This document shows, in pieces, positions 1-64,000 of a stretch of 64,000 nt of DNA. A model generated the notes under the pieces. The model saw nothing but the letters and a program-made list of their open reading frames with translations, did not search any database and was not told the origin of the DNA. The translations under genes and the position numbers were made by a program. The stretch comes from an uncultured Olsenella sp. (lineage in GTDB: Bacteria; Actinomycetota; Coriobacteriia; Coriobacteriales; Atopobiaceae): positions 62,001 to 126,000 of the forward strand of contig CASEHX010000026.1 of NCBI GenBank assembly GCA_949287905.1, in the 5' to 3' direction. Position 1 is the stretch's first letter. Every line of letters begins with the position of its first letter.

Positions 1-356
1 CCGAGCGCATCGTCTACGGCGCCTTCAACATCGTTGCCGAGAAGAGCGGCGAGGACGCCCTCTCCGTCTTCAAGAAGGCCATGGACAACGTCCGCCCGAC
101 CCTCGAGGTCAAGCCCAAGCGCGTGGGTGGCGCCACCTACCAGGTGCCGATGGAGGTCAACTCCCGTCGCGCCACCACCCTCGCCATTCGCTGGATGGTC
201 AACTTCTCGCGTGCCCGCAAGGAGAAGACCATGGCCGAGCGTCTCGCCAACGAGATCCTCGACGCCTCCAACGGCGTCGGCGCCTCCATCAAGAAGCGCG
301 AGGACCTCTTCAAGATGGCCGAGGCCAACCGCGCCTTCTCTCACTACCGCTTCTAG
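1..356 (+). CDS. rpsG: 30S ribosomal protein S7, C-terminal part (5' end outside window)
   Basis: This is the C-terminal three quarters of ribosomal protein S7, which nucleates assembly of the 30S head and contacts mRNA and tRNA at the exit site. The reading frame is open from base 3 to a TAG stop. The conserved stretches [11 protein letters not shown]-like, [19 protein letters not shown] and [13 protein letters not shown] are all present, and the C-terminus is normal for the family. The start codon lies upstream of the window. It is followed 24 bases later by fusA, the usual str-operon order, so it is probably co-transcribed with it. Confidence 0.97.
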
Positions 357-380
357 TCCGCGAGAACGAGGAGAAGCCAC

Positions 381-2477
381 ATGGCAAAGGTTAAGTACAA
401 GCTCGAGGACCTCCGCAACATCGGCATCATGGCCCACATCGATGCCGGCAAGACCACCACGACGGAGCGCATCCTCTACTACACGGGCAAGACCCACAAG
501 ATCGGCGAGGTTCACGACGGCGCCGCCACCATGGACTGGATGGTCCAGGAGCAGGAGCGCGGCGTGACCATCACCTCCGCGGCCACCACGTGCTTCTGGA
601 AGGACCACGTCATCCAGATCATCGACACCCCGGGCCACGTTGACTTCACGTCCGAGGTCGAGCGCTGCCTGCGCGTCCTCGACGGTGCCGTTGCGGTCTT
701 CGACGCCGTTGCCGGCGTTCAGCCGCAGTCCGAGACCGTCTGGCGTCAGGCCACCACGTACGGCGTTCCCCGCATCGCGTTCATCAACAAGTATGACCGC
801 ATCGGCGCCGACTTCTTCCATGCCATTGAGACCATGAAGGACCGCCTGCACGCCAACGCCGTGGCGGCCCAGATCCCGATGGGCGCCGAGAACAACTTCT
901 GGGGTCTCGTCGACCTGGTCACCATGACCGCGTGGGACTTCAAGGAGGACGCCAAGGGCATGATCTACCCCGAGGCCATGGACGCCATCCCCGAGGAGTT
1001 CGTGGACCTCGCCAACGAGAAGCGCGAGGAGCTTCTCGACGCCGCCTCCAACTTCTCCGACGAGATCATGGAGGCCGTGCTCGAGGAGGCCGAGATTCCC
1101 GTCGACACCCTTAAGGCCGCCCTGCGCAAGGGCGTCATCGACGGCGAGCTCAACCTCGTCTTCGTGGGCTCCGCCTACAAGAACAAGGGCATCCAGGAGC
1201 TCCTCGACGCCGTCGTGGACTACCTCCCCAGCCCGCTCGACGTCACCGAGATCGACGGCACCACGCTCAAGGGCGAGAAGGACGTGCGTCACGCCGACCC
1301 GAAGGAGCCCTTCGCGGCCCTCGCCTTCAAGATCATGACCGACCCCTACGTCGGCAAGCTCACCTACATCCGCGTCTACTCCGGTCAGGCCGAGGCGGGC
1401 TCCTACGTCTACAACTCGGTCAAGGACAACCGCGAGCGTCTGGGCCGCATCCTCGAGATGAACGCCAACGAGCGCGTTGACCGTGACGCCTGCTCCGCCG
1501 GTGACATCGTCGCCTGCGTCGGCCTCAAGAACACCACCACCGGCGAGACCCTCTGCGACGAGAAGCACCCGATCATCCTCGAGTCCATCGAGTTCGCCAC
1601 GCCGGTCATCTCCGTTGCCGTTGAGCCCAAGACCAAGGCCGAGCAGGACAAGATGTCCGTGGGCCTGGCCAAGCTCGCCGAGGAGGACCCGACGTTCCAG
1701 GTCCACACCGACCACGAGACCGGCCAGACCATCATCTCCGGCATGGGCGAGCTTCACCTCGAGATCATCGTCGACCGTCTGCGTCGCGAGTTCAAGGTCG
1801 ACTGCAACGTCGGCAAGCCGCAGGTCGCCTACCGCGAGACCGCCGGCAAGGCCGTCATGCACGCCGAGGGCAAGTTCGTCCGCCAGTCCGGCGGCCGCGG
1901 CCAGTACGGCCACGCCGTCATCGACATGGAGCCCAACGAGGAGGGCAAGGGCTACGAGTTCGAGAACGCCATCGTCGGTGGCGTGATCCCGAAGGAGTAC
2001 ATCCCCTCCATCGACAAGGGCATCCAGGAGGCGCTCGAGAGCGGCGTCATCGCCGGCTACCCGGTCGTCGACATCAAGGTCAAGCTCATCGACGGCTCCT
2101 ACCACGAGGTCGACTCCTCCGAGGCCGCCTTCAAGATCGCCGGCTCCATGGCCATCAAGGACGCCCTCAAGAAGTCCGACCCGGTTCTTCTCGAGCCGAT
2201 CGAGGAGGTCGAGGTCGAGACTCCCGAGCAGTACATGGGCGACGTCATGGGCAACCTCTCCTCCCGCCGCGGCAAGATCGAGGGCATGGAGGACCGTCGC
2301 GACACCAAGGTGATCCGCGCCAAGGTGCCGCTGGGCGAGATGTTCGGCTACGCCACCGACCTCCGCTCCCAAACCCAGGGCCGTGCGAGCTACACCATGC
2401 AGTTCGACTCCTACGAGCCCGTCCCGAAGAACATTCGCGACGAGATCGTCGCCAAGAACGGCGGAAACGCTTCCTAA
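381..2477 (+). CDS. fusA: Elongation factor G
   Basis: This 698-residue GTPase drives translocation of tRNAs and mRNA after peptide bond formation and helps ribosome recycling. The P-loop [13 protein letters not shown] lies near residues 18-30, followed by the switch II motif DTPGHVDF and the G4 motif NKYD (most homologues have NKMD). The C-terminal domains IV and V are complete, including the [10 protein letters not shown] segment. The length matches canonical bacterial EF-G. It lies between rpsG and rpsJ as in str operons, and the ATG follows a purine-rich AACGAGGAG ribosome binding site. Confidence 0.98.
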
Positions 2478-2516
2478 GTCAACGACCACGAGCCCTAGCT
2501 CATTTGGAGGTACAAA

Positions 2517-2825
2517 GTGTCAAGCCAGAAGATCAGGATTCGCCTCAAGGGCTACGACCACGAGGTCGTTGATCAGTCCGCGAAGCTCATCGTCGACACC
2601 GCCCAGAAGACGGGCGCCCGCGTGTCCGGTCCCATCCCCCTGCCCACCGAGCGCAACCTCTACACGGTCATCCGCTCGCCGCACAAGGACAAGGACTCCC
2701 GCGAGCAGTTTGAGATGCGCACCCACAAGCGCCTCATCGACATCCTCGACCCGGCTGCCGCCACGGTTGACTCGCTCATGCGTCTTGACCTCCCGGCCGG
2801 CGTGGACATCGAGATCAAGCTCTAA
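2517..2825 (+). CDS. rpsJ: 30S ribosomal protein S10
   Basis: This 102-residue protein is S10, a 30S head protein that also pairs with NusB/NusG in antitermination. The frame begins with GTG six bases after a TTGGAGG ribosome binding site and contains the conserved [17 protein letters not shown] start and the LPT and [18 protein letters not shown] segments. The length is typical. In most bacteria rpsJ opens the S10 operon and is followed by rplC; here it is followed by a large hairpin and unrelated sequence, so it is the last gene of the visible str-type operon. Confidence 0.97.
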
Positions 2826-2849
2826 GGCCGTAGGTCCTTAACGCTTAAG

Positions 2850-2929
2850 GGGGAGCCCCCGGAATTCCACGCAAGAGTGTTCGCGCTTTGCGCTCAAAAG
2901 CTCTTGCTTAGGAATTCCGGGGGCTCCCC
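2850..2929 (+). terminator. Large hairpin ending the rpsG-fusA-rpsJ operon
   Basis: A perfect 19-bp inverted repeat (arm GGGGAGCCCCCGGAATTCC at 2850-2868, partner at 2911-2929) encloses an inner 7-bp stem GCAAGAG/CTCTTGC. It starts 25 bases after the rpsJ stop. There is no U-tract on the plus strand, so it may act as a pause, processing or mobile repeat element rather than a classical intrinsic terminator. Confidence 0.6.
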
Positions 2930-3035
2930 GCGTTCTGGTCACAACATGCCCCGCCGAGGGGTTTGGTTGCGGTGGTGACGCGCTCGGTGCGTTGCAGGGT
3001 GTGGTGGAGGGAAGCCGCCAATAATGCGTTGATCG

Positions 3036-3136
3036 AAATCGCGACCTATGGCAGGAATTGTGTGCCATAGGTCGCGATTTTGCGCACAGGGCGAGAAGAA
3101 CGCCCAGTTGGCCCTTCTCGCCCTGTGCCATAGGTC
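3036..3136. repeat. Two adjacent perfect hairpins sharing words
   Basis: The first hairpin has 18-bp arms (AAATCGCGACCTATGGCA at 3036-3053, complement at 3063-3080). The second has 14-bp arms (CACAGGGCGAGAAG at 3085-3098, complement at 3114-3127). A further copy of CCATAGGTC follows at 3128-3136. The word GCGAGAAGAAC seen here recurs near 3213 and near 25202, so this looks like a dispersed repeat family. No protein is supported here. The 2826-3248 gap otherwise holds only the upstream hairpin and a short leader for the next gene. Confidence 0.6.
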
Positions 3137-3248
3137 AACATTTCGCGCAGGCATACGCTGGCCGGGTTGTTGGGGCGAGTGTTGCGCAGCAGAAACCCTC
3201 GCCGTGTATGATGGCGAGAAGAACGGTTGCGCTGAGAGGGGACTCGCC

Positions 3249-3851
3249 ATGAACATCGTTTGTCTCGACCTTGAGGGCGTGCTCGTGCCGGAGATCTGGA
3301 TCGCGTTCTCCGAGGAGTCCGGCATCCCCGAGCTCTCGCGCACCACGCGCGACGAGCCCGACTACGACAGGCTCATGGCCTTCCGCATCGAGGTGCTGCG
3401 CGAGCACGGGCTCGGCCTCCCGCAGATACAGGACGTCATCTCCCGCATCGACCCCCTGCCGGGGGCGCACGAGTTTCTCGACGCCCTGCGTCAGCGCACG
3501 CAGGTGGTGATTCTCTCCGACACGTTCGAGGAGTTTGCCAAGCCGCTCATGGCCAAGCTCGGCTGGCCCACGCTGCTCTGCAACTCGCTTGAGGTCTCCC
3601 CCGAAGGGGAGATCATCGCCCACCGCATGCGCTGCGAGAACTCCAAGCTCACGACCGTGCGCGCGCTTCAGAGCTGCGGCTTTGACACCATCGCCGCCGG
3701 CGACTCCTTCAACGACCTCGCGATGATCCGGGCGAGCAAGGCGGGCTTCCTCTTCCGCAGCACCCCGCAGATTCAGGCGGACAACCCCGATCTCCCGGCG
3801 TTTGAGGAGTACGACGATCTTCTCGTTGGCATCGTTGACGCGTTGGGGTAG
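3249..3851 (+). CDS. thrH: ThrH-type phosphoserine phosphatase / homoserine phosphotransferase
   Basis: This 200-residue HAD-superfamily protein closely resembles ThrH, which dephosphorylates phosphoserine and in Pseudomonas can also pass the phosphate to homoserine. The nucleophile motif DLEGVLVPEIWIAF (D7, E9) is the ThrH signature. Motif II SDT is at residues 90-92, a lysine at about 133, and motif IV GDSFND at 151-156. The ATG was chosen over an upstream in-frame start because homology begins there and the upstream sequence is hairpin repeat. It stands alone between rpsJ and rplE, where ribosomal genes are expected. Its serine/threonine metabolic role is inferred from the family. Confidence 0.88.
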   Translation: MNIVCLDLEGVLVPEIWIAFSEESGIPELSRTTRDEPDYDRLMAFRIEVLREHGLGLPQIQDVISRIDPLPGAHEFLDALRQRTQVVILSDTFEEFAKPLMAKLGWPTLLCNSLEVSPEGEIIAHRMRCENSKLTTVRALQSCGFDTIAAGDSFNDLAMIRASKAGFLFRSTPQIQADNPDLPAFEEYDDLLVGIVDALG

Positions 3852-3861
3852 GGTGCCGCGC

Positions 3862-4140
3862 GCTTGACCATATGGGGCTCGTCTCAGCTTTTGGCGCCGC
3901 ATGCTTGACAATATCGGGCTCGTCTCAGCTTTTGGTGCGATGCGCTTGACAATATCGGGCTTGTCTCAGGATTTTGCCGTGATTTGCCTGAGACGAGCCC
4001 GCTTTCGTCAAGCGAGAAGCACCCCGACCCTGAGACGAGCCCGCTTTCGTCAAGCGAGAAGCACCCCGACCCTGAGACGAGCCCGCTTTCGTCAAGCGAG
4101 AAGCCCCTCGGCCCTGAGACGAGCCCGCATTTCCCGAGCG
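3862..4140. repeat. Tandem and inverted array of a 41-42 bp unit
   Basis: Three direct copies beginning GCTTGAC and containing CGGGCTCGTCTCAG start at 3862, 3903 and 3944 (41-bp period). Four copies in the opposite orientation begin CTGAGACGAGCCCG at 3988, 4030, 4072 and 4114 (42-bp period). The two blocks are inverted relative to each other, so the array can fold into a large cruciform. The four-copy block is nearly identical between its first copies. Open frames across it are only low-complexity artefacts of the repeat. This accounts for most of the gene-free stretch 3852-4340. Confidence 0.85.
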
Positions 4141-4183
4141 AGAATCGTGCGAATGTGCAGGAACGGTGCCGTAAAGATCCCGG

Positions 4184-4212
4184 TTTCATTTTGTGGAGAA
4201 AGGGCGTAATAT
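4184..4212 (+). promoter_or_regulatory. Candidate promoter for the rplE-led operon
   Basis: A -10 like TAATAT (4207-4212) lies 17 bases downstream of a weak -35 TTTCAT (4184-4189), just after the repeat array. A leader of about 120 bases follows, including a hairpin GCACG...CGTGC around 4291-4313, before the rplE ribosome binding site. Because the S10 operon is interrupted upstream, a local promoter is expected here. This is prediction only. Confidence 0.4.
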
Positions 4213-4340
4213 GTTTCCTTGCGTCTGTAGGTAGGGAGGATTCTGCCTCGGCCGCATGACAAGGCTCCCGGCCCCGCCAAGGCAGGGAGGCACGAGGTTG
4301 GAAACCCCGTGCTGAGAACCCCAGGATCTAAGGAGTGAAC

Positions 4341-4898
4341 ATGGCAGACAAGTACGTCCCGCGTCTCAAGGAGCAGTATTTCGCCACCGTGCGTGACGAG
4401 CTCCAGAAGCAGTTTGGCTACAAGAACGTCAACCAGATCCCCAAGATCGAGAAGATCGTGGTCAACATGGGCGTCGGCGAGGCCGCCACGGATGCCAAGG
4501 CCATCGACGGCGCCGTTGCCGACCTGCGCGCCATCACCGGCCAGCAGCCGCTGATCACCCACGCCCGCAAGTCCATCGCTACCTTCAAGCTCCGCGCCGG
4601 CATGCCGATCGGCGCCAAGGTCACCCTCCGCGGCGACCGCATGTGGGAGTTCTTCGATCGTCTCATCTCCATCGCCATCCCGCGCATCCGCGACTTCCGC
4701 GGCATCTCCCCGAAGAGCTTCGACGGCCGTGGCAACTTCTCCATGGGCGTCACCGAGCAGCTCATCTTCCCGGAGATCGACTTCGACAAGATCGATCACA
4801 CCCGCGGCATGGACATCACCATCGTGACCACCGCTCAGACCGACGAGGAGGGCAAGGCGCTTCTCAAGGCCTTCCACTTCCCGTTCAAGGCTGAGTAG
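4341..4898 (+). CDS. rplE: 50S ribosomal protein L5
   Basis: This 185-residue protein is L5, which binds 5S rRNA and forms the central protuberance and a bridge to the 30S head. Conserved segments include [15 protein letters not shown], the [16 protein letters not shown] motif and PRIRDFRGI. The ATG is preferred to a GTG six bases upstream because the AAGGAG ribosome binding site directly abuts that GTG and is well spaced from the ATG. It heads the spc part of the cluster here, which is unusual: rplN and rplX normally come immediately before it. Confidence 0.97.
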
Positions 4899-4963
4899 GT
4901 CGTATAGCAGATAAGGACCGGGCGCCCCGGCGCCCGGCCGAGAGTTTCTCTGAAGGAGGATTT

Positions 4964-5149
4964 GTGGCTAAGACATCGATGATCGTCAAGGCGTCGCGCG
5001 AGCCGAAGTACTCGACCCGCAAGCAGAACCGTTGCCAGCGCTGTGGGCGTCCCCACTCCGTCTATCGCAAGTTCGGGCTCTGCCGCGTGTGCTTCCGCGA
5101 GCTTGCGAGCACGGGCGAGCTTCCTGGCGTCCGCAAGGCCAGCTGGTAG
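4964..5149 (+). CDS. rpsZ: 30S ribosomal protein S14, zinc-binding type
   Basis: This 61-residue protein is the short type Z form of S14, a 30S head protein. It has the zinc-finger pair CQRCG and CRVC, which distinguishes it from the longer zinc-free form. The GTG start follows an AAGGAGGA ribosome binding site. It lies between rplE and rpsH, the standard spc order. Confidence 0.96.
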
Positions 5150-5239
5150 GACGCAAAGGGCTCTGACGCCCAGGCGCGCGTGCCACGGGTGCGTGCGAAC
5201 CGGGCACTCAGGTTCATCATTGACGAAGGAGAAGTATCA

Positions 5240-5638
5240 ATGAAGATTACCGATCCCATTTCCGACATGCTGACGCGTATCCGCAACGCGAACGCAGCCA
5301 ACAAGGCCGAGGTGTCCATGCCCTCGACCAAGGTGCTCGTTGAGGTTGCCCGCGTCATCTGCGAGGAGGGCTACATCGCGGGTTACGAGGTTGAGGACAC
5401 CACCCCGCAGAAGACCCTCCACATCACCCTCAAGTACGGCGCTCGCCACGCCAAGGTCATCCGCGGCATCCGTCGCATCTCCAAGCCTGGCCTGCGCATC
5501 TACTCCACCGCGGACAAGCTTCCGCGCGTGCTCGGTGGTCTCGGCACCGCCGTCATCTCCACCTCCAAGGGCATGATGTGCGACCGCGATGCTCGCAAGC
5601 TCGGCATCGGCGGCGAGATTATCGCCTACGTCTGGTAA
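5240..5638 (+). CDS. rpsH: 30S ribosomal protein S8
   Basis: This 132-residue protein is S8, a primary 16S rRNA binder that in many bacteria also represses the spc operon by binding its mRNA. The frame starts [17 protein letters not shown], the classical S8 start, after a GAAGGAGAAG ribosome binding site. The C-terminal [20 protein letters not shown] block is intact. An upstream in-frame start is possible but homology begins at this ATG. Confidence 0.97.
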
Positions 5639-5666
5639 CTCTCGGCAGGAATGAAAGGAGACAGCC

Positions 5667-6203
5667 GTGTCTCGTATTGGTAAGCAGCCTGTCCAGGTTC
5701 CGGCCGGAGTCACTGTGACAGTCAACGGAAGCACCGTCACCGTCAAGGGCGGGAAGGGCGAGCTCACCCGCACCTTCTCCGACCTCGTTGAGATCAAGGA
5801 GGAGGGCGAGGAGCTCCTCGTCGTCCGCGTGGACGAGTCCACCGCCTCCAACGCCCAGCAGGGCCTCACCCGCACCCTTCTGCACAACATGGTCGTGGGC
5901 GTCTCTGAGGGCTTTGAGAAGAAGCTCGAGCTCACCGGTGTTGGCTACCGTGCCACGCTCAAGGGCAAGGACCTCGACCTTTCCCTCGGCTACTCTCACC
6001 CCGTGATCTACGTCTGCCCCGAGAACATCACGTTCGAGGTGCCCGACAACACCCACATCAACGTCAAGGGCATCTCCAAGGAGCAGGTCGGCCAGGTCGC
6101 CGCTGAGATCCGTATGAAGCGCCCGCCCGAGCCGTACAAGGGCAAGGGCATCCACTACGTGGGCGAGCACATCCGCAGGAAGCTCGGCAAGGCCGCCAAG
6201 TAG
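5667..6203 (+). CDS. rplF: 50S ribosomal protein L6
   Basis: This 178-residue protein is L6, located near the factor-binding site of the 50S subunit. It begins MSRIGKQPVQVPAGV and retains the second L6 domain ending with the RRPPEPYKGKGI-like segment and C-terminal RRKLGKAAK. The GTG start follows GAAAGGAGA. Its position between rpsH and rplR is canonical. Confidence 0.97.
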   Translation: MSRIGKQPVQVPAGVTVTVNGSTVTVKGGKGELTRTFSDLVEIKEEGEELLVVRVDESTASNAQQGLTRTLLHNMVVGVSEGFEKKLELTGVGYRATLKGKDLDLSLGYSHPVIYVCPENITFEVPDNTHINVKGISKEQVGQVAAEIRMKRPPEPYKGKGIHYVGEHIRRKLGKAAK

Positions 6204-6262
6204 CCTCGAGGGTCATAAAAGACCATCACCCCGTCAGGTGATGGCACGTCTAAGGAGAAGGA

Positions 6263-6631
6263 ATGAACAAGCAGCAGGCGAAGAAGGCCGGTCTCAAGCG
6301 CCGCGAGCGCCGCACCCGCGCCAAGATCTTCGGCACCGCTGAGCGTCCGCGCCTCAGCGTGCACCGCACCAACGCTCACATCTACGCTCAGCTCATCGAT
6401 GACGCCGACGGCAAGACCATCTGCTCTGCCTCGACCCTCGACCCCGAGTTCCGCGCCACGGGCAAGATCGGCTCCAACAAGGAGGCCGCTGAGTTCGTTG
6501 GCGAGCTCGTGGGCAAGCGCGCCGTCGAGAAGGGCGTCACCACGGTCACCTTTGACCGCGGTGGCCGCATCTATCACGGCCGTGTCAAGGCTCTGGCAGA
6601 CGGTGCCCGCAACGCGGGCCTGAAGTTCTAG
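6263..6631 (+). CDS. rplR: 50S ribosomal protein L18
   Basis: This 122-residue protein is L18, which binds 5S rRNA together with L5 in the central protuberance. It has the basic N-terminus [13 protein letters not shown] and the conserved [20 protein letters not shown] and [17 protein letters not shown] segments. The ATG is preceded by AAGGAGAAGG. It is nine bases from rpsE. Confidence 0.97.
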
Positions 6632-6640
6632 GAGGATTCA

Positions 6641-7162
6641 ATGGCACGAGATCGCAAGCGCCAGCAGGACACGGATCTTCAGGAGCGCGTCGTCTTCATC
6701 CACCGTGTCTCCAAGACCGTCAAGGGCGGCCGTCGCATGTCCCTCGTCGCCCTCGTGGTCGTGGGTGACGGCAAGGGCAACGTTGGCCTCGGCATGGGCA
6801 AGTCCGCCGAGGTGCCCCTGGCCATTTCCAAGGGCGTCGAGGACGCCAAGAAGAACATGTTCCACGTGCCCGTCACCGAGCACGGGACCATCCCGCACGC
6901 CGTCGAGGGCCACTATGGCGCCGGCCACGTGCTGATCAAGCCGGCCATCGAGGGTACCGGCGTCATCGCCGGCGGCCCCGTCCGCCCGCTCTTCGAGCTC
7001 GCTGGCATCACCAACGTGCTCTCCAAGTCCCTCGGCACCAACAACGCCATGAACATCATCAAGGCTGCCGCCGAGGGCCTCAAGGAGCTCTCCAGCCCCG
7101 CTCAGACCGCTGAGCGTCGCGGCATCACGGTCAGCGAGATGTTCGCCGGGAAGGAGAACTAA
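6641..7162 (+). CDS. rpsE: 30S ribosomal protein S5
   Basis: This 173-residue protein is S5, a 30S body protein involved in decoding fidelity and mRNA unwinding at the entry channel. The N-terminal double-stranded RNA-binding-like domain contains [18 protein letters not shown], and the second domain contains [20 protein letters not shown]. The start follows TAGGAGGATTC. It is two bases from rpmD, indicating tight co-translation. Confidence 0.97.
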
Positions 7163-7164
7163 CG

Positions 7165-7350
7165 ATGGCTCAGTCCCTCAAGATCAAGCTCGTCAAGAGC
7201 GCCGTCGCCTCCGTCAAGAAGGACCAGACGGCCACCTGCCGTGCCCTCGGCCTCCGCAAGATCGGCGACGTCGTCGAGCAGCCGGACAACCCGAGCATCC
7301 GTGGAATGATCTTCAAGGTCAAGCACCTTGTGGTCGTTGAAGAGAACTAG
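7165..7350 (+). CDS. rpmD: 50S ribosomal protein L30
   Basis: This 61-residue protein is L30, a small 50S protein with the conserved LKIKLVKS start, the [12 protein letters not shown] core and the [12 protein letters not shown] end. Its stop is nine bases before rplO. It overlaps no other gene, and length and order are as expected for the spc cluster. Confidence 0.96.
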
Positions 7351-7359
7351 GAGTCACTC

Positions 7360-7809
7360 ATGCAGCTCAACGATCTGCGTCCCGCTGAGGGCTCGCGTAA
7401 GAACCGCAAGCGCATCGGCCGCGGCAACTCGTCCGGCCATGGCACCACCGCCGGCCGCGGCACCAAGGGTCAGCTCTCCCGCTCCGGTGGCGGCAAGGGC
7501 AAGGGCTTCGAGGGTGGCCAGCAGCCGCTCGCGATGCGCCTCCCCAAGCTCCCCGGCTTCATCAACCACAACCGCGTTGAGTACGCTCCGGTGAACGTTG
7601 CCCGTCTCGACGCGCTGTTCACCGACGGAGAGACCGTCGACGCCGATACCCTGGTTGCAAAGGGCGTCATTAAGCACAACTATGTTCCTGTGAAGGTCCT
7701 CGGCGACGGCGAGCTCACCAAGAAGCTCACTGTCAAGGTGGACAAGGTCTCCGCCTCTGCCAAGGCTAAGATCGAGGCGGCCGGAGGAAAGGTCGAGCAG
7801 GCGTGCTAA
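7360..7809 (+). CDS. rplO: 50S ribosomal protein L15
   Basis: This 149-residue protein is L15, a late-assembling 50S protein. The glycine- and basic-rich N-terminal arm ([17 protein letters not shown]) and the [15 protein letters not shown] segment are diagnostic. Its last seven bases overlap the start of secY, suggesting translational coupling between the ribosomal and secretion genes. Confidence 0.97.
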
Positions 7810-9080
7810 AGGGAATCGCCAACGCGTTCCGCGTTCCGGAGCTCAGGAAGAAGCTGCTGCTCACTGCGGCAATCCTTCTCCTGTACCGCTTCGGTGCCTA
7901 TCTGCCCGTTCCGGGCGCCCCGTTCCAGGACCTGCTCGGTGCCTACCAGAGCGGCATGGCCGACAGCGGCGCCATGGCGGTGCTCAACCTGTTCTCGGGC
8001 GGCGCTCTCTCGCGCATGTCCGTGTTCAGCCTGGGCATCATGCCCTACATCACGGCCCAGATCATCCTGCAGCTCCTGCAGGCGGTCATCCCCTCCCTTG
8101 GCGAGCTCGCCAAGGAGGGTGAGGCCGGCCAGCGCAAGATCACGCAGTACACGCGCTACCTCACCATCGTGCTCGCGCTGCTCAACGCCGTCGGCTATCT
8201 GTTCATGTTCAGGAGCTACGGCGTGAGCCTCGCCAACACGGGCGCCCCCGAGGTTCTTCTCGACATCATGATCGTCTTCACGATGGTCGTTGGCGCCATG
8301 GTCATCATGTGGCTCGGCGAGATCATCACGCAGCGCGGCGTGGGCAACGGCATGTCGCTCATCATCTTCGCGAACATCATGTCCGGCCTGCCCTCCTCGC
8401 TGATCTCCTCGATCGGCGACACGGGCAGCATCATCCTGACCGCCGTCACGTTCGTGGTCATCCTGGTGATCATCCCGCTCATCGTGTTCGTCGAGCGCGG
8501 TCAGCGCCGCATCCCCATCCAGTACGCCAAGCGCGTGGTGGGTCGTAGGATGATGGGTGGTCAGACCACCTACCTTCCGATCAAGGTCAACACCGCCGGC
8601 GTCGTGCCGATCATCTTTGCCTCGGCGATCCTGTATCTCCCGGCGCAGCTCGCGGTGTTCTTCCCCACGGTCGAGTGGGTCCAGGCTTTTGCCAACGCCC
8701 TCTCCGCCGGCTGGATCAACTGGGTGCTCTCCGTCGTGCTGATCGTGGCCTTCGCGTACTTCTACTCCTCGATGGTCTTCAACCCCACCGAGACCGCGGA
8801 GCAGCTGCGCAAGCAGGGCGGCTTTATCCCCGGTGTTCGTCCGGGTGCCGCAACGGCGACCTACATCAAGAGCGCCATCGATCACGTGACGCTCCCGGGC
8901 GCCCTGTTCATGGCCGTTCTGGCGGTCGTGCCCACGATCATCTTCTGGTTCACGGGCAACCCGCTCATCCAGGCCTTTGGCGGCACCTCGGTGCTGATCA
9001 TGGTTGGTGTTGCCATGGACACGCTCTCGTCCATCGAGAGCCAGCTCAAGATGCACAACTACGACGGCTTCTTCAAGTAG
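7803..9080 (+). CDS. secY: Preprotein translocase subunit SecY
   Basis: This 425-residue membrane protein is the channel subunit of the Sec translocon. It has the expected ten hydrophobic segments, the plug and lateral-gate regions, and conserved motifs such as [31 protein letters not shown] and the cytosolic ERGQRRIP loop. The frame starts with GTG inside the rplO 3' end. It is followed by adk and map, the usual arrangement in Gram-positive spc clusters. Confidence 0.97.
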
Positions 9081-9128
9081 TCCGCGTGGTTTAGGTAAGG
9101 TAAGCAGCTAGGAAAGGCGGTCCGCATC

Positions 9129-9755
9129 ATGAACATCGTTCTTCTCGGCGCCCCCGGCGCAGGTAAGGGAACCCAGGCTCAGAAGCTTGTCGAAGAGTAC
9201 GGCCTGGCCCACATCTCCACCGGCGACCTGCTGCGCGCTGCCATCAAGGAGGGCTCCAAGCTTGGCAAGAAGGCCAAGGGCTACATGGACGAGGGCAAGC
9301 TCGTTCCCGACGACCTGGTCATCGACCTCGTCAAGGAGCGTCTCGAGGCCGACGATGCCCAGAAGGGCTTCATCCTCGACGGCTTCCCGCGCAACACCGC
9401 CCAGGCCGTGACGCTCGACTCCGAGCTCTCCGCCATGGGCCGCACGCTCGATGCCGCCCTGCTCGTCTCCGTTGAGCCCGCGGTCATCGTCGAGCGCCTG
9501 AGCTCCCGTCGCACCTGCCGCGGCTGCGGCTACACCGCGCCCGCAGGCGTTGACACCTGCCCGCGCTGCGGTGGTGAGATGTACCAGCGTGACGACGACA
9601 AGCCTGAGACGATCCAGCACCGCCTCGACGTCTATCAGTCCCAGACCGCGCCGCTCGTCGAGTACTACCGCGGCCACTCCATTCTCAAGGAGGTTGACGG
9701 AGACCGTCCGGTCGACGAGGTCTATGCCGACGTCAAGGTTCTCCTCGGTCTATGA
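9129..9755 (+). CDS. adk: Adenylate kinase
   Basis: This 208-residue enzyme interconverts ATP plus AMP with two ADP. The P-loop GAPGAGKGTQA starts near residue 7 and the AMP-binding DGFPRN segment is present. The LID carries four cysteines, C-x2-C and C-x2-C (CRGCG, CPRCG), indicating the zinc-binding Gram-positive type. Its final ATGA overlaps the map start, so the two are translationally coupled. Confidence 0.97.
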   Translation: MNIVLLGAPGAGKGTQAQKLVEEYGLAHISTGDLLRAAIKEGSKLGKKAKGYMDEGKLVPDDLVIDLVKERLEADDAQKGFILDGFPRNTAQAVTLDSELSAMGRTLDAALLVSVEPAVIVERLSSRRTCRGCGYTAPAGVDTCPRCGGEMYQRDDDKPETIQHRLDVYQSQTAPLVEYYRGHSILKEVDGDRPVDEVYADVKVLLGL

Positions 9756-10540
9756 TCAAGATCAAGTCTCCAGAACAGATCGAGCAGATGAAGGCCGCCG
9801 GGGCGCTGTCCAAGGCGGCCCTTCGTCGTGCCGGGGCCCTCGTGCGCCCCGGCGCGACGACGATGGAGATCGACCAGGTGGTCGAGGGCTTCATCAGGCT
9901 CCACGGTGCCACGCCCACCTTCAAGGGCTATGGCGGCTTCCCGGGAAGCATCTGTTCCTCCGTGAACGAGCAGATCGTTCACGGCATCCCGTCTCCCTCC
10001 GTGATTCTCCAGGAGGGGGACATCATTTCCATCGACACCGGCGCCACGTATCAGGGCTGGGTCGGCGACAACGCCTGGACCTTCTATGTGGGAACCCCGT
10101 CCGATAGCTGGCGTGCGCTGTGCGAGTGCACGCGTGACTGCCTCAAGGCGGCGATCGAGCAGGCCGTGCCCGGCAACCACCTCGGCGACGTTGGCGCTGC
10201 CGTTCAGGAGCTTGCGGAGAGCAACGGCTACGGCGTCGTCCGCGACTACGTGGGTCACGGCGTCGGTCGCGTCATGCACGAGGACCCGGAGGTCAGGAAC
10301 TACGGAAAGCGCGGGCGCGGAGTCAAGCTCCAGTCCGGCATGGTCATCGCCATCGAGCCGATGATCACGCTTGGCACCTATTCGTGCCACACGCTTTCCA
10401 ACGGCTGGACCGTCGTCACCGACGACGGGCTTCCTGCCGCGCACTACGAGAACACCGTCGCCATCACCGATGACGGCCCGGTGATTCTCACGCAGGACGA
10501 AGAGGGGCCCTGGTGCTCCATGCAGGGCGGCGCGGCCTGA
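9752..10540 (+). CDS. map: Type I methionine aminopeptidase
   Basis: This 262-residue metalloenzyme removes the initiator methionine from nascent proteins. The five metal ligands of the pita-bread fold are visible: aspartates in IDTGA and GDNAW, a histidine in [10 protein letters not shown], and glutamates in IAIEPM and ENTVAI. It overlaps adk by four bases. The C-terminus ends soon after the catalytic core, and there is no obvious SH3 or zinc-finger extension at the N-terminus. Confidence 0.96.
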
Positions 10541-10652
10541 GCGGTCGCGCAGCCATCATGTGAATGAATCATGCAGCGCACATTGCGCCGCATGGTTTAC
10601 GTGTGTTTTGTGTATGATATTTGGTCGCTGTCGAAGTGGAGAGGGTGCGATT

Positions 10653-10871
10653 TTGAGCAAGCAAGACGCAATCGAGCTGGAGGGCAAGGTCGTCGAGCCC
10701 CTGCCCAACGCAATGTTCAACGTTGAGCTCGAGAACGGAAAGACCATTCTCTGCACCATTTCCGGCAAGATCAGGATGAACTACATCCGCATCCTGCCGG
10801 GCGACCGCGTCGTGGTGGAGATCTCTCCCTACGACCTCACGAGGGGGCGCATCACCTACCGCTACAAGTAG
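10653..10871 (+). CDS. infA: Translation initiation factor IF-1
   Basis: This 72-residue OB-fold protein is IF-1, which blocks the A site during initiation. The TTG start was chosen because the family length is about 72 residues and homology begins at [18 protein letters not shown]; an upstream in-frame start would add a non-homologous tail. The conserved [18 protein letters not shown] and [15 protein letters not shown] segments are present. A GAGAGGG ribosome binding site precedes it. Confidence 0.95.
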
Positions 10872-10961
10872 GGGAGGCGCTCGCTCCGCAGCCTGGGATA
10901 TTCACGCCAGCGGCTGGGCGAGTAGATAGCAACGCAAGCAGCACTACCGGAAGGAAGACGC

Positions 10962-11075
10962 ATGAAGGTACGTCCTTCGGTCAAGAAGATGTGCGACAAG
11001 TGCAAGATCATCCGTCGCCACGGCAAGGTTTACGTCATCTGCGAGAACCCGCGCCACAAGCAGCGTCAGGGCTAA
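10962..11075 (+). CDS. rpmJ: 50S ribosomal protein L36
   Basis: This 37-residue frame reads [19 protein letters not shown] followed by a C-terminal NPRHKQRQG, the zinc-binding form of L36 with cysteines 11, 14 and 27 and histidine 32 as ligands. It follows an AAGGAAG ribosome binding site and lies between infA and rpsM, the standard place for this gene. Confidence 0.96.
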
Positions 11076-11090
11076 GGAAGGAGCTCCAAG

Positions 11091-11462
11091 TTGGCCCGTA
11101 TTAACGGCGTCGACCTGCCGCGCGAGAAGCGCGTCGAGGTCGGACTCACCTACATCTACGGCATCGGCCAGACCCGCGCCACCAAGATCTGCGCGGAGAC
11201 CGGTGTTGACCCCAGCACCCGCGTCAAGGACCTCTCCGAGGACGACGTCACGAAGATTCGTGACTACATCGACGCGAACTACACCACCGAGGGCGACCTT
11301 CGCCGCGAGGTGCGTCAGAACACCGCCCGCCTGATGGAGATCGGCTGCTACCGCGGCCTCCGTCACCGCAAGGGCCTTCCTGTCCACGGTCAGCGCACCC
11401 ACACCAACGCTCGCACCCGCAAGGGCAAGAAGCGTCAGATCGGTGCCAAGAAGAGGGGCTAG
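11091..11462 (+). CDS. rpsM: 30S ribosomal protein S13
   Basis: This 123-residue protein is S13, a 30S head protein that forms intersubunit bridges. It begins with a TTG start ([19 protein letters not shown]), has the helix-turn helix [11 protein letters not shown], and ends with the basic tail [16 protein letters not shown]. It follows AAGGAAGGAG and opens the alpha part of the cluster. Confidence 0.97.
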
Positions 11463-11472
11463 GGAGTAGACA

Positions 11473-11874
11473 ATGCCGCAGAAGAAGAACCAGCGCACCA
11501 CCCGCGTGCGCCGCTCCGAGCGCAAGAACATCGCCGTGGGCCAGGCCCACATCAAGAGCACGTTCAACAACACGATCGTCTCGATCACCGACCCCCAGGG
11601 CAACGTGATCTCCTGGCAGTCCGGCGGCACCGTCGGCTTCAAGGGCTCCCGTAAGTCCACGCCGTTCGCCGCCCAGCTCGCCGCTGAGGCTGCTGCCAAG
11701 GCGGCCATGGAGCACGGCCTGCACAAGGTCGCCGTGTTCGTCAAGGGCCCCGGCTCCGGCCGTGAGACCGCCATCCGTTCCCTCCAGGCCGCCGGCCTCG
11801 AGGTTTCGGGCATCCAGGACAAGACCCCCATCGCGCACAACGGTTGCCGTCTGAGCAAGCGTCGCCGCGTGTAG
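11473..11874 (+). CDS. rpsK: 30S ribosomal protein S11
   Basis: This 133-residue protein is S11, a platform protein of the 30S subunit close to the Shine-Dalgarno helix. Conserved features include [19 protein letters not shown], the [16 protein letters not shown] segment and the C-terminal [12 protein letters not shown]. It lies between rpsM and rpsD as in canonical alpha operons. Confidence 0.97.
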
Positions 11875-11889
11875 CTAGGAGGAATATCA

Positions 11890-12483
11890 ATGGCTATCGA
11901 TAGGACTCCCGTCCTCAAGAGGTGCCGTCAGCTCGGCATCGACCCCGTTGTGATGGGCATCAACAAGACCTCCCACCGCGAGCCCCGTCGCCGTCGTCGC
12001 CAGGAGAGCGAGTACGGCATGCAGCTCCGCGAGAAGCAGAAGGCCAAGTTCATCTACGGCGTTCTCGAGAAGCAGTTCCGTCACTACTACGTCCTCGCCA
12101 TGAAGCGCGAGGGCATCACCGGTGACAACCTGATGAGCCTGCTCGAGTGCCGTCTTGACAACGTCGTCTTCCGCCTCGGCTTTGCCCGCACCCGCAAGGA
12201 GGCCCGTCAGACCGTCCGTCACGGCCACATCACCGTGAACGGCAAGCGCGTCGACATCCCCTCCTACCAGGTGAAGGCCGGCGACGTCGTTGCCGTCGCC
12301 GAGAAGGCCCGCGACCTTCTCCCCATCAAGGAGGCTCTCATCTCCTCCGAGCACATGGCCGTTCCCGCCTGGCTCGAGGTTGACATCGAGAAGCTCAAGG
12401 GCACCGTCCTCCAGCTCCCCACGCGCGATCAGATCGACCTCGACATTGACGCGCAGCTGATCGTCGAGCTCTACTCCAAGTAA
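11890..12483 (+). CDS. rpsD: 30S ribosomal protein S4
   Basis: This 197-residue protein is S4, a primary 16S binder and often the repressor of the alpha operon. It has the RREsEYGMQLREKQKAKFIYGV-type region and the S4 RNA-binding fold (LDNVVFRLGFARTRKEARQ, VRHGHITVNGKRV). The N-terminal zinc cysteines found in some S4 proteins are absent. The start follows TAGGAGGAAT. Confidence 0.97.
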   Translation: MAIDRTPVLKRCRQLGIDPVVMGINKTSHREPRRRRRQESEYGMQLREKQKAKFIYGVLEKQFRHYYVLAMKREGITGDNLMSLLECRLDNVVFRLGFARTRKEARQTVRHGHITVNGKRVDIPSYQVKAGDVVAVAEKARDLLPIKEALISSEHMAVPAWLEVDIEKLKGTVLQLPTRDQIDLDIDAQLIVELYSK

Positions 12484-12507
12484 GCCCGACCCGATTTGGA
12501 GGTAGCA

Positions 12508-13449
12508 ATGTCCGAATTCATCCGACCCCAGGTGTCGGTCGAGGAGATCAACGAGAACCTTGCCCGCGTGAGCGCCGAGCCGCTCGAGCGCGGCTATGGT
12601 GACACGCTTGGCAACTCCCTGCGTCGCGTGCTGCTGTCGTCGCTCTCCGGCGCCGCCGTGGAGGCCATCCAGATCGATGGCATCCAGCACGAGTTCACCA
12701 CCGTCGAGGGCGTCTACGAGGACGTCACCGACATCGTGCTGAACGTCAAGGGTCTGGTTTTCCGCTCCATGGGCACCGGCGACGAGGCCGAGGCCTCCAT
12801 CTCCATCGACGGTCCCGCCACCGTGACCGGCGGCGACTTCGACATCCCCGCGGAGTTTGAGCTCATCAACCCCGAGCACGTCATCTGCACGCTCGGTGCC
12901 GGCTCCCACCTCACCATGCGCATGCGCATCGGCGTGGGCCGCGGCTATGTCTCCGGCGAGGACAACGAGCGCGAGAACGACCCCATCGGGATCATTCACG
13001 TTGACTCGCTCTATTCGCCGGTCCGTCGCTGCGCCAAGGTCGTCGAGGCCTGCCGCGTCGGCCGTCACACCGACTACGACCGTCTCGTCCTCGAGGTCGA
13101 GACCAACGGCTCCATCACGCCGCTCGATGCCGTCGTCGAGGCCGCCAACATCATCAACCAGCACATGAACGCCTTCATGAGCCTGGCTGAGGAGGACGAG
13201 CCCGTCGAGGACACGTCGATCTTCGCGACTGGTGCCGTGGAGGACAACGTCGAGCTCGACAAGCAGATCGAGGATCTGGACCTCTCCGTCCGTTCCTACA
13301 ACTGCCTCAAGCGCGCCGGCATCCACTCCGTGCGTCAGCTCGTTGAGTTCTCCGAGAACGACCTTCTCAACATCAGAAACTTTGGCGTCAAGTCCATCGA
13401 GGAAGTCAAGGACAAGCTCGAGACCATGGGCCTGTCTCTCAAGGCCTAG
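12508..13449 (+). CDS. rpoA: DNA-directed RNA polymerase alpha subunit
   Basis: This 313-residue protein is RNA polymerase alpha. The N-terminal dimerisation domain has [19 protein letters not shown], and the C-terminal domain has the DNA- and activator-binding helices with [14 protein letters not shown] and [14 protein letters not shown]. The ATG after TTGGAGGTAGCA is chosen; an in-frame GTG-like start 12 bases earlier overlaps the ribosome binding site. It lies between rpsD and rplQ, as expected. Confidence 0.97.
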
Positions 13450-13476
13450 GCGCGCCGGATTTAGGAGTATCGAGAA

Positions 13477-13977
13477 ATGCGACACAACAAGAAGAAGGGC
13501 ATGAAGCTCGGCACCGACGCCAGCCACACCAAGGCTATCAAGAGGAGCCTGGTTCGCGCCCTGTTCGAGAACGACCGCATCAAGACGATCGACGTTCGCG
13601 CCAAGGCCATCCGTGCCGAGGTTGACCACGTCATCACCTGGGCCAAGAAGGGCGACATCGCCAGCCGTCGTCTGGCCATCGCCACCGTGGGCGACAAGGA
13701 CATCGTCCGTGAGGTCTTTGAGAAGGCCGCTCAGGGCATGTGGGCCGACCGCAACGGCGGCTACACTCGCATCATGAAGCTCGGCCCCCGCAAGGGCGAC
13801 GGTGCCGAGATCGTGATCATGGAGCTCGTCACCGAGCCCGTGAAGGCCAAGGCGAAGAAGGCTACCAAGAAGGCCGCCCCCAAGGCTGCCGTCACCAAGG
13901 TCGAGGAGACCAAGGCTGAGGAGCCCGTGGCCGAGGCCGAGGTCGTCGAGGAGACCACCGAGGAGAGCGCCGAGTAG
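13477..13977 (+). CDS. rplQ: 50S ribosomal protein L17 with acidic tail
   Basis: This 166-residue protein is L17, located near the peptide exit tunnel. The core (about residues 1-117) has SHTKAIKRSLVRALFEND and RNGGYTRIMKLGPRKGD. The remaining 45 or so residues are a low-complexity lysine/alanine then glutamate-rich tail, a form common in actinobacterial L17 and probably disordered. A rho-independent terminator follows 30 bases after the stop, ending the ribosomal operon. Confidence 0.96.
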   Translation: MRHNKKKGMKLGTDASHTKAIKRSLVRALFENDRIKTIDVRAKAIRAEVDHVITWAKKGDIASRRLAIATVGDKDIVREVFEKAAQGMWADRNGGYTRIMKLGPRKGDGAEIVIMELVTEPVKAKAKKATKKAAPKAAVTKVEETKAEEPVAEAEVVEETTEESAE

Positions 13978-14007
13978 GCATCTCTTTTCGCCTGTCTAGT
14001 TCTTTTG

Positions 14008-14035
14008 GGCCCCGGCTCTGCCGGGGCCTCTTTCG
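14008..14035 (+). terminator. Intrinsic terminator after rplQ
   Basis: A 9-bp perfect GC-rich stem (GGCCCCGGC at 14008-14016, GCCGGGGCC at 14020-14028) with a 3-base loop is followed by TCTTTCGTCT. It lies between rplQ and the ECF transporter ATPase gene and probably separates ribosomal from transporter transcription, at least partially. Confidence 0.8.
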
Positions 14036-14056
14036 TCTGGCGGGGAGGTGCGAGAC

Positions 14057-15496
14057 GTGATAGAGCTTCGCAATGCGAGCTATTCCTACGACGGGAGCCG
14101 TTTGGTCGTCGACCGCGTCTCGCTCTCGCTCGCCCCGGGGGAGCGCGTGGTGCTGCTCGGCCTCAACGGGTCGGGAAAGTCGACGCTGGGGAGGCTCCTC
14201 AACGGCTCCCTGCGACCCTCGGAGGGGTCGCTTTCCGTCGATGGGGAGTCGCATGACCTCGCGCGTCTCGTGGGATACGTGAGACAGGATCCCCGCAACC
14301 AGATCGTGAGTGCTGTCGTCTCTGACGAGGTTGCCTTTGGCCCGCGCAACTTGGGTCTTTCCCGTGAAGAGGTGCTCGGGCGCGTGGACGAGGCCCTTGC
14401 CGCCTGTGGCATCGAGGGCTTGCGCGAGCGCATGACCTCGGAGCTCTCGGGGGGACAGCAGCAGCTCGTCTCCCTTGCCGGCGTGCTCGCCATGCATCCC
14501 CGATATGTCGTTCTCGACGAGGCGTCCTCGATGCTCGACCGGGGCATGCGCCGTCGCGTTGCCGGGGTCGTCGAGAGTCTCGTCGCTCGGGGCGTGGGAG
14601 TGATCGAGATCGCGCACTCGGCCGAGGCTCTCTCCGGGGCGTCTCGCATCCTGGTCATGGATGAGGGGCGGCTCGTCTGGGAGGGCGAGGAGCTCCCGAC
14701 TGGGCTTGCCGAGCGGCTGTTTGGGCGCCCGGGTCCCGTTCCCACCAGCCAGGGGGCTGCCGACGCCAGCGCGCACTCCCTTGAGGCGCGCTGCGTGACC
14801 CTGGCGTACGACGAGCTCGTCGCCCTCGACGACGTCTCCCTCGCCTCCCGCGGCCTCACCCTGCTCGTGGGTGCCTCTGGTTCGGGCAAGACCACGCTCG
14901 CCAAGGTCATGGCAGGCGTCCTGCGCCCTGATGCGGGAGCGGCCCTTCTCGACGGCTCGGCGGTCCGTGCCGGTAGCGTCGGCCTGGCCTTTCAGCGCAG
15001 CGAGGACCAGCTCTTCTGCGACACGGTCCTCGAGGACATCGCGTTCGGTCCGCGGGCGGCTGGCCTCCCCGACGATGCTGCCCTCGCGTCCGCCCGCGAG
15101 GCGGCCCGAATGCTCGGCGTGGACGAGGGCCTCTTCGAGCGTTCGCCCCTTGCGCTCTCGGGTGGGCAGATGCGTCGCGTTGCTCTGGCGGGCGTTGTTT
15201 CCGGAAGTCCGGCGGCATACGTGCTCGATGAGCCGACGGCGGGGCTCGACGCCCCCTCCCGTCTCCAGCTGCGCACGCTCGTGCGGGGCCTGGTTCACGA
15301 GGGCGCAAGCGTGCTGGTGATCACCCACGACCCCGAGGAGTGGCTGCCCCTTGCGGACAGTGTCGCCTTTCTCCGGGGCGGCCGCGTCACCGCGCTCGTG
15401 CGCGCCCGCGAGGCGGCCGTCCGGCCCGATCTCTATCGCGACGCCGGCCTGGAGCCGCCCCTCATCGTAAGCCCCGCGGAGGTGCGCCATGCGTAG
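14057..15496 (+). CDS. ECF transporter ATPase, fused EcfA1-EcfA2
   Basis: This 479-residue protein contains two ABC ATPase domains in one chain, each complete. The first has Walker A GLNGSGKST and signature LSGGQQQ followed by VVLDEAS; the second has GASGSGKTT, LSGGQMRR and YVLDEPTAG. Together they would be the energising pair of an energy-coupling factor vitamin or metal importer. Usually EcfA1 and EcfA2 are separate genes at this same locus. GTG at 14057 is preferred because the GGGGAGG ribosome binding site overlaps the earlier GTG at 14048. It overlaps ecfT by eight bases. No substrate-binding S subunit is in the window. Confidence 0.92.
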   Translation: MIELRNASYSYDGSRLVVDRVSLSLAPGERVVLLGLNGSGKSTLGRLLNGSLRPSEGSLSVDGESHDLARLVGYVRQDPRNQIVSAVVSDEVAFGPRNLGLSREEVLGRVDEALAACGIEGLRERMTSELSGGQQQLVSLAGVLAMHPRYVVLDEASSMLDRGMRRRVAGVVESLVARGVGVIEIAHSAEALSGASRILVMDEGRLVWEGEELPTGLAERLFGRPGPVPTSQGAADASAHSLEARCVTLAYDELVALDDVSLASRGLTLLVGASGSGKTTLAKVMAGVLRPDAGAALLDGSAVRAGSVGLAFQRSEDQLFCDTVLEDIAFGPRAAGLPDDAALASAREAARMLGVDEGLFERSPLALSGGQMRRVALAGVVSGSPAAYVLDEPTAGLDAPSRLQLRTLVRGLVHEGASVLVITHDPEEWLPLADSVAFLRGGRVTALVRAREAAVRPDLYRDAGLEPPLIVSPAEVRHA

Positions 15497-16247
15497 CGTT
15501 GCGATTCCGGGTGCCTACGTTCCGGGAACCACCCCTGCGCACCGTCTGGATGCCCGGACAAAGCTCGTCCTGCTCTTCGCGGCCACGCTTGCCTCGTTTG
15601 TGGCGAGTGCGCCCTGGGGGCTCGTCGTCGTGGCCGCGGGTCTGATGGTGGCTCTCGCTGTCAGCGGGACCTCTCCCGCCACGGTTCTTCTGGGCCTTCG
15701 CCCGGCAGCGGTGATACTGCTCGTGTCCGTGCTCTCGAATGCCATCGTGCTCGTGGGACAGCCTGGCTTCTCGCCCGAGGGCCTGACGAGGGGAGTCGTG
15801 GTTGTCTGCAGGATAGCCCTCGTGGTCGGCTTTGCCCTGTCCCTCTCGGCCACAACCGCCCCGCCCGCTCTCGCCGACGCCATCGCGGCGCTCCTGGCCC
15901 CGCTCAGGCGACTCGGCGTACCCGTGGGAGGCATCGCCATGTCCTCCTCCATCGCCCTGCGCTTCATCCCGCTCACCGTGGAGGAGGTCGAGCGCATCCG
16001 CTGCGCCCAGCGAGCTCGCGGCGCACGGCTCGACGAGGGCGGTCTCGCGGCGCGCCTGAGGTCCTGGGCCCAGGTTCTGGTTCCGCTCGTGGCGGGACTC
16101 TTCCGTCGCGCGGACGAGCTCTCCCTCGCCATGGTCGATCGCTGCTACACCGGTGACCAGACCTCGCTCATGGGCCCGCTCGCCCCCCGGGACTGGCTCG
16201 CGCTCCTAGGCGGGGTGCTGTGGGCCCTCACGGCGATGCTGCTGTAA
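15489..16247 (+). CDS. ecfT: ECF transporter transmembrane subunit EcfT
   Basis: This 252-residue membrane protein is EcfT, which links the ATPases to S subunits. It has several hydrophobic segments near residues 20-130 and 230-250 and the cytosolic coupling motifs: QRARGARLD (an Ala-Arg-Gly motif) and a second, AMVDRCYTG, which departs from the usual RG form. It overlaps the ATPase gene and precedes truA, the conserved alpha-operon tail in Gram-positive bacteria. The substrate cannot be known without the S subunit. Confidence 0.93.
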   Translation: MRSVAIPGAYVPGTTPAHRLDARTKLVLLFAATLASFVASAPWGLVVVAAGLMVALAVSGTSPATVLLGLRPAAVILLVSVLSNAIVLVGQPGFSPEGLTRGVVVVCRIALVVGFALSLSATTAPPALADAIAALLAPLRRLGVPVGGIAMSSSIALRFIPLTVEEVERIRCAQRARGARLDEGGLAARLRSWAQVLVPLVAGLFRRADELSLAMVDRCYTGDQTSLMGPLAPRDWLALLGGVLWALTAMLL

Positions 16248-16250
16248 TGT

Positions 16251-16311
16251 TGTGACAGTTGCCTACGACCCCTTTGTCACATGTGACAGTTGGCTACGAC
16301 CCCTTTGTCAC
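16251..16311. repeat. Two tandem copies of a 31-bp palindromic repeat
   Basis: Two copies of a unit beginning TGTGACAGTTG and ending CCCTTTGTCAC lie head to tail between ecfT and truA. Each unit begins and ends with GTGACA/TGTCAC and so can form a stem. They may be regulator sites or a dispersed repeat; a TGATACCCT sequence just downstream (16313-16321) could be an extended -10 for truA. Confidence 0.7.
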
Positions 16312-16345
16312 GTGATACCCTAGGGGTCGTCGAAAGGGGGCCTTC

Positions 16346-17140
16346 ATGTCCGAGGGCGGAACGCTCGTCATACGGCTCGGCTATCGCGGCGCGGGCTTCG
16401 CGGGCTTTGCGGAGCAGCCGAGCGTACGGACCGTGGCGGGCGAGCTGCGTCGCGCGCTCGAGACCACGCTGCGCCGTCCGTGCGAGCTCACGTGCGCCGG
16501 GCGCACGGATGCCGGCGTCCATGCGATCGCCCAGTACGTGAGCCTGCCCGTGACCGACGACGAGCTCGCCCTTTCCGGCAGCAGGCTCATGCGCAGCCTC
16601 TGTGCCCTCACGCCCGACGACCTCTCCGTGCAGGCGCTCTTCTGTGCCCCCGCGGGTTTCTCGGCGCGCTTTGACGCGCTCAGCCGCAGCTACCGCTATC
16701 GGATCGCCGCCTCTCAGGCGCGTCCCGTGCTCGCGTGGGACCACAGCTGGTGGTATCGCGGCAGCCTGGACGTGGACGCCATGGCCGAGGCGGCCCGTCC
16801 GCTCATCGGCGAGCACGACTTCAAGAGCTTCTGCAAGGCAAGCTCCGCCGAGGGCAAGCCAACCTGTCGCTACGTGGGACGGCTCGACGTGAGCCGCGTG
16901 ACGGAGGCGGGGGAGGAGCTCGTGGCCATAGACGTCACGGGAAACGCCTTCCTGCACAACATGGTGCGCACGATCGCAGGCTCGCTCGTGGAGGTGGGTC
17001 GAGGTCATCGCCCCACGGACTGGCTTGCCAAGGCCCTCGCCGCGCGGGACCGAGCCGCCGCCGGCCCCTGCGCGCCCGCGAAAGGACTCACCTTCGTCGG
17101 GGTAGAATACCCTGAGCTAACTCTCTCGCCCTGGGAGTGA
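16346..17140 (+). CDS. truA: tRNA pseudouridine(38-40) synthase
   Basis: This 264-residue enzyme makes pseudouridine at positions 38-40 of tRNA anticodon arms. The catalytic aspartate is in GRTDAGVHA (about residue 53), and the DALSRSYRYRI and FLHNMVRTIAGSLVEVG blocks are typical TruA. It follows ecfT, the usual arrangement, though separated by a repeat pair. The length is normal. Confidence 0.96.
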   Translation: MSEGGTLVIRLGYRGAGFAGFAEQPSVRTVAGELRRALETTLRRPCELTCAGRTDAGVHAIAQYVSLPVTDDELALSGSRLMRSLCALTPDDLSVQALFCAPAGFSARFDALSRSYRYRIAASQARPVLAWDHSWWYRGSLDVDAMAEAARPLIGEHDFKSFCKASSAEGKPTCRYVGRLDVSRVTEAGEELVAIDVTGNAFLHNMVRTIAGSLVEVGRGHRPTDWLAKALAARDRAAAGPCAPAKGLTFVGVEYPELTLSPWE

Positions 17141-17174
17141 GTCTCCCGGTGGACGCAGCCTTGGAGGCCTGATC

Positions 17175-18146
17175 TTGGATTTCGTTCTTCATGTCCTGGA
17201 GCACAGCATCCTCGACACGCTCGAGCTGGTGCCGCTGCTCTTTCTCACCTACCTTGCGATGGAGGCCATCGAGCACGTGGCGAGCGACCGGGTGCGCTCG
17301 GCCGTCGAGCGCTCGGGCAAGGCCGGTCCCGTCGTGGGCGCCCTTCTGGGTGCGGTTCCGCAGTGTGGCTTCTCGGCCATGGCGGCAACGCTCTACGCCG
17401 GGCGCGTCGTCACGGTGGGAACGCTCGTCGCCGTGGTGCTCTCCACTTCGGACGAGATGGTCCCGGTGTTTCTCGCGCATCAGGAGCCCCTGGGTCGCCT
17501 TCTTGCCATCATGGGCGTCAAGGTGGCCGTTGGCGCCGTGGTGGGCCTCGTCGTCGATGCCGTGCTTCGGGCGCGCCATCGCGCGGGAGACGGCCACCTC
17601 CATATTCACGAGCTCTGCGAGCGCGAGCACTGCCACTGCGACGAGCATGAGGCTCTCGTTCACGACTCCGCGGACGAACGCAATCACGTCGGCAACGCGG
17701 ACGGCCACGTCCATGCCCACGGTCACGATCATGCCGGCGGCCACGCCCGCTGGGCGATCGTCCGCTCTGCGCTCATCCACACCGTTCAGGTGACCTTCTT
17801 CATCCTCGTGGTGACGTTTGCCTTTGGCCTGCTCATCGAATACATCGGCCAGGACGCCCTCGGTGCGCTTCTTGCCAACCATCCCGTCAGGGCAACGTTC
17901 GTCGCCGCCCTGGTGGGGCTCGTCCCCAACTGCGGGGCGAGCGTCGCCATCACCGAGCTCTATCTCGACGGCGTCCTTGCGGCGGGGCCCATGCTCGCGG
18001 GGCTGCTCGCCTCTGGTGGCGTGGGCCTGCTCGTGCTCTGGCGCACCAACGCGGGGGCCGGGCAGAATGCCGTCGTCACGGCGTTCGTCTATGTCGTCGC
18101 GGTCGTCGCGGGCCTTGCGGTGGGCGCATTGGGTATTCTGTTCTAA
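17175..18146 (+). CDS. Putative heavy-metal exporter (ArsP_2-like membrane protein)
   Basis: This 323-residue protein has about ten hydrophobic segments in two halves, each with a short conserved motif at a helix end (GAVPQCGFSAMAAT and GLVPNCGASVAITE). That layout fits the putative arsenic or manganese efflux family PF11449 (ArsP_2). A central cytosolic or external loop, residues about 140-200, is rich in histidine and cysteine (HIHELCEREHCHCDEH, HVHAHGHDHAGGH) and probably binds metal. The TTG start follows TTGGAGG. The metal is not determinable; a zinc, manganese or arsenite role is inference. Confidence 0.75.
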   Translation: MDFVLHVLEHSILDTLELVPLLFLTYLAMEAIEHVASDRVRSAVERSGKAGPVVGALLGAVPQCGFSAMAATLYAGRVVTVGTLVAVVLSTSDEMVPVFLAHQEPLGRLLAIMGVKVAVGAVVGLVVDAVLRARHRAGDGHLHIHELCEREHCHCDEHEALVHDSADERNHVGNADGHVHAHGHDHAGGHARWAIVRSALIHTVQVTFFILVVTFAFGLLIEYIGQDALGALLANHPVRATFVAALVGLVPNCGASVAITELYLDGVLAAGPMLAGLLASGGVGLLVLWRTNAGAGQNAVVTAFVYVVAVVAGLAVGALGILF

Positions 18147-18206
18147 AGGGCGGCCTGGCCGTGGGGCCGGGCTCTGCGAGTCTTGACGAGAAGGGCGGGG
18201 GCTCCG

Positions 18207-18992
18207 ATGGCGAGGAAGCGAGAGATGTTCGAGCGCACGGACGTGCCCGAGCCGAGCCCTCTTCGCAGCGTCGTGGGCGCCGTGATTGCCGTGGCTGCCG
18301 TGGCCGCGGCGATAGCGGTCACGTTCTTCGCCTGGAACCGGGCCAATCTGGAGAGCCACCTCGGGGACGGCGAGCTTGCGGGCGCGCTCAGCGACCTCTC
18401 CCAGTACGGCGTCGCCTCTCCTCCCGCCGGTCGCTCCAACACGGGGGACACGGTGCTCTGCTCGCTCCTGCTCACCGCGAGTGGCCTCGACTCCCCGGGA
18501 GCTACGCTCGAGGGGGCGCACATCCTGGCCATCAACTCGACCAAGGGCACGGCGACGCTCGTCAGCCTGCCCGTGGACCTTGCGCTCACCGTTGACGGAG
18601 ACCCCACCACGCTCTCGGAGCTCTTCTCGGAGCAGGGGCATGCCGCGTGTGTGGTCCCGCTCGGACGTGCCGCAGGGCTGCGCCTCTCGAGCGGCGTCAT
18701 CGTCTCGACGGGGGACGTGCTGGAGGAGGCCGCCCGGTTGGCCGGTTCCGACGCTGGCGAGCTGCTCGACTCCGCGGCGGACCTCGTCTCCAGAATCAGG
18801 ACCAATCTCAGCCCGGCGGGCCTTCTCGAGTTTGCCGAGCAGCTGTCGCAGGTTGATCTGGGCAGCATCTCTGCCGTCGACGCGCCGCTCAAGGCGGAGA
18901 GCGTGACGGACGAGGAGGGCAACGTCTCGGCCACCGGCCGACAGATCATCGACGAGGGCGAACTCGGCGTGATGATCGGCCTCTTCGCCTAG
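18207..18992 (+). CDS. Single-pass membrane protein, degenerate LCP-like
   Basis: This 261-residue protein has a basic N-terminus and one membrane segment at about residues 20-45, then an extracytoplasmic part. The segment ILAINSTKGTATLVSLPVDLAL resembles the strand that in LytR-CpsA-Psr ligases carries the catalytic arginine (typically SIPRD), but here reads SLPVD, so the arginine is missing. It is shorter than true LCP proteins and lacks other LCP motifs. It may be a diverged scaffold or regulator of wall polymers. No other family is recognised. Confidence 0.6.
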   Translation: MARKREMFERTDVPEPSPLRSVVGAVIAVAAVAAAIAVTFFAWNRANLESHLGDGELAGALSDLSQYGVASPPAGRSNTGDTVLCSLLLTASGLDSPGATLEGAHILAINSTKGTATLVSLPVDLALTVDGDPTTLSELFSEQGHAACVVPLGRAAGLRLSSGVIVSTGDVLEEAARLAGSDAGELLDSAADLVSRIRTNLSPAGLLEFAEQLSQVDLGSISAVDAPLKAESVTDEEGNVSATGRQIIDEGELGVMIGLFA

Positions 18993-19118
18993 GGACTCTC
19001 GCATCGAGCCGTGATTCCAAAGCCAACTCTGTCGTTTTTCTGCGGGGCCTCCGAGGCTCGCTCCCGCTGATACCCTAGAGGTGTCAATTGCGCGATACCT
19101 CTGGAGGGGGACATCACG

Positions 19119-20192
19119 TTGGCGCACGGTGCGTCCACAACGCCTCTTGTCTCGGTGCTCATGGCAACCCATGACGCCGGCGGCTCCGTGCGCCGCGCGA
19201 TCGAGAGCATCCAGAACCAGACGCTCAGGGAGTTCGAGCTCATCGTCGTGGACGCCGGGTCTACGGACGCCACGCTTCGCCTGCTCGACTCCCTTGCCGA
19301 GCGCGACCTGAGGATCCAGGTGGTCCACGCCGACGCATGCACCCGTCAGGAGGCGCTCGACCTCGCGCTGGAGCGGGCGTCCGGACGCTACCTTGCCGTC
19401 GCGGACGCCGACGGATGCGCACGTCCCGGGATGCTCGCCGAGCTCGTCGGGCTTGCCGAGGCCCGCTCCCTCGACCTTGCGATCGGCGGGATGGGGCTTC
19501 TCCTCGAGGGCTCGGCGGGCCGCACCTCGGAGCTCGAGCTCTCTGCCGAGGCGCTCGTGTTTCCCACGCAGCACGACTTTCGCGCCTCCGCGTGGCGCCT
19601 CTTCGCCACCGGCGAGCTCCTTCCCGCCAGCGCCAAGCTCTTCCGTCTCGAGCGCGTGCGCGAGCTGGGGCTGAGCTTTGTCTCAAACGTCCCCTTCGAC
19701 CACATCTTCGTCATCGACTACCTGCGAGACGTGGAGCGCGTGGGCGTGCTGGACGGGGTTTGCTATCGGGTTGAGCGTCTCATCGCCCCGTTCGAGCGCC
19801 GCTTTGCGCGCCCCGAGGGATACCGACTCATGGAGGGGGAGCACGCCGCCCTGATCGCCCTGTATCGGCACTGGGGCCTCGAGGGAGACGCCGCGAGCAT
19901 GGAGATGCTCCAGAGTCGCTACCTCGAGCGTCTCGTCGCCTGCGTGGAGGGCGTGTGCGGGGGCGCGAGCGGCATCTCGTCCGCCGAGCAGAGAAGAACC
20001 GTCGGGCGCATCATCGGGACTGCCCAGGCGCAGCTCGCGGCATCCGTGGCGCACCCGGAGAGCAACGCCGCGCGTTCGATGCTCGCGCCCATCAGGAGCC
20101 ACAACGTGACGCTCGTCTGCGCGCAGGCGCGGCTTCTCTCGCTCTTCAGGCGCGGCCACGCCGTCTGGGCGATGCCGGACGCGTTCGTCTAG
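19119..20192 (+). CDS. Family 2 glycosyltransferase
   Basis: This 357-residue protein begins with a GT-A fold (VSVLMATHDAGGSVRRAIES, then ELIVVDAGSTDATL) and has a DADGCARP segment where the DxD metal site is expected. It probably transfers a sugar from a nucleotide donor in surface glycan synthesis. The TTG start is the only nearby start with a ribosome binding site (TGGAGGGGG). It is convergent with another family 2 enzyme at 20247-21359; acceptor and donor cannot be inferred. Confidence 0.85.
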   Translation: MAHGASTTPLVSVLMATHDAGGSVRRAIESIQNQTLREFELIVVDAGSTDATLRLLDSLAERDLRIQVVHADACTRQEALDLALERASGRYLAVADADGCARPGMLAELVGLAEARSLDLAIGGMGLLLEGSAGRTSELELSAEALVFPTQHDFRASAWRLFATGELLPASAKLFRLERVRELGLSFVSNVPFDHIFVIDYLRDVERVGVLDGVCYRVERLIAPFERRFARPEGYRLMEGEHAALIALYRHWGLEGDAASMEMLQSRYLERLVACVEGVCGGASGISSAEQRRTVGRIIGTAQAQLAASVAHPESNAARSMLAPIRSHNVTLVCAQARLLSLFRRGHAVWAMPDAFV

Positions 20193-20246
20193 CCGATCCG
20201 TCTTGTCGGTGCTTGTCCCGCGTCAGTGGGGTCGCGGCGGACCCGC

Positions 20247-21359
20247 TTACCCGAGCCTGTTTCCGCGTCTGCTCAGCGCCGTCTTTATCGAAAAGCCCAT
20301 GCCGTTGGCACGTATGCGATACAGCCCCTCTCGCGCAAGGTAGGCGAGGTGCCTCGCCTTGCCGCCACGCGGCTCCCTGACGCGGCTGATCCGTGCGTAG
20401 AGCTCCCTGCCCGCCGTAGAGATTGCCGCCTCGTGAAAGACGATGTTCGGATCGAGCCTGCGCAGCGATCTCTCAACCAGTTCGCGAACCCCCGGCGTCT
20501 TTGGACCGGCCCCCTCGAGTGTGATCAGCGCGTAGTTCACGCCACGTAGCGCGAGCGCCGAGAGCACGCGCCCGTCGGTAACGCCGGCGCGATCGACCGC
20601 GTCCATCATCTCGTTCCAGCGCTCGAGCGGCACGAGCGGCGAGCGCTTGGCGAGCGCCTCCGCCTCGTTGAGGTCGCGCTCAAAGTACACGTAGACGCAG
20701 CGGTCGGTATAGGCGATGCGGCTGGTCTGGCAGAGCGTCTCCACGAGGAATGGGTTGTCCGCCCAGCCCGCGCCAGGAACCTCCGGAAAGCGAATGCCCT
20801 TCTCGGCAAGATAGCCGCGACGGTAGACTCCAGACCAGATGGCTGGGTGGTGGCGCAGCAACTCTATTCCGTCGCCAATCGCAAAGGGTTGGCGGGGCGG
20901 CCGCACGCGTCCCTTGTACGGGCAGCTCACACGCTCTTGCCGGTCTCCCTCGCCGATGACGCGCCAGTAGGGCGCCCTGACAACGTCCACCTCGGCTGCG
21001 CCCCCATGCTCGTCTGCGCAGGCGAGAAGGTCGGCGTAGCACGTGGGCTCGAGAAGGTCGTCCGGCTCAACGATGGCGACCCATGTCCCGCGCGCGATTG
21101 CGATGCCGCGGTTGCAGGAGGCGCCGTAGCCCTCGTTGGTCTTCTCGATGATCACGATGCGCGAGTCCCTGGCGGCGTGCTCTCGGGCTATGTGGATGGA
21201 GGAGTCGGACGAGCCGTCGTTCACGCAGATAATCTCGAGTTCGGTGTGGGTCTGCTCCTCCACGCTGCGTAGACATGCGTCGAGGGTCTTCTCGGCGTTG
21301 TAGATGGGTATGACCACAGAGACGAGCTCGTGCGTGGGAGATGGTGTTATGGCGCTCAT
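20247..21359 (-). CDS. Family 2 glycosyltransferase
   Basis: This 370-residue protein starts with ELVSVVIPIYNAEKTLDACLRS and IICVNDGSSDSS, the nucleotide-sugar binding part of a GT2 enzyme, and continues with the WVAIVEPDDLLEP region holding the metal-binding acids. It resembles enzymes that build cell-surface polysaccharide. It is transcribed divergently from the next glycosyltransferase (21477-22469), sharing a short 117-bp intergenic region that is AT-richer than its surroundings. Confidence 0.87.
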   Translation of the reverse strand: MSAITPSPTHELVSVVIPIYNAEKTLDACLRSVEEQTHTELEIICVNDGSSDSSIHIAREHAARDSRIVIIEKTNEGYGASCNRGIAIARGTWVAIVEPDDLLEPTCYADLLACADEHGGAAEVDVVRAPYWRVIGEGDRQERVSCPYKGRVRPPRQPFAIGDGIELLRHHPAIWSGVYRRGYLAEKGIRFPEVPGAGWADNPFLVETLCQTSRIAYTDRCVYVYFERDLNEAEALAKRSPLVPLERWNEMMDAVDRAGVTDGRVLSALALRGVNYALITLEGAGPKTPGVRELVERSLRRLDPNIVFHEAAISTAGRELYARISRVREPRGGKARHLAYLAREGLYRIRANGMGFSIKTALSRRGNRLG

Positions 21360-21476
21360 GGCCTTCCTCGGCTCGGGGGTTCGTGGCTACGTACCATATA
21401 ATACTAAGGCGTCCGCGGGGCTTCTGCTATGGCACCGTGCATTGGCGTAGTGGTTGTGTGAGAGCAGGAGGTGGGG

Positions 21477-22469
21477 ATGAGGCGTGCCGCAATCGTCATA
21501 GTGACGTTCAAGCGTCAGGGTCTTCTCGTCGGACTCTTGGAGTCCGTGCTCTCGCTCACCGTTGCCCCGTGGCGCATCGTGGTGATAGACAACGAGAACT
21601 CCCCCGAGACCTCCCGCATCGTGGGGGACTACGCGCGTCGCTTTGACGAGCTCTGGGGCCTCACGACGGACGACCCGGACGCCCAGGGGGGCATCTCTCG
21701 CACGCTCTATGTGGGCATGGAGACCAACACCGGCGGGTCCGGAGGCTTCTCCGAGGGAGTACGCCGCGCGTATGGGCTGGGCGCCGAGTGGTTCTGGGTC
21801 ATGGATGACGACGTTGCCGTTGAGCCGCAGGGGCTTGAGGTTCTGGCGCGCTGGAGCGACGAGGCCCAGGCCGTAATGGGCCTGCGGCGAGACTTTGACG
21901 GCGGGCACTTTTTCTGGCAGTACCGCTTCTGGCCACGACTTTCCGTCTACAACCCTCTCTCGCGCGACAGCTGGCGCCCGGGAGAGCGCTTCAAGTTGGC
22001 AAACGCCCTCTGCTTCGAGGGCGGGTTCTTCTCGCGGGGGGTGGTCGAGAAGATTGGCGTGCCCGACCCGCGCTTCTTCATCTACTTTGATGATGCGCTC
22101 TATGGCTATCTGGCGAGCAAGGTCACGTCCGTCTACTACGTTCCGGAATATGTGCTCTCGCGCAGGCGCGAGGTGGCCAACCAGGCGGTTGGGTCCGTGC
22201 GTCAGCTCAACTCAACCTCTGACATGACGCGCTACTACATCACGCGCAACCGTGGGTACCTGGCCCGCTACGCCCGCCTCCACGGGGAGTACAATCCGGT
22301 GGGCTTTGCGCTGGGCACGCTGCTCACCTTTGCCAAGGAGCTGATACGCCTGCTCGCGGTTGACCGGGAGCATCTGGGCTCGGGCATGAAGAGGCTCTGG
22401 GCGGGCCATCGCGACGCGCGAAAGATCCTGCACGACAAGACCTGGGAGCCCATGCCACCGCTTGCCTAG
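21477..22469 (+). CDS. Galactofuranosyltransferase-like family 2 glycosyltransferase
   Basis: This 330-residue protein has the GT2 start RRAAIVIVTFKRQGLLVGLLES, the TNTGGSGGFSEGVRRA segment and WFWVMDDDVAVEP with a DDD metal motif, which are typical of GlfT-like enzymes acting on rhamnosyl or galactofuranosyl glycans. The ATG is preferred to an upstream GTG that overlaps the AGGAGG ribosome binding site. It is the third glycosyltransferase of the locus, suggesting a surface glycan pathway. Confidence 0.83.
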   Translation: MRRAAIVIVTFKRQGLLVGLLESVLSLTVAPWRIVVIDNENSPETSRIVGDYARRFDELWGLTTDDPDAQGGISRTLYVGMETNTGGSGGFSEGVRRAYGLGAEWFWVMDDDVAVEPQGLEVLARWSDEAQAVMGLRRDFDGGHFFWQYRFWPRLSVYNPLSRDSWRPGERFKLANALCFEGGFFSRGVVEKIGVPDPRFFIYFDDALYGYLASKVTSVYYVPEYVLSRRREVANQAVGSVRQLNSTSDMTRYYITRNRGYLARYARLHGEYNPVGFALGTLLTFAKELIRLLAVDREHLGSGMKRLWAGHRDARKILHDKTWEPMPPLA

Positions 22470-22571
22470 CGCAGCGAAAGGCCTGGGGCTCGGTTGCGTC
22501 GGCGTCGGACGGACGCGCAGGCGTACAATAAAGAGTTGCGAACGTGCGCAAGAGGAGAGGACGGACTACCC

Positions 22572-23858
22572 GTGGCCGAGAAGAGAGACTTTCTCGACGA
22601 GCTCATAGACCTGCAGAGCGACTGGCGCTCTCTCAAAGAGGTGCCAAACCAGATGGTCGGCTCGATCATGGACGGAGAGGAGCGCCAGGTCTTCAATCCG
22701 GCCGACTACAAGGAGAAGCCCTTCGCCAACTCCGGGCGCTGCCTGCGCGTGGCGTCTGGCCGCTCGGACGTGTGCTCGCGCTGCATCGACGTGTGCCCCA
22801 CGCACTCCATAACCATCCACAACAAGTCCGTCTCCATCGCGGAGGACTGTCGCAAGTGCGGCCTGTGCGCCGCGGTGTGCCCGATGGAGGCGCTCTCCAC
22901 GCGTCGCCACATGCCGCGGCAGATCTATGACCAGATAGCCCGTGCGGCATCCTCCTACGAGCAGTGCTACGTGACGTGCACCCGCGCGCTCAAGAGGCTG
23001 CCCAAGGGCAACGAGGTGGTTCTCGCCTGCGTCGGCGCGGTCCCGCGCGACCTGTGGTTCTCGCTCCTGGCGGACTACGACAACATCAGCGTCTACCTGC
23101 CCGTGGGCATCTGCGACCGCTGCCGCACCACCACGGGCGAGGCGACCTACGTCGACGCCATCGGCACGGCGGAGGAGTGGGCGGACGCCGCCCTGGGCCT
23201 CGAGGTGGAGAAGTCGGAGCTCAACCATGAGCTCACCCGCGCCTACAAGCGCAGCCAGTTTGTGAGCGGCGCCGTCCACTCCGTGGAGCGCCTGGTCACG
23301 CGCGGGGCGCCCGCCCTCGCGGGTGCCAAGGCCGTGGCGAAGAAGCTCTCCGACCACTCGCAGCGGCTGAATCGACTCCAGAAGGAGCTCGAGGCCGCGG
23401 TGGGGGCCAAGTCCGAGGGCAACCACGTGCGCATCCTCACCCAGGGCCGCAAGCTCATGATGGGCGCGCTGCAACATGACGCGTCGCTGGCGGAGCTGGT
23501 GAGGCTCGAGGTGCCCGTGTGCGACCATGCGCTCTGCACCATGTGCGGGGACTGCGCAAAGGCCTGCACCACGCATGCGCTCGACCTCGGTCGCGACGGC
23601 AGGGTGGGCGTCCAGAGCGCCTACTGCACGAGCTGCGGCGCCTGCACGGTGGTCTGCGAGGAGAACGCCCTCTCCATGGAGCCCATGGACGTGCGCGAGC
23701 TCGTGGTGCCCGACAAGGCCGCCGAGGAGGTCGCGCGCAGGAAGGCGGAAGCCAAGGCCAGGGCGGCGGAGTACATGGACAAGGGCAAGAAGCAGCTGAA
23801 CCGCGTGGCCGACGCGCTGGAGAAGCTGGATGACGCCGAGGCTGACGATAAGAGATAG
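22572..23858 (+). CDS. 4Fe-4S ferredoxin-type protein of unknown role
   Basis: This 428-residue soluble protein has two pairs of iron-sulfur cluster motifs: CSRCIDVCP and CRKCGLCAAVCP near residues 68-104, and CTMCGDCAKAC and CTSCGACTVVC near 322-362. Between them is a domain with CVGAVPRDLWFSLLADYDNI and ICDRCRTTTGE, then an alpha-helical stretch. The C-terminus is a charged helix. It resembles electron-transfer subunits but has no flavin or molybdenum motif. The GTG was chosen because upstream residues are not homologous in character. It lies alone between a glycosyltransferase and ychF, so its redox partner is not evident. Confidence 0.8.
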   Translation: MAEKRDFLDELIDLQSDWRSLKEVPNQMVGSIMDGEERQVFNPADYKEKPFANSGRCLRVASGRSDVCSRCIDVCPTHSITIHNKSVSIAEDCRKCGLCAAVCPMEALSTRRHMPRQIYDQIARAASSYEQCYVTCTRALKRLPKGNEVVLACVGAVPRDLWFSLLADYDNISVYLPVGICDRCRTTTGEATYVDAIGTAEEWADAALGLEVEKSELNHELTRAYKRSQFVSGAVHSVERLVTRGAPALAGAKAVAKKLSDHSQRLNRLQKELEAAVGAKSEGNHVRILTQGRKLMMGALQHDASLAELVRLEVPVCDHALCTMCGDCAKACTTHALDLGRDGRVGVQSAYCTSCGACTVVCEENALSMEPMDVRELVVPDKAAEEVARRKAEAKARAAEYMDKGKKQLNRVADALEKLDDAEADDKR

Positions 23859-23908
23859 GTGTCGCAAGAGCTTGTTCTTGTCGACGCCTTTGAAGTAAGG
23901 AGAAAGAC

Positions 23909-24985
23909 GTGTCGCTTTCCATTGGCATCGTGGGCCTGCCCAACGTGGGCAAGTCGACTCTGTTTACCGCGCTCACCAAGAAGGGTGGCCTCGCGGCCAA
24001 CTACCCCTTCGCCACCATCGACCCAAACGTGGGCATCGTGGACGTGCCGGACGAGCGTCTCGGCAAGCTCGCCGAGATCGTGCACCCTGGGCGCATCGTG
24101 CCGGCCACGGTGGAGTTCGTGGACATCGCGGGTCTGGTCAAGGGTGCCAACGAGGGCGAGGGCCTGGGCAACCAGTTCCTGGCCAACATTCGCGAGACCG
24201 ACGCCATCTGCGAGGTCGTGCGCTACTTCTCCGATCCCAACGTCATGCGCGAGGTCGGTCGCGTGGGCGAGTTCGTTGATCCCGCCGGTGACGCGGACAC
24301 CATCATGACCGAGCTCATCCTCGCGGACATCCAGAGCCTGGAGAAGCAGCTGCCGCGTCTGGAGAAGGAGGCCAAGCGCGACAAGGAGCTCGCGGTCAAG
24401 GCCAGCGTTGCCGCCCGCCTGCTGGCGTGGCTGAACGAGGGCAACCGCGCCGCCACGATGGAGATGACCGACGAGGAGCGCGCCGAGACCAAGGGCCTCT
24501 TCCTCCTCACGATGAAGCCGATCCTCTACGTTGCCAACGTGGACGAGGATCAGCTGGGCGAGGAGCTTGTCCCCATCGACGGCGTGACGCCGATTCCCAT
24601 CTGCGCCAAGGTGGAGGCCGAGCTCTCCGAGCTCGAGCCCGACGAGGCCGCCGAGTACCTGGCAGACCTGGGTCTGGAGAAGAGCGGCCTGGAGACGCTC
24701 GCACAGGCGGCGTATAGGCTGCTGGGCCTGCAGAGCTACTTCACCGCGGGCGAGATGGAGGTCAAGGCCTGGACCGTGCGCATCGGCGCCAAGGCCCCCG
24801 AGGCCGCCGGCGTGATCCACTCGGACTTCGAGCGCGGCTTCATCAAGGCAGAGGTGGCAAGCTACGAGGACTACGTCGAGCTCGGCGGCGAGGCAGGCTG
24901 CAAGGCCGCCGGCAAGCTGCGCATCGAGGGCAAGGACTACGTCGTCCAGGACGGCGACGTCATGCACTTCCGCTTCAACGTGTAG
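23909..24985 (+). CDS. ychF: Redox-regulated ATPase YchF
   Basis: This 358-residue Obg-family protein has GLPNVGKSTLF, the DIAGLVKGA switch and NVDE in place of NKxD, the change that makes YchF prefer ATP. The C-terminal TGS domain contains ELGGEAGCKAAGKLRIEGKDYVVQDGDVMHFRFNV. It binds ribosomes and is linked to stress control. A GTG start follows AAGGAGAAAG. It is followed by a repeat-rich convergent region. Confidence 0.96.
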   Translation: MSLSIGIVGLPNVGKSTLFTALTKKGGLAANYPFATIDPNVGIVDVPDERLGKLAEIVHPGRIVPATVEFVDIAGLVKGANEGEGLGNQFLANIRETDAICEVVRYFSDPNVMREVGRVGEFVDPAGDADTIMTELILADIQSLEKQLPRLEKEAKRDKELAVKASVAARLLAWLNEGNRAATMEMTDEERAETKGLFLLTMKPILYVANVDEDQLGEELVPIDGVTPIPICAKVEAELSELEPDEAAEYLADLGLEKSGLETLAQAAYRLLGLQSYFTAGEMEVKAWTVRIGAKAPEAAGVIHSDFERGFIKAEVASYEDYVELGGEAGCKAAGKLRIEGKDYVVQDGDVMHFRFNV

Positions 24986-25054
24986 GCGAGCCGTGCTCGG
25001 CGGCGCGCCGTCCTAGGCGAGAAGCTCGTCGATGACGTCGTCGCTGGCGTGAGT

Positions 25055-25218
25055 CTCGGGAGACGCCGCCGTCGACGTGAAGCTCGGGAGACGCCGTCGT
25101 CGACGTGAAGCTCGGGACTTTTGCACGAGCGGCCCCTCCCCTAAAATGATTGCATAACACATAATCAATGGTAAACAGAGCGCCCCGTTCTTCTCAAATG
25201 GCGAGAAGAACGGGGCGC
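25055..25218. repeat. Direct 28-bp repeats and a 16-bp perfect hairpin between convergent genes
   Basis: Two copies of a unit starting CTCGGGAGACGCCG occur at 25055 and 25083 with a partial third at 25111. Then comes an inverted pair GACTTTTGCACGAGCG / CGCTCGTGCAAAAGTC enclosing a 16-bp perfect stem GCGCCCCGTTCTTCTC (25180-25195) with its partner at 25203-25218. The region lies between the ends of ychF and an LCP gene and could terminate both transcripts. No gene is supported in 24986-25272. Confidence 0.75.
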
Positions 25219-25272
25219 TCGTGCAAAAGTCGGGTTTTGTCGCGGAGCGTACTGCCCTGCCGACGTCGTGGC

Positions 25273-26814
25273 CTACTGTGCCTGATCGGTTCCCAGCACC
25301 ACGACGATGTCGTAGTCGGTGGAGAGCCCCTGGTCGTTCTCCTTGATGTTGTCCTCGCTCACGCCGAGGGTCTCCGCGACTCCGAGCGCAACGGCGTGGG
25401 CGTCTCCGTTGTAGTAGATCTGGCTGGTTCCGTGGCTGCCGTCGGCGTTGCCGGAGTCCGCCTCAAAGCCCGCCTCGATGAGCGTCTCGCTCTTGCTGCC
25501 GGCAAGGCCGCTCACCCCGGCGCCGTTGAGGACGAGGACGCTGCCCGAGAAGACCGGCTCCTCGACGTCCTCGTCTTCTTTCTCGTCCGTCTCCCCGTTT
25601 CCGCCGGAGCTCACGCCGATGGAGCCGGCAACGCCCTGCGTGAAGTCCTGGCTCTCGTCGGAGTAGGGCGGCAGGCCGCTGTCCACGCGGTCCATCATCT
25701 CCGACCAGCCCTCGAGGTCGAGGAACTCGTACCAGACGCTGTTCAGGTACTGGGACTCGGTGGGAGCCTGGCCGGTGTAGAAGCCGGTGTCGACGTCGAA
25801 GTTCTGGAACTGCATGGCCAGGCTGGCGAGGTCGGTGATGGAGAGGGTGGTCGTCACACTCTGGGTGAGCGTGTCCACGGCGCCGAGCATGCCGGCGGCA
25901 TCGAGCGAGAGGATCTTCTTGACGATGGCGCCGATGACCATGCGCTGGTTGGCGGCGCGATAGAAGTCGCCGCCGCCGTAGGAGTCATAGGCGTGGCGCG
26001 AACGCACGAGCGCGAGGGCCGTCTCGCCGTCGAGCAGGTGGGTGCCCGCCTCCAGGTTGATGTGGGCGTATTGGTCGTCGACGACGTCCACGGGCAGGGT
26101 CACCTCAACGCCGCCGATGGCGTCGACGATCGAGGTGAACTGCTCGAAGTCGACCTCGGCGTACGCAGAGATCCTGATGTGCACGTCCGTCTTCTGGTTG
26201 ACCAGGTCCTCGACGACGTCGGTCATGTAGTCCCCGCCGCCGAGGGAGTAGGCGTCGTTGATCTTGCGCTCGCCGTTGACTCCCATGTCGACGAGGGTGT
26301 CGCGCGGGATGGACACGAGCGTGACCTTCTGGGCGGGGGCGTCGATGCGGGCGAGGATGATCGTGTCGGAGCGGAAGTTGGAGGCGTCGGCGCCCCAATC
26401 CTCGGAGCGGCCCTCGCTCTTGTCAACGCCCAGAAGCAGCATGTAGAAGGGGTCCTGCATGGCAACGGGCTCGGAGAAGCGCTCGACGAGCTCGCTGTCC
26501 GTGCTCTGGATGTTGTTGTTCAGGCGAACGAGAAACGCCGCCGCGGCTGCCCCAACGCCGACAAACGCAACGAGGACCACGGCGAGGACGATCGTGAGCA
26601 CACGCTTGCGGCGCTTCTTCTTGATGCGCTGGGCATAGGACTGGGCGCCGTCCGCGCGTGTGGCGATGTGCTGGCCCCTTCTGGAGCCTCGGCTGGTGTC
26701 GTGGGTCGTCGAGTCCGAGGCGACGTGGGCGCCACCGTCCCTTCCGTAGCGGCTTTCGGAACGGCGGACCTGCTCGGCGCTGGTCATCTGTCTGTGCGAC
26801 TTTCTGTCAGCCAC
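25273..26814 (-). CDS. LytR-CpsA-Psr family protein with LytR_C domain
   Basis: This 513-residue protein has a long charged N-terminal cytoplasmic tail, one membrane segment at about residues 70-95 and an extracytoplasmic LCP domain with RSDTIILARIDAPAQKVTLVSIPRDTLV and the later catalytic region ALALVRSRHAYDSYGGGDF. After a linker it ends in a LytR_C-type domain (SVLVLNGAGVSGLAGS through YDIVVVLGTDQ). LCP ligases attach teichoic acid or other polymers to peptidoglycan. It is divergent from guaA across a 237-base promoter region. Confidence 0.9.
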   Translation of the reverse strand: MADRKSHRQMTSAEQVRRSESRYGRDGGAHVASDSTTHDTSRGSRRGQHIATRADGAQSYAQRIKKKRRKRVLTIVLAVVLVAFVGVGAAAAAFLVRLNNNIQSTDSELVERFSEPVAMQDPFYMLLLGVDKSEGRSEDWGADASNFRSDTIILARIDAPAQKVTLVSIPRDTLVDMGVNGERKINDAYSLGGGDYMTDVVEDLVNQKTDVHIRISAYAEVDFEQFTSIVDAIGGVEVTLPVDVVDDQYAHINLEAGTHLLDGETALALVRSRHAYDSYGGGDFYRAANQRMVIGAIVKKILSLDAAGMLGAVDTLTQSVTTTLSITDLASLAMQFQNFDVDTGFYTGQAPTESQYLNSVWYEFLDLEGWSEMMDRVDSGLPPYSDESQDFTQGVAGSIGVSSGGNGETDEKEDEDVEEPVFSGSVLVLNGAGVSGLAGSKSETLIEAGFEADSGNADGSHGTSQIYYNGDAHAVALGVAETLGVSEDNIKENDQGLSTDYDIVVVLGTDQAQ

Positions 26815-27051
26815 GAGAGGATCCTCCCTTTTGAGTGTTTAAAGCGCGTTGGTGTCCGTCAGCTGGTTGGCTCAGATTAAACGATGATAGACGGGCAAAA
26901 TGTCGACGAAATGTAGACGGTCAAAAAACGCGCTATTCTCTATAAACTGTCACAGAGCGACGGCGCTGTACCGCGCCCGTCGGCTGGCGGCATGCGCCGC
27001 CGGCGAGAAGACCGGCGAGAGGGCCGGGCCATCGAGAAGACCGGAGGATGT

Positions 27052-28641
27052 ATGAGCGAGGCTACGCCCAGGCAGTTTGTTGCGGTTCTGGACTTTGGCG
27101 CCCAGTACGGGCAGCTGATCGCGCGCCGCGTGCGCGACCTGCACGTGTACTCGGAGATCGTGCCGTGCGACATCCCCGCGGACGAGCTCGCCGCCATGAA
27201 GCCCTCCGCGCTGATCCTCTCCGGTGGTCCGGCGAGCGTGTACGCCGAGGACGCTCCGAGTGTTGACCCCGCGATCTTCGAGCTTGGCCTGCCGGTGCTG
27301 GGCTTCTGCTACGGCCACCAGATCATGGCCGTGACGCTGGGCGGCGAGGTCGCGCACTCCGAGGTGGGCGAGTACGGCCCGGCTACCATCGTGCGTGACG
27401 GCGAGTCCGCGCTGTACGCGGGCACGCCCGACGAGCAGACCGTCTGGATGAGCCACCGTGACGCCGTGAGCCGCGTGCCCGAGGGCTTTGTCGTCACGTC
27501 GCACACGGACGTGTGCCCGGTGGCGTCCATGGAGTGCGCCGAGCGCAGGTTCTTCTCCACGCAGTTCCACCCGGAGGTGCGCCACACCGAGCACGGCCGC
27601 ACGCTGCTGGAGAACTTCCTCTTTGGCATCTGCGGGCTCGAGGCCACGTGGACCATGGACAACATCATCGACGAGAAGGTCGCGGAGATCCGCGCGCAGG
27701 TGGGGGACCGCAAGGTCATCCTGGGCCTATCCGGCGGCGTGGACTCCTCCGTGGTTGCCGCGCTCGTGCACCGCGCTATTGGCAACCAGCTGACCTGCGT
27801 CTTCGTCAACCACGGCATGCTGCGCAAGGGCGAGCCCGAGATGGTGGAGGAGATCTTCCGCGACCAGTTCCAGGTGCCGCTCGTGCACGTACACGCCGAG
27901 CAGCGCTACGAGCGCCTGCTCGCGGGCGTGACCGAGCCGGAGGAGAAGCGCCGTCGCATTGGCTCCGAGTTCTGGAAGGTCTTCTTCGACGAGGCCCAGC
28001 GCATCGGCGACGTGGAGATGCTCGCGCAGGGCACCATCTATCCTGACATCATCGAGTCCGGTGCCCGCAAGACGGGCGGCAAGGCCTCCACGATCAAGAG
28101 CCACCACAACCTGATCCCGTTCCCCGAGGGCGTGCACTTTGACCTCATCGAGCCGCTCGACCACTTCTTCAAGGACGAGGTGCGCGAGCTGGGCGTGGCG
28201 CTGGGCCTGCCGGACCGCATGGTCTATCGCCAGCCGTTCCCGGGCCCGGGCCTGGCCATCCGCATCATCGGCGAGGTGACCTCCGAGAAGCTGGAGATCC
28301 TCAAGAACGCCGACGCCATCGTGCGCGAGGAGCTGGACGCCTACAACGAGCGCCTCTTCGAGGAGACGGGCGAGCGCAACTCCGAGCACAGCTGCTGGCA
28401 GTACTTTGCCGTCCTGCCCGACATTCGCTCCGTGGGCGTCATGGGCGACGAGCGCACCTACGCGCGCCCGGTGATCGTGCGCGCGGTGGAGTCGAGCGAC
28501 GCGATGACCGCGGACTGGGCGAAGCTGCCCTACGACGTGATCGGCCGCATCTCGAGCCGCATCGTCGCCGAGGTGCCGGGCGTGAACCGCGTGGTCTATG
28601 ACGTGACCCCAAAGCCCCCCGCCACGATAGAGTGGGAGTAG
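27052..28641 (+). CDS. guaA: GMP synthase (glutamine-hydrolysing), full length
   Basis: This 529-residue enzyme aminates XMP to GMP using glutamine. The glutamine amidotransferase domain has SGGPASV, the nucleophile C86 in GFCYGHQ and a catalytic histidine in FHPEV; the ATP-pyrophosphatase domain has the PP-loop SGGVDSS near residue 227; and the C-terminal dimerisation domain ends with IEWE. The ATG follows CCGGAGGA; an in-frame start 60 bases earlier adds non-homologous residues. The last codons form the left attachment-like repeat of the adjoining island, and the gene's end is intact. Confidence 0.97.
   Translation: MSEATPRQFVAVLDFGAQYGQLIARRVRDLHVYSEIVPCDIPADELAAMKPSALILSGGPASVYAEDAPSVDPAIFELGLPVLGFCYGHQIMAVTLGGEVAHSEVGEYGPATIVRDGESALYAGTPDEQTVWMSHRDAVSRVPEGFVVTSHTDVCPVASMECAERRFFSTQFHPEVRHTEHGRTLLENFLFGICGLEATWTMDNIIDEKVAEIRAQVGDRKVILGLSGGVDSSVVAALVHRAIGNQLTCVFVNHGMLRKGEPEMVEEIFRDQFQVPLVHVHAEQRYERLLAGVTEPEEKRRRIGSEFWKVFFDEAQRIGDVEMLAQGTIYPDIIESGARKTGGKASTIKSHHNLIPFPEGVHFDLIEPLDHFFKDEVRELGVALGLPDRMVYRQPFPGPGLAIRIIGEVTSEKLEILKNADAIVREELDAYNERLFEETGERNSEHSCWQYFAVLPDIRSVGVMGDERTYARPVIVRAVESSDAMTADWAKLPYDVIGRISSRIVAEVPGVNRVVYDVTPKPPATIEWE
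28623..28638 (+). repeat. Left attachment-like repeat in guaA 3' end
   Basis: The 16 bases CACGATAGAGTGGGAG lie in the last codons of guaA. The same sequence with one change (CACGATCGAGTGGGAG) occurs at 33128-33143 and again in the second guaA at 40749-40764. Direct orientation and flanking of foreign-looking genes fit an integration site at the guaA 3' end. Confidence 0.7.
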
Positions 28642-28711
28642 GAAATTCAGCAGTTATGAGGGTATAAATCGTCAATTTTGATTAAAATACCCCAATAAAC
28701 GTGATATTTGC

Positions 28712-28717
28712 TATACT
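28712..28717 (+). promoter_or_regulatory. Candidate extended -10 for the island ATPase gene
   Basis: TGCTATACT places a -10 TATACT with an extended TGN element 28 bases upstream of the ATPase start. No clear -35 is visible. A short CCCCA...TGGGG hairpin lies between it and the start codon. Confidence 0.45.
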
Positions 28718-28744
28718 GGCCCCAGTCGGGAGATTGGGGTCAGT

Positions 28745-30022
28745 ATGCGTTTGTTCGAGCGCGAGGACTACCTCGAGAAGATTCGCGGGTTCTACCACGA
28801 CGACGGTGTGATTAAGGTCCTCACAGGGGTCCGCCGATGCGGCAAGTCGTGCCTCATGCAGACCATTGCCAAGGAGCTTAAGGCTGCTGGGGTGCAGGAG
28901 GACCACATCATCTACCTCGACCTCGACCGGTACGGCTTCCGCTCGGTGAAGACGCCGGATCAGCTCGAGGCGCTGATAGAGCCGGCGCTCAGGATCGACG
29001 GTATGAAGTACCTCTTCATCGACGAGATCCAGAACGTCGAGGGCTTCGAGGAGGTGGTGAACGAGTTTCGTGCCGAGGGGGACTTTTCCATCTTCATCAC
29101 CGGCTCGAACTCCTACCTGCTCTCCGGTGAGCTGGCCACCAAGCTGACGGGGCGCTACGTGGAGTTTGAGGTGCAGACGCTCAGCTTCAAGGAGTATTGC
29201 GAGATGAAGCGCTTCCTGGGGCTGGAGGTCGACCCCAACCCCGTGGCCGAACTCGACCGCTACATCCTTGAGGGCGGCTTTCCCAAAGCATTGGACTACC
29301 CCAGGATGGCGGACAAGCGAGCCTACGTGATCTCCGTCATCAGAGAGATCTTCGAGAAGGATATCCGCCGGCGCGTGAAGGTCAAGAACGTCTCAGTCTT
29401 CAACCAGGTGCGCGACTACGTGATCAACAACTTCGGCGCGACGACTTCGCTCACGAACATCCTCTCCGACCTCGTACGTCAGGGCGTGCACATAAAGCGC
29501 GAGACGCTCAATCGCTACCTCCAGATACTCGAGGACGCAAAGATTCTAAGCAAGTGCACGCGTTTCGATATGAAGTCACGCAAGTCGCTTCAGGGCGAGC
29601 AGAAGTACTACCTCGCTGATTTGAGTTTCTACTTTGCGCTCAACACCGACAATCGCATCAACTACGGGCCCGTGCTCGAGAACATCGTATATAGCTACGC
29701 CCGGAGCCTGGGCTACGAGGTGAGCGTGGGGCGCATCGGCAAGCTCGAGTGCGACTTCGTCATGCGCTCGCCCGAGATGGAGTACGCCTACGTGCAGGTG
29801 GCAATGACCATCATGAACGACCGGGCAACCGAGGATCGCGAGTACCGCCCGCTCGAGCAGATACGGGACAACTGGCCCAAGTTCGTCATCACGCGCGGCG
29901 ACCCCATTCAGCACCGCAATGGCATCGTGCACGAGAACGTGACGGAGCTGATCGGGGAGGGGCGGACGTTCGGGCTGACGCAGCGGAGCGATTCGCCGGA
30001 GGCGAATCGCTCGCAAATTTGA
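28745..30022 (+). CDS. AAA ATPase with DUF4143-type C-terminus
   Basis: This 425-residue protein is of the AAA_14/DUF4143 group. The Walker A motif TGVRRCGKSCLM is at residues 27-38, a Walker B YLFIDEIQNV near 88-97 and a sensor-like ITGSNSYLLSGELATKLTGR follows. The C-terminal part includes the DUF4143 restriction-endonuclease-like region with LECDFVM and YVQVAMT near residues 335-360. Such proteins are widespread in mobile islands; roles are largely unknown, with some linked to toxin or defence loci. It is the first gene of the island. Confidence 0.85.
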   Translation: MRLFEREDYLEKIRGFYHDDGVIKVLTGVRRCGKSCLMQTIAKELKAAGVQEDHIIYLDLDRYGFRSVKTPDQLEALIEPALRIDGMKYLFIDEIQNVEGFEEVVNEFRAEGDFSIFITGSNSYLLSGELATKLTGRYVEFEVQTLSFKEYCEMKRFLGLEVDPNPVAELDRYILEGGFPKALDYPRMADKRAYVISVIREIFEKDIRRRVKVKNVSVFNQVRDYVINNFGATTSLTNILSDLVRQGVHIKRETLNRYLQILEDAKILSKCTRFDMKSRKSLQGEQKYYLADLSFYFALNTDNRINYGPVLENIVYSYARSLGYEVSVGRIGKLECDFVMRSPEMEYAYVQVAMTIMNDRATEDREYRPLEQIRDNWPKFVITRGDPIQHRNGIVHENVTELIGEGRTFGLTQRSDSPEANRSQI

Positions 30023-30122
30023 GTTATTACAATAAACAATTCATGCTTCTCAATTACAGTCTCCTTTTACTCAAAGATTGAGCATATCTAATTTTTGATG
30101 AGATTAAATAGAGAGGAAAGAC

Positions 30123-31094
30123 ATGGATTCGTTCAGGGTTATTCGAGCAGAAGATGCTTCTGAAGAGCTGTGTAAGGCGATTAGCTCTATCGAGCCGGTT
30201 GCTGAAGAATACGCGTCCTCGGTTTGGAGAAGTATCAAGACGGCGCAGATGATGGAAGACCGATGGCAGTTATTCGAAATGTTTTGTTGGAATTACGATA
30301 GATACTCTGAAGGGCTGGAGAGTTATGTAAACGATTGCGTGATGACTGCGGTGCGTTGCGCGGGTGTCGAACAGGTATTCCAGCGGACTAGAATTGACGT
30401 AAACTGTTTTGCCGTAAACCTCATTTCATCAGGCGTGACCCTGACGGAATCTCTTCGGTGCTTCATGAGAGCTGAAGTGGACGAGGGCAATCCTGATCGT
30501 CAACAATTCGAGAATTGGCTCGAAGACCTTTTTGATAAGGGCGGGGTATATGCATTGCTGGCCAAGCTTAGGGATGAGGCTCAGCACGGCCAGCCTCTCG
30601 TTTCTCTCTATGTTGACGAGCGAGGAAGATTTCGAGCATGCTTTGATCTTGATCAGCTTATGAATCCTGAGCATTTTACGATAAAGGGATCGTTCAAACG
30701 CCTGATGAAAGACAAGCTGAATCAGATGGACGATCTCGATGCTCGACATCATCGACTCTCATATACGTGGTGCATGGAGAGATACTTCATCGAGGTTATG
30801 GAGGTTGTTGCAACCTTCTACTCGTGTTCGTCAGCCTATATACAAGAAGGAGACAAACTTCTTTACGACTGCATCAAGGCTAATCCAGCGTGTTGCGGCG
30901 AGCTTAAAGATGGCCGCAAAGTCATTTGGGTTCTGGATGGCGAAGTAGCTCATCCGTTAATCGGCGTCGAGACCCCGGGCTATGAAGTGCATACCGAGCG
31001 CAAAGGAGAAGTTGAAAACAGGTTAGAAAACGCCAAGCGCAGATTCAACCGTGTCGTATCAGAAGCTGCTGGGCCAAGCGGGCAGTCCGCTTGA
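30123..31094 (+). CDS. Unknown island protein with HEPN-like RxxxxH motif
   Basis: This 323-residue soluble, mainly helical protein matches no family I recognise. It contains LAKLRDEAQHGQPL at residues 146-159, in which R150-DEAQ-H155 has the Rx4H form of HEPN RNase active sites, where the residue after arginine is often polar. The predicted helices around it fit that fold. The base composition is AT-richer than host genes, with an AT-rich 100-base gap upstream. HEPN assignment is inference from a short motif and could be chance. Confidence 0.6.
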   Translation: MDSFRVIRAEDASEELCKAISSIEPVAEEYASSVWRSIKTAQMMEDRWQLFEMFCWNYDRYSEGLESYVNDCVMTAVRCAGVEQVFQRTRIDVNCFAVNLISSGVTLTESLRCFMRAEVDEGNPDRQQFENWLEDLFDKGGVYALLAKLRDEAQHGQPLVSLYVDERGRFRACFDLDQLMNPEHFTIKGSFKRLMKDKLNQMDDLDARHHRLSYTWCMERYFIEVMEVVATFYSCSSAYIQEGDKLLYDCIKANPACCGELKDGRKVIWVLDGEVAHPLIGVETPGYEVHTERKGEVENRLENAKRRFNRVVSEAAGPSGQSA

Positions 31095-31159
31095 TTTCAT
31101 CTCGTCTCTATGTGGAACATTACGTTGATCGGGAATTAACGGGAATAGCACCAGACGTT

Positions 31160-31215
31160 ATTCTGGACACTATTCTGGACAAAAGTGATAAAATGTCCGG
31201 AATAGTGTCCAGAAT
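31160..31215 (+). promoter_or_regulatory. Four-half-site operator overlapping a promoter
   Basis: Two 22-base arms (31160-31181 and 31194-31215) are inverted copies with one mismatch. Each arm holds two direct ATTCTGGACA-like half sites 12 bases apart, so four half sites lie around a centre at about 31187. A -10 TAAAAT (31189-31194) lies between the arms and a -35-like TGGACA (31164-31169) lies 19 bases upstream in the left arm. The arrangement fits repression of the gene starting at 31231 by a tetrameric or paired-dimer DNA-binding protein, perhaps its own product. Confidence 0.75.
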
Positions 31216-31230
31216 AAGGCGGAGGCACCG

Positions 31231-32727
31231 ATGAGCGGCGCGCTTGACAGATACATCCAGGCGGGCGAGGGCATAAGCGTCGAGTTCAAGCGTTGTGGGT
31301 CCCAGCCGGGGCAGGACACGTTCGAGACCATCTGCTCGTTCGCCAACCGGCAGGGCGGCAGCGTACTTCTCGGCGTTCGCGATGACGGTGCCGTGGAGGG
31401 CGTCCCCGAGGTGTCGGCGCTCAACATCGAGCGAAACATATCCAACGTCACGAGCAACCCGAACCTGTTCAACGTGTCCCCGCTGGTCGAATTTGAACGG
31501 CTGCGCGATTCCGAGGGCAGGCTCGTCATACGGGTCTGGGTCCCCATGGGACCGTCTCTCTATACGTTCAAGGGGGCCGTGTACGACCGTGTGGCGGATG
31601 CCGACGTGCGCGTGAAAAGCGATGCCCAGATCACCTCGATGATGGCGCGCAAGCAGAGTTATTACTCGGAGCGGACCGTGTACTCTTGGGTGACCGAGGA
31701 CGATCTGGAGATGGGACTTCTCGACACAGTGCGAGATGCGCTGCGCGCGAACGATGCCGACCACCCGTGGCTCTCCCTCTCTGACGGCGAGCTCCTCCGT
31801 GTCGCCCGTCTCTACGGGCGCGACCAGCTGACGGGGGAGCGGGGATTTAATCTCGCTGCCGTCGCGTTGCTGGGGAAGGAGGATACGATTCTCGACGTCA
31901 TGCCGCTCTATCGGACCGACGCGGTACTCCGGCGTGTCGAGACCGACCGCTACGACGACCGGCTCATCTGCAAGAGCAATCTCGTCAGGGCATACGACGA
32001 GCTCGTCGGCTTCTGCGAGAAGTGGCTGCCGGATTCCTTCGTGCTCGACGGGGGGCAGCGCAAGAGCGCGCGCGACGTCATCGTCCGCGAGCTCGTGTGC
32101 AACTGCCTCATCCACCGGGAGTTCGTCAGCCCGCACATCGCCCGCATTACGATCGATGGGGAGGGCATCCGCACGAGAAACGCGAGCCGCGCGCTCTTCG
32201 CCGGCCCAGTGACGCTCGAGAGCCTCGACCCCACGCCCAAGAACCCCATCATCGCCAACTTCTTCACGCAGATGGGTCGTTCCGAGGAGCTGGGGAGCGG
32301 GACGAGGAGCCTCTACAAGTTCTCGCGGCTCTACACGGGGAGGGACCCCGTTTTGGAGGATGGTGATCTGTTCACCGCGTTCGTGCCGGTACCGCCTGTC
32401 ATGGCGAGCATGGTGGGGAATGAGGACGATCGCGAAGCCGCGAAGGAGACTGAGAGAAGCGAAGTCGTTGGTGGGTCCAGAAGGAGCCGCACGCGCGCGG
32501 AGGTCGAGAGCGCGGTCGATGATCTCATTGCCCGTTACGGCTCTTTCCCCGCATCTGCCGTTGGCGAGCGGGTCACGAGCGTTGGTGAGAGGACGGTAAG
32601 ACGTTACCTTTCCGACATGGTGAAGGAGGGCAAGCTTGTTTCTGCCCCGCGCGGTAGGTCTACGACCTATCGGGCCGGCAACTCGGACGACAGCCTCGGT
32701 GGTGATTGCCGAGCCATACCTTGCTAG
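31231..32727 (+). CDS. AlbA_2 domain / divergent-ATPase transcriptional regulator
   Basis: This 498-residue protein has an N-terminal AlbA_2 (Schlafen-related) domain, with VEFKRCGSQ, the FANRQGGSVLLGVRDDG segment and glycines, then an HATPase_c_4-like region (VRELVCNCLIHREFVSPHIARI and the GSGTRSLYKFS segment). The end (about residues 425-490) looks like a winged helix (LIARYGSFPASAVGERVTSVGERTVRRYLSDM). Members are described as transcriptional regulators or RecG-like ATPases. It follows a four-half-site operator by 16 bases, so autoregulation is likely. A GGCGGAGG ribosome binding site precedes the ATG. Confidence 0.85.
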   Translation: MSGALDRYIQAGEGISVEFKRCGSQPGQDTFETICSFANRQGGSVLLGVRDDGAVEGVPEVSALNIERNISNVTSNPNLFNVSPLVEFERLRDSEGRLVIRVWVPMGPSLYTFKGAVYDRVADADVRVKSDAQITSMMARKQSYYSERTVYSWVTEDDLEMGLLDTVRDALRANDADHPWLSLSDGELLRVARLYGRDQLTGERGFNLAAVALLGKEDTILDVMPLYRTDAVLRRVETDRYDDRLICKSNLVRAYDELVGFCEKWLPDSFVLDGGQRKSARDVIVRELVCNCLIHREFVSPHIARITIDGEGIRTRNASRALFAGPVTLESLDPTPKNPIIANFFTQMGRSEELGSGTRSLYKFSRLYTGRDPVLEDGDLFTAFVPVPPVMASMVGNEDDREAAKETERSEVVGGSRRSRTRAEVESAVDDLIARYGSFPASAVGERVTSVGERTVRRYLSDMVKEGKLVSAPRGRSTTYRAGNSDDSLGGDCRAIPC

Positions 32728-32994
32728 AGACGCCTGTCTTCCTGCGGCATGCGATTTGCTGTGGGGAAAACGCCGTCTGGCAGAGGGGCGTTGAGTTCAA
32801 TCTTGAGTTCATCCGAATAGTTAACGCCCGATTGATTTCGGTGATGAGTGAGACGACGGCACACCACGTAGACAAGAGGCTATGGAAGTGAACGATTCGA
32901 TTACTGAGTGGGAATAAAATACTAAATCAAACTCTGGGCGCCTCGTCCCTCCCAAGCGATGGGGCGCCCACTTTTCCTGCCAACCGCGTTTCAT

Positions 32995-33087
32995 ACTCCA
33001 CACGTGGTGTTTCTCTTTTGATGTTTTTGCGAGAAATGCCTGTTGACAGGAAGACTCACTAGAAAAAACAGACACCACGTGTGGAGT
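32995..33087. repeat. 16-bp inverted repeat pair near island right end
   Basis: ACTCCACACGTGGTGT at 32995-33010 and its exact complement at 33072-33087 are 61 bases apart. Each arm is itself near-palindromic around CACGTG, and both are followed by a similar TTCTCTT stretch. These could be binding sites for a dimeric protein, such as a recombination factor acting at the right attachment site. Confidence 0.75.
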
Positions 33088-33127
33088 TTTCTCTTCTTTG
33101 ACCGCAACGTCATGCCGAAGTTCCCAC

Positions 33128-33143
33128 CACGATCGAGTGGGAG
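33128..33143 (+). repeat. Right attachment-like repeat (guaA-end copy)
   Basis: CACGATCGAGTGGGAG here is identical to the end of the second guaA (40749-40764) and differs by one base from the first guaA end (28623-28638). The preceding 30 bases also resemble guaA codons but with a one-base deletion. It is the best candidate for the island's right boundary. Confidence 0.65.
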
Positions 33144-33574
33144 AATCAGCCCAATCAATCTCAGGTTCGGTAGCGCGGGGCTGCAGAAAGCCGTAGCTCT
33201 GTTTTTCTAGCCCAAGCCCCCTCAGACCCACGTTCCCGCCGGCTTCGCCACAAGAAGCATGGCGTTCAATACATCGTGAGCGTTGGATAAGGTGGGAATT
33301 AGGCAACAGCCATAGAGTCGCTGTTCTGCGCGGCAACACTGCGAGAAAAATGGATGAAGTGCAAGCAGATTCTTTGTCGCTTGATTCATTTCACTCTGAG
33401 CTCTTATTTCGTAAAGCTATGTGAAATGAACGGCGCTCCGTCCCGTGCGGCGTCGAGCGTGGAACCCGGGGCTAGCTCTTAAACGCGCGAAAGAATTGCG
33501 GATGTGCGAAGCCTCTGCGCCTTGCCCGCGTCCGTGCTACGATGCCGTTGATACGCCATCTCGAGGGAGTTTCC

Positions 33575-34633
33575 ATGAAAGCGCTGGTACATGACGGCTG
33601 CGGCAACATCGCGCTTCTCGACCGGCCGCGCCCACGGCTGACGGAGCCCACGGATGCCATCGTGCGGGTGACGCGCTCGACCATCTGCACGAGCGACCTG
33701 CACATCATGCGCGGCGCCGTGCCGCGTGCCCAGCCGGACACGGTGCTCGGCCACGAGTTCGTGGGTATGGTCGAGGAGGCGGGCCCGGGCGTGAGGTCCT
33801 TCTCGCCCGGAGACCGCGTGGCCGTGAACTGCGAGACCTTCTGCGGCGACTGCTTCTTCTGCCGGCGCGGTTGGGTAAACAACTGCGAGCACGGCGGTTG
33901 GCTTCTGGGCTGCACCATCGACGGCTGCCAGGCGGAGTACGTGCGCGTGCCGTACGCGGACAACGCCTTCACGCGCATCCCGGATGGCGTCTCGGACGAG
34001 GACGCGCTCTTTCTGGGCGACATCCTGGCAACGGGCTGGTGGGGAGCGCGCCTGGCGGAGATCGAGCCCGGCTCAACCGTCGCGGTAATTGGCGCGGGCC
34101 CGGTGGGGCTCACCACCATGATGTGCGCGCGGCTGGCCAACCCGGCGCAGGTCATCGCCCTTGACGTTGACGAGTCGCGCCTTGAGCTCGCGCATGAGCG
34201 CGGTCTTGCGGACGTTGTCATCAACCCAGCCGAGAAGAGCCTCGATGAGGTTGAGTCCCTCGTGCGCGCGCGGACCGGCGGGCGCGGCGCGGACTCGGTG
34301 ATCGAGGCCGCGGGTGGCGACGACACCTTCGAGATGGCCTGGCGCATCGCCCGGCCCAACGCCGTCGTGGTGGTCTCCGCCATGTACGAGCGCGACCAGA
34401 CGCTGCCGCTGCCGAGCATGTACGGCAAGAACCTCACGTTCAAGACCGGAGGCGTGGATGCGAGCGGCCTCGACGAGGTGATGGCGCTCATTGCCGCGGG
34501 CAAGCTGGACACGAGCCTCCTTGTCTCGCGCCGCTACCCGCTGAACGAGATCCTGGATGCCTACCGCGCCTTCGAGGAACGCGAGGACGGATGCCTCAAG
34601 GTCGTCATCACGCCGTGGGAGCCGCGGGGCTGA
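33575..34633 (+). CDS. Zinc-dependent alcohol dehydrogenase
   Basis: This 352-residue medium-chain dehydrogenase has a catalytic zinc site (C in TICTSDLH, HE in GHEFVG), a structural zinc loop with cysteines in CETFCGDCFFCRRGWVNNCE, and an NAD(P)-binding motif VIGAGPVGL. Substrates range over secondary alcohols and polyols in this family; the closest type is not determinable. The ATG follows CGAGGGA; an upstream in-frame start adds non-homologous residues. It is the first normal-composition gene right of the island. Confidence 0.9.
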   Translation: MKALVHDGCGNIALLDRPRPRLTEPTDAIVRVTRSTICTSDLHIMRGAVPRAQPDTVLGHEFVGMVEEAGPGVRSFSPGDRVAVNCETFCGDCFFCRRGWVNNCEHGGWLLGCTIDGCQAEYVRVPYADNAFTRIPDGVSDEDALFLGDILATGWWGARLAEIEPGSTVAVIGAGPVGLTTMMCARLANPAQVIALDVDESRLELAHERGLADVVINPAEKSLDEVESLVRARTGGRGADSVIEAAGGDDTFEMAWRIARPNAVVVVSAMYERDQTLPLPSMYGKNLTFKTGGVDASGLDEVMALIAAGKLDTSLLVSRRYPLNEILDAYRAFEEREDGCLKVVITPWEPRG

Positions 34634-34707
34634 CGCTCTTCTCGCCATGCCTCGCACGGTACAATAGATGCAAGCATTCGCAGCGTGTGGCTTTGGAGGT
34701 GAGCTCG

Positions 34708-35319
34708 ATGATCCTTGAGAACAAGCTCGGGATTGCCAGTGACGTCGAGCTCGCCCGCGAGGAGGAGCGCCTGACCAAACTCCGGGCCCTCGAGCTGTAC
34801 GACACGGGACTTCTTGGCACCTTTGAGGTCGGGACCTTTGCCGGGCTCGCCAAGATTCACGCCTATCTGTTCCAGGACGTCTATGAGTTTGCCGGCGAGT
34901 TGCGCACGGTGAACATCTCCAAGGGCAGCTTTCGCTTTGCGTCCGTGATGTATCTGGACTCGGCCCTCAGGGCAATCGACAGGATGCCCCAATCCACGTT
35001 TGACCAGATTGTCGAGAAGTACGTGGAGATGAGCGTTGCTCACCCCTTCCGGGAGGGCAACGGACGGAGCACTCGCATCTGGCTCGACTGCATGCTCAAA
35101 CGTGAGCTTGGCGTAGTCGTCGATTGGAGCCGGGTGGATCGAGAAGACTACCTGCTTGCCATGGAGCGGAGTCCCGTGCGCGATAGGGAGATAAAGCTCC
35201 TGCTCAAAGAGGCGCTGACGGATGCAGTTGCCGACCGCCAGGTCTACATGAAGGGGATCGACGCCAGCTATCGATACGAGGGGTATGCAACCTACTCCAT
35301 GGAGGAGCTGGATCGCTAG
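34708..35319 (+). CDS. Fic family protein
   Basis: This 203-residue protein has the complete Fic core HPFREGNGR at residues 112-120, which catalyses AMP or other nucleotide transfer to a protein hydroxyl. No inhibitory S/TxxxEG/N helix is seen in the same chain, and no small antitoxin gene is adjacent, so how it is kept inactive is unclear. It resembles short DOC/Fic toxins. The ATG follows TTGGAGGTGAG. A TACAAT -10-like sequence lies about 40 bases upstream. Confidence 0.88.
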   Translation: MILENKLGIASDVELAREEERLTKLRALELYDTGLLGTFEVGTFAGLAKIHAYLFQDVYEFAGELRTVNISKGSFRFASVMYLDSALRAIDRMPQSTFDQIVEKYVEMSVAHPFREGNGRSTRIWLDCMLKRELGVVVDWSRVDREDYLLAMERSPVRDREIKLLLKEALTDAVADRQVYMKGIDASYRYEGYATYSMEELDR

Positions 35320-35415
35320 GCAAGAAGGGCGCGGGCGTCCGGTCGCGTTGCGCGCGCCACGGCGCGCGGGTATGCTAGGTGGCTCTTGCACGCAACCGTT
35401 TGGAGCCACAGACAC

Positions 35416-37572
35416 ATGGATCTTATCGCCACGCTCGCAAGCGAGCTCGGCCTCAAGCCGGAGGCCGTCGACGCCGCCGTAAAGCTCATCGATGAGGGGA
35501 ACACCATCCCCTTCATCGCGCGCTACCGCAAGGAGGCCACGGGCGGCATGGATGACGTCGCCCTGCGCGCCCTCGACGAGCGCCTTTCCTATCTGCGCAA
35601 CCTCGAGAAGCGTAAGCAGGACGTCCTTGTCCTCATCGACGCCCAGGGCAAGCTCACGCCCGAGCTCGAGGCGGAGATTCGTGCCGCCACGCAGCTCCAG
35701 CGCGTTGAGGACCTCTACAAGCCCTATCGCAAGAAGCGCATGACGCGCGCGCAGAAGGCGCGCGAGGCGGGCCTGGAGCCGCTTGCCAACATGATCTTCA
35801 TGCAGGTGGCGACCAAGGGTTCCGCGCTCGACGAGGCGGCGCGCTTTGTGACGCCGGAGGCCGCCGAGGCCGGCTTTGACACACCGGAGAAGGCGCTCGC
35901 GGGCGCCGCGGACATCGTGGCCGAGGTCGTTGCGGAGGACGCCGAGAACGTGGCCGACCTGCGTGCCTTCACGGAGGCCACGGCGGACATCGTCTCCGTG
36001 GCGACAAACGCCGACGAGAAGACCCCCTACGAGCCCTACTACGACTACGCCGAGCCCGCGGCCAAGATTCCCAACCACCGCGTGCTCGCCATCGACCGCG
36101 GCGAGCGCGAGGAGAAGCTCCGCGTGCGCGTCCGCGTGGACGAGGCTGCGGCGGTGGCGCGCCTCGGCGGGCGCTGGCCGCGCCGTCAGGGCGTCTTCGC
36201 GCCGGTCCTCGACGCCGCGATCGCCGACGGCTACAAGCGCCTGATGGCGCCCTCGCTCGAGCGCGAGGTTCGCGCCAAGCTCACGGTGCGCGCTCAGACG
36301 GACGCCATCAAGGTCTTTGCCAAGAACCTCGAGAGCCTGCTCTCGGCTCGTCCTGTGCGCGGCGCGCGCATCATCTCGCTCGACCCGGGTTACCGCACCG
36401 GCTGCAAGGTGGCGGTGCTGGACGAGACGGGCAAGCTGCTCGACCACGGCGTGGTCTATCCCACCAAGCCCCGTCACGACGTCGCGGGCACCAAGCGCGA
36501 GCTCGGGCGCCTGGCCGAGAAGTACGCGATCAACACCATCGTCATCGGCAACGGAACGGCCAGCCGCGAGACCGAGGAGGTCGTCTCCGAGTTCATCGCT
36601 GAGTCCGCGCCGGAGCTGCGCTACACGATCGTCAACGAGGCGGGTGCCTCGGTCTATTCGGCCTCCGAGCTCGCGAGCCAGGAGTACCCGGACCTCGACG
36701 TCACCACGCGCGGCGCCATGAGCCTGGGCCGGCGCCTGCAGGATCCGCTCGCCGAGCTCGTGAAGATCCCGCCCCAGTCCATCGGCGTGGGGCAGTACCA
36801 GCACGACCTTGACCAGACGGAGCTCGCGCGCACGCTGGGCTACGTGGTTGAGGACGTGGTCAACCGCGTGGGCGTGGACGTCAACACCGCGAGCGCGAGC
36901 CTTCTGGGCTACGTCTCCGGCGTCACGTCCTCCGTGGCCAAGAACATCGTGGCCTACCGAGAAGAGCACGGCGCCTTCGCCGATCGCCGTGAGCTCAAGA
37001 AGGTTCCCCAGCTCGGCCCCAAGGCGTTTCAGAACGCGGCGGGCTTCCTGCGCATCACCGGCGGCAAGAACCCGCTCGACGCCACGGCCGTGCACCCGGA
37101 GAGCTACGACGTGGCCACGGCGCTGCTCGAGCGCGCGGGCGTGGGCGCGGACGAGCTCACGCGCGGCGGCGTGCCGGACATCGAGAGGCGCGTGGGCAGC
37201 GTGGCCGCGCTCGCGGGAGAGCTGGACTGCGGCGTGCTCACGCTGATCGACATCGTGGCCGAGCTCAAGAAGCCGGGCCGCGACCCGCGCGACGACGCCC
37301 CGGAGCCCGTGTTCAGCCGCGCCGCGCTCTCGATCGACGACCTTCAGCCTGGCATGGAGCTCACGGGCACCGTGCGCAACGTGGTGGACTTCGGCGCCTT
37401 CGTGGACGTGGGCGTCCACCAGGACGGCCTCGTGCACATCTCCAAGCTGGCAAACCGCTTCGTCAAGCACCCGAGCGACGTCGTGGCGGTGGGGGACACG
37501 GTGAAGGTCTGGGTCGAGCGTGTGGACCGCGACCGCGGCAAGATCTCGCTTACCATGGTGCAGGGCAAGTAG
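35416..37572 (+). CDS. tex: Tex-family RNA-binding transcription factor
   Basis: This 718-residue protein has a helical N-terminal part (KLIDEGNTIPFIARYRKEATGGMDD), a YqgF-like domain with ISLDPGYRTGCKVAVLDETG, tandem helix-hairpin-helix segments (VNTASASLLGYVSGV) and a C-terminal S1 domain (MELTGTVRNVVDFGAFVDVGVHQDGLVHIS). Tex proteins bind nucleic acid and influence transcription and stress tolerance. The ATG is chosen at the start of homology; an upstream in-frame start exists. Length is typical. Confidence 0.93.
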   Translation: MDLIATLASELGLKPEAVDAAVKLIDEGNTIPFIARYRKEATGGMDDVALRALDERLSYLRNLEKRKQDVLVLIDAQGKLTPELEAEIRAATQLQRVEDLYKPYRKKRMTRAQKAREAGLEPLANMIFMQVATKGSALDEAARFVTPEAAEAGFDTPEKALAGAADIVAEVVAEDAENVADLRAFTEATADIVSVATNADEKTPYEPYYDYAEPAAKIPNHRVLAIDRGEREEKLRVRVRVDEAAAVARLGGRWPRRQGVFAPVLDAAIADGYKRLMAPSLEREVRAKLTVRAQTDAIKVFAKNLESLLSARPVRGARIISLDPGYRTGCKVAVLDETGKLLDHGVVYPTKPRHDVAGTKRELGRLAEKYAINTIVIGNGTASRETEEVVSEFIAESAPELRYTIVNEAGASVYSASELASQEYPDLDVTTRGAMSLGRRLQDPLAELVKIPPQSIGVGQYQHDLDQTELARTLGYVVEDVVNRVGVDVNTASASLLGYVSGVTSSVAKNIVAYREEHGAFADRRELKKVPQLGPKAFQNAAGFLRITGGKNPLDATAVHPESYDVATALLERAGVGADELTRGGVPDIERRVGSVAALAGELDCGVLTLIDIVAELKKPGRDPRDDAPEPVFSRAALSIDDLQPGMELTGTVRNVVDFGAFVDVGVHQDGLVHISKLANRFVKHPSDVVAVGDTVKVWVERVDRDRGKISLTMVQGK

Positions 37573-37596
37573 GCGGCGGCGCGAGGGGCGGGCGCG

Positions 37597-38292
37597 ATGT
37601 TCTTCTCGATAGACGACGAGGTGTTCCGGAGGCTGCCCGCACTCTGCGTGGGTGTGGTGCTTGCGGAGGGCATCGACGGCACGGGCGCTCATCCTGCCGT
37701 GGACGCGCTGCTCGACGAGGCGGTCCGCGACGCCGAGCGCCGTCTCGAGGGCGTCCATGCCAGCGACGACCCGCGCGTCCAGCCCTACCGCGAGGCCTTC
37801 CACGAGCTGGGCATGAGCCCCAGTCGCTATCCCTCCTCAAACATCGCTCTGCTCAGGCGCATTGCCAAGGGCAAGGGCCTCTGGCGCGTGAACCCGGTCG
37901 TGGACCTGGGCAACGCCGTCTCCATCAAGTACGGCCTGCCGCTCGGCGCCCATGCGCTGGGCGAGAAGGACGTACTCGAGCTGCGCTTCTCTCGTCCGGA
38001 CGACGTCTTTGTGGCGCTCGGGGAGTCGGAGCCTGACGCCACGCTCGCGCCCGGGGAGCTCGTCTACGCGGTTGACTGCCTGGTGCACACGCGCCGCTGG
38101 ACCTGGCGTCAGAGCGAGAACGGCAAGGTGGAGCCCTCGACGACGCGCGTCGCGTTTCCGATCGACGGCTTCACGGGCGCCAACGAGGCCGAGGTCAGGG
38201 CTGCGTGCGAGGAGCTCGCGGCGGTGCTGAGGGATGAGTTTGGCGCGCGGGCCGAGGTGTTTCTCGCCAATGCGGGCGCGCCGAGGGCGTAG
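37597..38292 (+). CDS. B3/4 domain protein
   Basis: This 231-residue protein is a B3/B4-type domain, the substrate-editing fold also found in the beta subunit of phenylalanyl-tRNA synthetase. It has the typical GMSPSRYPSSNIALLRRI and NPVVDLGNAVSIKYGLPLGAHAL segments. Standalone versions are thought to edit or bind aminoacyl-tRNA, but their substrates are not generally known. It starts 24 bases after tex, so they are probably co-transcribed. Confidence 0.88.
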   Translation: MFFSIDDEVFRRLPALCVGVVLAEGIDGTGAHPAVDALLDEAVRDAERRLEGVHASDDPRVQPYREAFHELGMSPSRYPSSNIALLRRIAKGKGLWRVNPVVDLGNAVSIKYGLPLGAHALGEKDVLELRFSRPDDVFVALGESEPDATLAPGELVYAVDCLVHTRRWTWRQSENGKVEPSTTRVAFPIDGFTGANEAEVRAACEELAAVLRDEFGARAEVFLANAGAPRA

Positions 38293-38294
38293 GG

Positions 38295-38978
38295 CTACCC
38301 CGCCGCCGCGGCGGGCTCCGCGATGAAGCGCAGCGACAGCAGGAAGAGCGCGCTTATCGCCAGGCAGGCGTACTGGCCCACGGCGTCGATGAGGAACTTG
38401 CAGATCACGGCGCCCACGCAAAACGATATGACGAGCGCCGCGTAGCGATGCGAGCGGTGCAGCTCGTGGGCGTCCTTCTTGAAGAGGCCGTCGTAGAGGG
38501 TCTCGCCAAAGGAGCGCAGGTTGCCGGTGCAGAAGACGCTCGCGTAGGCGGACTTGGTGCCAAACTGGCGGAAGTTCTCGTACGAGACGGCGGCGCAGAA
38601 CGAGATGGCGCTGTTCACGATCAGGTGCGGGGTCCATGCGGGCAGCAGGGCAATCGCCGCAAACGCCACGGCCTCGAAGATGGCAACCCAGCGTTGCATG
38701 CCATGGGTCCTGCCATCGTGGACCTGGAACAGGATGTGGCGGGAGAGCATGACGCCGAGGACAAACGCGCATATGGAGACCAGGTAGCGGGCAACGCCGA
38801 GCCATGCGCCCTCGGCGAGGTTCATGCAGAGCAGCACGATGTTGCCCGTCTGGCCGGTGGCAAAGACGTGACCGTGCAGCAGGTAGGAGTACGCATCCAT
38901 GAAGCCGCCGGCGCAGATGACGGTGAGTCCCAGGCGCACGGGCACCTTGGCCTTGATCGTTGCCGCCGCTTCCGACAT
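38295..38978 (-). CDS. DUF1275 (YoaK-like) membrane protein
   Basis: This 227-residue membrane protein belongs to the YoaK/DUF1275 family. It has six hydrophobic stretches and the family segments TVICAGGFMDAYSYLLHGHVFATGQTGN and NFRQFGTKSAYASVFCTGNLRS. The function is not established. It is convergent with the B3/4 gene (2 bases apart) and divergent from the methyltransferase gene. Confidence 0.85.
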   Translation of the reverse strand: MSEAAATIKAKVPVRLGLTVICAGGFMDAYSYLLHGHVFATGQTGNIVLLCMNLAEGAWLGVARYLVSICAFVLGVMLSRHILFQVHDGRTHGMQRWVAIFEAVAFAAIALLPAWTPHLIVNSAISFCAAVSYENFRQFGTKSAYASVFCTGNLRSFGETLYDGLFKKDAHELHRSHRYAALVISFCVGAVICKFLIDAVGQYACLAISALFLLSLRFIAEPAAAAG

Positions 38979-39066
38979 GTGCGCTCCTTCTGCTCGACTC
39001 CGCGCTGGTCGCGTGTCATGCTAGAGCAAATCTGACGCGGCGGGTGGGCTGCTGGAGGAAAACACA

Positions 39067-39744
39067 ATGGGCACCGACTCAAACCGACTGGGCGACAAGG
39101 GCGTTGAGCTGCGACGAGACGCCGAGGGACTTGCGCTCGTGGGTGACGGCATGGTCCTGCGGGCGGACTTTGCGTGCCTGTTGCCGCGGCTGCGACCGGA
39201 TCGGCTGGGGCGCGAGCTGCTCGTGAGGGCGGCGCGCGTGCGCGGAGCGGAGGCGCCGACGGCGGTCGACGCCACGGCAGGGCTCGGCGAGGACTCGCTG
39301 CTCCTGGCGGCGGCGGGCTTTGCGGTCACGATGTTCGAACAGGACCCGGTGATCGCGGCGCTCCTGCGTGACGCGCTCGAGCGGGCGGCAAACGAACCGC
39401 AGCTCGCGAGCGTCGTCGCGCGGATGACGCTCATAGAGGGAGACTCGGTGGCGGGCCTGCGCGAGGTGGGCTTCTCGCCCGACGTGGTGTTTCTTGACCC
39501 GATGTTTCCCGAGCGCACCAAGAGCGCCGCGGTGAAGAAGAAGTTCCAGCTGCTGCACCACCTCGAGCGTCCCTGTGACAACGAGGGCGAGCTGCTTGCC
39601 AGCGCGCTTGCCGCGCGCCCGCGCAAGGTCGTGATCAAGCGGCCGCCCAAGGGGCCGTGGCTCGCGGGCGTCAAGCCGAGCCACTCGCTCGCGGGAAAGG
39701 CCGTCCGCTACGACGTCATCGTTCCGCCGCCCAGCTCACGCTAG
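39067..39744 (+). CDS. rsmJ: RsmJ-like rRNA methyltransferase
   Basis: This 225-residue class I methyltransferase resembles RsmJ, which makes N2-methylguanosine in 16S rRNA. The SAM-binding motif VDATAGLGEDSLLLAAAGF and the catalytic VVFLDPMFPERTKSAAVKKKFQLLH match the family, and the C-terminal IKRPPKGPWLAG block is present. The N-terminus is shorter than in E. coli. A TAGAAT -10-like sequence and guaA-type gene follow directly. Confidence 0.85.
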   Translation: MGTDSNRLGDKGVELRRDAEGLALVGDGMVLRADFACLLPRLRPDRLGRELLVRAARVRGAEAPTAVDATAGLGEDSLLLAAAGFAVTMFEQDPVIAALLRDALERAANEPQLASVVARMTLIEGDSVAGLREVGFSPDVVFLDPMFPERTKSAAVKKKFQLLHHLERPCDNEGELLASALAARPRKVVIKRPPKGPWLAGVKPSHSLAGKAVRYDVIVPPPSSR

Positions 39745-39780
39745 AATTAGGGCATCGATTCCCCGTTCAAAGGAGCTGGC

Positions 39781-40767
39781 ATGGACCTCCCGAACAAGCG
39801 CCCGGACGACATGGAGCGCATCACCACCCCCGAGCTTGCGCAGGCCTTCATCGACGAGCAGGTCGAGGCCGTCCGCGCGCAGGTCGGCGACAAGAAGGTC
39901 CTGCTGGCCCTCTCCGGAGGCGTGGACTCCTCCGTGGTGGCCGCGCTGCTCATCAAGGCCATCGGCAAGCAGCTCATCTGCGTGCACGTGAACCACGGCC
40001 TCATGCGCAAGGGCGAGTCCGAGCAGGTCGTCGACGTCTTCCAGAACCAGATGGACGCCAACCTCGTCTACGTGGACGCCACAGACCGCTTCCTCGACCT
40101 GCTGGCCGGCGTGGCGGAGCCCGAGCGCAAGCGCAAGATCATCGGCGCCGAGTTCATTCGCGTCTTCGAGGAGGAGGCCCGCAAGGTTGCCGACGACGTG
40201 GACTTCCTCGCGCAGGGCACCATCTACCCTGACATCGTGGAGTCCGACGGCGTGAAGGCCCACCACAACGTGGGCGGCCTGCCCGACGACCTGCAGTTTG
40301 AGCTCGTGGAGCCCGTGCGCCTGCTCTTCAAGGACGAGGTCCGCGTGGTTGGCCGCGCACTCGGTCTGCCCGAGGGCATGGTCGAGCGCCAGCCGTTCCC
40401 GGGCCCGGGCCTGGGCGTGCGCTGCCTCGGCGCCATCACGCGTGACCGCCTGGAGGCGCTGCGCGAGGCCGATGCCATCCTGCGCGAGGAGTTCGCGGAG
40501 GCGGGCCTGGCCGGCAAGGTCTGGCAGTACTTCGTCGTGGTGCCCGACATGCGCGCGACCGGCGTGCGCGACGGCAAGCGCGCCTATGACTGGCCGGCCA
40601 TCATCCGCGCCGTCAACACCGTCGACGCCATGACCGCCACGGTGCCCGAGCTCGACTGGGCGCTGCTCAAGAAGATCACCGGCCGTATCCTCACCGAGGT
40701 GCCGGGCATCTGCCGCGTGACGTACGACCTCACGCCCAAGCCCGTCGGCACGATCGAGTGGGAGTAA
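39781..40767 (+). CDS. guaA2: GMP synthase ATP-pyrophosphatase subunit (no amidotransferase domain)
   Basis: This 328-residue protein is the second half of GMP synthase: PP-loop SGGVDSS at residues 45-51, the AQGTIYPDIVESD segment and the dimerisation domain ending with TPKPVGTIEWE. The glutamine amidotransferase domain is missing, so it would need ammonia or a separate amidotransferase, as with archaeal GuaAb. It has host-like high GC. The symbol guaA2 is descriptive. Its last codons form the integration site for the following prophage. Confidence 0.9.
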   Translation: MDLPNKRPDDMERITTPELAQAFIDEQVEAVRAQVGDKKVLLALSGGVDSSVVAALLIKAIGKQLICVHVNHGLMRKGESEQVVDVFQNQMDANLVYVDATDRFLDLLAGVAEPERKRKIIGAEFIRVFEEEARKVADDVDFLAQGTIYPDIVESDGVKAHHNVGGLPDDLQFELVEPVRLLFKDEVRVVGRALGLPEGMVERQPFPGPGLGVRCLGAITRDRLEALREADAILREEFAEAGLAGKVWQYFVVVPDMRATGVRDGKRAYDWPAIIRAVNTVDAMTATVPELDWALLKKITGRILTEVPGICRVTYDLTPKPVGTIEWE

Positions 40768-40890
40768 GTGATACTGGAACCCCACCACAATCTACCAGCG
40801 GCTTAGCAACAGTGTAGGTACATCAAAGGCAAATATCAAGCCCCTTTTGATGGACAGATGATGTACAATCCCGAATATCGAGTGGGAGTA
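40749..40890 (+). repeat. Prophage left attachment region with a 14-bp direct repeat
   Basis: ATCGAGTGGGAGTA occurs at 40753-40766, ending guaA2, and again at 40877-40890, just upstream of the integrase start. The 16 bases at 40749-40764 are also identical to the island's right repeat at 33128. The position next to the integrase and at a guaA terminus makes it the probable attL. The duplicate may be a left-over core from an earlier insertion or an arm-type site. Confidence 0.7.
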
Positions 40891-40920
40891 CATCAGAAGC
40901 CATTGAAAGGGGATTTTCTC

Positions 40921-42147
40921 ATGGCTAAGGACTTCTACACCGGCACGAGCCTTGTATGGCGTGAGAACAAGAAGAAGTGGCAAGGGAACCTCTACTGGTA
41001 CGACGAGGACGGCAAGAGACACCAGAAGAGCAGGTTGTTCACTTCTAAGAAGCGTGAGTCCCAAGAGCGTTTCGATGAATGGAAGTACGAACTGAACCGC
41101 AAGGCTCGCAGAACCACAAACCCCGTAGAGACGGTGCGGGACACCAACCGCAAGACAGTCGGCGAGCGTTTGCGGGAGTACCTGAAGTACCTTGAGAGCG
41201 AGGTTGCTAACGGCAACTACGAACAGTCAACGCTTACGGCTAAGTGGGACTCCGCTAGGCTTTACATATTCCCCGACCCGATAGCCGACATTCCCTATCT
41301 CAAACTCTCGAAGAACGAGATTCTGGAGTGGGAGCAGAGACTTAGGGACAAGGGTATATCCAACGGAACTATCGGAATCCCGTACTCCCTCTTGCGTCGA
41401 GTCTACAACTACGACATAGAGAACGAGAAGATTGAGGACACGCCGTTCCGGTTCTTGAAGTCCCCCAAGGCGGGCAAGAGGGAGAAGGCTTTCGCTACGG
41501 ACGAGTCGTTGCGTAGGCTCACAGAAGCCCTTGAGAAGCGATGGAATAGGGAGCGTGGGGACGTACACGCCATGTGCTACTATCTCGCCCTCTACACGGG
41601 CATGAGGGGGCAGGAGATTTGCGGCTTGCGTTGGCGGGACGTGTACCTCTCTCAAGACAAGATGGCTATCCGCAACGTCATAGCCCGCAACGGCAACGAC
41701 CCATACACCAAGAGTCCCAAGACTGAGAACTCCGAACGCATCATCCCGATAGCCCCAAGGCTCAAGGAGAAGTTGGTTGAGTGGAAGCGACGGGTTAGTT
41801 GGATGGCGGGCGTAGACGAACCCGAACCGAACTGGTACGTAGTCGGAGACGAGGACAAGTTCCGCAAGCCGCAATGGGTGACGCAGAACTTCGGTAGGTT
41901 CTGCCGCCGCAACAACGTGAAGGCGAGCGACGGGACGTATCTAACCATGCACGGACTCAGGCACACGTTCGCAACCGTGGCAGTCCAAGAGAAGGTGGTT
42001 GACATTAAGACTCTCGCCGCCATTCTCGGCGATACCGTCACGATGGTTATGGACACCTACGCGGGCGTCGGTGACGATGACTTGAAGTATCAGAGCATGG
42101 AGCTTATCGCCAAGGCGTTCGAAGAGAGGACGGCGGGCGATGATTAG
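40921..42147 (+). CDS. int: Phage integrase, tyrosine recombinase
   Basis: This 408-residue protein has an N-terminal arm-binding (AP2-like) domain with YTGTSLVWRENKKKWQGNLYWY-type strands, a core-binding SAM-like domain and a C-terminal catalytic domain. The catalytic residues are visible: the first arginine in YTGMRGQEICGLRW, HGLRH for the histidine-arginine pair, and the tyrosine in VMDTYAGV. The ATG follows AAAGGGG; a longer in-frame start upstream lies across the 14-bp repeat. It lies next to the probable attL, so it probably inserted this prophage. Confidence 0.94.
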   Translation: MAKDFYTGTSLVWRENKKKWQGNLYWYDEDGKRHQKSRLFTSKKRESQERFDEWKYELNRKARRTTNPVETVRDTNRKTVGERLREYLKYLESEVANGNYEQSTLTAKWDSARLYIFPDPIADIPYLKLSKNEILEWEQRLRDKGISNGTIGIPYSLLRRVYNYDIENEKIEDTPFRFLKSPKAGKREKAFATDESLRRLTEALEKRWNRERGDVHAMCYYLALYTGMRGQEICGLRWRDVYLSQDKMAIRNVIARNGNDPYTKSPKTENSERIIPIAPRLKEKLVEWKRRVSWMAGVDEPEPNWYVVGDEDKFRKPQWVTQNFGRFCRRNNVKASDGTYLTMHGLRHTFATVAVQEKVVDIKTLAAILGDTVTMVMDTYAGVGDDDLKYQSMELIAKAFEERTAGDD

Positions 42148-42748
42148 CGAGAGCCGAGACGATTTCACGCATTGGATTATCGACTCCTACAACTCGCTCC
42201 ACGACACCCTGTTCGAGAGCCGCAAGTTCAAGATGGAGTACGTTCTCAGCGGGGAGATGCTTTGCTACCTCTTGGTGAAGCCTTGGTACAAGAGGGTGAA
42301 CAGCGACGAATACTTCAAGGAGGACGCGGACATACGCCAAGAGGTAGACGAGCAACAGGTTGCGGACGTTAGGGACTATCTGGACAACCCGACTATGGAC
42401 GTTCAAGCCGCTATGGTTCGCTACTTCCTGCCAACCGAAGAGGACTATCCCGCGTACCTCGACAGCGAGATTGGCAAGTCCCTATTCTCATTAGTTCACA
42501 ACTACGGGCTACCCGAACGGTTCAGGTTCATCAAGGAGAAGAACCCCGAGAAGATAGAGGGCGATGCACTCCAAGAGACGATAGAGAGGGAACTGGAATA
42601 CCTCACAACCTCAGAGGGCTTCGAGAACCTTTACTATCACCTCATGGACTACGTTGATAGGCTGAACGAGTGCGGCGAGGACATACCGGAGGACTTTAGG
42701 AAGTTCATCAGGCTCTTGGAGTCCAAGGAAGACTATCTGACGTACTGA
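42140..42748 (+). CDS. Unknown phage protein
   Basis: This 202-residue acidic, helical protein overlaps the integrase by eight bases, which implies coupled translation. No family is recognised and no membrane or signal segment is visible. Position directly after int suggests a lysogeny or immunity role, but this is only inference from context. The first methionine follows GAGAGGACGG. Confidence 0.7.
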   Translation: MISESRDDFTHWIIDSYNSLHDTLFESRKFKMEYVLSGEMLCYLLVKPWYKRVNSDEYFKEDADIRQEVDEQQVADVRDYLDNPTMDVQAAMVRYFLPTEEDYPAYLDSEIGKSLFSLVHNYGLPERFRFIKEKNPEKIEGDALQETIERELEYLTTSEGFENLYYHLMDYVDRLNECGEDIPEDFRKFIRLLESKEDYLTY

Positions 42749-42834
42749 CGTAGGGGGCGGCAACGCCCCCTTCTCTTACCATAGGCACCCGTTTCACGGT
42801 TGGGACTTGAAGCCCCGCTGGGTAGAATAGGAAT

Positions 42835-42970
42835 AGAAAAAAGTTTTAGATTTCTGGGCAAGACGCTATAAAAACCATCGCCCAAATTTCAATACATAGT
42901 GAACAACCAAACATGCCTTTTCCTTCCTGAAAAGGGGGAGTCCCAAACGGGACTTCCTCTTTTTTTCAGG
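42835..42970 (+). promoter_or_regulatory. Conserved prophage leader A with hairpin
   Basis: AGAAAAAAGTTTTAGA at 42835-42850 is identical to 43879-43894, and both are followed by a TGGGC...GCCCAA stem with CTAtAAAAACCAT between. About 20 bases later a long hairpin (42927-42970) pairs CCTGAAAA with TTTTCAGG around an AGTCCC/GGGACT core and includes a T-run. It lies in the 260-base gap before the small RHH gene and could be a promoter plus attenuator. Confidence 0.6.
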
Positions 42971-43008
42971 CAGGGAACTTTGGGCAAATACCGAAAGGAG
43001 AAGCAGAT

Positions 43009-43179
43009 ATGAACGACAAGCAGAAGGAATACTGGGCGAAGCGTTACGAGAAGCTAATCAGTCTCTCAGTCGAACTTCCAAGAGAGTTGAGAGAGGAACT
43101 TCGTGCAGCCGCCAAGCAAGAGGGAATCAGCAGCGGCGAGTTCATCCGCCGTGCTATCAGAGAACGCCTAGCCAACTAG
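43009..43179 (+). CDS. Small ribbon-helix-helix protein
   Basis: This 56-residue frame encodes a strand SLSVELPRELREELRAAAK followed by helices GISSGEFIRRAIRERL, the layout of CopG/Arc-type ribbon-helix-helix DNA-binding proteins. The ATG follows GAAAGGAGAAG. It is the first of several small regulators in the prophage's early region and may repress early promoters such as the adjoining leader. Confidence 0.72.
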   Translation: MNDKQKEYWAKRYEKLISLSVELPRELREELRAAAKQEGISSGEFIRRAIRERLAN

Positions 43180-43219
43180 CAAATAACTACTGACAACTGA
43201 ATATAGGAGGGAAAGAGTA

Positions 43220-43873
43220 ATGATTACCGAATTCGATTTTGAGAACTGCCGTGAGTCTTCGATTCTATATAAGACGGCATATAAGCAGATTGCCCGCAAG
43301 TACCAGAGGGGCAAGTATGAGGAAGCGGCTGAGCTTGCCGTAGCCTACTTCCAAGTGATGCTTCAAGGCTACACCACCACGGACGATGAAGACATACAAG
43401 ATTTAGTGGAACCCTATGCGGCTATGAGCAAGAAGGCAAACGAACGCTATTCCCGCAAGGTTGAAAGAGAGAAGAACAAGCAGATTGAGGACTTACAACT
43501 ACACGAGATAGCACGGATGCTAGAAGACGGAGAGTCATACGGCACAATCTCTGACTCTCTTGGAATCGCCAAGAGCACAGTTTCATACAGAGTCGAGATT
43601 ATGCGGGAAAAGTACCCCGAACTACTCGAAAACGTTGTTGACCCGAACACGGTTGGTACCGTTCGAAACGTTCGAACAGTTCGAAACAATGACAATGACA
43701 ATGACAATGACAATGACAATGTAAATGACAATGAGAATGTGAATGACAAAGAGAATGAGAAAGACAAAGTGAATGTCAAAGAGAAAGAGAATGTTGTTGC
43801 GTTTTCGGACAAGCCGAAAACGGGCGTTGCCTTCGGCAACGCTCCAAGAGTCTCTGAGAACTATATCTATTAG
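43220..43873 (+). CDS. Helix-turn-helix protein with Asn-Asp repeats
   Basis: This 217-residue protein has a helical N-terminal half, an HTH of sigma region 4 type at about residues 95-125 (ISDSLGIAKSTVSYRVEIM), then a low-complexity linker. The linker begins with three VRN/VRT units coded by DNA with TTCGAA every nine bases and continues with five AATGAC hexamers (ND repeats). It ends with a short conserved-looking tail. It may be a phage transcription or replication regulator. The ATG follows ATAGGAGGG. Confidence 0.72.
   Translation: MITEFDFENCRESSILYKTAYKQIARKYQRGKYEEAAELAVAYFQVMLQGYTTTDDEDIQDLVEPYAAMSKKANERYSRKVEREKNKQIEDLQLHEIARMLEDGESYGTISDSLGIAKSTVSYRVEIMREKYPELLENVVDPNTVGTVRNVRTVRNNDNDNDNDNDNVNDNENVNDKENEKDKVNVKEKENVVAFSDKPKTGVAFGNAPRVSENYIY
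43661..43721 (+). repeat. TTCGAA sites every 9 bp and AATGAC hexamer tract inside a gene
   Basis: TTCGAA occurs at 43662, 43671 and 43680 in exact 9-bp register. Five AATGAC hexamers and one variant follow from 43688. Both features keep the reading frame, but their regularity resembles protein-binding iterons or a length-variable simple repeat. They sit within the HTH gene. Confidence 0.8.
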
Positions 43874-43878
43874 AGGGT

Positions 43879-44016
43879 AGAAAAAAGTTTTAGAAAAGTT
43901 GGGCATAACAGGCTAAAAACCATAGCCCAACTTTCATATATAAGTGAATAGCAGTTGCCATTGCTATTTACTCTTTCCTTTCTGTTGGGGAGGGACGGTT
44001 TCACCGCCGTCCTTCC
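43879..44016 (+). promoter_or_regulatory. Conserved prophage leader B with hairpin
   Basis: The first 16 bases equal 42835-42850, then TGGGC...GGCTAAAAACCATAGCCCAA and a TTTCATATATAAGTGAA stretch aligned to leader A. A 10-bp stem (GGAGGGACGG at 43989-43998, partner at 44007-44016, one mismatch) is followed by TTTTTATTT. It precedes the second RHH gene. The similarity to A argues for shared regulation. Confidence 0.6.
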
Positions 44017-44071
44017 TTTTTATTTGGGGGAAAGAGGTAGTACAAATCACTACAGAGAGAGGAAAGAAACA

Positions 44072-44470
44072 ATGATGAACAACACAATCCAAGTCCGCGT
44101 GTCTGACTCCATGAAGGCGAAGATTGAAGCGTTCGCCGCCACACACGAGATGAACGTGAGCGAGGCTTGCCGCAACCTAATCTCTATGGAGCTGAGCCGC
44201 AAGGAGACGGTATTCGCCGCAAGCGACTTCGTTAAGTTCCTACAGTCCGTAGGCTTCAACGCACTTGACGAAATCGAGCCTGAGACGTTGAACGACGCCG
44301 CCAAGTTCTACGAGTCCTACCGCGAGGGGCTTGCAAAGGAACCCGATTACTGGCGTGCTCTTGGGGAACGTGAACTGCACCTCAAGAACGACTTCGAGCG
44401 TAGCAAGCGTGAGAACCCGAGCGTCAAGCACTCCTACGCCGCCCGTGTGGCTCACTGCCTAAAGGGCTAA
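44072..44470 (+). CDS. Ribbon-helix-helix-like phage protein
   Basis: This 132-residue protein starts with TIQVRVSDSMKAKIEAFAATHEMNVSEACRNLI, a strand-helix-helix of RHH type, then a charged helical tail. It probably binds DNA. An in-frame earlier start adds a non-homologous stretch through a terminator-like hairpin, so the ATG after GAGAGGAAAG is preferred. It is preceded by leader B and followed by a third leader-like region. Confidence 0.72.
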   Translation: MMNNTIQVRVSDSMKAKIEAFAATHEMNVSEACRNLISMELSRKETVFAASDFVKFLQSVGFNALDEIEPETLNDAAKFYESYREGLAKEPDYWRALGERELHLKNDFERSKRENPSVKHSYAARVAHCLKG

Positions 44471-44567
44471 ACACGATAAATCACATACCGGATTTTTCAA
44501 ATAGAGAAGCAGTCATATCTGCTGTTTCTCTTGGAAGAGGGCAGGGGCTAACACCTCTGCCCTTTTT
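44464..44567 (+). promoter_or_regulatory. Conserved prophage leader C and terminator
   Basis: GGGCTAAACACGATAAA here matches GGGCTAAACCCGATAAA at 49256. A GAGAAGCAG-type hairpin follows, then a stem GGGCAGGGG (44539-44547) with CCTCTGCCC (44554-44562) and a TTTTT tail, a clear intrinsic terminator. The next gene starts 35 bases later. Confidence 0.6.
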
Positions 44568-44601
44568 CATAAACAGGAAAAGGAAAAGGAGAAACATTGA
44601 A

Positions 44602-45054
44602 ATGGGATTCATACAGGACAAGAGACGCGGCAAGGTGGGCGAGAGAGTCGTAAAGGGCTATTTCGAAGCCATAGGAGCCGATATAAGGGACTTATCGGAG
44701 GAATCCGAGTACCAAGCCCAAGACGTCGATTTGATAGCCGCAGACGGGCTTACATACGAGGTTAAGACGGACTACAGGTTCAGCGAAACCGGAAACCTCG
44801 CCTTGGAGGACTCGATAACCAACGCCCACGGCAAGTTCAAGAGTTGGCTTTGGACTAGCAAGGCTGACTACTTCTGCTTCGTTGACCCGAACCAAGAGAG
44901 CAAGTTCGTAGCAATCAAGGCTTCAGATTTGCGGCACTTGGTTGAGTTCGAGAACTTCCGCAAAGTCACCAAGGATGATGAATACAAGTTCATAACCCTC
45001 TACCTCTTGCCCTATTGGAAGTACCAAGAGTGCTTCGAGATATACGAATACTAG
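44602..45054 (+). CDS. Putative PD-(D/E)xK-type phage nuclease
   Basis: This 150-residue protein has GERVVKGYFEAIGADIRDL then DVDLIAADGLTYEVKTDYRF, where an aspartate, then E-V-K, fit the D...ExK catalytic pattern of the PD-(D/E)xK superfamily, as in Holliday junction resolvase-like and restriction-like phage enzymes. The C-terminus is aromatic and acidic. It lies just before the terminase genes, a common spot for packaging-related nucleases. The nuclease call is from pattern only. Confidence 0.6.
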   Translation: MGFIQDKRRGKVGERVVKGYFEAIGADIRDLSEESEYQAQDVDLIAADGLTYEVKTDYRFSETGNLALEDSITNAHGKFKSWLWTSKADYFCFVDPNQESKFVAIKASDLRHLVEFENFRKVTKDDEYKFITLYLLPYWKYQECFEIYEY

Positions 45055-45070
45055 TTAGGAGGTGCGGCGA

Positions 45071-45463
45071 ATGGCACGAACGCCGACTAAGAAAGAAGCA
45101 AGGGAGTTCGCTGAAATCTACCTATTTGAAACGGGCTTAAACGCGAGCAAAGCCGCAGAACTCCTATACCAGCGTGAGGGAAGGGAAACCAACGGCAAGG
45201 TTTGGCGGCAACTGGGCTACCAACTCCTACACCATCCCAAGACGCAAGAGCAACTTGAACAGTTGCGACAGGAACACCAAGAGATGTTCGAGATTAACCG
45301 AGACAAGGTAATCGACAAGCTGAACCAGATGATTGAGTCCGACGAATACTCTCCCAAGGTTCAACTCGAAGCAATAGACAAGCTCGCCCGCATCGGCGGT
45401 TTCTACAACGACTCTCTTGAAATGAAGGGCAACCAGACAATTAGTGTGGCTCTTGTCGATTAG
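45071..45463 (+). CDS. terS: Terminase small subunit
   Basis: This 130-residue protein begins with a helix-turn-helix-like region (TPTKKEAREFAEIYLFETGLNASKAAELLYQREG) and a following oligomerisation helix; it lies directly before the large terminase, the standard place for the DNA-recognising small subunit. The ATG is chosen over a GTG upstream which overlaps the TTAGGAGGT ribosome binding site. Homology to a specific terS family is moderate. Confidence 0.82.
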   Translation: MARTPTKKEAREFAEIYLFETGLNASKAAELLYQREGRETNGKVWRQLGYQLLHHPKTQEQLEQLRQEHQEMFEINRDKVIDKLNQMIESDEYSPKVQLEAIDKLARIGGFYNDSLEMKGNQTISVALVD

Positions 45464-45471
45464 AGCCGCCT

Positions 45472-46704
45472 ATGCAAGTGAACATAAGCCGCAAGGTGTT
45501 CAACCCCCATTTCTTACCACTCTTGGAGGACGAGCACTTTGTTTTGTTATTACTTGGCGGTGCATCGAGCGGAAAAAGCTACTTCTCCTTTCAACGTGCC
45601 GTCTATCGCTGTCTATTGGACAAACGCAAGTACATCATCTTGAGAAAGCACGCGGTAGACGTGCGGCGTTCCTGCTTCGAGGACGTGAAGACGATACTTG
45701 CCAAGTGGAACCTCACGCCGCACGTCGTTATAAACACAAGCCTTATGACAATCACCTACCCGAACGGTAGCGTGATGCTTTTCTCGGGTTGCGACGATGT
45801 TGAGAAGTTGAAGTCAATCCCCAACATCACCGACGCGATATTCGAAGAAGCGTCCGAGTTCTCGCCGGAGGACTTCGAGCAGTTGAAAATAAGGCTTCGC
45901 GGCAAGGGGAGACTAAAGAACCAGATAGTTCTACAGTCCAACCCCATTTCCAAAGCCAACTGGCTATATCTACACTTCTTCGACAAGGGTTGTCTCGAAG
46001 AGGACTGTCTTATCGACAGGAGCACTTACAAGGACAACCCATTCTGCAACGAAGAGACAATAAGAGCACTAGAGAGATACAAGGACACCAACCCCGCCTA
46101 CTACACAATCTACTGTCTCGGTGAGTTCGGTTCTCTATCGCGTCTCGTTTACACGAACTGGCGAACAGAGGAACTTGATACTACCGAGCTATTGGAACAA
46201 GGCTATCAGTTGTGCGTGGGGCTTGACTGGGGGTATACGGCTGACGCTACGGCAATAGCGGTTATGCTCGCAGACGAAGAGAACAAGAAGCTATACGTGA
46301 TAAACGAGTTCTACCAGACGGGTATGCTCAATGACGCCATAGCCAACCAAATCAAGTATATGGGGCTGTCGAAGTCAACAATCATCGCTGACTCAGCCGA
46401 ACCGAAATCAATAGACGAACTCAAGAGAAACGGCATACGCAGGGTGAAGCCGAGCACCAAGGGGCAAGGCTCAATCAACGCGGGTATCGCAAAGCTTCAA
46501 GAGTTTGAAATCATCGTTGACGCTCACTGCGAGAACTTCATCACCGAGCTTCAAAACTACTCCTACAAGAAGGATAAGGCTACGGGCGAGTACGTCAACG
46601 AGCCGGAAGACAGGTTCAATCACTTGATGGACGCGGCGAGGTACGGAATCCAGTGCCTAACCGCAAAACATCAACTCAAGACACTACCCAAGTACACGTT
46701 ATAG
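45472..46704 (+). CDS. terL: Terminase large subunit
   Basis: This 410-residue protein is the packaging motor. The ATPase domain has Walker A GGASSGKS at residues 29-36 and Walker B TDAIFEEAS, and the C-terminal nuclease domain has GLDWGYTADATAI with further acidic residues (IIADSAEPK). It is of the PBSX/SPP1-like group. It starts eight bases after terS with little ribosome binding site, so it is probably translated by coupling. Confidence 0.93.
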   Translation: MQVNISRKVFNPHFLPLLEDEHFVLLLLGGASSGKSYFSFQRAVYRCLLDKRKYIILRKHAVDVRRSCFEDVKTILAKWNLTPHVVINTSLMTITYPNGSVMLFSGCDDVEKLKSIPNITDAIFEEASEFSPEDFEQLKIRLRGKGRLKNQIVLQSNPISKANWLYLHFFDKGCLEEDCLIDRSTYKDNPFCNEETIRALERYKDTNPAYYTIYCLGEFGSLSRLVYTNWRTEELDTTELLEQGYQLCVGLDWGYTADATAIAVMLADEENKKLYVINEFYQTGMLNDAIANQIKYMGLSKSTIIADSAEPKSIDELKRNGIRRVKPSTKGQGSINAGIAKLQEFEIIVDAHCENFITELQNYSYKKDKATGEYVNEPEDRFNHLMDAARYGIQCLTAKHQLKTLPKYTL

Positions 46705-46708
46705 AGGG

Positions 46709-48058
46709 GTGAGAACAATTTACAAGATTCTATTCGACAAGGGTGAAGAACTCACCCCGCAAATCATCGGCAAGGTAATCCGCAAGCACCAAGAGAAGGT
46801 GGTACCTGCCCTAGAGCGTGCGAACGGATACTTCGAGGGACGCGGACAGGCGATTATGAACCGCACGAACCCAGACCCGTCCCGCCCCAACAACCGAATC
46901 GTAAAGAACTACTGCAAGACAATCGTTGAGAACTTCCAAGGATATCTGACTGGCAACCCCGTCTCCTACTCCGGGATTGACGAAGCGGACGTGTCCGCCA
47001 TTCAGGACATTCTCAACGACAACGACGTAATCAACACGGACTCCGAGTTCCTACAGGAAGCGTTGATTAACGGAATAGCCTTCGAACTATGCTACGTGAA
47101 CGAGGACAACGAGAAGCGTTTCAAGAACATCGACGCCCGCTCAGTCGTTCCCGTCTACTCTAACGACTTGGACGAGGAACTTCTATACGCAATCTACTAC
47201 ACGCCCGTACAGAACTGGCAGGACGATACCGCACCCGAGGTTTGGGACGTTGACGTTTACACCGAGTCGGAAATCTACCATTACGAGTCAACGAACACCT
47301 TCAACGACTTCACCCTCTTGGAGGTAGAGCCGCACTACTTCAACGAGGTACCCTTCGTTATCTTCGACCTGAACAAGTCCAACACGCCGATATTCGAACC
47401 CATCGTCTCGCTTCAGGACGCCTACAACGCACTCCTATCCGACGAGGTTAACGACTTCGCGGCGTTCGTTGACGCCTACATGGTTCTCAAGAACCTCGAC
47501 GCGACGAGCGAGGACTTGGCTGAGATGAAGGCGAACCGCACAATCATCATCGACGGCGAGAGCGACGTTTCATATCTAACCAAGAACATCTCTGACACCC
47601 AAATCCAGAACCTCTTGGACAACATCAACACGAGTATCCACACCGTTAGCAACTCGCCGGACTTCAGTTCCGAGGAGTTCAACAGCGGCGTTAGTTCCGG
47701 CATCGCACTTCAGTTCAAGCTAGTCGGGTTCAACAACATCGCATCCAACATCGAAGCGAGATTCCGCAAGGCACTACAGAAGCGAATCTCCCTTATCAAC
47801 ACCATCCTTGAGCTAGTCGATACGGACGTATGCCCCGTTGAGATTTCCTTCAAGCACAACTTACCTACCAGCATCCTCGACACGGTGAACATGGTGAACA
47901 GCCTACGCGGGCTTGTTAGCGACGAAACGCTACTCGCACAAATCCCGTTCATCAAGGACGTTGCCGCCGAAGTCGAGCGTATCGAGCGACAGAACGAACC
48001 TTACCTCGACCCATACAGCCCAACCGAGCAGGTGAGCGAGAATGGCGAAGAGGAATAG
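46709..48058 (+). CDS. Portal protein (SPP1 Gp6-like)
   Basis: This 449-residue protein resembles SPP1-type portals that form the dodecameric DNA channel at the capsid vertex; VKNYCKTIVENFQGYLTGNPVSYSG near the N-terminus and the helical C-terminal part are typical. GTG is the annotated start, but the AGAGGGG ribosome binding site abuts it, and an ATT nine bases later would be better spaced, so the start is uncertain. It overlaps the next gene by 17 bases. Confidence 0.9.
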   Translation: MRTIYKILFDKGEELTPQIIGKVIRKHQEKVVPALERANGYFEGRGQAIMNRTNPDPSRPNNRIVKNYCKTIVENFQGYLTGNPVSYSGIDEADVSAIQDILNDNDVINTDSEFLQEALINGIAFELCYVNEDNEKRFKNIDARSVVPVYSNDLDEELLYAIYYTPVQNWQDDTAPEVWDVDVYTESEIYHYESTNTFNDFTLLEVEPHYFNEVPFVIFDLNKSNTPIFEPIVSLQDAYNALLSDEVNDFAAFVDAYMVLKNLDATSEDLAEMKANRTIIIDGESDVSYLTKNISDTQIQNLLDNINTSIHTVSNSPDFSSEEFNSGVSSGIALQFKLVGFNNIASNIEARFRKALQKRISLINTILELVDTDVCPVEISFKHNLPTSILDTVNMVNSLRGLVSDETLLAQIPFIKDVAAEVERIERQNEPYLDPYSPTEQVSENGEEE

Positions 48059-48848
48059 CTATTGGGAGAACAGAATCCAAGAGGAACGAGAGAACTCCTA
48101 CAAGCGGCTCAACAAGGACACCGAGAGGGAACTTGCCGCCGTCTACCACGAGCAAGCAACCGCACTACGCAACTCGATACTTGAGGTGTTCGCCAAGATA
48201 GAAGCACAGAAGTCCACGGGCGAGCCGATACAGGCGAACGACCTGTACCGCAACCGCCGCTACTGGCAACTCTTGGAAGAGATTAACGAGCGTCTAAAGA
48301 TTCTCGGACGCGAGCAGATACGGATAACCGAACCCGCCATAGTCAAGGCTTACCAAGAGACGCTGGATATCGTGGACTCCAACATCGTAGCCACAACATC
48401 CGGCGTGAACACAGCGTTGATGAACGCCCACGCCATAGACGGCGAGCAGATAGTCAATCAGGTTTGGTGCTTGGACGGCAAGAACTTCTCAGATAGAGTC
48501 TGGCAGGACAAGCAGAGACTAATGCCGCAAATCAAGAAGGCGTTGTCCGACGCACTGGTACAGGGCAAGAGTCCTTGGGAGATTGCCAAGGCTATGAGCG
48601 ACAGACTTGAGGTAAGCCGCGAGAACGCCTTCAGGTTAGTCCGCACGGAAACCGCACACGCCCAAGTCTACGCACAGACCCAACGATACAAGGAGTACGG
48701 GTTCACCAAGGGGAAGTTCCTCGCAAGCCCGACTTGCTGCCACGAGTGCCAAGAGCACGACGGCGAGATATACACGTTGGAGGAATTGGAGAAACTTCTG
48801 CCCGTACACCCGCGTTGCACCTGCACGTACACGCTTGTAGGTGATTAG
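48042..48848 (+). CDS. Minor head / head morphogenesis protein (SPP1 Gp7-like)
   Basis: This 268-residue protein has the Mu F-like region towards its C-terminus (SRENAFRLVRTETAHAQVYAQTQRYKEYG, then CCHECQEHDGEIYTLEE and HPRCTCTYTLV), where histidine and cysteines may bind metal. Such proteins enter the head with the DNA or bind the portal. It overlaps the portal gene, indicating coupling. Confidence 0.88.
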   Translation: MAKRNSYWENRIQEERENSYKRLNKDTERELAAVYHEQATALRNSILEVFAKIEAQKSTGEPIQANDLYRNRRYWQLLEEINERLKILGREQIRITEPAIVKAYQETLDIVDSNIVATTSGVNTALMNAHAIDGEQIVNQVWCLDGKNFSDRVWQDKQRLMPQIKKALSDALVQGKSPWEIAKAMSDRLEVSRENAFRLVRTETAHAQVYAQTQRYKEYGFTKGKFLASPTCCHECQEHDGEIYTLEELEKLLPVHPRCTCTYTLVGD

Positions 48849-49256
48849 ATGCTCGAACTGATATCTACCTACACGCTTGGCGAGTTCATAGGCTTCTGCT
48901 CGATACTGGCGGGCGTTATCGCCGCACTCGTTAAGTTCCTCAGTTATCTGAACGAGCAATTCAAGTTCGTAGAGACTAAGAAGACGAAGATAGACAAACT
49001 AAACTCCAAACTCGATTCCCTCTTGGAGAAGGTGGAGAGGAACGAGGAAGACACTCAGGTACTCAAGGAAGCGAGCCTTTCCCGCATCAAGGGGAAGATA
49101 GTCGATAGGCACAAGGAGTACATGGCTCTTGGGTGCATCGACTACCGTACGCTCGACTACCTACAGGCTCAGTTCCGAGCCTACGAGAAGATGGGCGGGA
49201 ACTCATACGTCCACGAACTCATGCGGGACTTGGAGGGGCTACCTCTAAAGGATTAG
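48849..49256 (+). CDS. Small membrane protein with coiled coil
   Basis: This 135-residue protein has one N-terminal membrane segment (about residues 10-32, LGEFIGFCSILAGVIAALVKFLSYL) and then a charged coiled-coil region (KIDKLNSKLDSLLEKVERNEE). It directly abuts the head morphogenesis gene. It could be a holin-like or structural membrane protein, but the position amid head genes is atypical for a holin. No firm family. Confidence 0.65.
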   Translation: MLELISTYTLGEFIGFCSILAGVIAALVKFLSYLNEQFKFVETKKTKIDKLNSKLDSLLEKVERNEEDTQVLKEASLSRIKGKIVDRHKEYMALGCIDYRTLDYLQAQFRAYEKMGGNSYVHELMRDLEGLPLKD

Positions 49257-49307
49257 GGCTAAACCCGATAAAAGACAGCCCGCGAAATTCAAATAACAAT
49301 GAACAGC
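49256..49307 (+). promoter_or_regulatory. Conserved prophage leader D
   Basis: GGGCTAAACCCGATAAAAG with a GGGC/GCCC stem then an ATTCAAATAACAATGAA stretch closely matches leader C. It lies between the membrane protein and the scaffold gene. Only a weak GGCG/CGCC hairpin follows and no clear U-tract. Confidence 0.55.
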
Positions 49308-49392
49308 GAGAGGGGGAGCGGAACGCTTCAACTCTCTTTTCTTATGCAGGGGCGGTGTATCGCCGCAACTCGAATCGAAAGGAAACAGAACT

Positions 49393-49974
49393 ATGGAAAA
49401 CGAAGCCGTGAACCAGAACCAACAGACTCAGGCGAACGAGACTCAGGAATCCACACCCCGCACCTACACGGAAGAGGAAGTCCGCGAACTCCTACAGAAG
49501 GAGGGCGATAAGCGAGTCTCAGAAGCGATGAAGAAGGCTGAGCGTAAGAGCCAAGCGAAAATCAAGGAAGCCGCCAAGCTCGCACAGATGAACGAGGAGC
49601 AGAAGTTCCAGTACGAGTTGGAGCAACGCGAGAAGGCAATCGAAGCCAAGGAAAAGGAACTCGCGTTGGCAGAGAACAAAGCTACCGCTTCTCAGATTCT
49701 CGCAGACAGGGGAATCTCCGCTCAGCTCGTGGACATGGTAGTTGCGGAGGACGCGGACGAGATGATGGAGAACATCAACCGTCTCGACAACGCATTCAAG
49801 GCTTCAGTCAAGGCGGAGGTTGAGAAGCGTCTTGCAACCAAGACTCCCAAGAAGAACCTACCGCTTGACACGCACATCACCAAAGAGCAGTTCCGAGCAA
49901 TGCCGCTATCGCAGCAAGCGGAACTCTACAAGACGAATCCCGACTTGTACAAGCAACTATCGGGACGCGGCTGA
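49393..49974 (+). CDS. Capsid scaffold protein (DUF4355-like)
   Basis: This 193-residue protein has an acidic, glutamine-rich start, a long coiled coil (VRELLQKEGDKRVSEAMKKAERK onwards through about residue 100) and a C-terminal helical tail. That build and its place before the capsid gene fit scaffolds of the DUF4355 family that guide procapsid assembly and leave before packaging. Confidence 0.85.
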   Translation: MENEAVNQNQQTQANETQESTPRTYTEEEVRELLQKEGDKRVSEAMKKAERKSQAKIKEAAKLAQMNEEQKFQYELEQREKAIEAKEKELALAENKATASQILADRGISAQLVDMVVAEDADEMMENINRLDNAFKASVKAEVEKRLATKTPKKNLPLDTHITKEQFRAMPLSQQAELYKTNPDLYKQLSGRG

Positions 49975-50010
49975 ATAACCAACCCTACAACTGAATAAGG
50001 AGAATCAAAC

Positions 50011-50820
50011 ATGGCTGAACCTACCGCCGGAACCATTGATTTATATTCCAACTTCGTAGTCGAGAACAAAATCACCGACACCGTAAACTCTCTTCTCGAC
50101 GTCAACTCCCTAATGACTCTCGACACCACCCTCACCACCGACGCGGGTCTTACCAAGAAAGTCCACAAGTACACCTACAGCGGCACAGTCGAGCAGCTTG
50201 CCAAGGGTGCCAAGAACTCCAAGTACGGCTCCATTGACATGGAAGAGACTGATTACACAGTCAAGCGTTACCAGCAGTCCTACAAGTTCAACGACATTGA
50301 CGTTATGACTGACCCAACCATCCAAGATGTTTTCGCCGATGGTGCCGCAAAGGCTATGGCTAACGAAATCCGCACCGAGTACTTCACCGAACTCGCCAAG
50401 ATTTCCAACCACGTTGACGTTACTACCGCCCTCACCTATGACGCCGTTGTTGACGCCCTACAGGAAATCGGCGTAGAGAACGAAGACAACCTCTTCCTAA
50501 TCATGGGCGGTGACGGCAAGGCCGCTATCCGCAAGGACGCAGACTTCATCGCTTCTCGCCAAGGGGACATTCTCTATACCGGACAGTTCGGTAGCGTATG
50601 CGGCGTTCCCTGCGTCTTCTCCAAGCTCGTACCTGCCAACACCGTCTACGCAACCAAGAAGGACGCCGTTAAGTTCTTCGTGAAGCGTGAGGGCACCGTC
50701 GAGCAGGACAGAGACATCGAAACCAAAGACAACCTCGTTGTCTACGAACGCCACGGCCTAATCGCACTCGTTGACGATACCGAGTCCTGCATCATCAACT
50801 TCAATCACGAAGCTGCTTAG
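50011..50820 (+). CDS. Major capsid protein
   Basis: This 269-residue protein lies after the scaffold and before the head-tail connectors, the capsid position. Its central segment (NKITDTVNSLL, then YTVKRYQQSYKFNDIDVMTDP) and its C-terminal VEQDRDIETKDNLVVYERHGLIAL resemble capsid proteins of the HK97 fold found in SPP1-like and N4-gp56-like groups. The ATG follows AAGGAGAATC after a conserved ACAACTGAATA. High expression is expected. Confidence 0.88.
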   Translation: MAEPTAGTIDLYSNFVVENKITDTVNSLLDVNSLMTLDTTLTTDAGLTKKVHKYTYSGTVEQLAKGAKNSKYGSIDMEETDYTVKRYQQSYKFNDIDVMTDPTIQDVFADGAAKAMANEIRTEYFTELAKISNHVDVTTALTYDAVVDALQEIGVENEDNLFLIMGGDGKAAIRKDADFIASRQGDILYTGQFGSVCGVPCVFSKLVPANTVYATKKDAVKFFVKREGTVEQDRDIETKDNLVVYERHGLIALVDDTESCIINFNHEAA

Positions 50821-50849
50821 TGATACAACCGCATAGAGAGGGGCTATAG

Positions 50850-51134
50850 ATGCTAAGTAAACTCAAAATCCTATACCCCGCACTCTCTGACGAACTTCTA
50901 TCCCTTCTCTTGGAGAATGCAATCACCTTCGTCTGCGACTACTGCCACATCGACGAGGTTGATTCATCTCTCAACGCGACGCTCTTCAAAATCATCCAAG
51001 AGGACTTGAGCAAGATTGACTCTCAGGGCTTGAGTTCGGAATCGGCGGGCGGCGTTAGCGTCTCATACACGAGCGACTACAGCCCCGCTATCTACGCATC
51101 ACTCAACAAGCACAAGCGTATACGCACCGCTTAG
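50850..51134 (+). CDS. Head-tail connector protein (gp6-like)
   Basis: This 94-residue protein is mainly helical with the gp6/gp15 connector pattern (ILYPALSDELLSLLLENAITFVCDYCHID). It is the first of the small proteins linking the filled head to the tail. It begins 29 bases after the capsid gene following GAGAGGGGC. Confidence 0.78.
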   Translation: MLSKLKILYPALSDELLSLLLENAITFVCDYCHIDEVDSSLNATLFKIIQEDLSKIDSQGLSSESAGGVSVSYTSDYSPAIYASLNKHKRIRTA

Positions 51135-51146
51135 GGGTGAGTGCCT

Positions 51147-51452
51147 ATGTTCCGTTCACGAATGACTGAGCACGAAATCCAAGAGCCAATCAAGAAGAGA
51201 GACGGCTTGGGGTTCGCTTTCGATGATTACGACGAACCCCGAGCCGTTGCGATGTACGTAACCACGCCAACCCAGTCCGTCTTCAACCAGAACGAACTCT
51301 ACGCGACCCGCTACGACGCGGTTGGGTTCTCTCTTGAGGACTTGCCGAAAGGCACCCTGATTGACGAAGAGTTTACGGTTGAAACCTCGACGCCGCACAA
51401 GGGCTTCGAATGGGTTCTCGAACTGAAGCGAATCGGAAACGCCAATGCCTAG
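51147..51452 (+). CDS. Probable head closure protein
   Basis: This 101-residue beta-rich protein lies between the connector and the HK97 gp10-like gene, the usual place of the stopper. The ATG was chosen since AGGGGTG is six bases upstream; an earlier GTG is too close. Assignment is mainly from order; sequence alone is weak. It overlaps the next gene by eight bases. Confidence 0.68.
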   Translation: MFRSRMTEHEIQEPIKKRDGLGFAFDDYDEPRAVAMYVTTPTQSVFNQNELYATRYDAVGFSLEDLPKGTLIDEEFTVETSTPHKGFEWVLELKRIGNANA

Positions 51453-51846
51453 CAACCACGAGGTATCACAGAACCTTAGCGAGTTCATACACAAAGACTT
51501 ACCGAACTACCTCAAACGGGCAATGGCGGAAGCGTGTGCGGAGGTTCAGGGTGCGGCGAGGGAGAAGTGCCCGTCCGACACGGGCAACCTAAGACGCTCA
51601 ATCGACTTCGAGGTTGAGGACGATGGGCGAGAGGGGGTTGTCTTCTCGAACGTCGAGTACGCCCCATACGTGGAAGTCGGCACGGGCATCCACTCAAGCA
51701 AGGGCAACGGACGCAAGACGCCTTGGAGATACGAGGGTTCGCACGGTTGGGTGACTACGAGCGGCAACGAGCCGCAGCCCTTCTTGGAACCAGCCGCGAG
51801 AGAGAAGCAATCAGACATTACAAAGAAGTTCGAGGGGTTGTTTTAG
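51445..51846 (+). CDS. HK97 gp10-like tail completion protein
   Basis: This 133-residue protein has KRAMAEACAEVQGAAREKCPSDTGNLRRSI then VEYAPYVEVGTG, the signature of HK97 gp10 family tail completion proteins. The glycine and histidine-rich segment GIHSSKGNGRKT lies in a loop. It abuts the following gene. Confidence 0.88.
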   Translation: MPSNHEVSQNLSEFIHKDLPNYLKRAMAEACAEVQGAAREKCPSDTGNLRRSIDFEVEDDGREGVVFSNVEYAPYVEVGTGIHSSKGNGRKTPWRYEGSHGWVTTSGNEPQPFLEPAAREKQSDITKKFEGLF

Positions 51847-52188
51847 ATGATACTTGAAAGCCTATTGGGGGCTATCCAACAGGCTACAGGAATAGCCCCG
51901 CAAGCATATATGACAGAGAGGGCGGGAAAGCCCGCTATCACATATTCCTTCTACCGTGCCACGGACAACGGTGCGGTAGCCACATACCGCCTGCAAACGC
52001 GGGTCTTCGGAAAGACTCAGGAGCAGGCAATCGAGGTTGAGCAGAAGATAACCGACTCCTTGGTGACTCTCGGGGACTCCACCAAGTTCGGCTGCTCCAT
52101 TTCCTCGAACGGGGGCGGTGCGTTGATTGACGCTGAAACCAACACCCCGCAAGTCCTCACCTACTTCGACGTGGTAGCCAAGCACTAG
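51847..52188 (+). CDS. Tail terminator-like protein (DUF3168 group)
   Basis: This 113-residue protein sits between gp10-like and the major tail protein, where siphophages encode a tail terminator. Its helix (MILESLLGAIQQATGIAPQAYM) followed by strands is similar to DUF3168 proteins. Identification rests largely on context. Confidence 0.72.
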   Translation: MILESLLGAIQQATGIAPQAYMTERAGKPAITYSFYRATDNGAVATYRLQTRVFGKTQEQAIEVEQKITDSLVTLGDSTKFGCSISSNGGGALIDAETNTPQVLTYFDVVAKH

Positions 52189-52231
52189 GCTCCACGACTT
52201 CACAACTGAATAACGTAAAGGAGTTGAATAG

Positions 52232-52786
52232 ATGGCTATCAACAAGAAGATTGTTCTTGGTAGCGGCAAACTCTACGCAACCGAGTTCACCGATACCATT
52301 CCAGAGGACAGCACCTTAGAGACTGACGATAACATCCTCGGACTCATTTCCGGTGGTGCCACTCTCACCTACGAGCCTGAGTTCTACACCGCATCCGATG
52401 ACTTAGGCATCGCCGTAAAGAAGATGATTACAAACGAGAACGTAACCCTTCAAAGCGGCATCATGACTTGGAACGGCAAGACTCTACAGAAACTCGTGAA
52501 CACCGGACGTGTTGACGAGGACACCGCTGGCAAGCGTATCGTCAAAATCGGCGGCGTCGGCAACTACGACGGCAAGAAGTACGTCCTCCGCTTCGTACAC
52601 GAGGACGCTGCCGAGGGCGATATCCGCATCACCATCGTAGGCTCCAACGAAGCCGGTTTCGAAATCGCCTTCACCAAGGACGAGGAAACCGTAATCGACG
52701 CCGAGTTCACCGCCTTCCCGATTGACGATGATGGAACCTTAATCATCTACGAGGAAGAGGACGCAACCGTAACCGGTGCTGCTTAG
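52232..52786 (+). CDS. Major tail protein
   Basis: This 184-residue beta-rich protein is in the tail-tube position before the chaperone region. It begins AINKKIVLGSGKLYATEFTD and has a predicted tube-forming beta sandwich with VTLQSGIMTWNGKTLQKLVNTGRV. Its mRNA ends at a strong terminator (52799-52825) directly after the stop. The leader carries the repeated ACAACTGAATA motif. Confidence 0.83.
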   Translation: MAINKKIVLGSGKLYATEFTDTIPEDSTLETDDNILGLISGGATLTYEPEFYTASDDLGIAVKKMITNENVTLQSGIMTWNGKTLQKLVNTGRVDEDTAGKRIVKIGGVGNYDGKKYVLRFVHEDAAEGDIRITIVGSNEAGFEIAFTKDEETVIDAEFTAFPIDDDGTLIIYEEEDATVTGAA

Positions 52787-52798
52787 TAAAACCGACAG

Positions 52799-52830
52799 GG
52801 GCAGGGGAATCAGTCCCTTGCCCCTTTTTC
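52799..52830 (+). terminator. Intrinsic terminator after the major tail protein
   Basis: GGGGCAGGGG (52799-52808) with CCCTTGCCCC (52816-52825) and a six-base loop is followed by TTTTT. It would limit expression of the collagen-like gene downstream relative to the tail tube. Confidence 0.8.
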
Positions 52831-52845
52831 TTTTAGGAGCGGACA

Positions 52846-53520
52846 TTGATAAACACACAAGACAAGATTTACCAGTGGAGCGTAGACGTTCCGGTTTACG
52901 TTGACTCCGATGAAACAGTCCAGTTCGCTCAAGTGGGTTCAAGCGAGACTATGAACGTAGAGACTGAGCCGCAAGGTGAGGTTTATACCTGCAACATCCC
53001 CAACGTCCTGCTCCAAGAAGCAAAGGACATATTCATCTACCACGGGAACGAGAGCGAACGAGTCTCAATCATCTACCGTGCGAAGCCGGACGATTACGTT
53101 TACACGGAAACAGAGGTTAAGGACTACGACGCCTTAGCCGCACAACTCGAAGAACTCCAAGAGCAAGTTGATTCAATCCCAACTGACGAGTACCAACTAC
53201 CCGTTGCTTCTGCTGACTCTCTTGGGGGAATCAAGGTTGGCGAGAACCTAACCATTTCCTCAGACGGCACTCTTGGAGCACCCTACGCCGAGAAGGGCGA
53301 TAAGGGAGACAAGGGAGACAAGGGAGACAAGGGAGACAAAGGCGAACCCGGAGAACCCGGACAGGATGGAGCACCCGGAAAAGATGGAGTAGACGGACAG
53401 GACGGGCAAGACGGCTACACACCGCAACGGGGCGTTGACTACTGGACTGACTCAGACGTAGCCGCCATTCACTCCTACATAGACGAGCAACTTGGGGTGA
53501 TTGAGAATGGCACTTACTGA
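52846..53520 (+). CDS. Phage structural protein with collagen-like repeats
   Basis: This 224-residue protein has an N-terminal domain, an acidic helix and then a collagen-like Gly-X-Y run (GDK repeated, GEPGEPG, GQDGAPGKDG) at about residues 148-190. A short C-terminal part YTPQRGVDYWTDSDVAAI resembles phage tail fibre ends. The repeats are coded by near-identical GGAGACAAG units that can vary in number. The TTG start follows AGGAGC. It is in an unusual place between the tail tube and chaperone genes. Confidence 0.8.
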   Translation: MINTQDKIYQWSVDVPVYVDSDETVQFAQVGSSETMNVETEPQGEVYTCNIPNVLLQEAKDIFIYHGNESERVSIIYRAKPDDYVYTETEVKDYDALAAQLEELQEQVDSIPTDEYQLPVASADSLGGIKVGENLTISSDGTLGAPYAEKGDKGDKGDKGDKGDKGEPGEPGQDGAPGKDGVDGQDGQDGYTPQRGVDYWTDSDVAAIHSYIDEQLGVIENGTY

Positions 53521-54184
53521 CAAGCTAACCGCAATCGGTGATGCTATCCGCTCCAAGACTGGCGGAACCGACTTGCTCACGCTGGACGAAATGCCCCAAG
53601 AGATACAGTCGATTCAGACGGGCGGGGGCGGCGATGCTAGCACGGAAGACTACGACGATATTGTTGCGACTGATGCAGACAACTCACCGGCAATCACTCA
53701 TTACAAGCAGACGAATCCAAACTTGAACTACATAAAGAACTATGGGTTCTATGGCTGCAAGAGGCTCGAAAGTATCGACGTTCCGAACATCATTCAATTT
53801 GGAACATACTCGTTTACGTATTGCTCAGCATTGAAGATAGTGGTGGCACCAAAAATAGAGGTAGTAAATACTAGTGCCTTTCAGGACAGCGGACTTGAGA
53901 GATTAGACTGTTTGCCATATAGGGAGAACGAACCAATAGTGTTCAATTCTGCGTGTTTTCGCAGAAGCAATTTGGAAACGCTTATTATTCGACACGCAAC
54001 TCAAGTAGCGAAATGCGGTTCGTCAACAGTTTTCGGCTCTACACCAATAGAGGATGGAACCGGCTACATCTACGTTCCCCAAACACTCATTGAAGACTAC
54101 AAGGTTGCTACCAACTGGGCTACCTACGCTTCACAGTTCAGAGCGATAGAGGACTACCCCGAGATTTGCGGGGAGGTGTCCTAA
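53507..54184 (+). CDS. LRR_5/BspA-like surface or receptor-binding protein
   Basis: This 225-residue protein has the common phage start MALTDKLTAIGDAIRSKTGGTDLLTLDEMP, a linker and then leucine-rich-like repeats (YIKNYGFYGCKRLESIDVPNIIQFGTYSFTYC, SAFQDSGLERLD) of the BspA type. Such proteins decorate tails or bind host receptors. The middle part is AT-richer than the ends, suggesting a mosaic exchange. The ATG follows GGGGTGATTG; it overlaps the collagen gene by 14 bases. Confidence 0.78.
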   Translation: MALTDKLTAIGDAIRSKTGGTDLLTLDEMPQEIQSIQTGGGGDASTEDYDDIVATDADNSPAITHYKQTNPNLNYIKNYGFYGCKRLESIDVPNIIQFGTYSFTYCSALKIVVAPKIEVVNTSAFQDSGLERLDCLPYRENEPIVFNSACFRRSNLETLIIRHATQVAKCGSSTVFGSTPIEDGTGYIYVPQTLIEDYKVATNWATYASQFRAIEDYPEICGEVS

Positions 54185-54387
54185 TGGTTGTCCAGACTAT
54201 CAAGATTATCAACGGCAATCCCTTCATCTACCACTACTCGGACGCGGGATTCTACATCGAGCGAGAAGGCATTCTCTACGCCGACGCAATAGATTTGCCA
54301 CAGTTCGAGTACAGATACAACGAGACTGACGAGCCACTTGAGCCTGAGACGGCACAGGAGATTATGGCTCTTGCTAATAACGACTAA
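54184..54387 (+). CDS. Small phage protein
   Basis: This 67-residue protein starts at an ATG overlapping the preceding TAA by one base and is acidic at its C-terminus (DEPLEPETAQEIMALANND). It resembles short proteins found beside fibre genes. No function can be assigned. Confidence 0.65.
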   Translation: MVVQTIKIINGNPFIYHYSDAGFYIEREGILYADAIDLPQFEYRYNETDEPLEPETAQEIMALANND

Positions 54388-54403
54388 ACAAAGGAGAAAC
54401 AGA

Positions 54404-54739
54404 ATGCTTGATTTGACTGCTGCTTTCAGCGAACTCTATCAGGTTCGTCTATTCGACGGCACCGAACTAAACCTCAGCCGCCCGACTCAGGCTCTTCAAG
54501 AGTCCATCATGCGGCTTCAGGAGATGGGCAACGACGCCAAGAACTCCTCCAAGATTATGAAGGAGACTATGGCTATCTTCTGCCGTGTCCTCAACCGCAA
54601 CACTCAGGGAATCACCTTCACCCAAGAGCAGCTTGAGGACGATTACGACTATTCGGTTGCCCTCTTGGTAATCGGCGATTACCTACAGTTCTACGCTAAA
54701 GAGGTGGCGGCTAAAGTCTCTTTCCGCACTACCCAATAG
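54404..54739 (+). CDS. Tail assembly chaperone, upstream product (gpG-like)
   Basis: This 111-residue acidic protein precedes the tape measure, where siphophages encode the two chaperones G and GT made by a frameshift. The C-terminal half (FTQEQLEDDYDYSVALLVIGDYLQFY) is in keeping with this. A second frame follows in the -1 phase. The start follows AAAGGAGAAAC; an upstream in-frame start would overlap the preceding gene. Confidence 0.8.
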   Translation: MLDLTAAFSELYQVRLFDGTELNLSRPTQALQESIMRLQEMGNDAKNSSKIMKETMAIFCRVLNRNTQGITFTQEQLEDDYDYSVALLVIGDYLQFYAKEVAAKVSFRTTQ

Positions 54740-54996
54740 CAGACAAGCAAAAAGAAGATAACGAACCCTACCTCGCTGTTGGGTTAGAGAGATACAGTCT
54801 CATATTTCACTACTTCGGAGTGTCCATTTCTGAACAGATGGAAATGGACACTCTCACTTTTAACGAGCTGCTACGCGATTCATATGTCATGCGGCTCAAG
54901 GAGACTGACGAAGGTAGGGAATACCTCGAAAACTGTTGGCGTTTCGCACAACAGGAACCTGATAGAGCCGCACTTAGAAAACAGTTCAAAGACTAA
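54715..54996 (+). CDS. Tail assembly chaperone, second frame (gpT-like extension)
   Basis: An open frame in the -1 phase runs from just after a stop at 54712-54714 to TAA at 54994-54996 and encodes DNEPYLAVGLERYSLIFHYF and a helical tail ending KQFKD. It has no ATG, GTG or TTG before its core, so it is probably fused to the previous product by programmed frameshifting. The window for a slip is 54715-54736; no standard XXXYYYZ slippery heptamer is obvious there. Alternatively, the AATAG overlap could allow reinitiation on ATA. Confidence 0.68.
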   Translation, partial: SLFPHYPIADKQKEDNEPYLAVGLERYSLIFHYFGVSISEQMEMDTLTFNELLRDSYVMRLKETDEGREYLENCWRFAQQEPDRAALRKQFKD

Positions 54997-55012
54997 CTAA
55001 GGCGGTGAACAC

Positions 55013-56995
55013 TTGTTAGATTTAGGCACACTACGAATCGGCATCGAAGCCGACTCCACAGCCGCTAAGTCCGAGATTGAGGGCGTCAAGAAGACAACTC
55101 AGGACACGGAGAACCAAACCGAGCAATCGACAAAATCAATGTCGGACTCTTGGAACTCCTTTTCCTCAAGCGTTAAGACAGCCGCCGCAGTAGGCTTTGC
55201 GGCTATCACAGCAGCCGTGGCGAGCCTTGTTAGCGTCGCGAACGAGACTCAAGAGGACATGGGCAAACTCGATACCGCGTTCCAGCAAGCGGGTTGGAGT
55301 GCCGAGGAAGCCGGAAACACTTACAAAGGTTTCGTCGGACTCTTGGGGGAAACCGACACAGCCGTTGAAGCGTCCAACCACTTGGCTCAACTCTGCACGA
55401 GCGAAGAGGAACTGAGCCAATGGACTAACATCGCGGCTGGCGTCTTCGCTACGTTCGGCGATTCCCTTCCATTGGAGGGATTGACAGAAGCGGCCAACGA
55501 AACCGCGAAAACCGGAACCGTGGTTGGTTCGCTTGCAGACGCCCTCAACTGGGCTGGCGTATCGGAGGACGAGTTCAACGCGAAACTCGCCGCTTGCAAC
55601 TCCGAAGCCGAGCGAAGCCAACTCATTACCGACACGCTGAACGGACTCTATAGCGAGACTGGACAGGCTTATCGCGACAACAACGCCGAACTAATCGCGT
55701 ACCGTGAAGCACAGGACGCCATGAACCAAGCACTTTCGGACTTGGGCATGGCGTTAATGCCAATCGTCACGGACTTAACCAACTTCGGAACAACGCTTCT
55801 CACCAACTGCCAACCCGCTATCCAGTGGTTCAAAGACAACCTGCCCGCTATCAAGGACACTTTCGTACAGTGGGCACCGGCTATCGCGGCTGTAGTTGGC
55901 GGCATCATGGGATTCCAAGCCGCACAGGCGGTAATCGGAATCATCACCGGAATCCAAACCGCTATCACGGCGTTCAAGACTGCCACAGAAGCGACAACGA
56001 TTGCTCAGGCGGCACTCAACGCGGTTATGAACGCAAACCCGTTCGTACTTATCGCAACCCTTATCGCCGCACTCGTGGCCGCATTAATCACGCTTTGGAC
56101 TACCAACGAGGGGTTCAGAAACGCCGTTATCGGGGCTTGGAACGCTATCAGCTCAACCGCTAGCCAAGTATGGGGAGCGATAGTTAATTTCTTCACCGTC
56201 ACGATTCCGAACGCAATCCAGTCGATGCTCACTTGGTTCAGCCAACTACCGGGCAACATCGCTAGCTTCTTGAGTTCAGTCCTTTCCAACGTTGGCTCTT
56301 GGGTTAGCAGCATGGTTTCGAACGCCCAACGTGCAGGCTCGCAGTTCCTATCGAACGTCGTGAACTTCTTCACCCAACTGCCGGGGCGTGTCGCTTCTTT
56401 CCTTTCAAGCGTAATCTCACGTGTCGCTTCTTGGGTGGGGCAGATGGCTTCTAACGCGGCGAACGCCGCTTCACGTTTCGGCTCAAGCCTTATCAACGGG
56501 CTTGCGAGCCTACCGGGTCGCGTCGTTTCAATCGGCTCAAACATCATCCAAGGCTTAGTGAACGGCATCACCGGAGCCGCCGGAATGGTAATCGACGCTA
56601 TCGGCGGCGTCGTGAACGACGCTATCGGGTGGGCAAAGGGCTTACTCGGCATCGCTTCACCATCCAAGGTGTTCAAGGAAATCGGTGACTTCACCATGCA
56701 GGGCATGGAAGAGGGAATCAACGGCGGGCTGAAGGGCGTACTAAAGACAGTCAAGAACGCCGCCACGGACGTTGTAGACGCATTCAACGTCGATATGCCG
56801 GACGTTGAAGCCAACTACCGAGCCTACAGCAACGCACGCCTTGGAGGGGCTTACAGCGGCTCACAGGGCGGCACAACGAACAACAGCACATCCACGACAA
56901 CCGTTGTCGTGAACAACTACTCGCCTAAGACGCTGAACGAAAAGGACTCCGCACGAGAGTTCAAGCGTTCGGTTCGTCAACTCGCACTCGCATAG
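55013..56995 (+). CDS. Tail tape measure protein
   Basis: This 660-residue protein sets tail length. It has a coiled N-terminus (KSEIEGVKKTTQDTENQTEQST), alpha-helical repeats, hydrophobic segments near residues 283-315 and 340-365 (PFVLIATLIAALVAALITLW), and tryptophan-containing repeats near residues 400-500 (LPGNIASFLSSVLSNVGSWV, LPGRVASFLSSVISRVASWV). The TTG start follows AAGGCGGTGA. The size implies a moderate tail. Confidence 0.94.
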   Translation: MLDLGTLRIGIEADSTAAKSEIEGVKKTTQDTENQTEQSTKSMSDSWNSFSSSVKTAAAVGFAAITAAVASLVSVANETQEDMGKLDTAFQQAGWSAEEAGNTYKGFVGLLGETDTAVEASNHLAQLCTSEEELSQWTNIAAGVFATFGDSLPLEGLTEAANETAKTGTVVGSLADALNWAGVSEDEFNAKLAACNSEAERSQLITDTLNGLYSETGQAYRDNNAELIAYREAQDAMNQALSDLGMALMPIVTDLTNFGTTLLTNCQPAIQWFKDNLPAIKDTFVQWAPAIAAVVGGIMGFQAAQAVIGIITGIQTAITAFKTATEATTIAQAALNAVMNANPFVLIATLIAALVAALITLWTTNEGFRNAVIGAWNAISSTASQVWGAIVNFFTVTIPNAIQSMLTWFSQLPGNIASFLSSVLSNVGSWVSSMVSNAQRAGSQFLSNVVNFFTQLPGRVASFLSSVISRVASWVGQMASNAANAASRFGSSLINGLASLPGRVVSIGSNIIQGLVNGITGAAGMVIDAIGGVVNDAIGWAKGLLGIASPSKVFKEIGDFTMQGMEEGINGGLKGVLKTVKNAATDVVDAFNVDMPDVEANYRAYSNARLGGAYSGSQGGTTNNSTSTTTVVVNNYSPKTLNEKDSAREFKRSVRQLALA

Positions 56996-57006
56996 ATTGG
57001 AGGGAC

Positions 57007-57882
57007 ATGAGAAAGCGTAGATACACCATCACGAACCTTGACGGCACAGTTGCTATCAACTTCGACAACAAGACTTACACCAAGAGCCTATTGGACTTGG
57101 GTTCAATCGAAGCGAACCTTTCCTCCTACGTGGGGGCGGGACAGGCGGGGCAGACAATCACCTCCCGGAACTACGGAACGCGAGACGTGGTAATCGAGGG
57201 ATACGTCCTTGCAGACACCGAAGAAGAGATGAAGAGCCGAAAAGCGACTCTTCAAAAGGTAATCGTTCCTACGACTGACTTCTACCTCGTGATTGACGAT
57301 AAGTATAGACTCCGCATCACCGCAACCAGCACTCTCCAATACGAAACCGACTGGTACCTCAATTGCGAGATGCTTACCAAGTTTACGATTGAGGGGACTT
57401 GCTCAAACCCGTTCTTCGAGACTATCCAAGAGCAGCAGGCAAGTATCACGGGTTGGATTAAAGACTTCCACTTCCCGTTCTCGAACCCCGTGGGGCAACG
57501 CTTCACGTTCGGACACAGGAGCACTTCCAAGATTGTCGATTTACGCAACGAGTCCGAAGTCGAGACGGGAATGATTATCACGTTCAAGGCTGTTGCGGGA
57601 ACCATCGTCAACCCGTCCCTTATGAACGTCAACACGGGCGAGGAACTTACCATCGAAGCGACTCTCGACAGCGGCGAGGAAGTAATCATCAACACAGGAT
57701 ACGGTACCAAGTCCTGCCGCAACACGACGCTTGACGAGAACTGGCTACAGTACGTATCTCTTGAATCAACGTGGCTCCAAATGCCCGTTGGCATCTCAAG
57801 TTTCCGCTACGACTACGACGAAGAGTCAACCGGAACGCTCGAATGCAACGTCTACTACACACCTCAGTTAATCGAGGTGTAG
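57007..57882 (+). CDS. Distal tail protein
   Basis: This 291-residue beta-rich protein follows the tape measure, where the Dit hub is encoded. It has the segments YTITNLDGTVAINF and TSRNYGTRDVVIEGYVLADTEEEMKSRK common in siphovirus phage_tail family proteins. It joins the tail tube to the baseplate. It starts 11 bases after the tape measure with GGAGGGAC. Confidence 0.88.
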   Translation: MRKRRYTITNLDGTVAINFDNKTYTKSLLDLGSIEANLSSYVGAGQAGQTITSRNYGTRDVVIEGYVLADTEEEMKSRKATLQKVIVPTTDFYLVIDDKYRLRITATSTLQYETDWYLNCEMLTKFTIEGTCSNPFFETIQEQQASITGWIKDFHFPFSNPVGQRFTFGHRSTSKIVDLRNESEVETGMIITFKAVAGTIVNPSLMNVNTGEELTIEATLDSGEEVIINTGYGTKSCRNTTLDENWLQYVSLESTWLQMPVGISSFRYDYDEESTGTLECNVYYTPQLIEV

Positions 57883-57885
57883 CGG

Positions 57886-58971
57886 ATGAACATCTACATC
57901 TACAAAGTCGAGGGCATCACGCCTACAGAGTGCGTCGGCGTCCTCGACTCCTACGCTTCGATTAACTTCACCAAGTCCTTCAAGGGGTGCGGCACTTGGA
58001 CAATCAAGGGCAACTTCACCCAAGAGATAGAGAGGATGCTGAAGGTTGGCTACCTAATCTACGTGAACCCTCAGATTTGCGGCATATGCTACTCGATAGA
58101 GTACGACACGGACGAGGAAGGCACGACAACCTACACGGCATACGGCAACGAGTTAAAAGGGATACTCGCATATCGAATCGTCTGGGACACCTACAACCGC
58201 AAAGTCAACTTGCGTGATTACGTGAACGACTTGGTTGAGAGGAACACCCAAGGCAACCGAGCACTCTTCTCACGCATGGACAAGCCGCAAATCTCGACGC
58301 AGACTATCGACAAGCAAATCTCCTATGACAACCTCTTGGAGTCGCTTGAGGACATAGTGGAGACGGCTACCTCCACCGATGGCAACCCTATCGGGTTCGA
58401 CGTGTACTGCGAGAACGCCGAGCGTTTCGTCTTCACCCTCTTGGAGGGGGAGGACAGGACGATAACGAGTCCCGAACCCCTTCTCTTCTCACGCGACCTG
58501 AACAACGTCTCCACTCTCACCTACTCGGAATCCGATAAGGAACTCGTGAACGTCGTTAAGGCGGGCGGACAGGGCGAGGGTGCCGAACGTGTCCTTACCG
58601 TTGTCGGCAACGAATCGCTCAGCGGGCTTGCACGACGCGAGGGCTTCGCCGATTGCCGCAACCTTCAATCGACCTACAAGGACGAGAACGGCGAGACTCA
58701 GACTATCAGCACAGAGGATTATCTTGCGATGCTCCAAGAGGAAGGGGAAGCATCGCTCACGCCCACAACCCTATCGGTGGACGCGGAAGCCGTTGTCACG
58801 GTTCAGCAAGCGTTGGACGCCCTTGGGGCGAAAGTGACGCTACGCGACAGGGCGTTCAACGTACAGACAACCGATTACGTCTCAGAAGTCAACGTGATTG
58901 ACGAGGGGGACGGGATGCTCGTGACGCTCACCATCGGCGAGGGGCTAACGGCACAGCGACTAATCCTATAG
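57886..58971 (+). CDS. Baseplate hub / tail protein (Gp37-like)
   Basis: This 361-residue protein resembles ReqiPepy6 Gp37-like siphovirus hub proteins: MNIYIYKVEGITPTECVGVLDSYASI at the start and SYDNLLESLEDIVETAT later. Such proteins sit at the tail tip and may pierce the cell. No lysin domain is seen. It starts three bases after the Dit gene. Confidence 0.85.
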   Translation: MNIYIYKVEGITPTECVGVLDSYASINFTKSFKGCGTWTIKGNFTQEIERMLKVGYLIYVNPQICGICYSIEYDTDEEGTTTYTAYGNELKGILAYRIVWDTYNRKVNLRDYVNDLVERNTQGNRALFSRMDKPQISTQTIDKQISYDNLLESLEDIVETATSTDGNPIGFDVYCENAERFVFTLLEGEDRTITSPEPLLFSRDLNNVSTLTYSESDKELVNVVKAGGQGEGAERVLTVVGNESLSGLARREGFADCRNLQSTYKDENGETQTISTEDYLAMLQEEGEASLTPTTLSVDAEAVVTVQQALDALGAKVTLRDRAFNVQTTDYVSEVNVIDEGDGMLVTLTIGEGLTAQRLIL

Positions 58972-58989
58972 ACGAAAGGACAACCGAAT

Positions 58990-59886
58990 ATGGCTGAACA
59001 CTACTCTTTCTTTGACGCTCAGGGCGTGGAAGGAAGTTACGATAGAACTTACTCAAGTGCCGACGTTGCCGCCTACTTCGCTTCTTTCATCGGCAACGGC
59101 GTATACGCAAGCCCCGCAAACCAACTGAAGGTTAGTCCGGCTAACGGCAAGATGGCGGTAAACGTCGCAGTCGGCAAGGCTTGGATTAACGGCTACTTCT
59201 ATGAACTGAGCGATTCCGCAAAGGAACTAACAATCGCGACGGGCGATGCTAACAACCCGCGAATCGACAAGGTGGTTTGCTCGCTCAACCTATCCAACCG
59301 ACTAATCGAGTTGAAGGTAATTCAGGGTGCGGCTTCTGCCAACCCGCAACCGCCTACGCACTCACGCGAGGACGAGGTATTCGACTTGGTTCTCGCCGAG
59401 GTTGCCGTCGCGGCTGGTGCCGTCGAACTCAGCGACGAGGATATCACCGACAAGCGACCCGACAACACCGTTTGCGGCTTCGTGACGGGCGTAGTCGAGC
59501 AGATAGACACAACCGGACTCTTCTCCCAATACGACGCCGAGTTCAACACTTGGTTCGAGGGCATCCAAGGAATCTTGGACGAGGACACGGCGGGCAACCT
59601 AGCGAACCAAATCACCGCTATCCAAGAGCAGATGGAAGAGACGGTAACGGTTGCCAAGGGCGGCACTGGTGCGACTACCGCTTCTCAGGCACTAACCAAC
59701 CTTGGAGCAGCCCCCGCAAGCCACACTCACACCATGAGCGAGGTTAGCGGCACACTCCCCATTGCTCAGGGCGGAACGGGAGCCACAACCGCCTACGCGG
59801 CTCTTCAAGCCCTTGGAATCAAGATGGGAACTTCCGCCGCCCCTTCCACGGGAACCGCAAACACCATCTACATCCAACTACTCTAA
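58990..59886 (+). CDS. Tail fibre / baseplate upper protein
   Basis: This 298-residue protein starts EHYSFFDAQGVEGSYDRTYSSADVAAYFASFIGNGVY, an N-terminal domain shared with the gene at 60719, then a helical coil and C-terminal fibre repeats with GGTGATTASQAL and GGTGATTAYAAL and HTHTMSEV. The histidines may bind metal as in long tail fibres. It probably contacts the host surface. Confidence 0.85.
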   Translation: MAEHYSFFDAQGVEGSYDRTYSSADVAAYFASFIGNGVYASPANQLKVSPANGKMAVNVAVGKAWINGYFYELSDSAKELTIATGDANNPRIDKVVCSLNLSNRLIELKVIQGAASANPQPPTHSREDEVFDLVLAEVAVAAGAVELSDEDITDKRPDNTVCGFVTGVVEQIDTTGLFSQYDAEFNTWFEGIQGILDEDTAGNLANQITAIQEQMEETVTVAKGGTGATTASQALTNLGAAPASHTHTMSEVSGTLPIAQGGTGATTAYAALQALGIKMGTSAAPSTGTANTIYIQLL

Positions 59887-59898
59887 GGCGGTGGTTGG

Positions 59899-60705
59899 AT
59901 GGCAGACGCTTACGGCTCTTGGGCGGGTTCGTATGGCAAGTGGCGTTGCCACATCCACTACGGCATAGAGAGCGAGACAGAGACTTCCGCCGTAGTCTAC
60001 TGCCAAACCCGCTTCAACACTAACGCTTGGGGCTTCGATGTTTTCGGTACCGACAAGGCAACCGTAAACGGACAGACGGCCTCACAATCTACAGTTACTC
60101 ACTACTCCGCTTCTGGGCAAACCGTAGACAAAACGATGATTACCAAGAGAGTCACGATTACAAAGAACGGCTCCTCTCAGAAGATTCCGGTTAGCGGCTC
60201 AATCCAAATCACGGGCGGCTACCAGAACGGAACCTCCTCCGCTAGCGGAACGGTTACGGTAAGTGCGAGAACCTACCATGCACACGGCAACCCAACCATT
60301 ACAGCGAGCAAGACAACCGCCAACTACGGCGAGTCCGTCACTATCTCTTGGGGCAAGAGTTCCACTCAGGGCAACGCTAGCTTCTCTCGCTTCGAGCTTT
60401 GGCAGGGCAACACCAAACTCTACAGCGGCAGTGCAATCTCCAAGAGCGTCAAACCATCTGACGTGACGGGTGCCAAGGGCGGAACCGCTACCTACACCGT
60501 CAAGGAGATTCACGAGTGGTACGGTTCGGAGAAGACAACCTCTAACAGTGTCACTATCACGGTTAGGAGCGGCGTCGTTTCCGCCTACGACAGTTCCGGC
60601 AAGAAGCACACCGGATTGGTAACCGCCTACGACTCTAGCGGCAAGTCTCACTACGTACTAATCACCGCATACGATTCCAGCGGCAAAGCCCATAGCGTAG
60701 TCTAA
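59899..60705 (+). CDS. Tail tip protein with AYDSSGK repeats
   Basis: This 268-residue beta-rich protein resembles phage fibre or Ig-like domains (ITKRVTITKNGSSQKIPVSGSI, VSARTYHAHGNPTIT). Its C-terminus has three AYDSSGK units in 14-residue spacing (residues about 225-262). It probably binds cell surface glycans. The start follows AAGGCGGTGG. Confidence 0.8.
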   Translation: MADAYGSWAGSYGKWRCHIHYGIESETETSAVVYCQTRFNTNAWGFDVFGTDKATVNGQTASQSTVTHYSASGQTVDKTMITKRVTITKNGSSQKIPVSGSIQITGGYQNGTSSASGTVTVSARTYHAHGNPTITASKTTANYGESVTISWGKSSTQGNASFSRFELWQGNTKLYSGSAISKSVKPSDVTGAKGGTATYTVKEIHEWYGSEKTTSNSVTITVRSGVVSAYDSSGKKHTGLVTAYDSSGKSHYVLITAYDSSGKAHSVV

Positions 60706-60718
60706 GGGGGTGCGGCTT

Positions 60719-61486
60719 ATGGAGACTAGTCTTTTCTGGGACGCCCAAGAGAACTCAGAGGGCGTTCTAGACAGGGTTTACAACTCAGACGATTTCGCCG
60801 CAATGTTTATGGGCTTCTGGGGAGACGGGCTTATCCCAAACACCTCAACCGCACTCTTGGTTGAGCCTATCGAGAACTCCTTTGCGGTAGTCGTGAACCC
60901 CGGCGATGCTTTCATCAAGGGACGCTTCTACCAGAACACGGAGGACAAGCAGTTCACTCTATCCAACGGCAATTCCCAAGAGCGGGTGGACTACATAGCA
61001 CTACGCTTCGACTCGGAGAAGCGAAGCGTCTACCTCAAATACTTGGAGGGTGCGGAAGGGGAGGGCAACCCGCTCTTCGCACGCTCAACCGGACTCTTCG
61101 ACTTGCTATTGGCGAAGATAACCGTTCCCGCCAACGCCCAGTACCTCACGGACGAGATGGTTGAGGACTTGCGTGGAACGAGTGATTGCCCTTGGATAAA
61201 CCTACGCTTCGACTTGGACGCTATCACTTCGAGTTTTCAAGCGTGGTACGACAACGTTAGGCAACTCTTGGACGAAGACGTTGCCGTACAACTCCAAGAG
61301 CAGATAGACGAGAACGCGGATAACATCACAACGCTCAACTCGACTATCGCCAACTTGGTAGTCCAGAACCAACAGCTCCAAAAGCAGCTGGATAATGAGC
61401 GTAAGTACGACAACGTAATCAAGGACGGCAACATCTACCTAAACACACGTCCGTATGACCCAACCATTGATACGGACATCCCATAA
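60719..61486 (+). CDS. Baseplate / receptor-binding protein, paralogue of 58990 gene
   Basis: This 255-residue protein begins METSLFWDAQENSEGVLDRVYNSDDFAAMF and shares the domain with the product of 58990-59886, which carries DRTYSSADVAAYF. A central domain VDYIALRFDSEKRSVYLKYLEG precedes a coiled coil near the C-terminus. ATG is preferred over a GTG nine bases upstream that overlaps the AAGGGGG ribosome binding site. It is the last plus-strand structural gene and ends at a strong terminator. Confidence 0.82.
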   Translation: METSLFWDAQENSEGVLDRVYNSDDFAAMFMGFWGDGLIPNTSTALLVEPIENSFAVVVNPGDAFIKGRFYQNTEDKQFTLSNGNSQERVDYIALRFDSEKRSVYLKYLEGAEGEGNPLFARSTGLFDLLLAKITVPANAQYLTDEMVEDLRGTSDCPWINLRFDLDAITSSFQAWYDNVRQLLDEDVAVQLQEQIDENADNITTLNSTIANLVVQNQQLQKQLDNERKYDNVIKDGNIYLNTRPYDPTIDTDIP

Positions 61487-61493
61487 AACGAAA

Positions 61494-61528
61494 CGGGCAC
61501 CTACCTTAGCGGCGGGTGCCCGTTTTTT
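61494..61528. terminator. Bidirectional terminator between phage late genes and minus-strand block
   Basis: CGGGCACC (61494-61501) pairs with GGGTGCCCG (61514-61522) and is followed by TTTTTT. The minus-strand gene stop lies 20 bases further on, so the same hairpin, preceded by AAAACG on the other strand, may end both transcripts. Confidence 0.85.
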
Positions 61529-61547
61529 CGTTGGTTGAATACAGCAG

Positions 61548-62270
61548 CTAGACAGTTTCGGTTCCTTCGGTTCCAACTTCGTCAAAGGAGAACTCAACAG
61601 AGTCCGGGCTGTCAACTCTCATTACAAAGCAGCCGTTGTCAGCCGAGTTGTTCATATTGAAACCGCCATAATAGGTTTCATAGATTGGTGCGGTTTCAAC
61701 AACGCCAAACAGCTTCAGTTGCCAACCATCGCTCCAAGCAGAGCCGTTCATGTCCACAACGTCTCCGTCGTTGACAATCTGATACTTATCAAAGTCACCG
61801 AAAACAAGGGTTTCGGAAGTTACGTTGTTGCCGCTATCGTCGGTTTCAAGCTCTACCGTTTGAAGCGTTGGGTTCCCTTCGAAGAGGTAGTAGGGGTTGC
61901 TATAGTCGTGATATTCCGACTTGTACTTCTCATCCTCTTCGGTGAAAAGCTCGACAATCTCATCATCGGACATTTTGCTAAGCTCACCAAGCTCGGCGGT
62001 AACGTTGCTGCGGAACGTCATGACGCCGGATTCGAAGACATAGAGTTGAGCCTGTGCATCCTTAGCCACTTTATCCACGACGAAGAACAAACGCCGTCCA
62101 TCGTCGTTTACGAGTGAGAGTGGAGTGATAACTTCTGAGACAGCTTGCTCGGAGGCGGGGGAGTCTGACTCTTCGGTGGAGGCATTGTTACATCCGCTCA
62201 GACTTGCCGCACCCAACATCCCAATGGAGCAAGCGAGCATGAATGTTCGTCTTGATACCGCACTATCCAT
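61548..62270 (-). CDS. Twin-arginine-like lipoprotein
   Basis: This 240-residue protein has a signal start SRRTFMLACSIGMLGAASLSGC with two arginines and a lipobox LSGC, so it is exported, possibly by Tat, and lipidated. The mature acidic domain is unknown, with beta-rich strands. It is one of two adjacent lipoproteins inside the prophage, opposite to the late genes, a position typical of lysogenic conversion genes. Confidence 0.8.
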   Translation of the reverse strand: MDSAVSRRTFMLACSIGMLGAASLSGCNNASTEESDSPASEQAVSEVITPLSLVNDDGRRLFFVVDKVAKDAQAQLYVFESGVMTFRSNVTAELGELSKMSDDEIVELFTEEDEKYKSEYHDYSNPYYLFEGNPTLQTVELETDDSGNNVTSETLVFGDFDKYQIVNDGDVVDMNGSAWSDGWQLKLFGVVETAPIYETYYGGFNMNNSADNGCFVMRVDSPDSVEFSFDEVGTEGTETV

Positions 62271-62287
62271 CTTAGTCTCCCGTCATC

Positions 62288-62731
62288 CTACTCGACAATG
62301 AAAGCATCTACGAGACGCGATTCAACCTGTACATATTGGAACTTGCCGCACACCGTAATCTCTTGCTCCTTGGACAGGCTTGCCAGTTCGTCTTCGGACA
62401 ACTCAACACAGAGGGTGTTGCAGAACTGTCCAAGGATAAGCTGCCCCACACGAACATAGGTGGGGTTGATATCCCCGACAATCGCAGTGCAATGGAAAAT
62501 CTTACCGTCGTATTCCTGCTTTGCCTTCGCTTCGTTCTCGCTATCCATTTCGTGAAATGCTTCTAAGTCGAGTTCCTCCGCTTGTTCAAGCATCTCTTCT
62601 TGCGATGGCTCTTGGGATTCAGATTCAGCATTGCCACCAGTTGAAGGATTACCGCCGCAAGCCGAAAGTCCGAGAGCACCGGCGAATCCAAGAGAGCCAA
62701 GAATAAAGTTTCTTCGGGTTAGGTTCGTCAC
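62288..62731 (-). CDS. Twin-arginine-like lipoprotein with OB-fold domain
   Basis: This 147-residue protein has LTRRNFILGSLGFAGALGLSAC, two arginines and a lipobox, then a 30-residue acidic linker and a small beta domain (YDGKIFHCTAIVGDINPTYVRVGQ) like tRNA_anti-like OB folds. Such small surface lipoproteins can act in adhesion or superinfection exclusion. It lies directly upstream of the 240-residue lipoprotein in the same transcript. Confidence 0.77.
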   Translation of the reverse strand: MTNLTRRNFILGSLGFAGALGLSACGGNPSTGGNAESESQEPSQEEMLEQAEELDLEAFHEMDSENEAKAKQEYDGKIFHCTAIVGDINPTYVRVGQLILGQFCNTLCVELSEDELASLSKEQEITVCGKFQYVQVESRLVDAFIVE

Positions 62732-62757
62732 AGCTCGCTCCTTTCGTGGTTGGTTTG

Positions 62758-63234
62758 CTAAAGGTTTTTAGCCGCAGAATTCCCCGCAATCAGCAGCAGG
62801 ATGGGGGGCACTATCATAAATGGAACTACCATTATCCAAGTTGTCTCACGGGTCATAAAAAGGAGTCCTGCAAATACAAAAGAGACGGCTGAGAGAATCA
62901 TGCTGGCGGTATTCAAGCCTTTGCTTTTGCGTTGTCTGTTGACTGTCTGTAGGACGGAAGATATGAGAGGCAGGAGTCCGCCCGCCATAATGATTATGGC
63001 AGGCGTCGAAATTTCGAGTAGTTTATCTATGGAGCCTGAGCCATTCATTATGTAGTCAAAATTGCTGATAAGAGTAACGAGGGACAGCAGGACTATCAGA
63101 ACAGAAATGACGCAGCCAACCAATACCAGAGAAAAGTGTGTCGAAGATGGTTTCAGCGAGCACCCGCAGTTAGGGCACGCCTTCGCGTTATTTGAGACTT
63201 CCTTGCCGCACTCAGGACATTTAATAAGTGCCAT
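62758..63234 (-). CDS. Zinc-ribbon membrane protein
   Basis: This 158-residue protein starts MALIKCPECGKEVSNNAKACPNCGC, a zinc ribbon with two C-x2-C pairs, then four hydrophobic segments (LVLVGCVISVLIVLLSLV, TPAIIIMAGGLLPLISSV, ASMILSAVSFVFAGLLFM, IMVVPFMIVPPILLLIAG). The start after GGAAGGAGC is preferred over an upstream in-frame one. Function unknown. Confidence 0.78.
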   Translation of the reverse strand: MALIKCPECGKEVSNNAKACPNCGCSLKPSSTHFSLVLVGCVISVLIVLLSLVTLISNFDYIMNGSGSIDKLLEISTPAIIIMAGGLLPLISSVLQTVNRQRKSKGLNTASMILSAVSFVFAGLLFMTRETTWIMVVPFMIVPPILLLIAGNSAAKNL

Positions 63235-63317
63235 ACCTGCTCCTTCCAAAAGCAGCCCGATAGAGACTGTGGAAGAAGCCCCGCGCATCAAACAGTGAGG
63301 GGGAGTCTCCGCCCACA

Positions 63318-63445
63318 GTTGCCACACTGCCCTTGGTGTTCACGGTATACGTGAGTCACATCAGGGAGGGAGAAGACTCCCCCTGACTAGAGACTCACGG
63401 AAACTATGTTGTGAACACCACCCGTTAGGGCGGCAGTGTGGCAAC
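63318..63445. ncRNA. Rod-like inverted repeat structure, possible structured RNA
   Basis: Four nested stems enclose one another: GTTGCCACACTGCC with partner at 63432-63445 (14 bp), TGGTGTTCAC with 63411-63420 (10 bp), GTGAGTC with 63392-63398 (7 bp), and TCAGGG...CCCTGA closing a short AAGA-type loop. All pair exactly. Strand and function are unknown. The 325-base gap 63235-63559 otherwise holds only a minus-strand terminator. Confidence 0.55.
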
Positions 63446-63493
63446 TTGGATTCTAGCAGAGAGCACCGCTATTGACACTGAGCCAAGAGCTAA

Positions 63494-63525
63494 GAAAAAG
63501 GGACGTCCCGCAAGGGGACGCCCCC
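63494..63525 (-). terminator. Minus-strand intrinsic terminator
   Basis: Read on the minus strand, GGGCGTCCCC and GGGACGTCCC form a stem of about nine pairs with one bulge, followed by TTTTTC. It lies downstream of the gene at 63560-63835 and fits as its terminator. Confidence 0.65.
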
Positions 63526-63559
63526 AATCCTAGGTAGTAATTCTTGCCCGTTTCCCTAG

Positions 63560-63835
63560 TTAGTTAATGCGGCTGAACAGCTCAATCTGTTCGTCGGAGA
63601 ACGAGCTGACGAGCTGCTGGACGTGCTCAAGCCAATCCCCCGCATCGCCTTCGTCCTCGCACGCATACAGGTCAAGCAGGGCGGCGTACTGGTTGAAGTT
63701 CAGGCTCTTAATGAAGTCCTTCACGCTGGCACCAGTCCACAGCTCGACGCTACGCTCACCCGCTTCGAGGTTGTTTGCCGTCTCCGCCACATAGTAGAGC
63801 GTCTTGACCTGCTCAACAGCCGTGTTGATGTTCAT
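63560..63835 (-). CDS. Small unknown phage protein
   Basis: This 91-residue acidic helical protein begins MNINTAVEQVKTLYYVAETANN after an AAAGGAAAA site; a longer in-frame start is less likely as it has no good ribosome binding site. The segment FIKSLNFNQYAALLDLYACEDEGDAGDWLEHV is predicted helical. No family recognised. Confidence 0.7.
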   Translation of the reverse strand: MNINTAVEQVKTLYYVAETANNLEAGERSVELWTGASVKDFIKSLNFNQYAALLDLYACEDEGDAGDWLEHVQQLVSSFSDEQIELFSRIN

Positions 63836-63918
63836 GATGTTTTCCTTTCTGCTAGGGCTGCTGTGTTGACTAGCACTATAGACGGGACAAAACAAAGTGG
63901 GAAATGCAATGCAGTGGA

Positions 63919-64000
63919 CTACGAAGAAAAGTTTTCGCCCTTCCCCCAAGCCGCGTTGATTTGGTTTTCAAGTTCGTCCATCTTGCCGTTGAGTTCCAAA
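63919..64000 (-). CDS. C-terminal end of a minus-strand gene (partial)
   Basis: The last 26 codons of a frame that continues past the window, ending with a coiled-coil-like tail GKMDELENQINAAWGKGENFSS. Its stop lies 83 bases upstream of the small protein start, on the same strand. Too short for function. Confidence 0.45.
   Translation of the reverse strand, partial: LELNGKMDELENQINAAWGKGENFSS

Follow-up and report, generated by a model that had tools for sequence, protein, structure and literature searches.

A candidate cis-acting leader RNA family of Coriobacteriales with covarying loop and tail segments

The window, by which we mean the whole 64,000-nucleotide stretch of DNA from an uncultured Olsenella sp. 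that was analysed, carries a minus-strand operon in which a zinc-ribbon membrane protein gene is followed by two lipoprotein-like genes, and in front of this operon lies a palindromic element (Table 1). Read on the minus strand, the leader runs from an extended -10 box through the 5' arm of an outer helix (P1), a small hairpin (P2), a long arm (P3) with the segment X at its apex and the 3' arm of P1 to a tail segment Y, a Shine-Dalgarno sequence (SD) and an ATG at 63234, the SD and ATG lying ~85 nt past the rod. The terminator at 63485-63525 separates the upstream gene from the leader promoter. As this gene has a terminator of its own and no T run follows the rod, the rod was rejected as an intrinsic terminator.

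Table 1. Observed and predicted features of the leader region and its operon (positions of the window)
Feature	Position	Strand	Remarks
Intrinsic terminator of upstream minus-strand gene	63485..63525	minus	GGGGCGTCCCCTTGCGGGACGTCCCTTTTT-type hairpin and T run, read in the sequence
Extended -10 promoter element (putative), TGCTAGAAT	63450..63458	minus	ends 3 bases before the outer arm
Element, first seen as a rod	63318-63445	minus	128 nt
P1 5' arm, AGTTGCCACACTGCC	63432..63446	minus	15/15 pairs with 63317-63331; ~2 nt from the inferred transcription start site (TSS)
P2 side hairpin, GCCC-UAAC-GGGU	63420..63431	minus	folding and alignment
P3 arm	63335..63419	minus	9-10 bp stem (63411-63419/63335-63343), 8 bp stem (63392-63399/63350-63357), apical hairpin
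X, apical segment, AGTCAGGGGGAGTCTTCT	63371..63388	minus	complementary to Y, covaries; family consensus RRAGGGCAUCUGCC
P1 3' arm, GGCAGTGTGGCAACT	63317..63331	minus	pairs with P1 5' arm
Y, tail segment, GGCGGAGACTCCCCCTCACTG	63293..63314	minus	inverted repeat and own-versus-swapped pairing; consensus GGYGGAUGCYCUYCUY
SD hairpin, CUUCUUCCA paired with Shine-Dalgarno UGGAAGGAG	63240..63278	minus	conserved in the window's close group, weaker family-wide
First gene after the leader, 158-aa zinc-ribbon membrane protein	62758..63234	minus	Pfam Zn_Ribbon_1, hydrophobic segments
Two further lipoprotein-like genes (147 and 240 aa), same operon	61548..62731	minus	88.9% identity to the G226 operon

The minimum free energy of 63318-63445 is -75.1 kcal/mol as compared to a mean of -39.7 for shuffled sequences (z -9.23), and none of 200 shuffles was as stable. 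An earlier note on this DNA had described nested perfect stems of 14, 10 and 7 pairs with an apical hairpin. The fold was confirmed, with an outer stem of 14 exact pairs (15 counting 63317/63446), a 10-pair stem (63334-63343 with 63411-63420) and the apical hairpin, but the inner stem has 8 pairs, and the small side hairpin P2 turns the predicted rod into a three-way junction. This junction is predicted in 71 of 100 family members, and the pairs of P3 show changes on both sides among relatives. That the rod has no coding function, as the note also held, agrees with our reading of the GTG-started frame that enters from 63327 toward the zinc-ribbon gene: since a stop breaks the same frame in G011, a relative of the same genus, we regard the rod as non-coding, and a conserved leader peptide starting at this GTG was ruled out.

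As the extended -10 box stands immediately before the outer arm, the rod would form the first 128 nt of the mRNA. The consensus of the box, UGnUAnAnU, is kept across the 100-member alignment, with a third base of the hexamer that varied in the training set, as is typical (TAGAAT, TACAAT, TAAAAT, TATACT), and a -35 region that is weakly TTGACA-like; among family members P1 begins a median of 2 nt from the assumed start site. Four complete copies exist in the genus, two in G002, one in G011 and that of the window, and homology among them spans the -10 box (TGnTAGAAT) to the start codon. The proteins encoded behind them differ, as does, in G011, the context on the upstream side. Homology that persists in front of differing proteins points to an element comprising approximately the first 128 nt of a minus-strand mRNA. 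A putative promoter upstream and a gene start downstream on the same strand is the arrangement by which a cis-acting leader is recognised; transcription, its start site and the folding of the leader we infer from the sequence. In some members (L018 1653-1740; L028/L029) the sequence of the P1 5' arm recurs past the rod as a third copy (GUUGCCACACUGCC / GUUGCCAAACUGUC), which might compete for pairing with the 3' arm.

Relatives were collected with covariance models in three rounds, R1 built on 4 sequences, then R2, and R3 on 20 sequences with the tail included. R1 found a divergent member in G015, R2 found members across the order, and R3 gave ~118 matches in 76 of 397 Coriobacteriales genomes and 39 of 123 genera, with up to 7 per genome. 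A few model matches were discarded by eye (L037, L040, L043-L045), and one locus that had been set aside in R2 (G351b, C207) proved a good R3 match of 82 bits and is counted among the 100 members. The window genome has a single copy and its relatives several; Olsenella uli An820 and Olsenella sp. SW781, of the order Coriobacteriales, are the genus mates that carry names. When 346 Actinomycetota genomes sampled across the phylum were searched, every match fell within Coriobacteriales. The family consensus reads UGnUAnAnU ... RCCAnA ... RRAGGGCAUCUGCC ... UnUGGYRACYGnGGYGGAUGCYCUYCUY.

Neither the window nor 36 further loci holding members reached the gathering score of any of the 4227 models of Rfam 15, the lookalikes mir-627, Ocean-VII and suhB remaining far under it. 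The literature searched, mostly open-access papers, yielded no description of a Coriobacteriales leader; PMC2864571, PMC6429828 and PMC8632094 contain Collinsella-1 alone, and this is an Rfam family with no match to the element. The element is likely, when its proposed regulatory role is counted in, to belong to a cis-acting leader RNA family that had gone unrecognised and that is confined, as far as searched, to Coriobacteriales. Its conserved structure and position have good support, and it would form a new class within a known kind, the cis-acting leader RNAs.

Conserved pairing in relatives, whose absence had been named beforehand as refuting, was looked for and found. With 5 sequences 15 of 45 pairs were changed on both sides, which no shuffle out of 500 reproduced, and with 20 sequences 18 of 26 were. 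At 100 sequences compensatory changes occurred at 25 of the 26 modelled pairs (0/500 shuffles), with a covariation of 0.704 versus 0.205 shuffled and 93.8% of cells paired versus 65.6% shuffled and 34-44% in slid controls; as the alignment was fitted to the model, and so leans toward the model structure and the conserved X and Y letters, these pair counts lean toward the model to an extent that the slid controls bound. P1, with a median length of 13 bp, is paired in 99.3% of cells and compensated at all 11 modelled positions across the 100 members. Its mismatches comprise 35 G-U and 5 A-C, an excess expected if folding occurs on the transcript strand. A structure maintained by compensatory changes is what would be expected of a structured cis-acting leader RNA, and the suggestion of a structured RNA or leader in the earlier note is upheld by the covariation in 100 relatives, by the conserved extended -10 box and by an SD and start codon in 95 of the 100.

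In nearly all members the complementarity of X and Y extends over 12-22 bp; in a few (e.g. L170, L175) it is shorter. In 21 leaders the own X-Y pairs beat all permutations (0/20000), and in the 80 members outside model building own pairs reached -31.1 kcal/mol versus -25.8 for swapped ones (z -14.4, 0/5000). The same preference holds within single genomes that harbour 7 paralogues, where own pairing was reached by 2 of 5040 permutations in G284 and by 56 of 5040 in G285. As X of a given paralogue pairs better with its own Y than with that of another copy in the genome, the X-Y pairing most likely occurs in cis, and on the same ground a shared trans-acting sRNA pairing with X or Y was excluded. 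One of the G285 copies has a different X and Y (AAGGGCUUCCACC / GGUGGAAGUCCUU). In a nested energy calculation, which does not allow pseudoknots, the rod came out 5-20 kcal/mol more stable than the X-Y fold in almost every leader, G002a being the exception. Folding of P3 back along P1 as a pseudoknot would let most of the rod and the X-Y helix coexist.

At the other end of the leader, the SD is predicted to lie in a strong hairpin in the window's group, where its occlusion is clear. The SD of 16 leaders was less accessible than that of 136 control genes (median 0.12 versus 0.37, p 3e-4; p 0.024 for the 11 non-redundant leaders), whereas over 70 leaders the median was 0.27, so that occlusion is weak family-wide. 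Pairing of Y with the SD did not exceed that of a swapped Y (0.063 versus 0.068). As own and swapped pairing are equal, the simplest switch is not supported, and we rejected Y as an anti-SD sequence that X would release. In the loci that were read, the stretch from the element to the gene showed no intrinsic terminator platform.

An SD-preceded ORF lies downstream in 95 of the 100 members, with its start a median of 78 nt past the model, and 5 have no called downstream ORF. By a simple hydropathy/lipobox rule 61% of these 95 ORFs carry an N-terminal export or membrane signal, as against 23% of control genes (p 1e-15). The Pfam domains found include zinc ribbons, BspA-type LRR, cell-wall-binding repeats, List-Bact repeats, SHOCT, ankyrins and an EcoRI-type methylase, and a few of the proteins match defence-system models. 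Genes as diverse as these suggest no ligand. The assortment of surface proteins, lipoproteins, small membrane proteins and some defence or mobile-element genes suggests one shared signal for many accessory genes, and the leader family probably controls the surface-protein and accessory genes in front of which it stands. Recurrent among the products are small membrane proteins, some of them with SHOCT, that bear an A(R/K)KKGYS...LPDR-like motif (L010 6975-7277, L036, L032, L062, L164).

Several members mark one edge of an element that encodes a tyrosine integrase and a DNA invertase, and one directly follows tmRNA; others are plainly chromosomal, e.g. beside prfB/secA in G285. Comparison of window positions 61548-63458 with L055 5985-8150, from G226 of another family, showed a leader that is 92.4% identical, a first gene that differs, and second and third genes with the 88.9% identity given above, over 1257 bp. 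As the two loci share the leader and genes 2 and 3 and not the first gene, the leader behaves as a transferable module. This modular exchange adjoins integrase and DNA invertase genes.

The explanation that we favour, and consider probable, is that an mRNA begins with the element, which belongs to a leader RNA family exerting post-transcriptional control of the downstream gene. The first transcribed bases would form the 5' arm of the long P1 helix, which would usually open into the three-way junction with the short P2 hairpin and the long P3 arm. In the folded RNA X would then pair with Y, whether in a loop-tail pseudoknot for which P3 bends back along P1 or in place of the upper part of P3. 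The leader may in this way expose or hide the translation start in response to a ligand or protein, or alternatively protect the 5' end of the mRNA. Pairing by itself is no proof of regulation.

Post-transcriptional control by the leader could take the form of a riboswitch, a sub-hypothesis in which the junction and the loop-tail pseudoknot make an aptamer for a small signalling molecule and the ligand changes access to the SD. The architecture, the multi-copy distribution and the diverse regulon resemble those of second-messenger riboswitches, and the SD is occluded in the window's group. With orphan riboswitches and the cis-regulatory leader classes of Rfam the element shares a 5' leader position with the putative promoter immediately upstream, a predicted three-way junction with long-range complementarity and strong covariation, and many copies before a functionally biased set of genes; it differs in having no Rfam 15 match and in an unusually long X-Y helix. 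Usual riboswitch pseudoknots are far shorter than 12-22 bp. As SD occlusion is weak across the family, Y pairs with the SD no better when own than when swapped, and the conserved bases lie mostly in helices and in X and Y with no obvious pocket, we regard a riboswitch as possible but doubtful.

Alternatively, the leader may be a 5' stability element, in which the near-blunt 5' helix, the junction and the X-Y pseudoknot would mechanically block the 5'-to-3' exonuclease RNase J and render the mRNAs long-lived. Leaders of the ompA type likewise base-pair the extreme 5' end of a surface-protein mRNA, but these stabilisers are simple hairpins without conserved loop-tail complementarity or a family-wide consensus. 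Similar in topology is the flaviviral xrRNA, which stops bacterial RNase J1 in vitro (PMC5760640) and in which, as proposed for our element, the apical loop of the last arm of a three-way junction pairs with sequence just 3' of P1. The predicted junction and the covarying X and Y are compatible with this topology, and the presumed pseudoknot would complete it. As P1 begins close to the inferred start site and the window genome encodes RNase J, a stability role modelled on xrRNA is a serious rival. It is nonetheless a rather unlikely one, since xrRNAs lie inside transcripts and thread their 5' end through a ring, whereas our element has much larger arms, would sit at the 5' end of a bacterial mRNA and would have its own 5' end paired at the base of P1.

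Binding of the leader by a regulator protein specific to Coriobacteriales would fit the lineage restriction and the long helices with conserved elements; yet no candidate regulator gene was seen, and the covariation of X with Y requires RNA pairing besides recognition by a protein, which makes this reading unlikely.

A DNA-level element, be it a recombination hairpin resembling integron attC, an invertible promoter, or transposon ends or a MITE, is very improbable. The palindromic arms, the diverse downstream genes and the integrases and DNA invertases often found nearby are in its favour, and attC sites too are imperfect palindromes with conserved ends that precede diverse accessory genes. 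However, the conserved -10 box lies outside the arms, whereas an invertible promoter or an attC site has its promoter or cassette within the inverted repeats; X is oriented the same way in every member; Y covaries with X although it is not part of the palindrome; the G-U to A-C asymmetry of P1 is a wobble asymmetry of the transcript strand; and some members sit in chromosomes away from any integrase. An insertion with terminal repeats, such as a MITE, was rejected because homology continues past the arms, beginning at the -10 box and reaching the start codon. Weakest of all is the replication or packaging signal of a prophage, which the earlier note had entertained and which we consider scarcely credible: prophage tail genes do stand next to the window copy, which lies just past them, but homologues are spread over chromosomes and integrative elements, many members being chromosomal, blastn of the 1.3-kb window region found nothing among 50,697 phage records (INPHARED) or among plasmids, and exact-pattern scans of IMG/VR gave no real member, the 5 pattern matches (L184-L188) scoring nothing with R3, so that the element was met in no phage or IMG/VR record.

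Returning to the favoured leader RNA family, it is conceivable, if tentative, that it serves as a lineage-wide control device of Coriobacteriales, in which a single fold, placed at the very 5' ends of dozens of unrelated mRNAs of surface and accessory genes and containing a long loop-tail pseudoknot, acts either as an exonuclease-resistant structure or as a sensor of one common signal and travels between genes and mobile elements as a ready-made cassette for expression. The family also raises a structural question, that of whether a long loop-tail pseudoknot placed at the start of an mRNA serves to sense a signal or to block decay. The order, which includes Olsenella, Eggerthella and relatives, is mostly gut-associated and contains common gut bacteria, and a leader family of more than 100 members that is absent from Rfam offers a testable handle on surface regulation in bacteria that are hard to study.

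The 7 leader copies in each of G284 and G285 (L056, L057, L105-L125) stand mostly before large secreted proteins that share an MR(S/A)SVAxR-type start. A natural deletion mutant occurs in G002 (C111, L010 6874-7005), a partial copy in which the 3' half of the rod and Y are lost; the deletion ran between CTTCTCCC and CTTCTTCC, two CTTCTYCC repeats, and the copy precedes a SHOCT membrane protein gene beside a prophage 86% identical to that of the window. Small genes lie upstream of the leader in the window (63560-63949) and in L011 (7920-8234, minus strand), the protein of the latter having no PHROG or Pfam match, and proteins with an FNHTLQECR motif recur beside the G002 copies (L008, L010).
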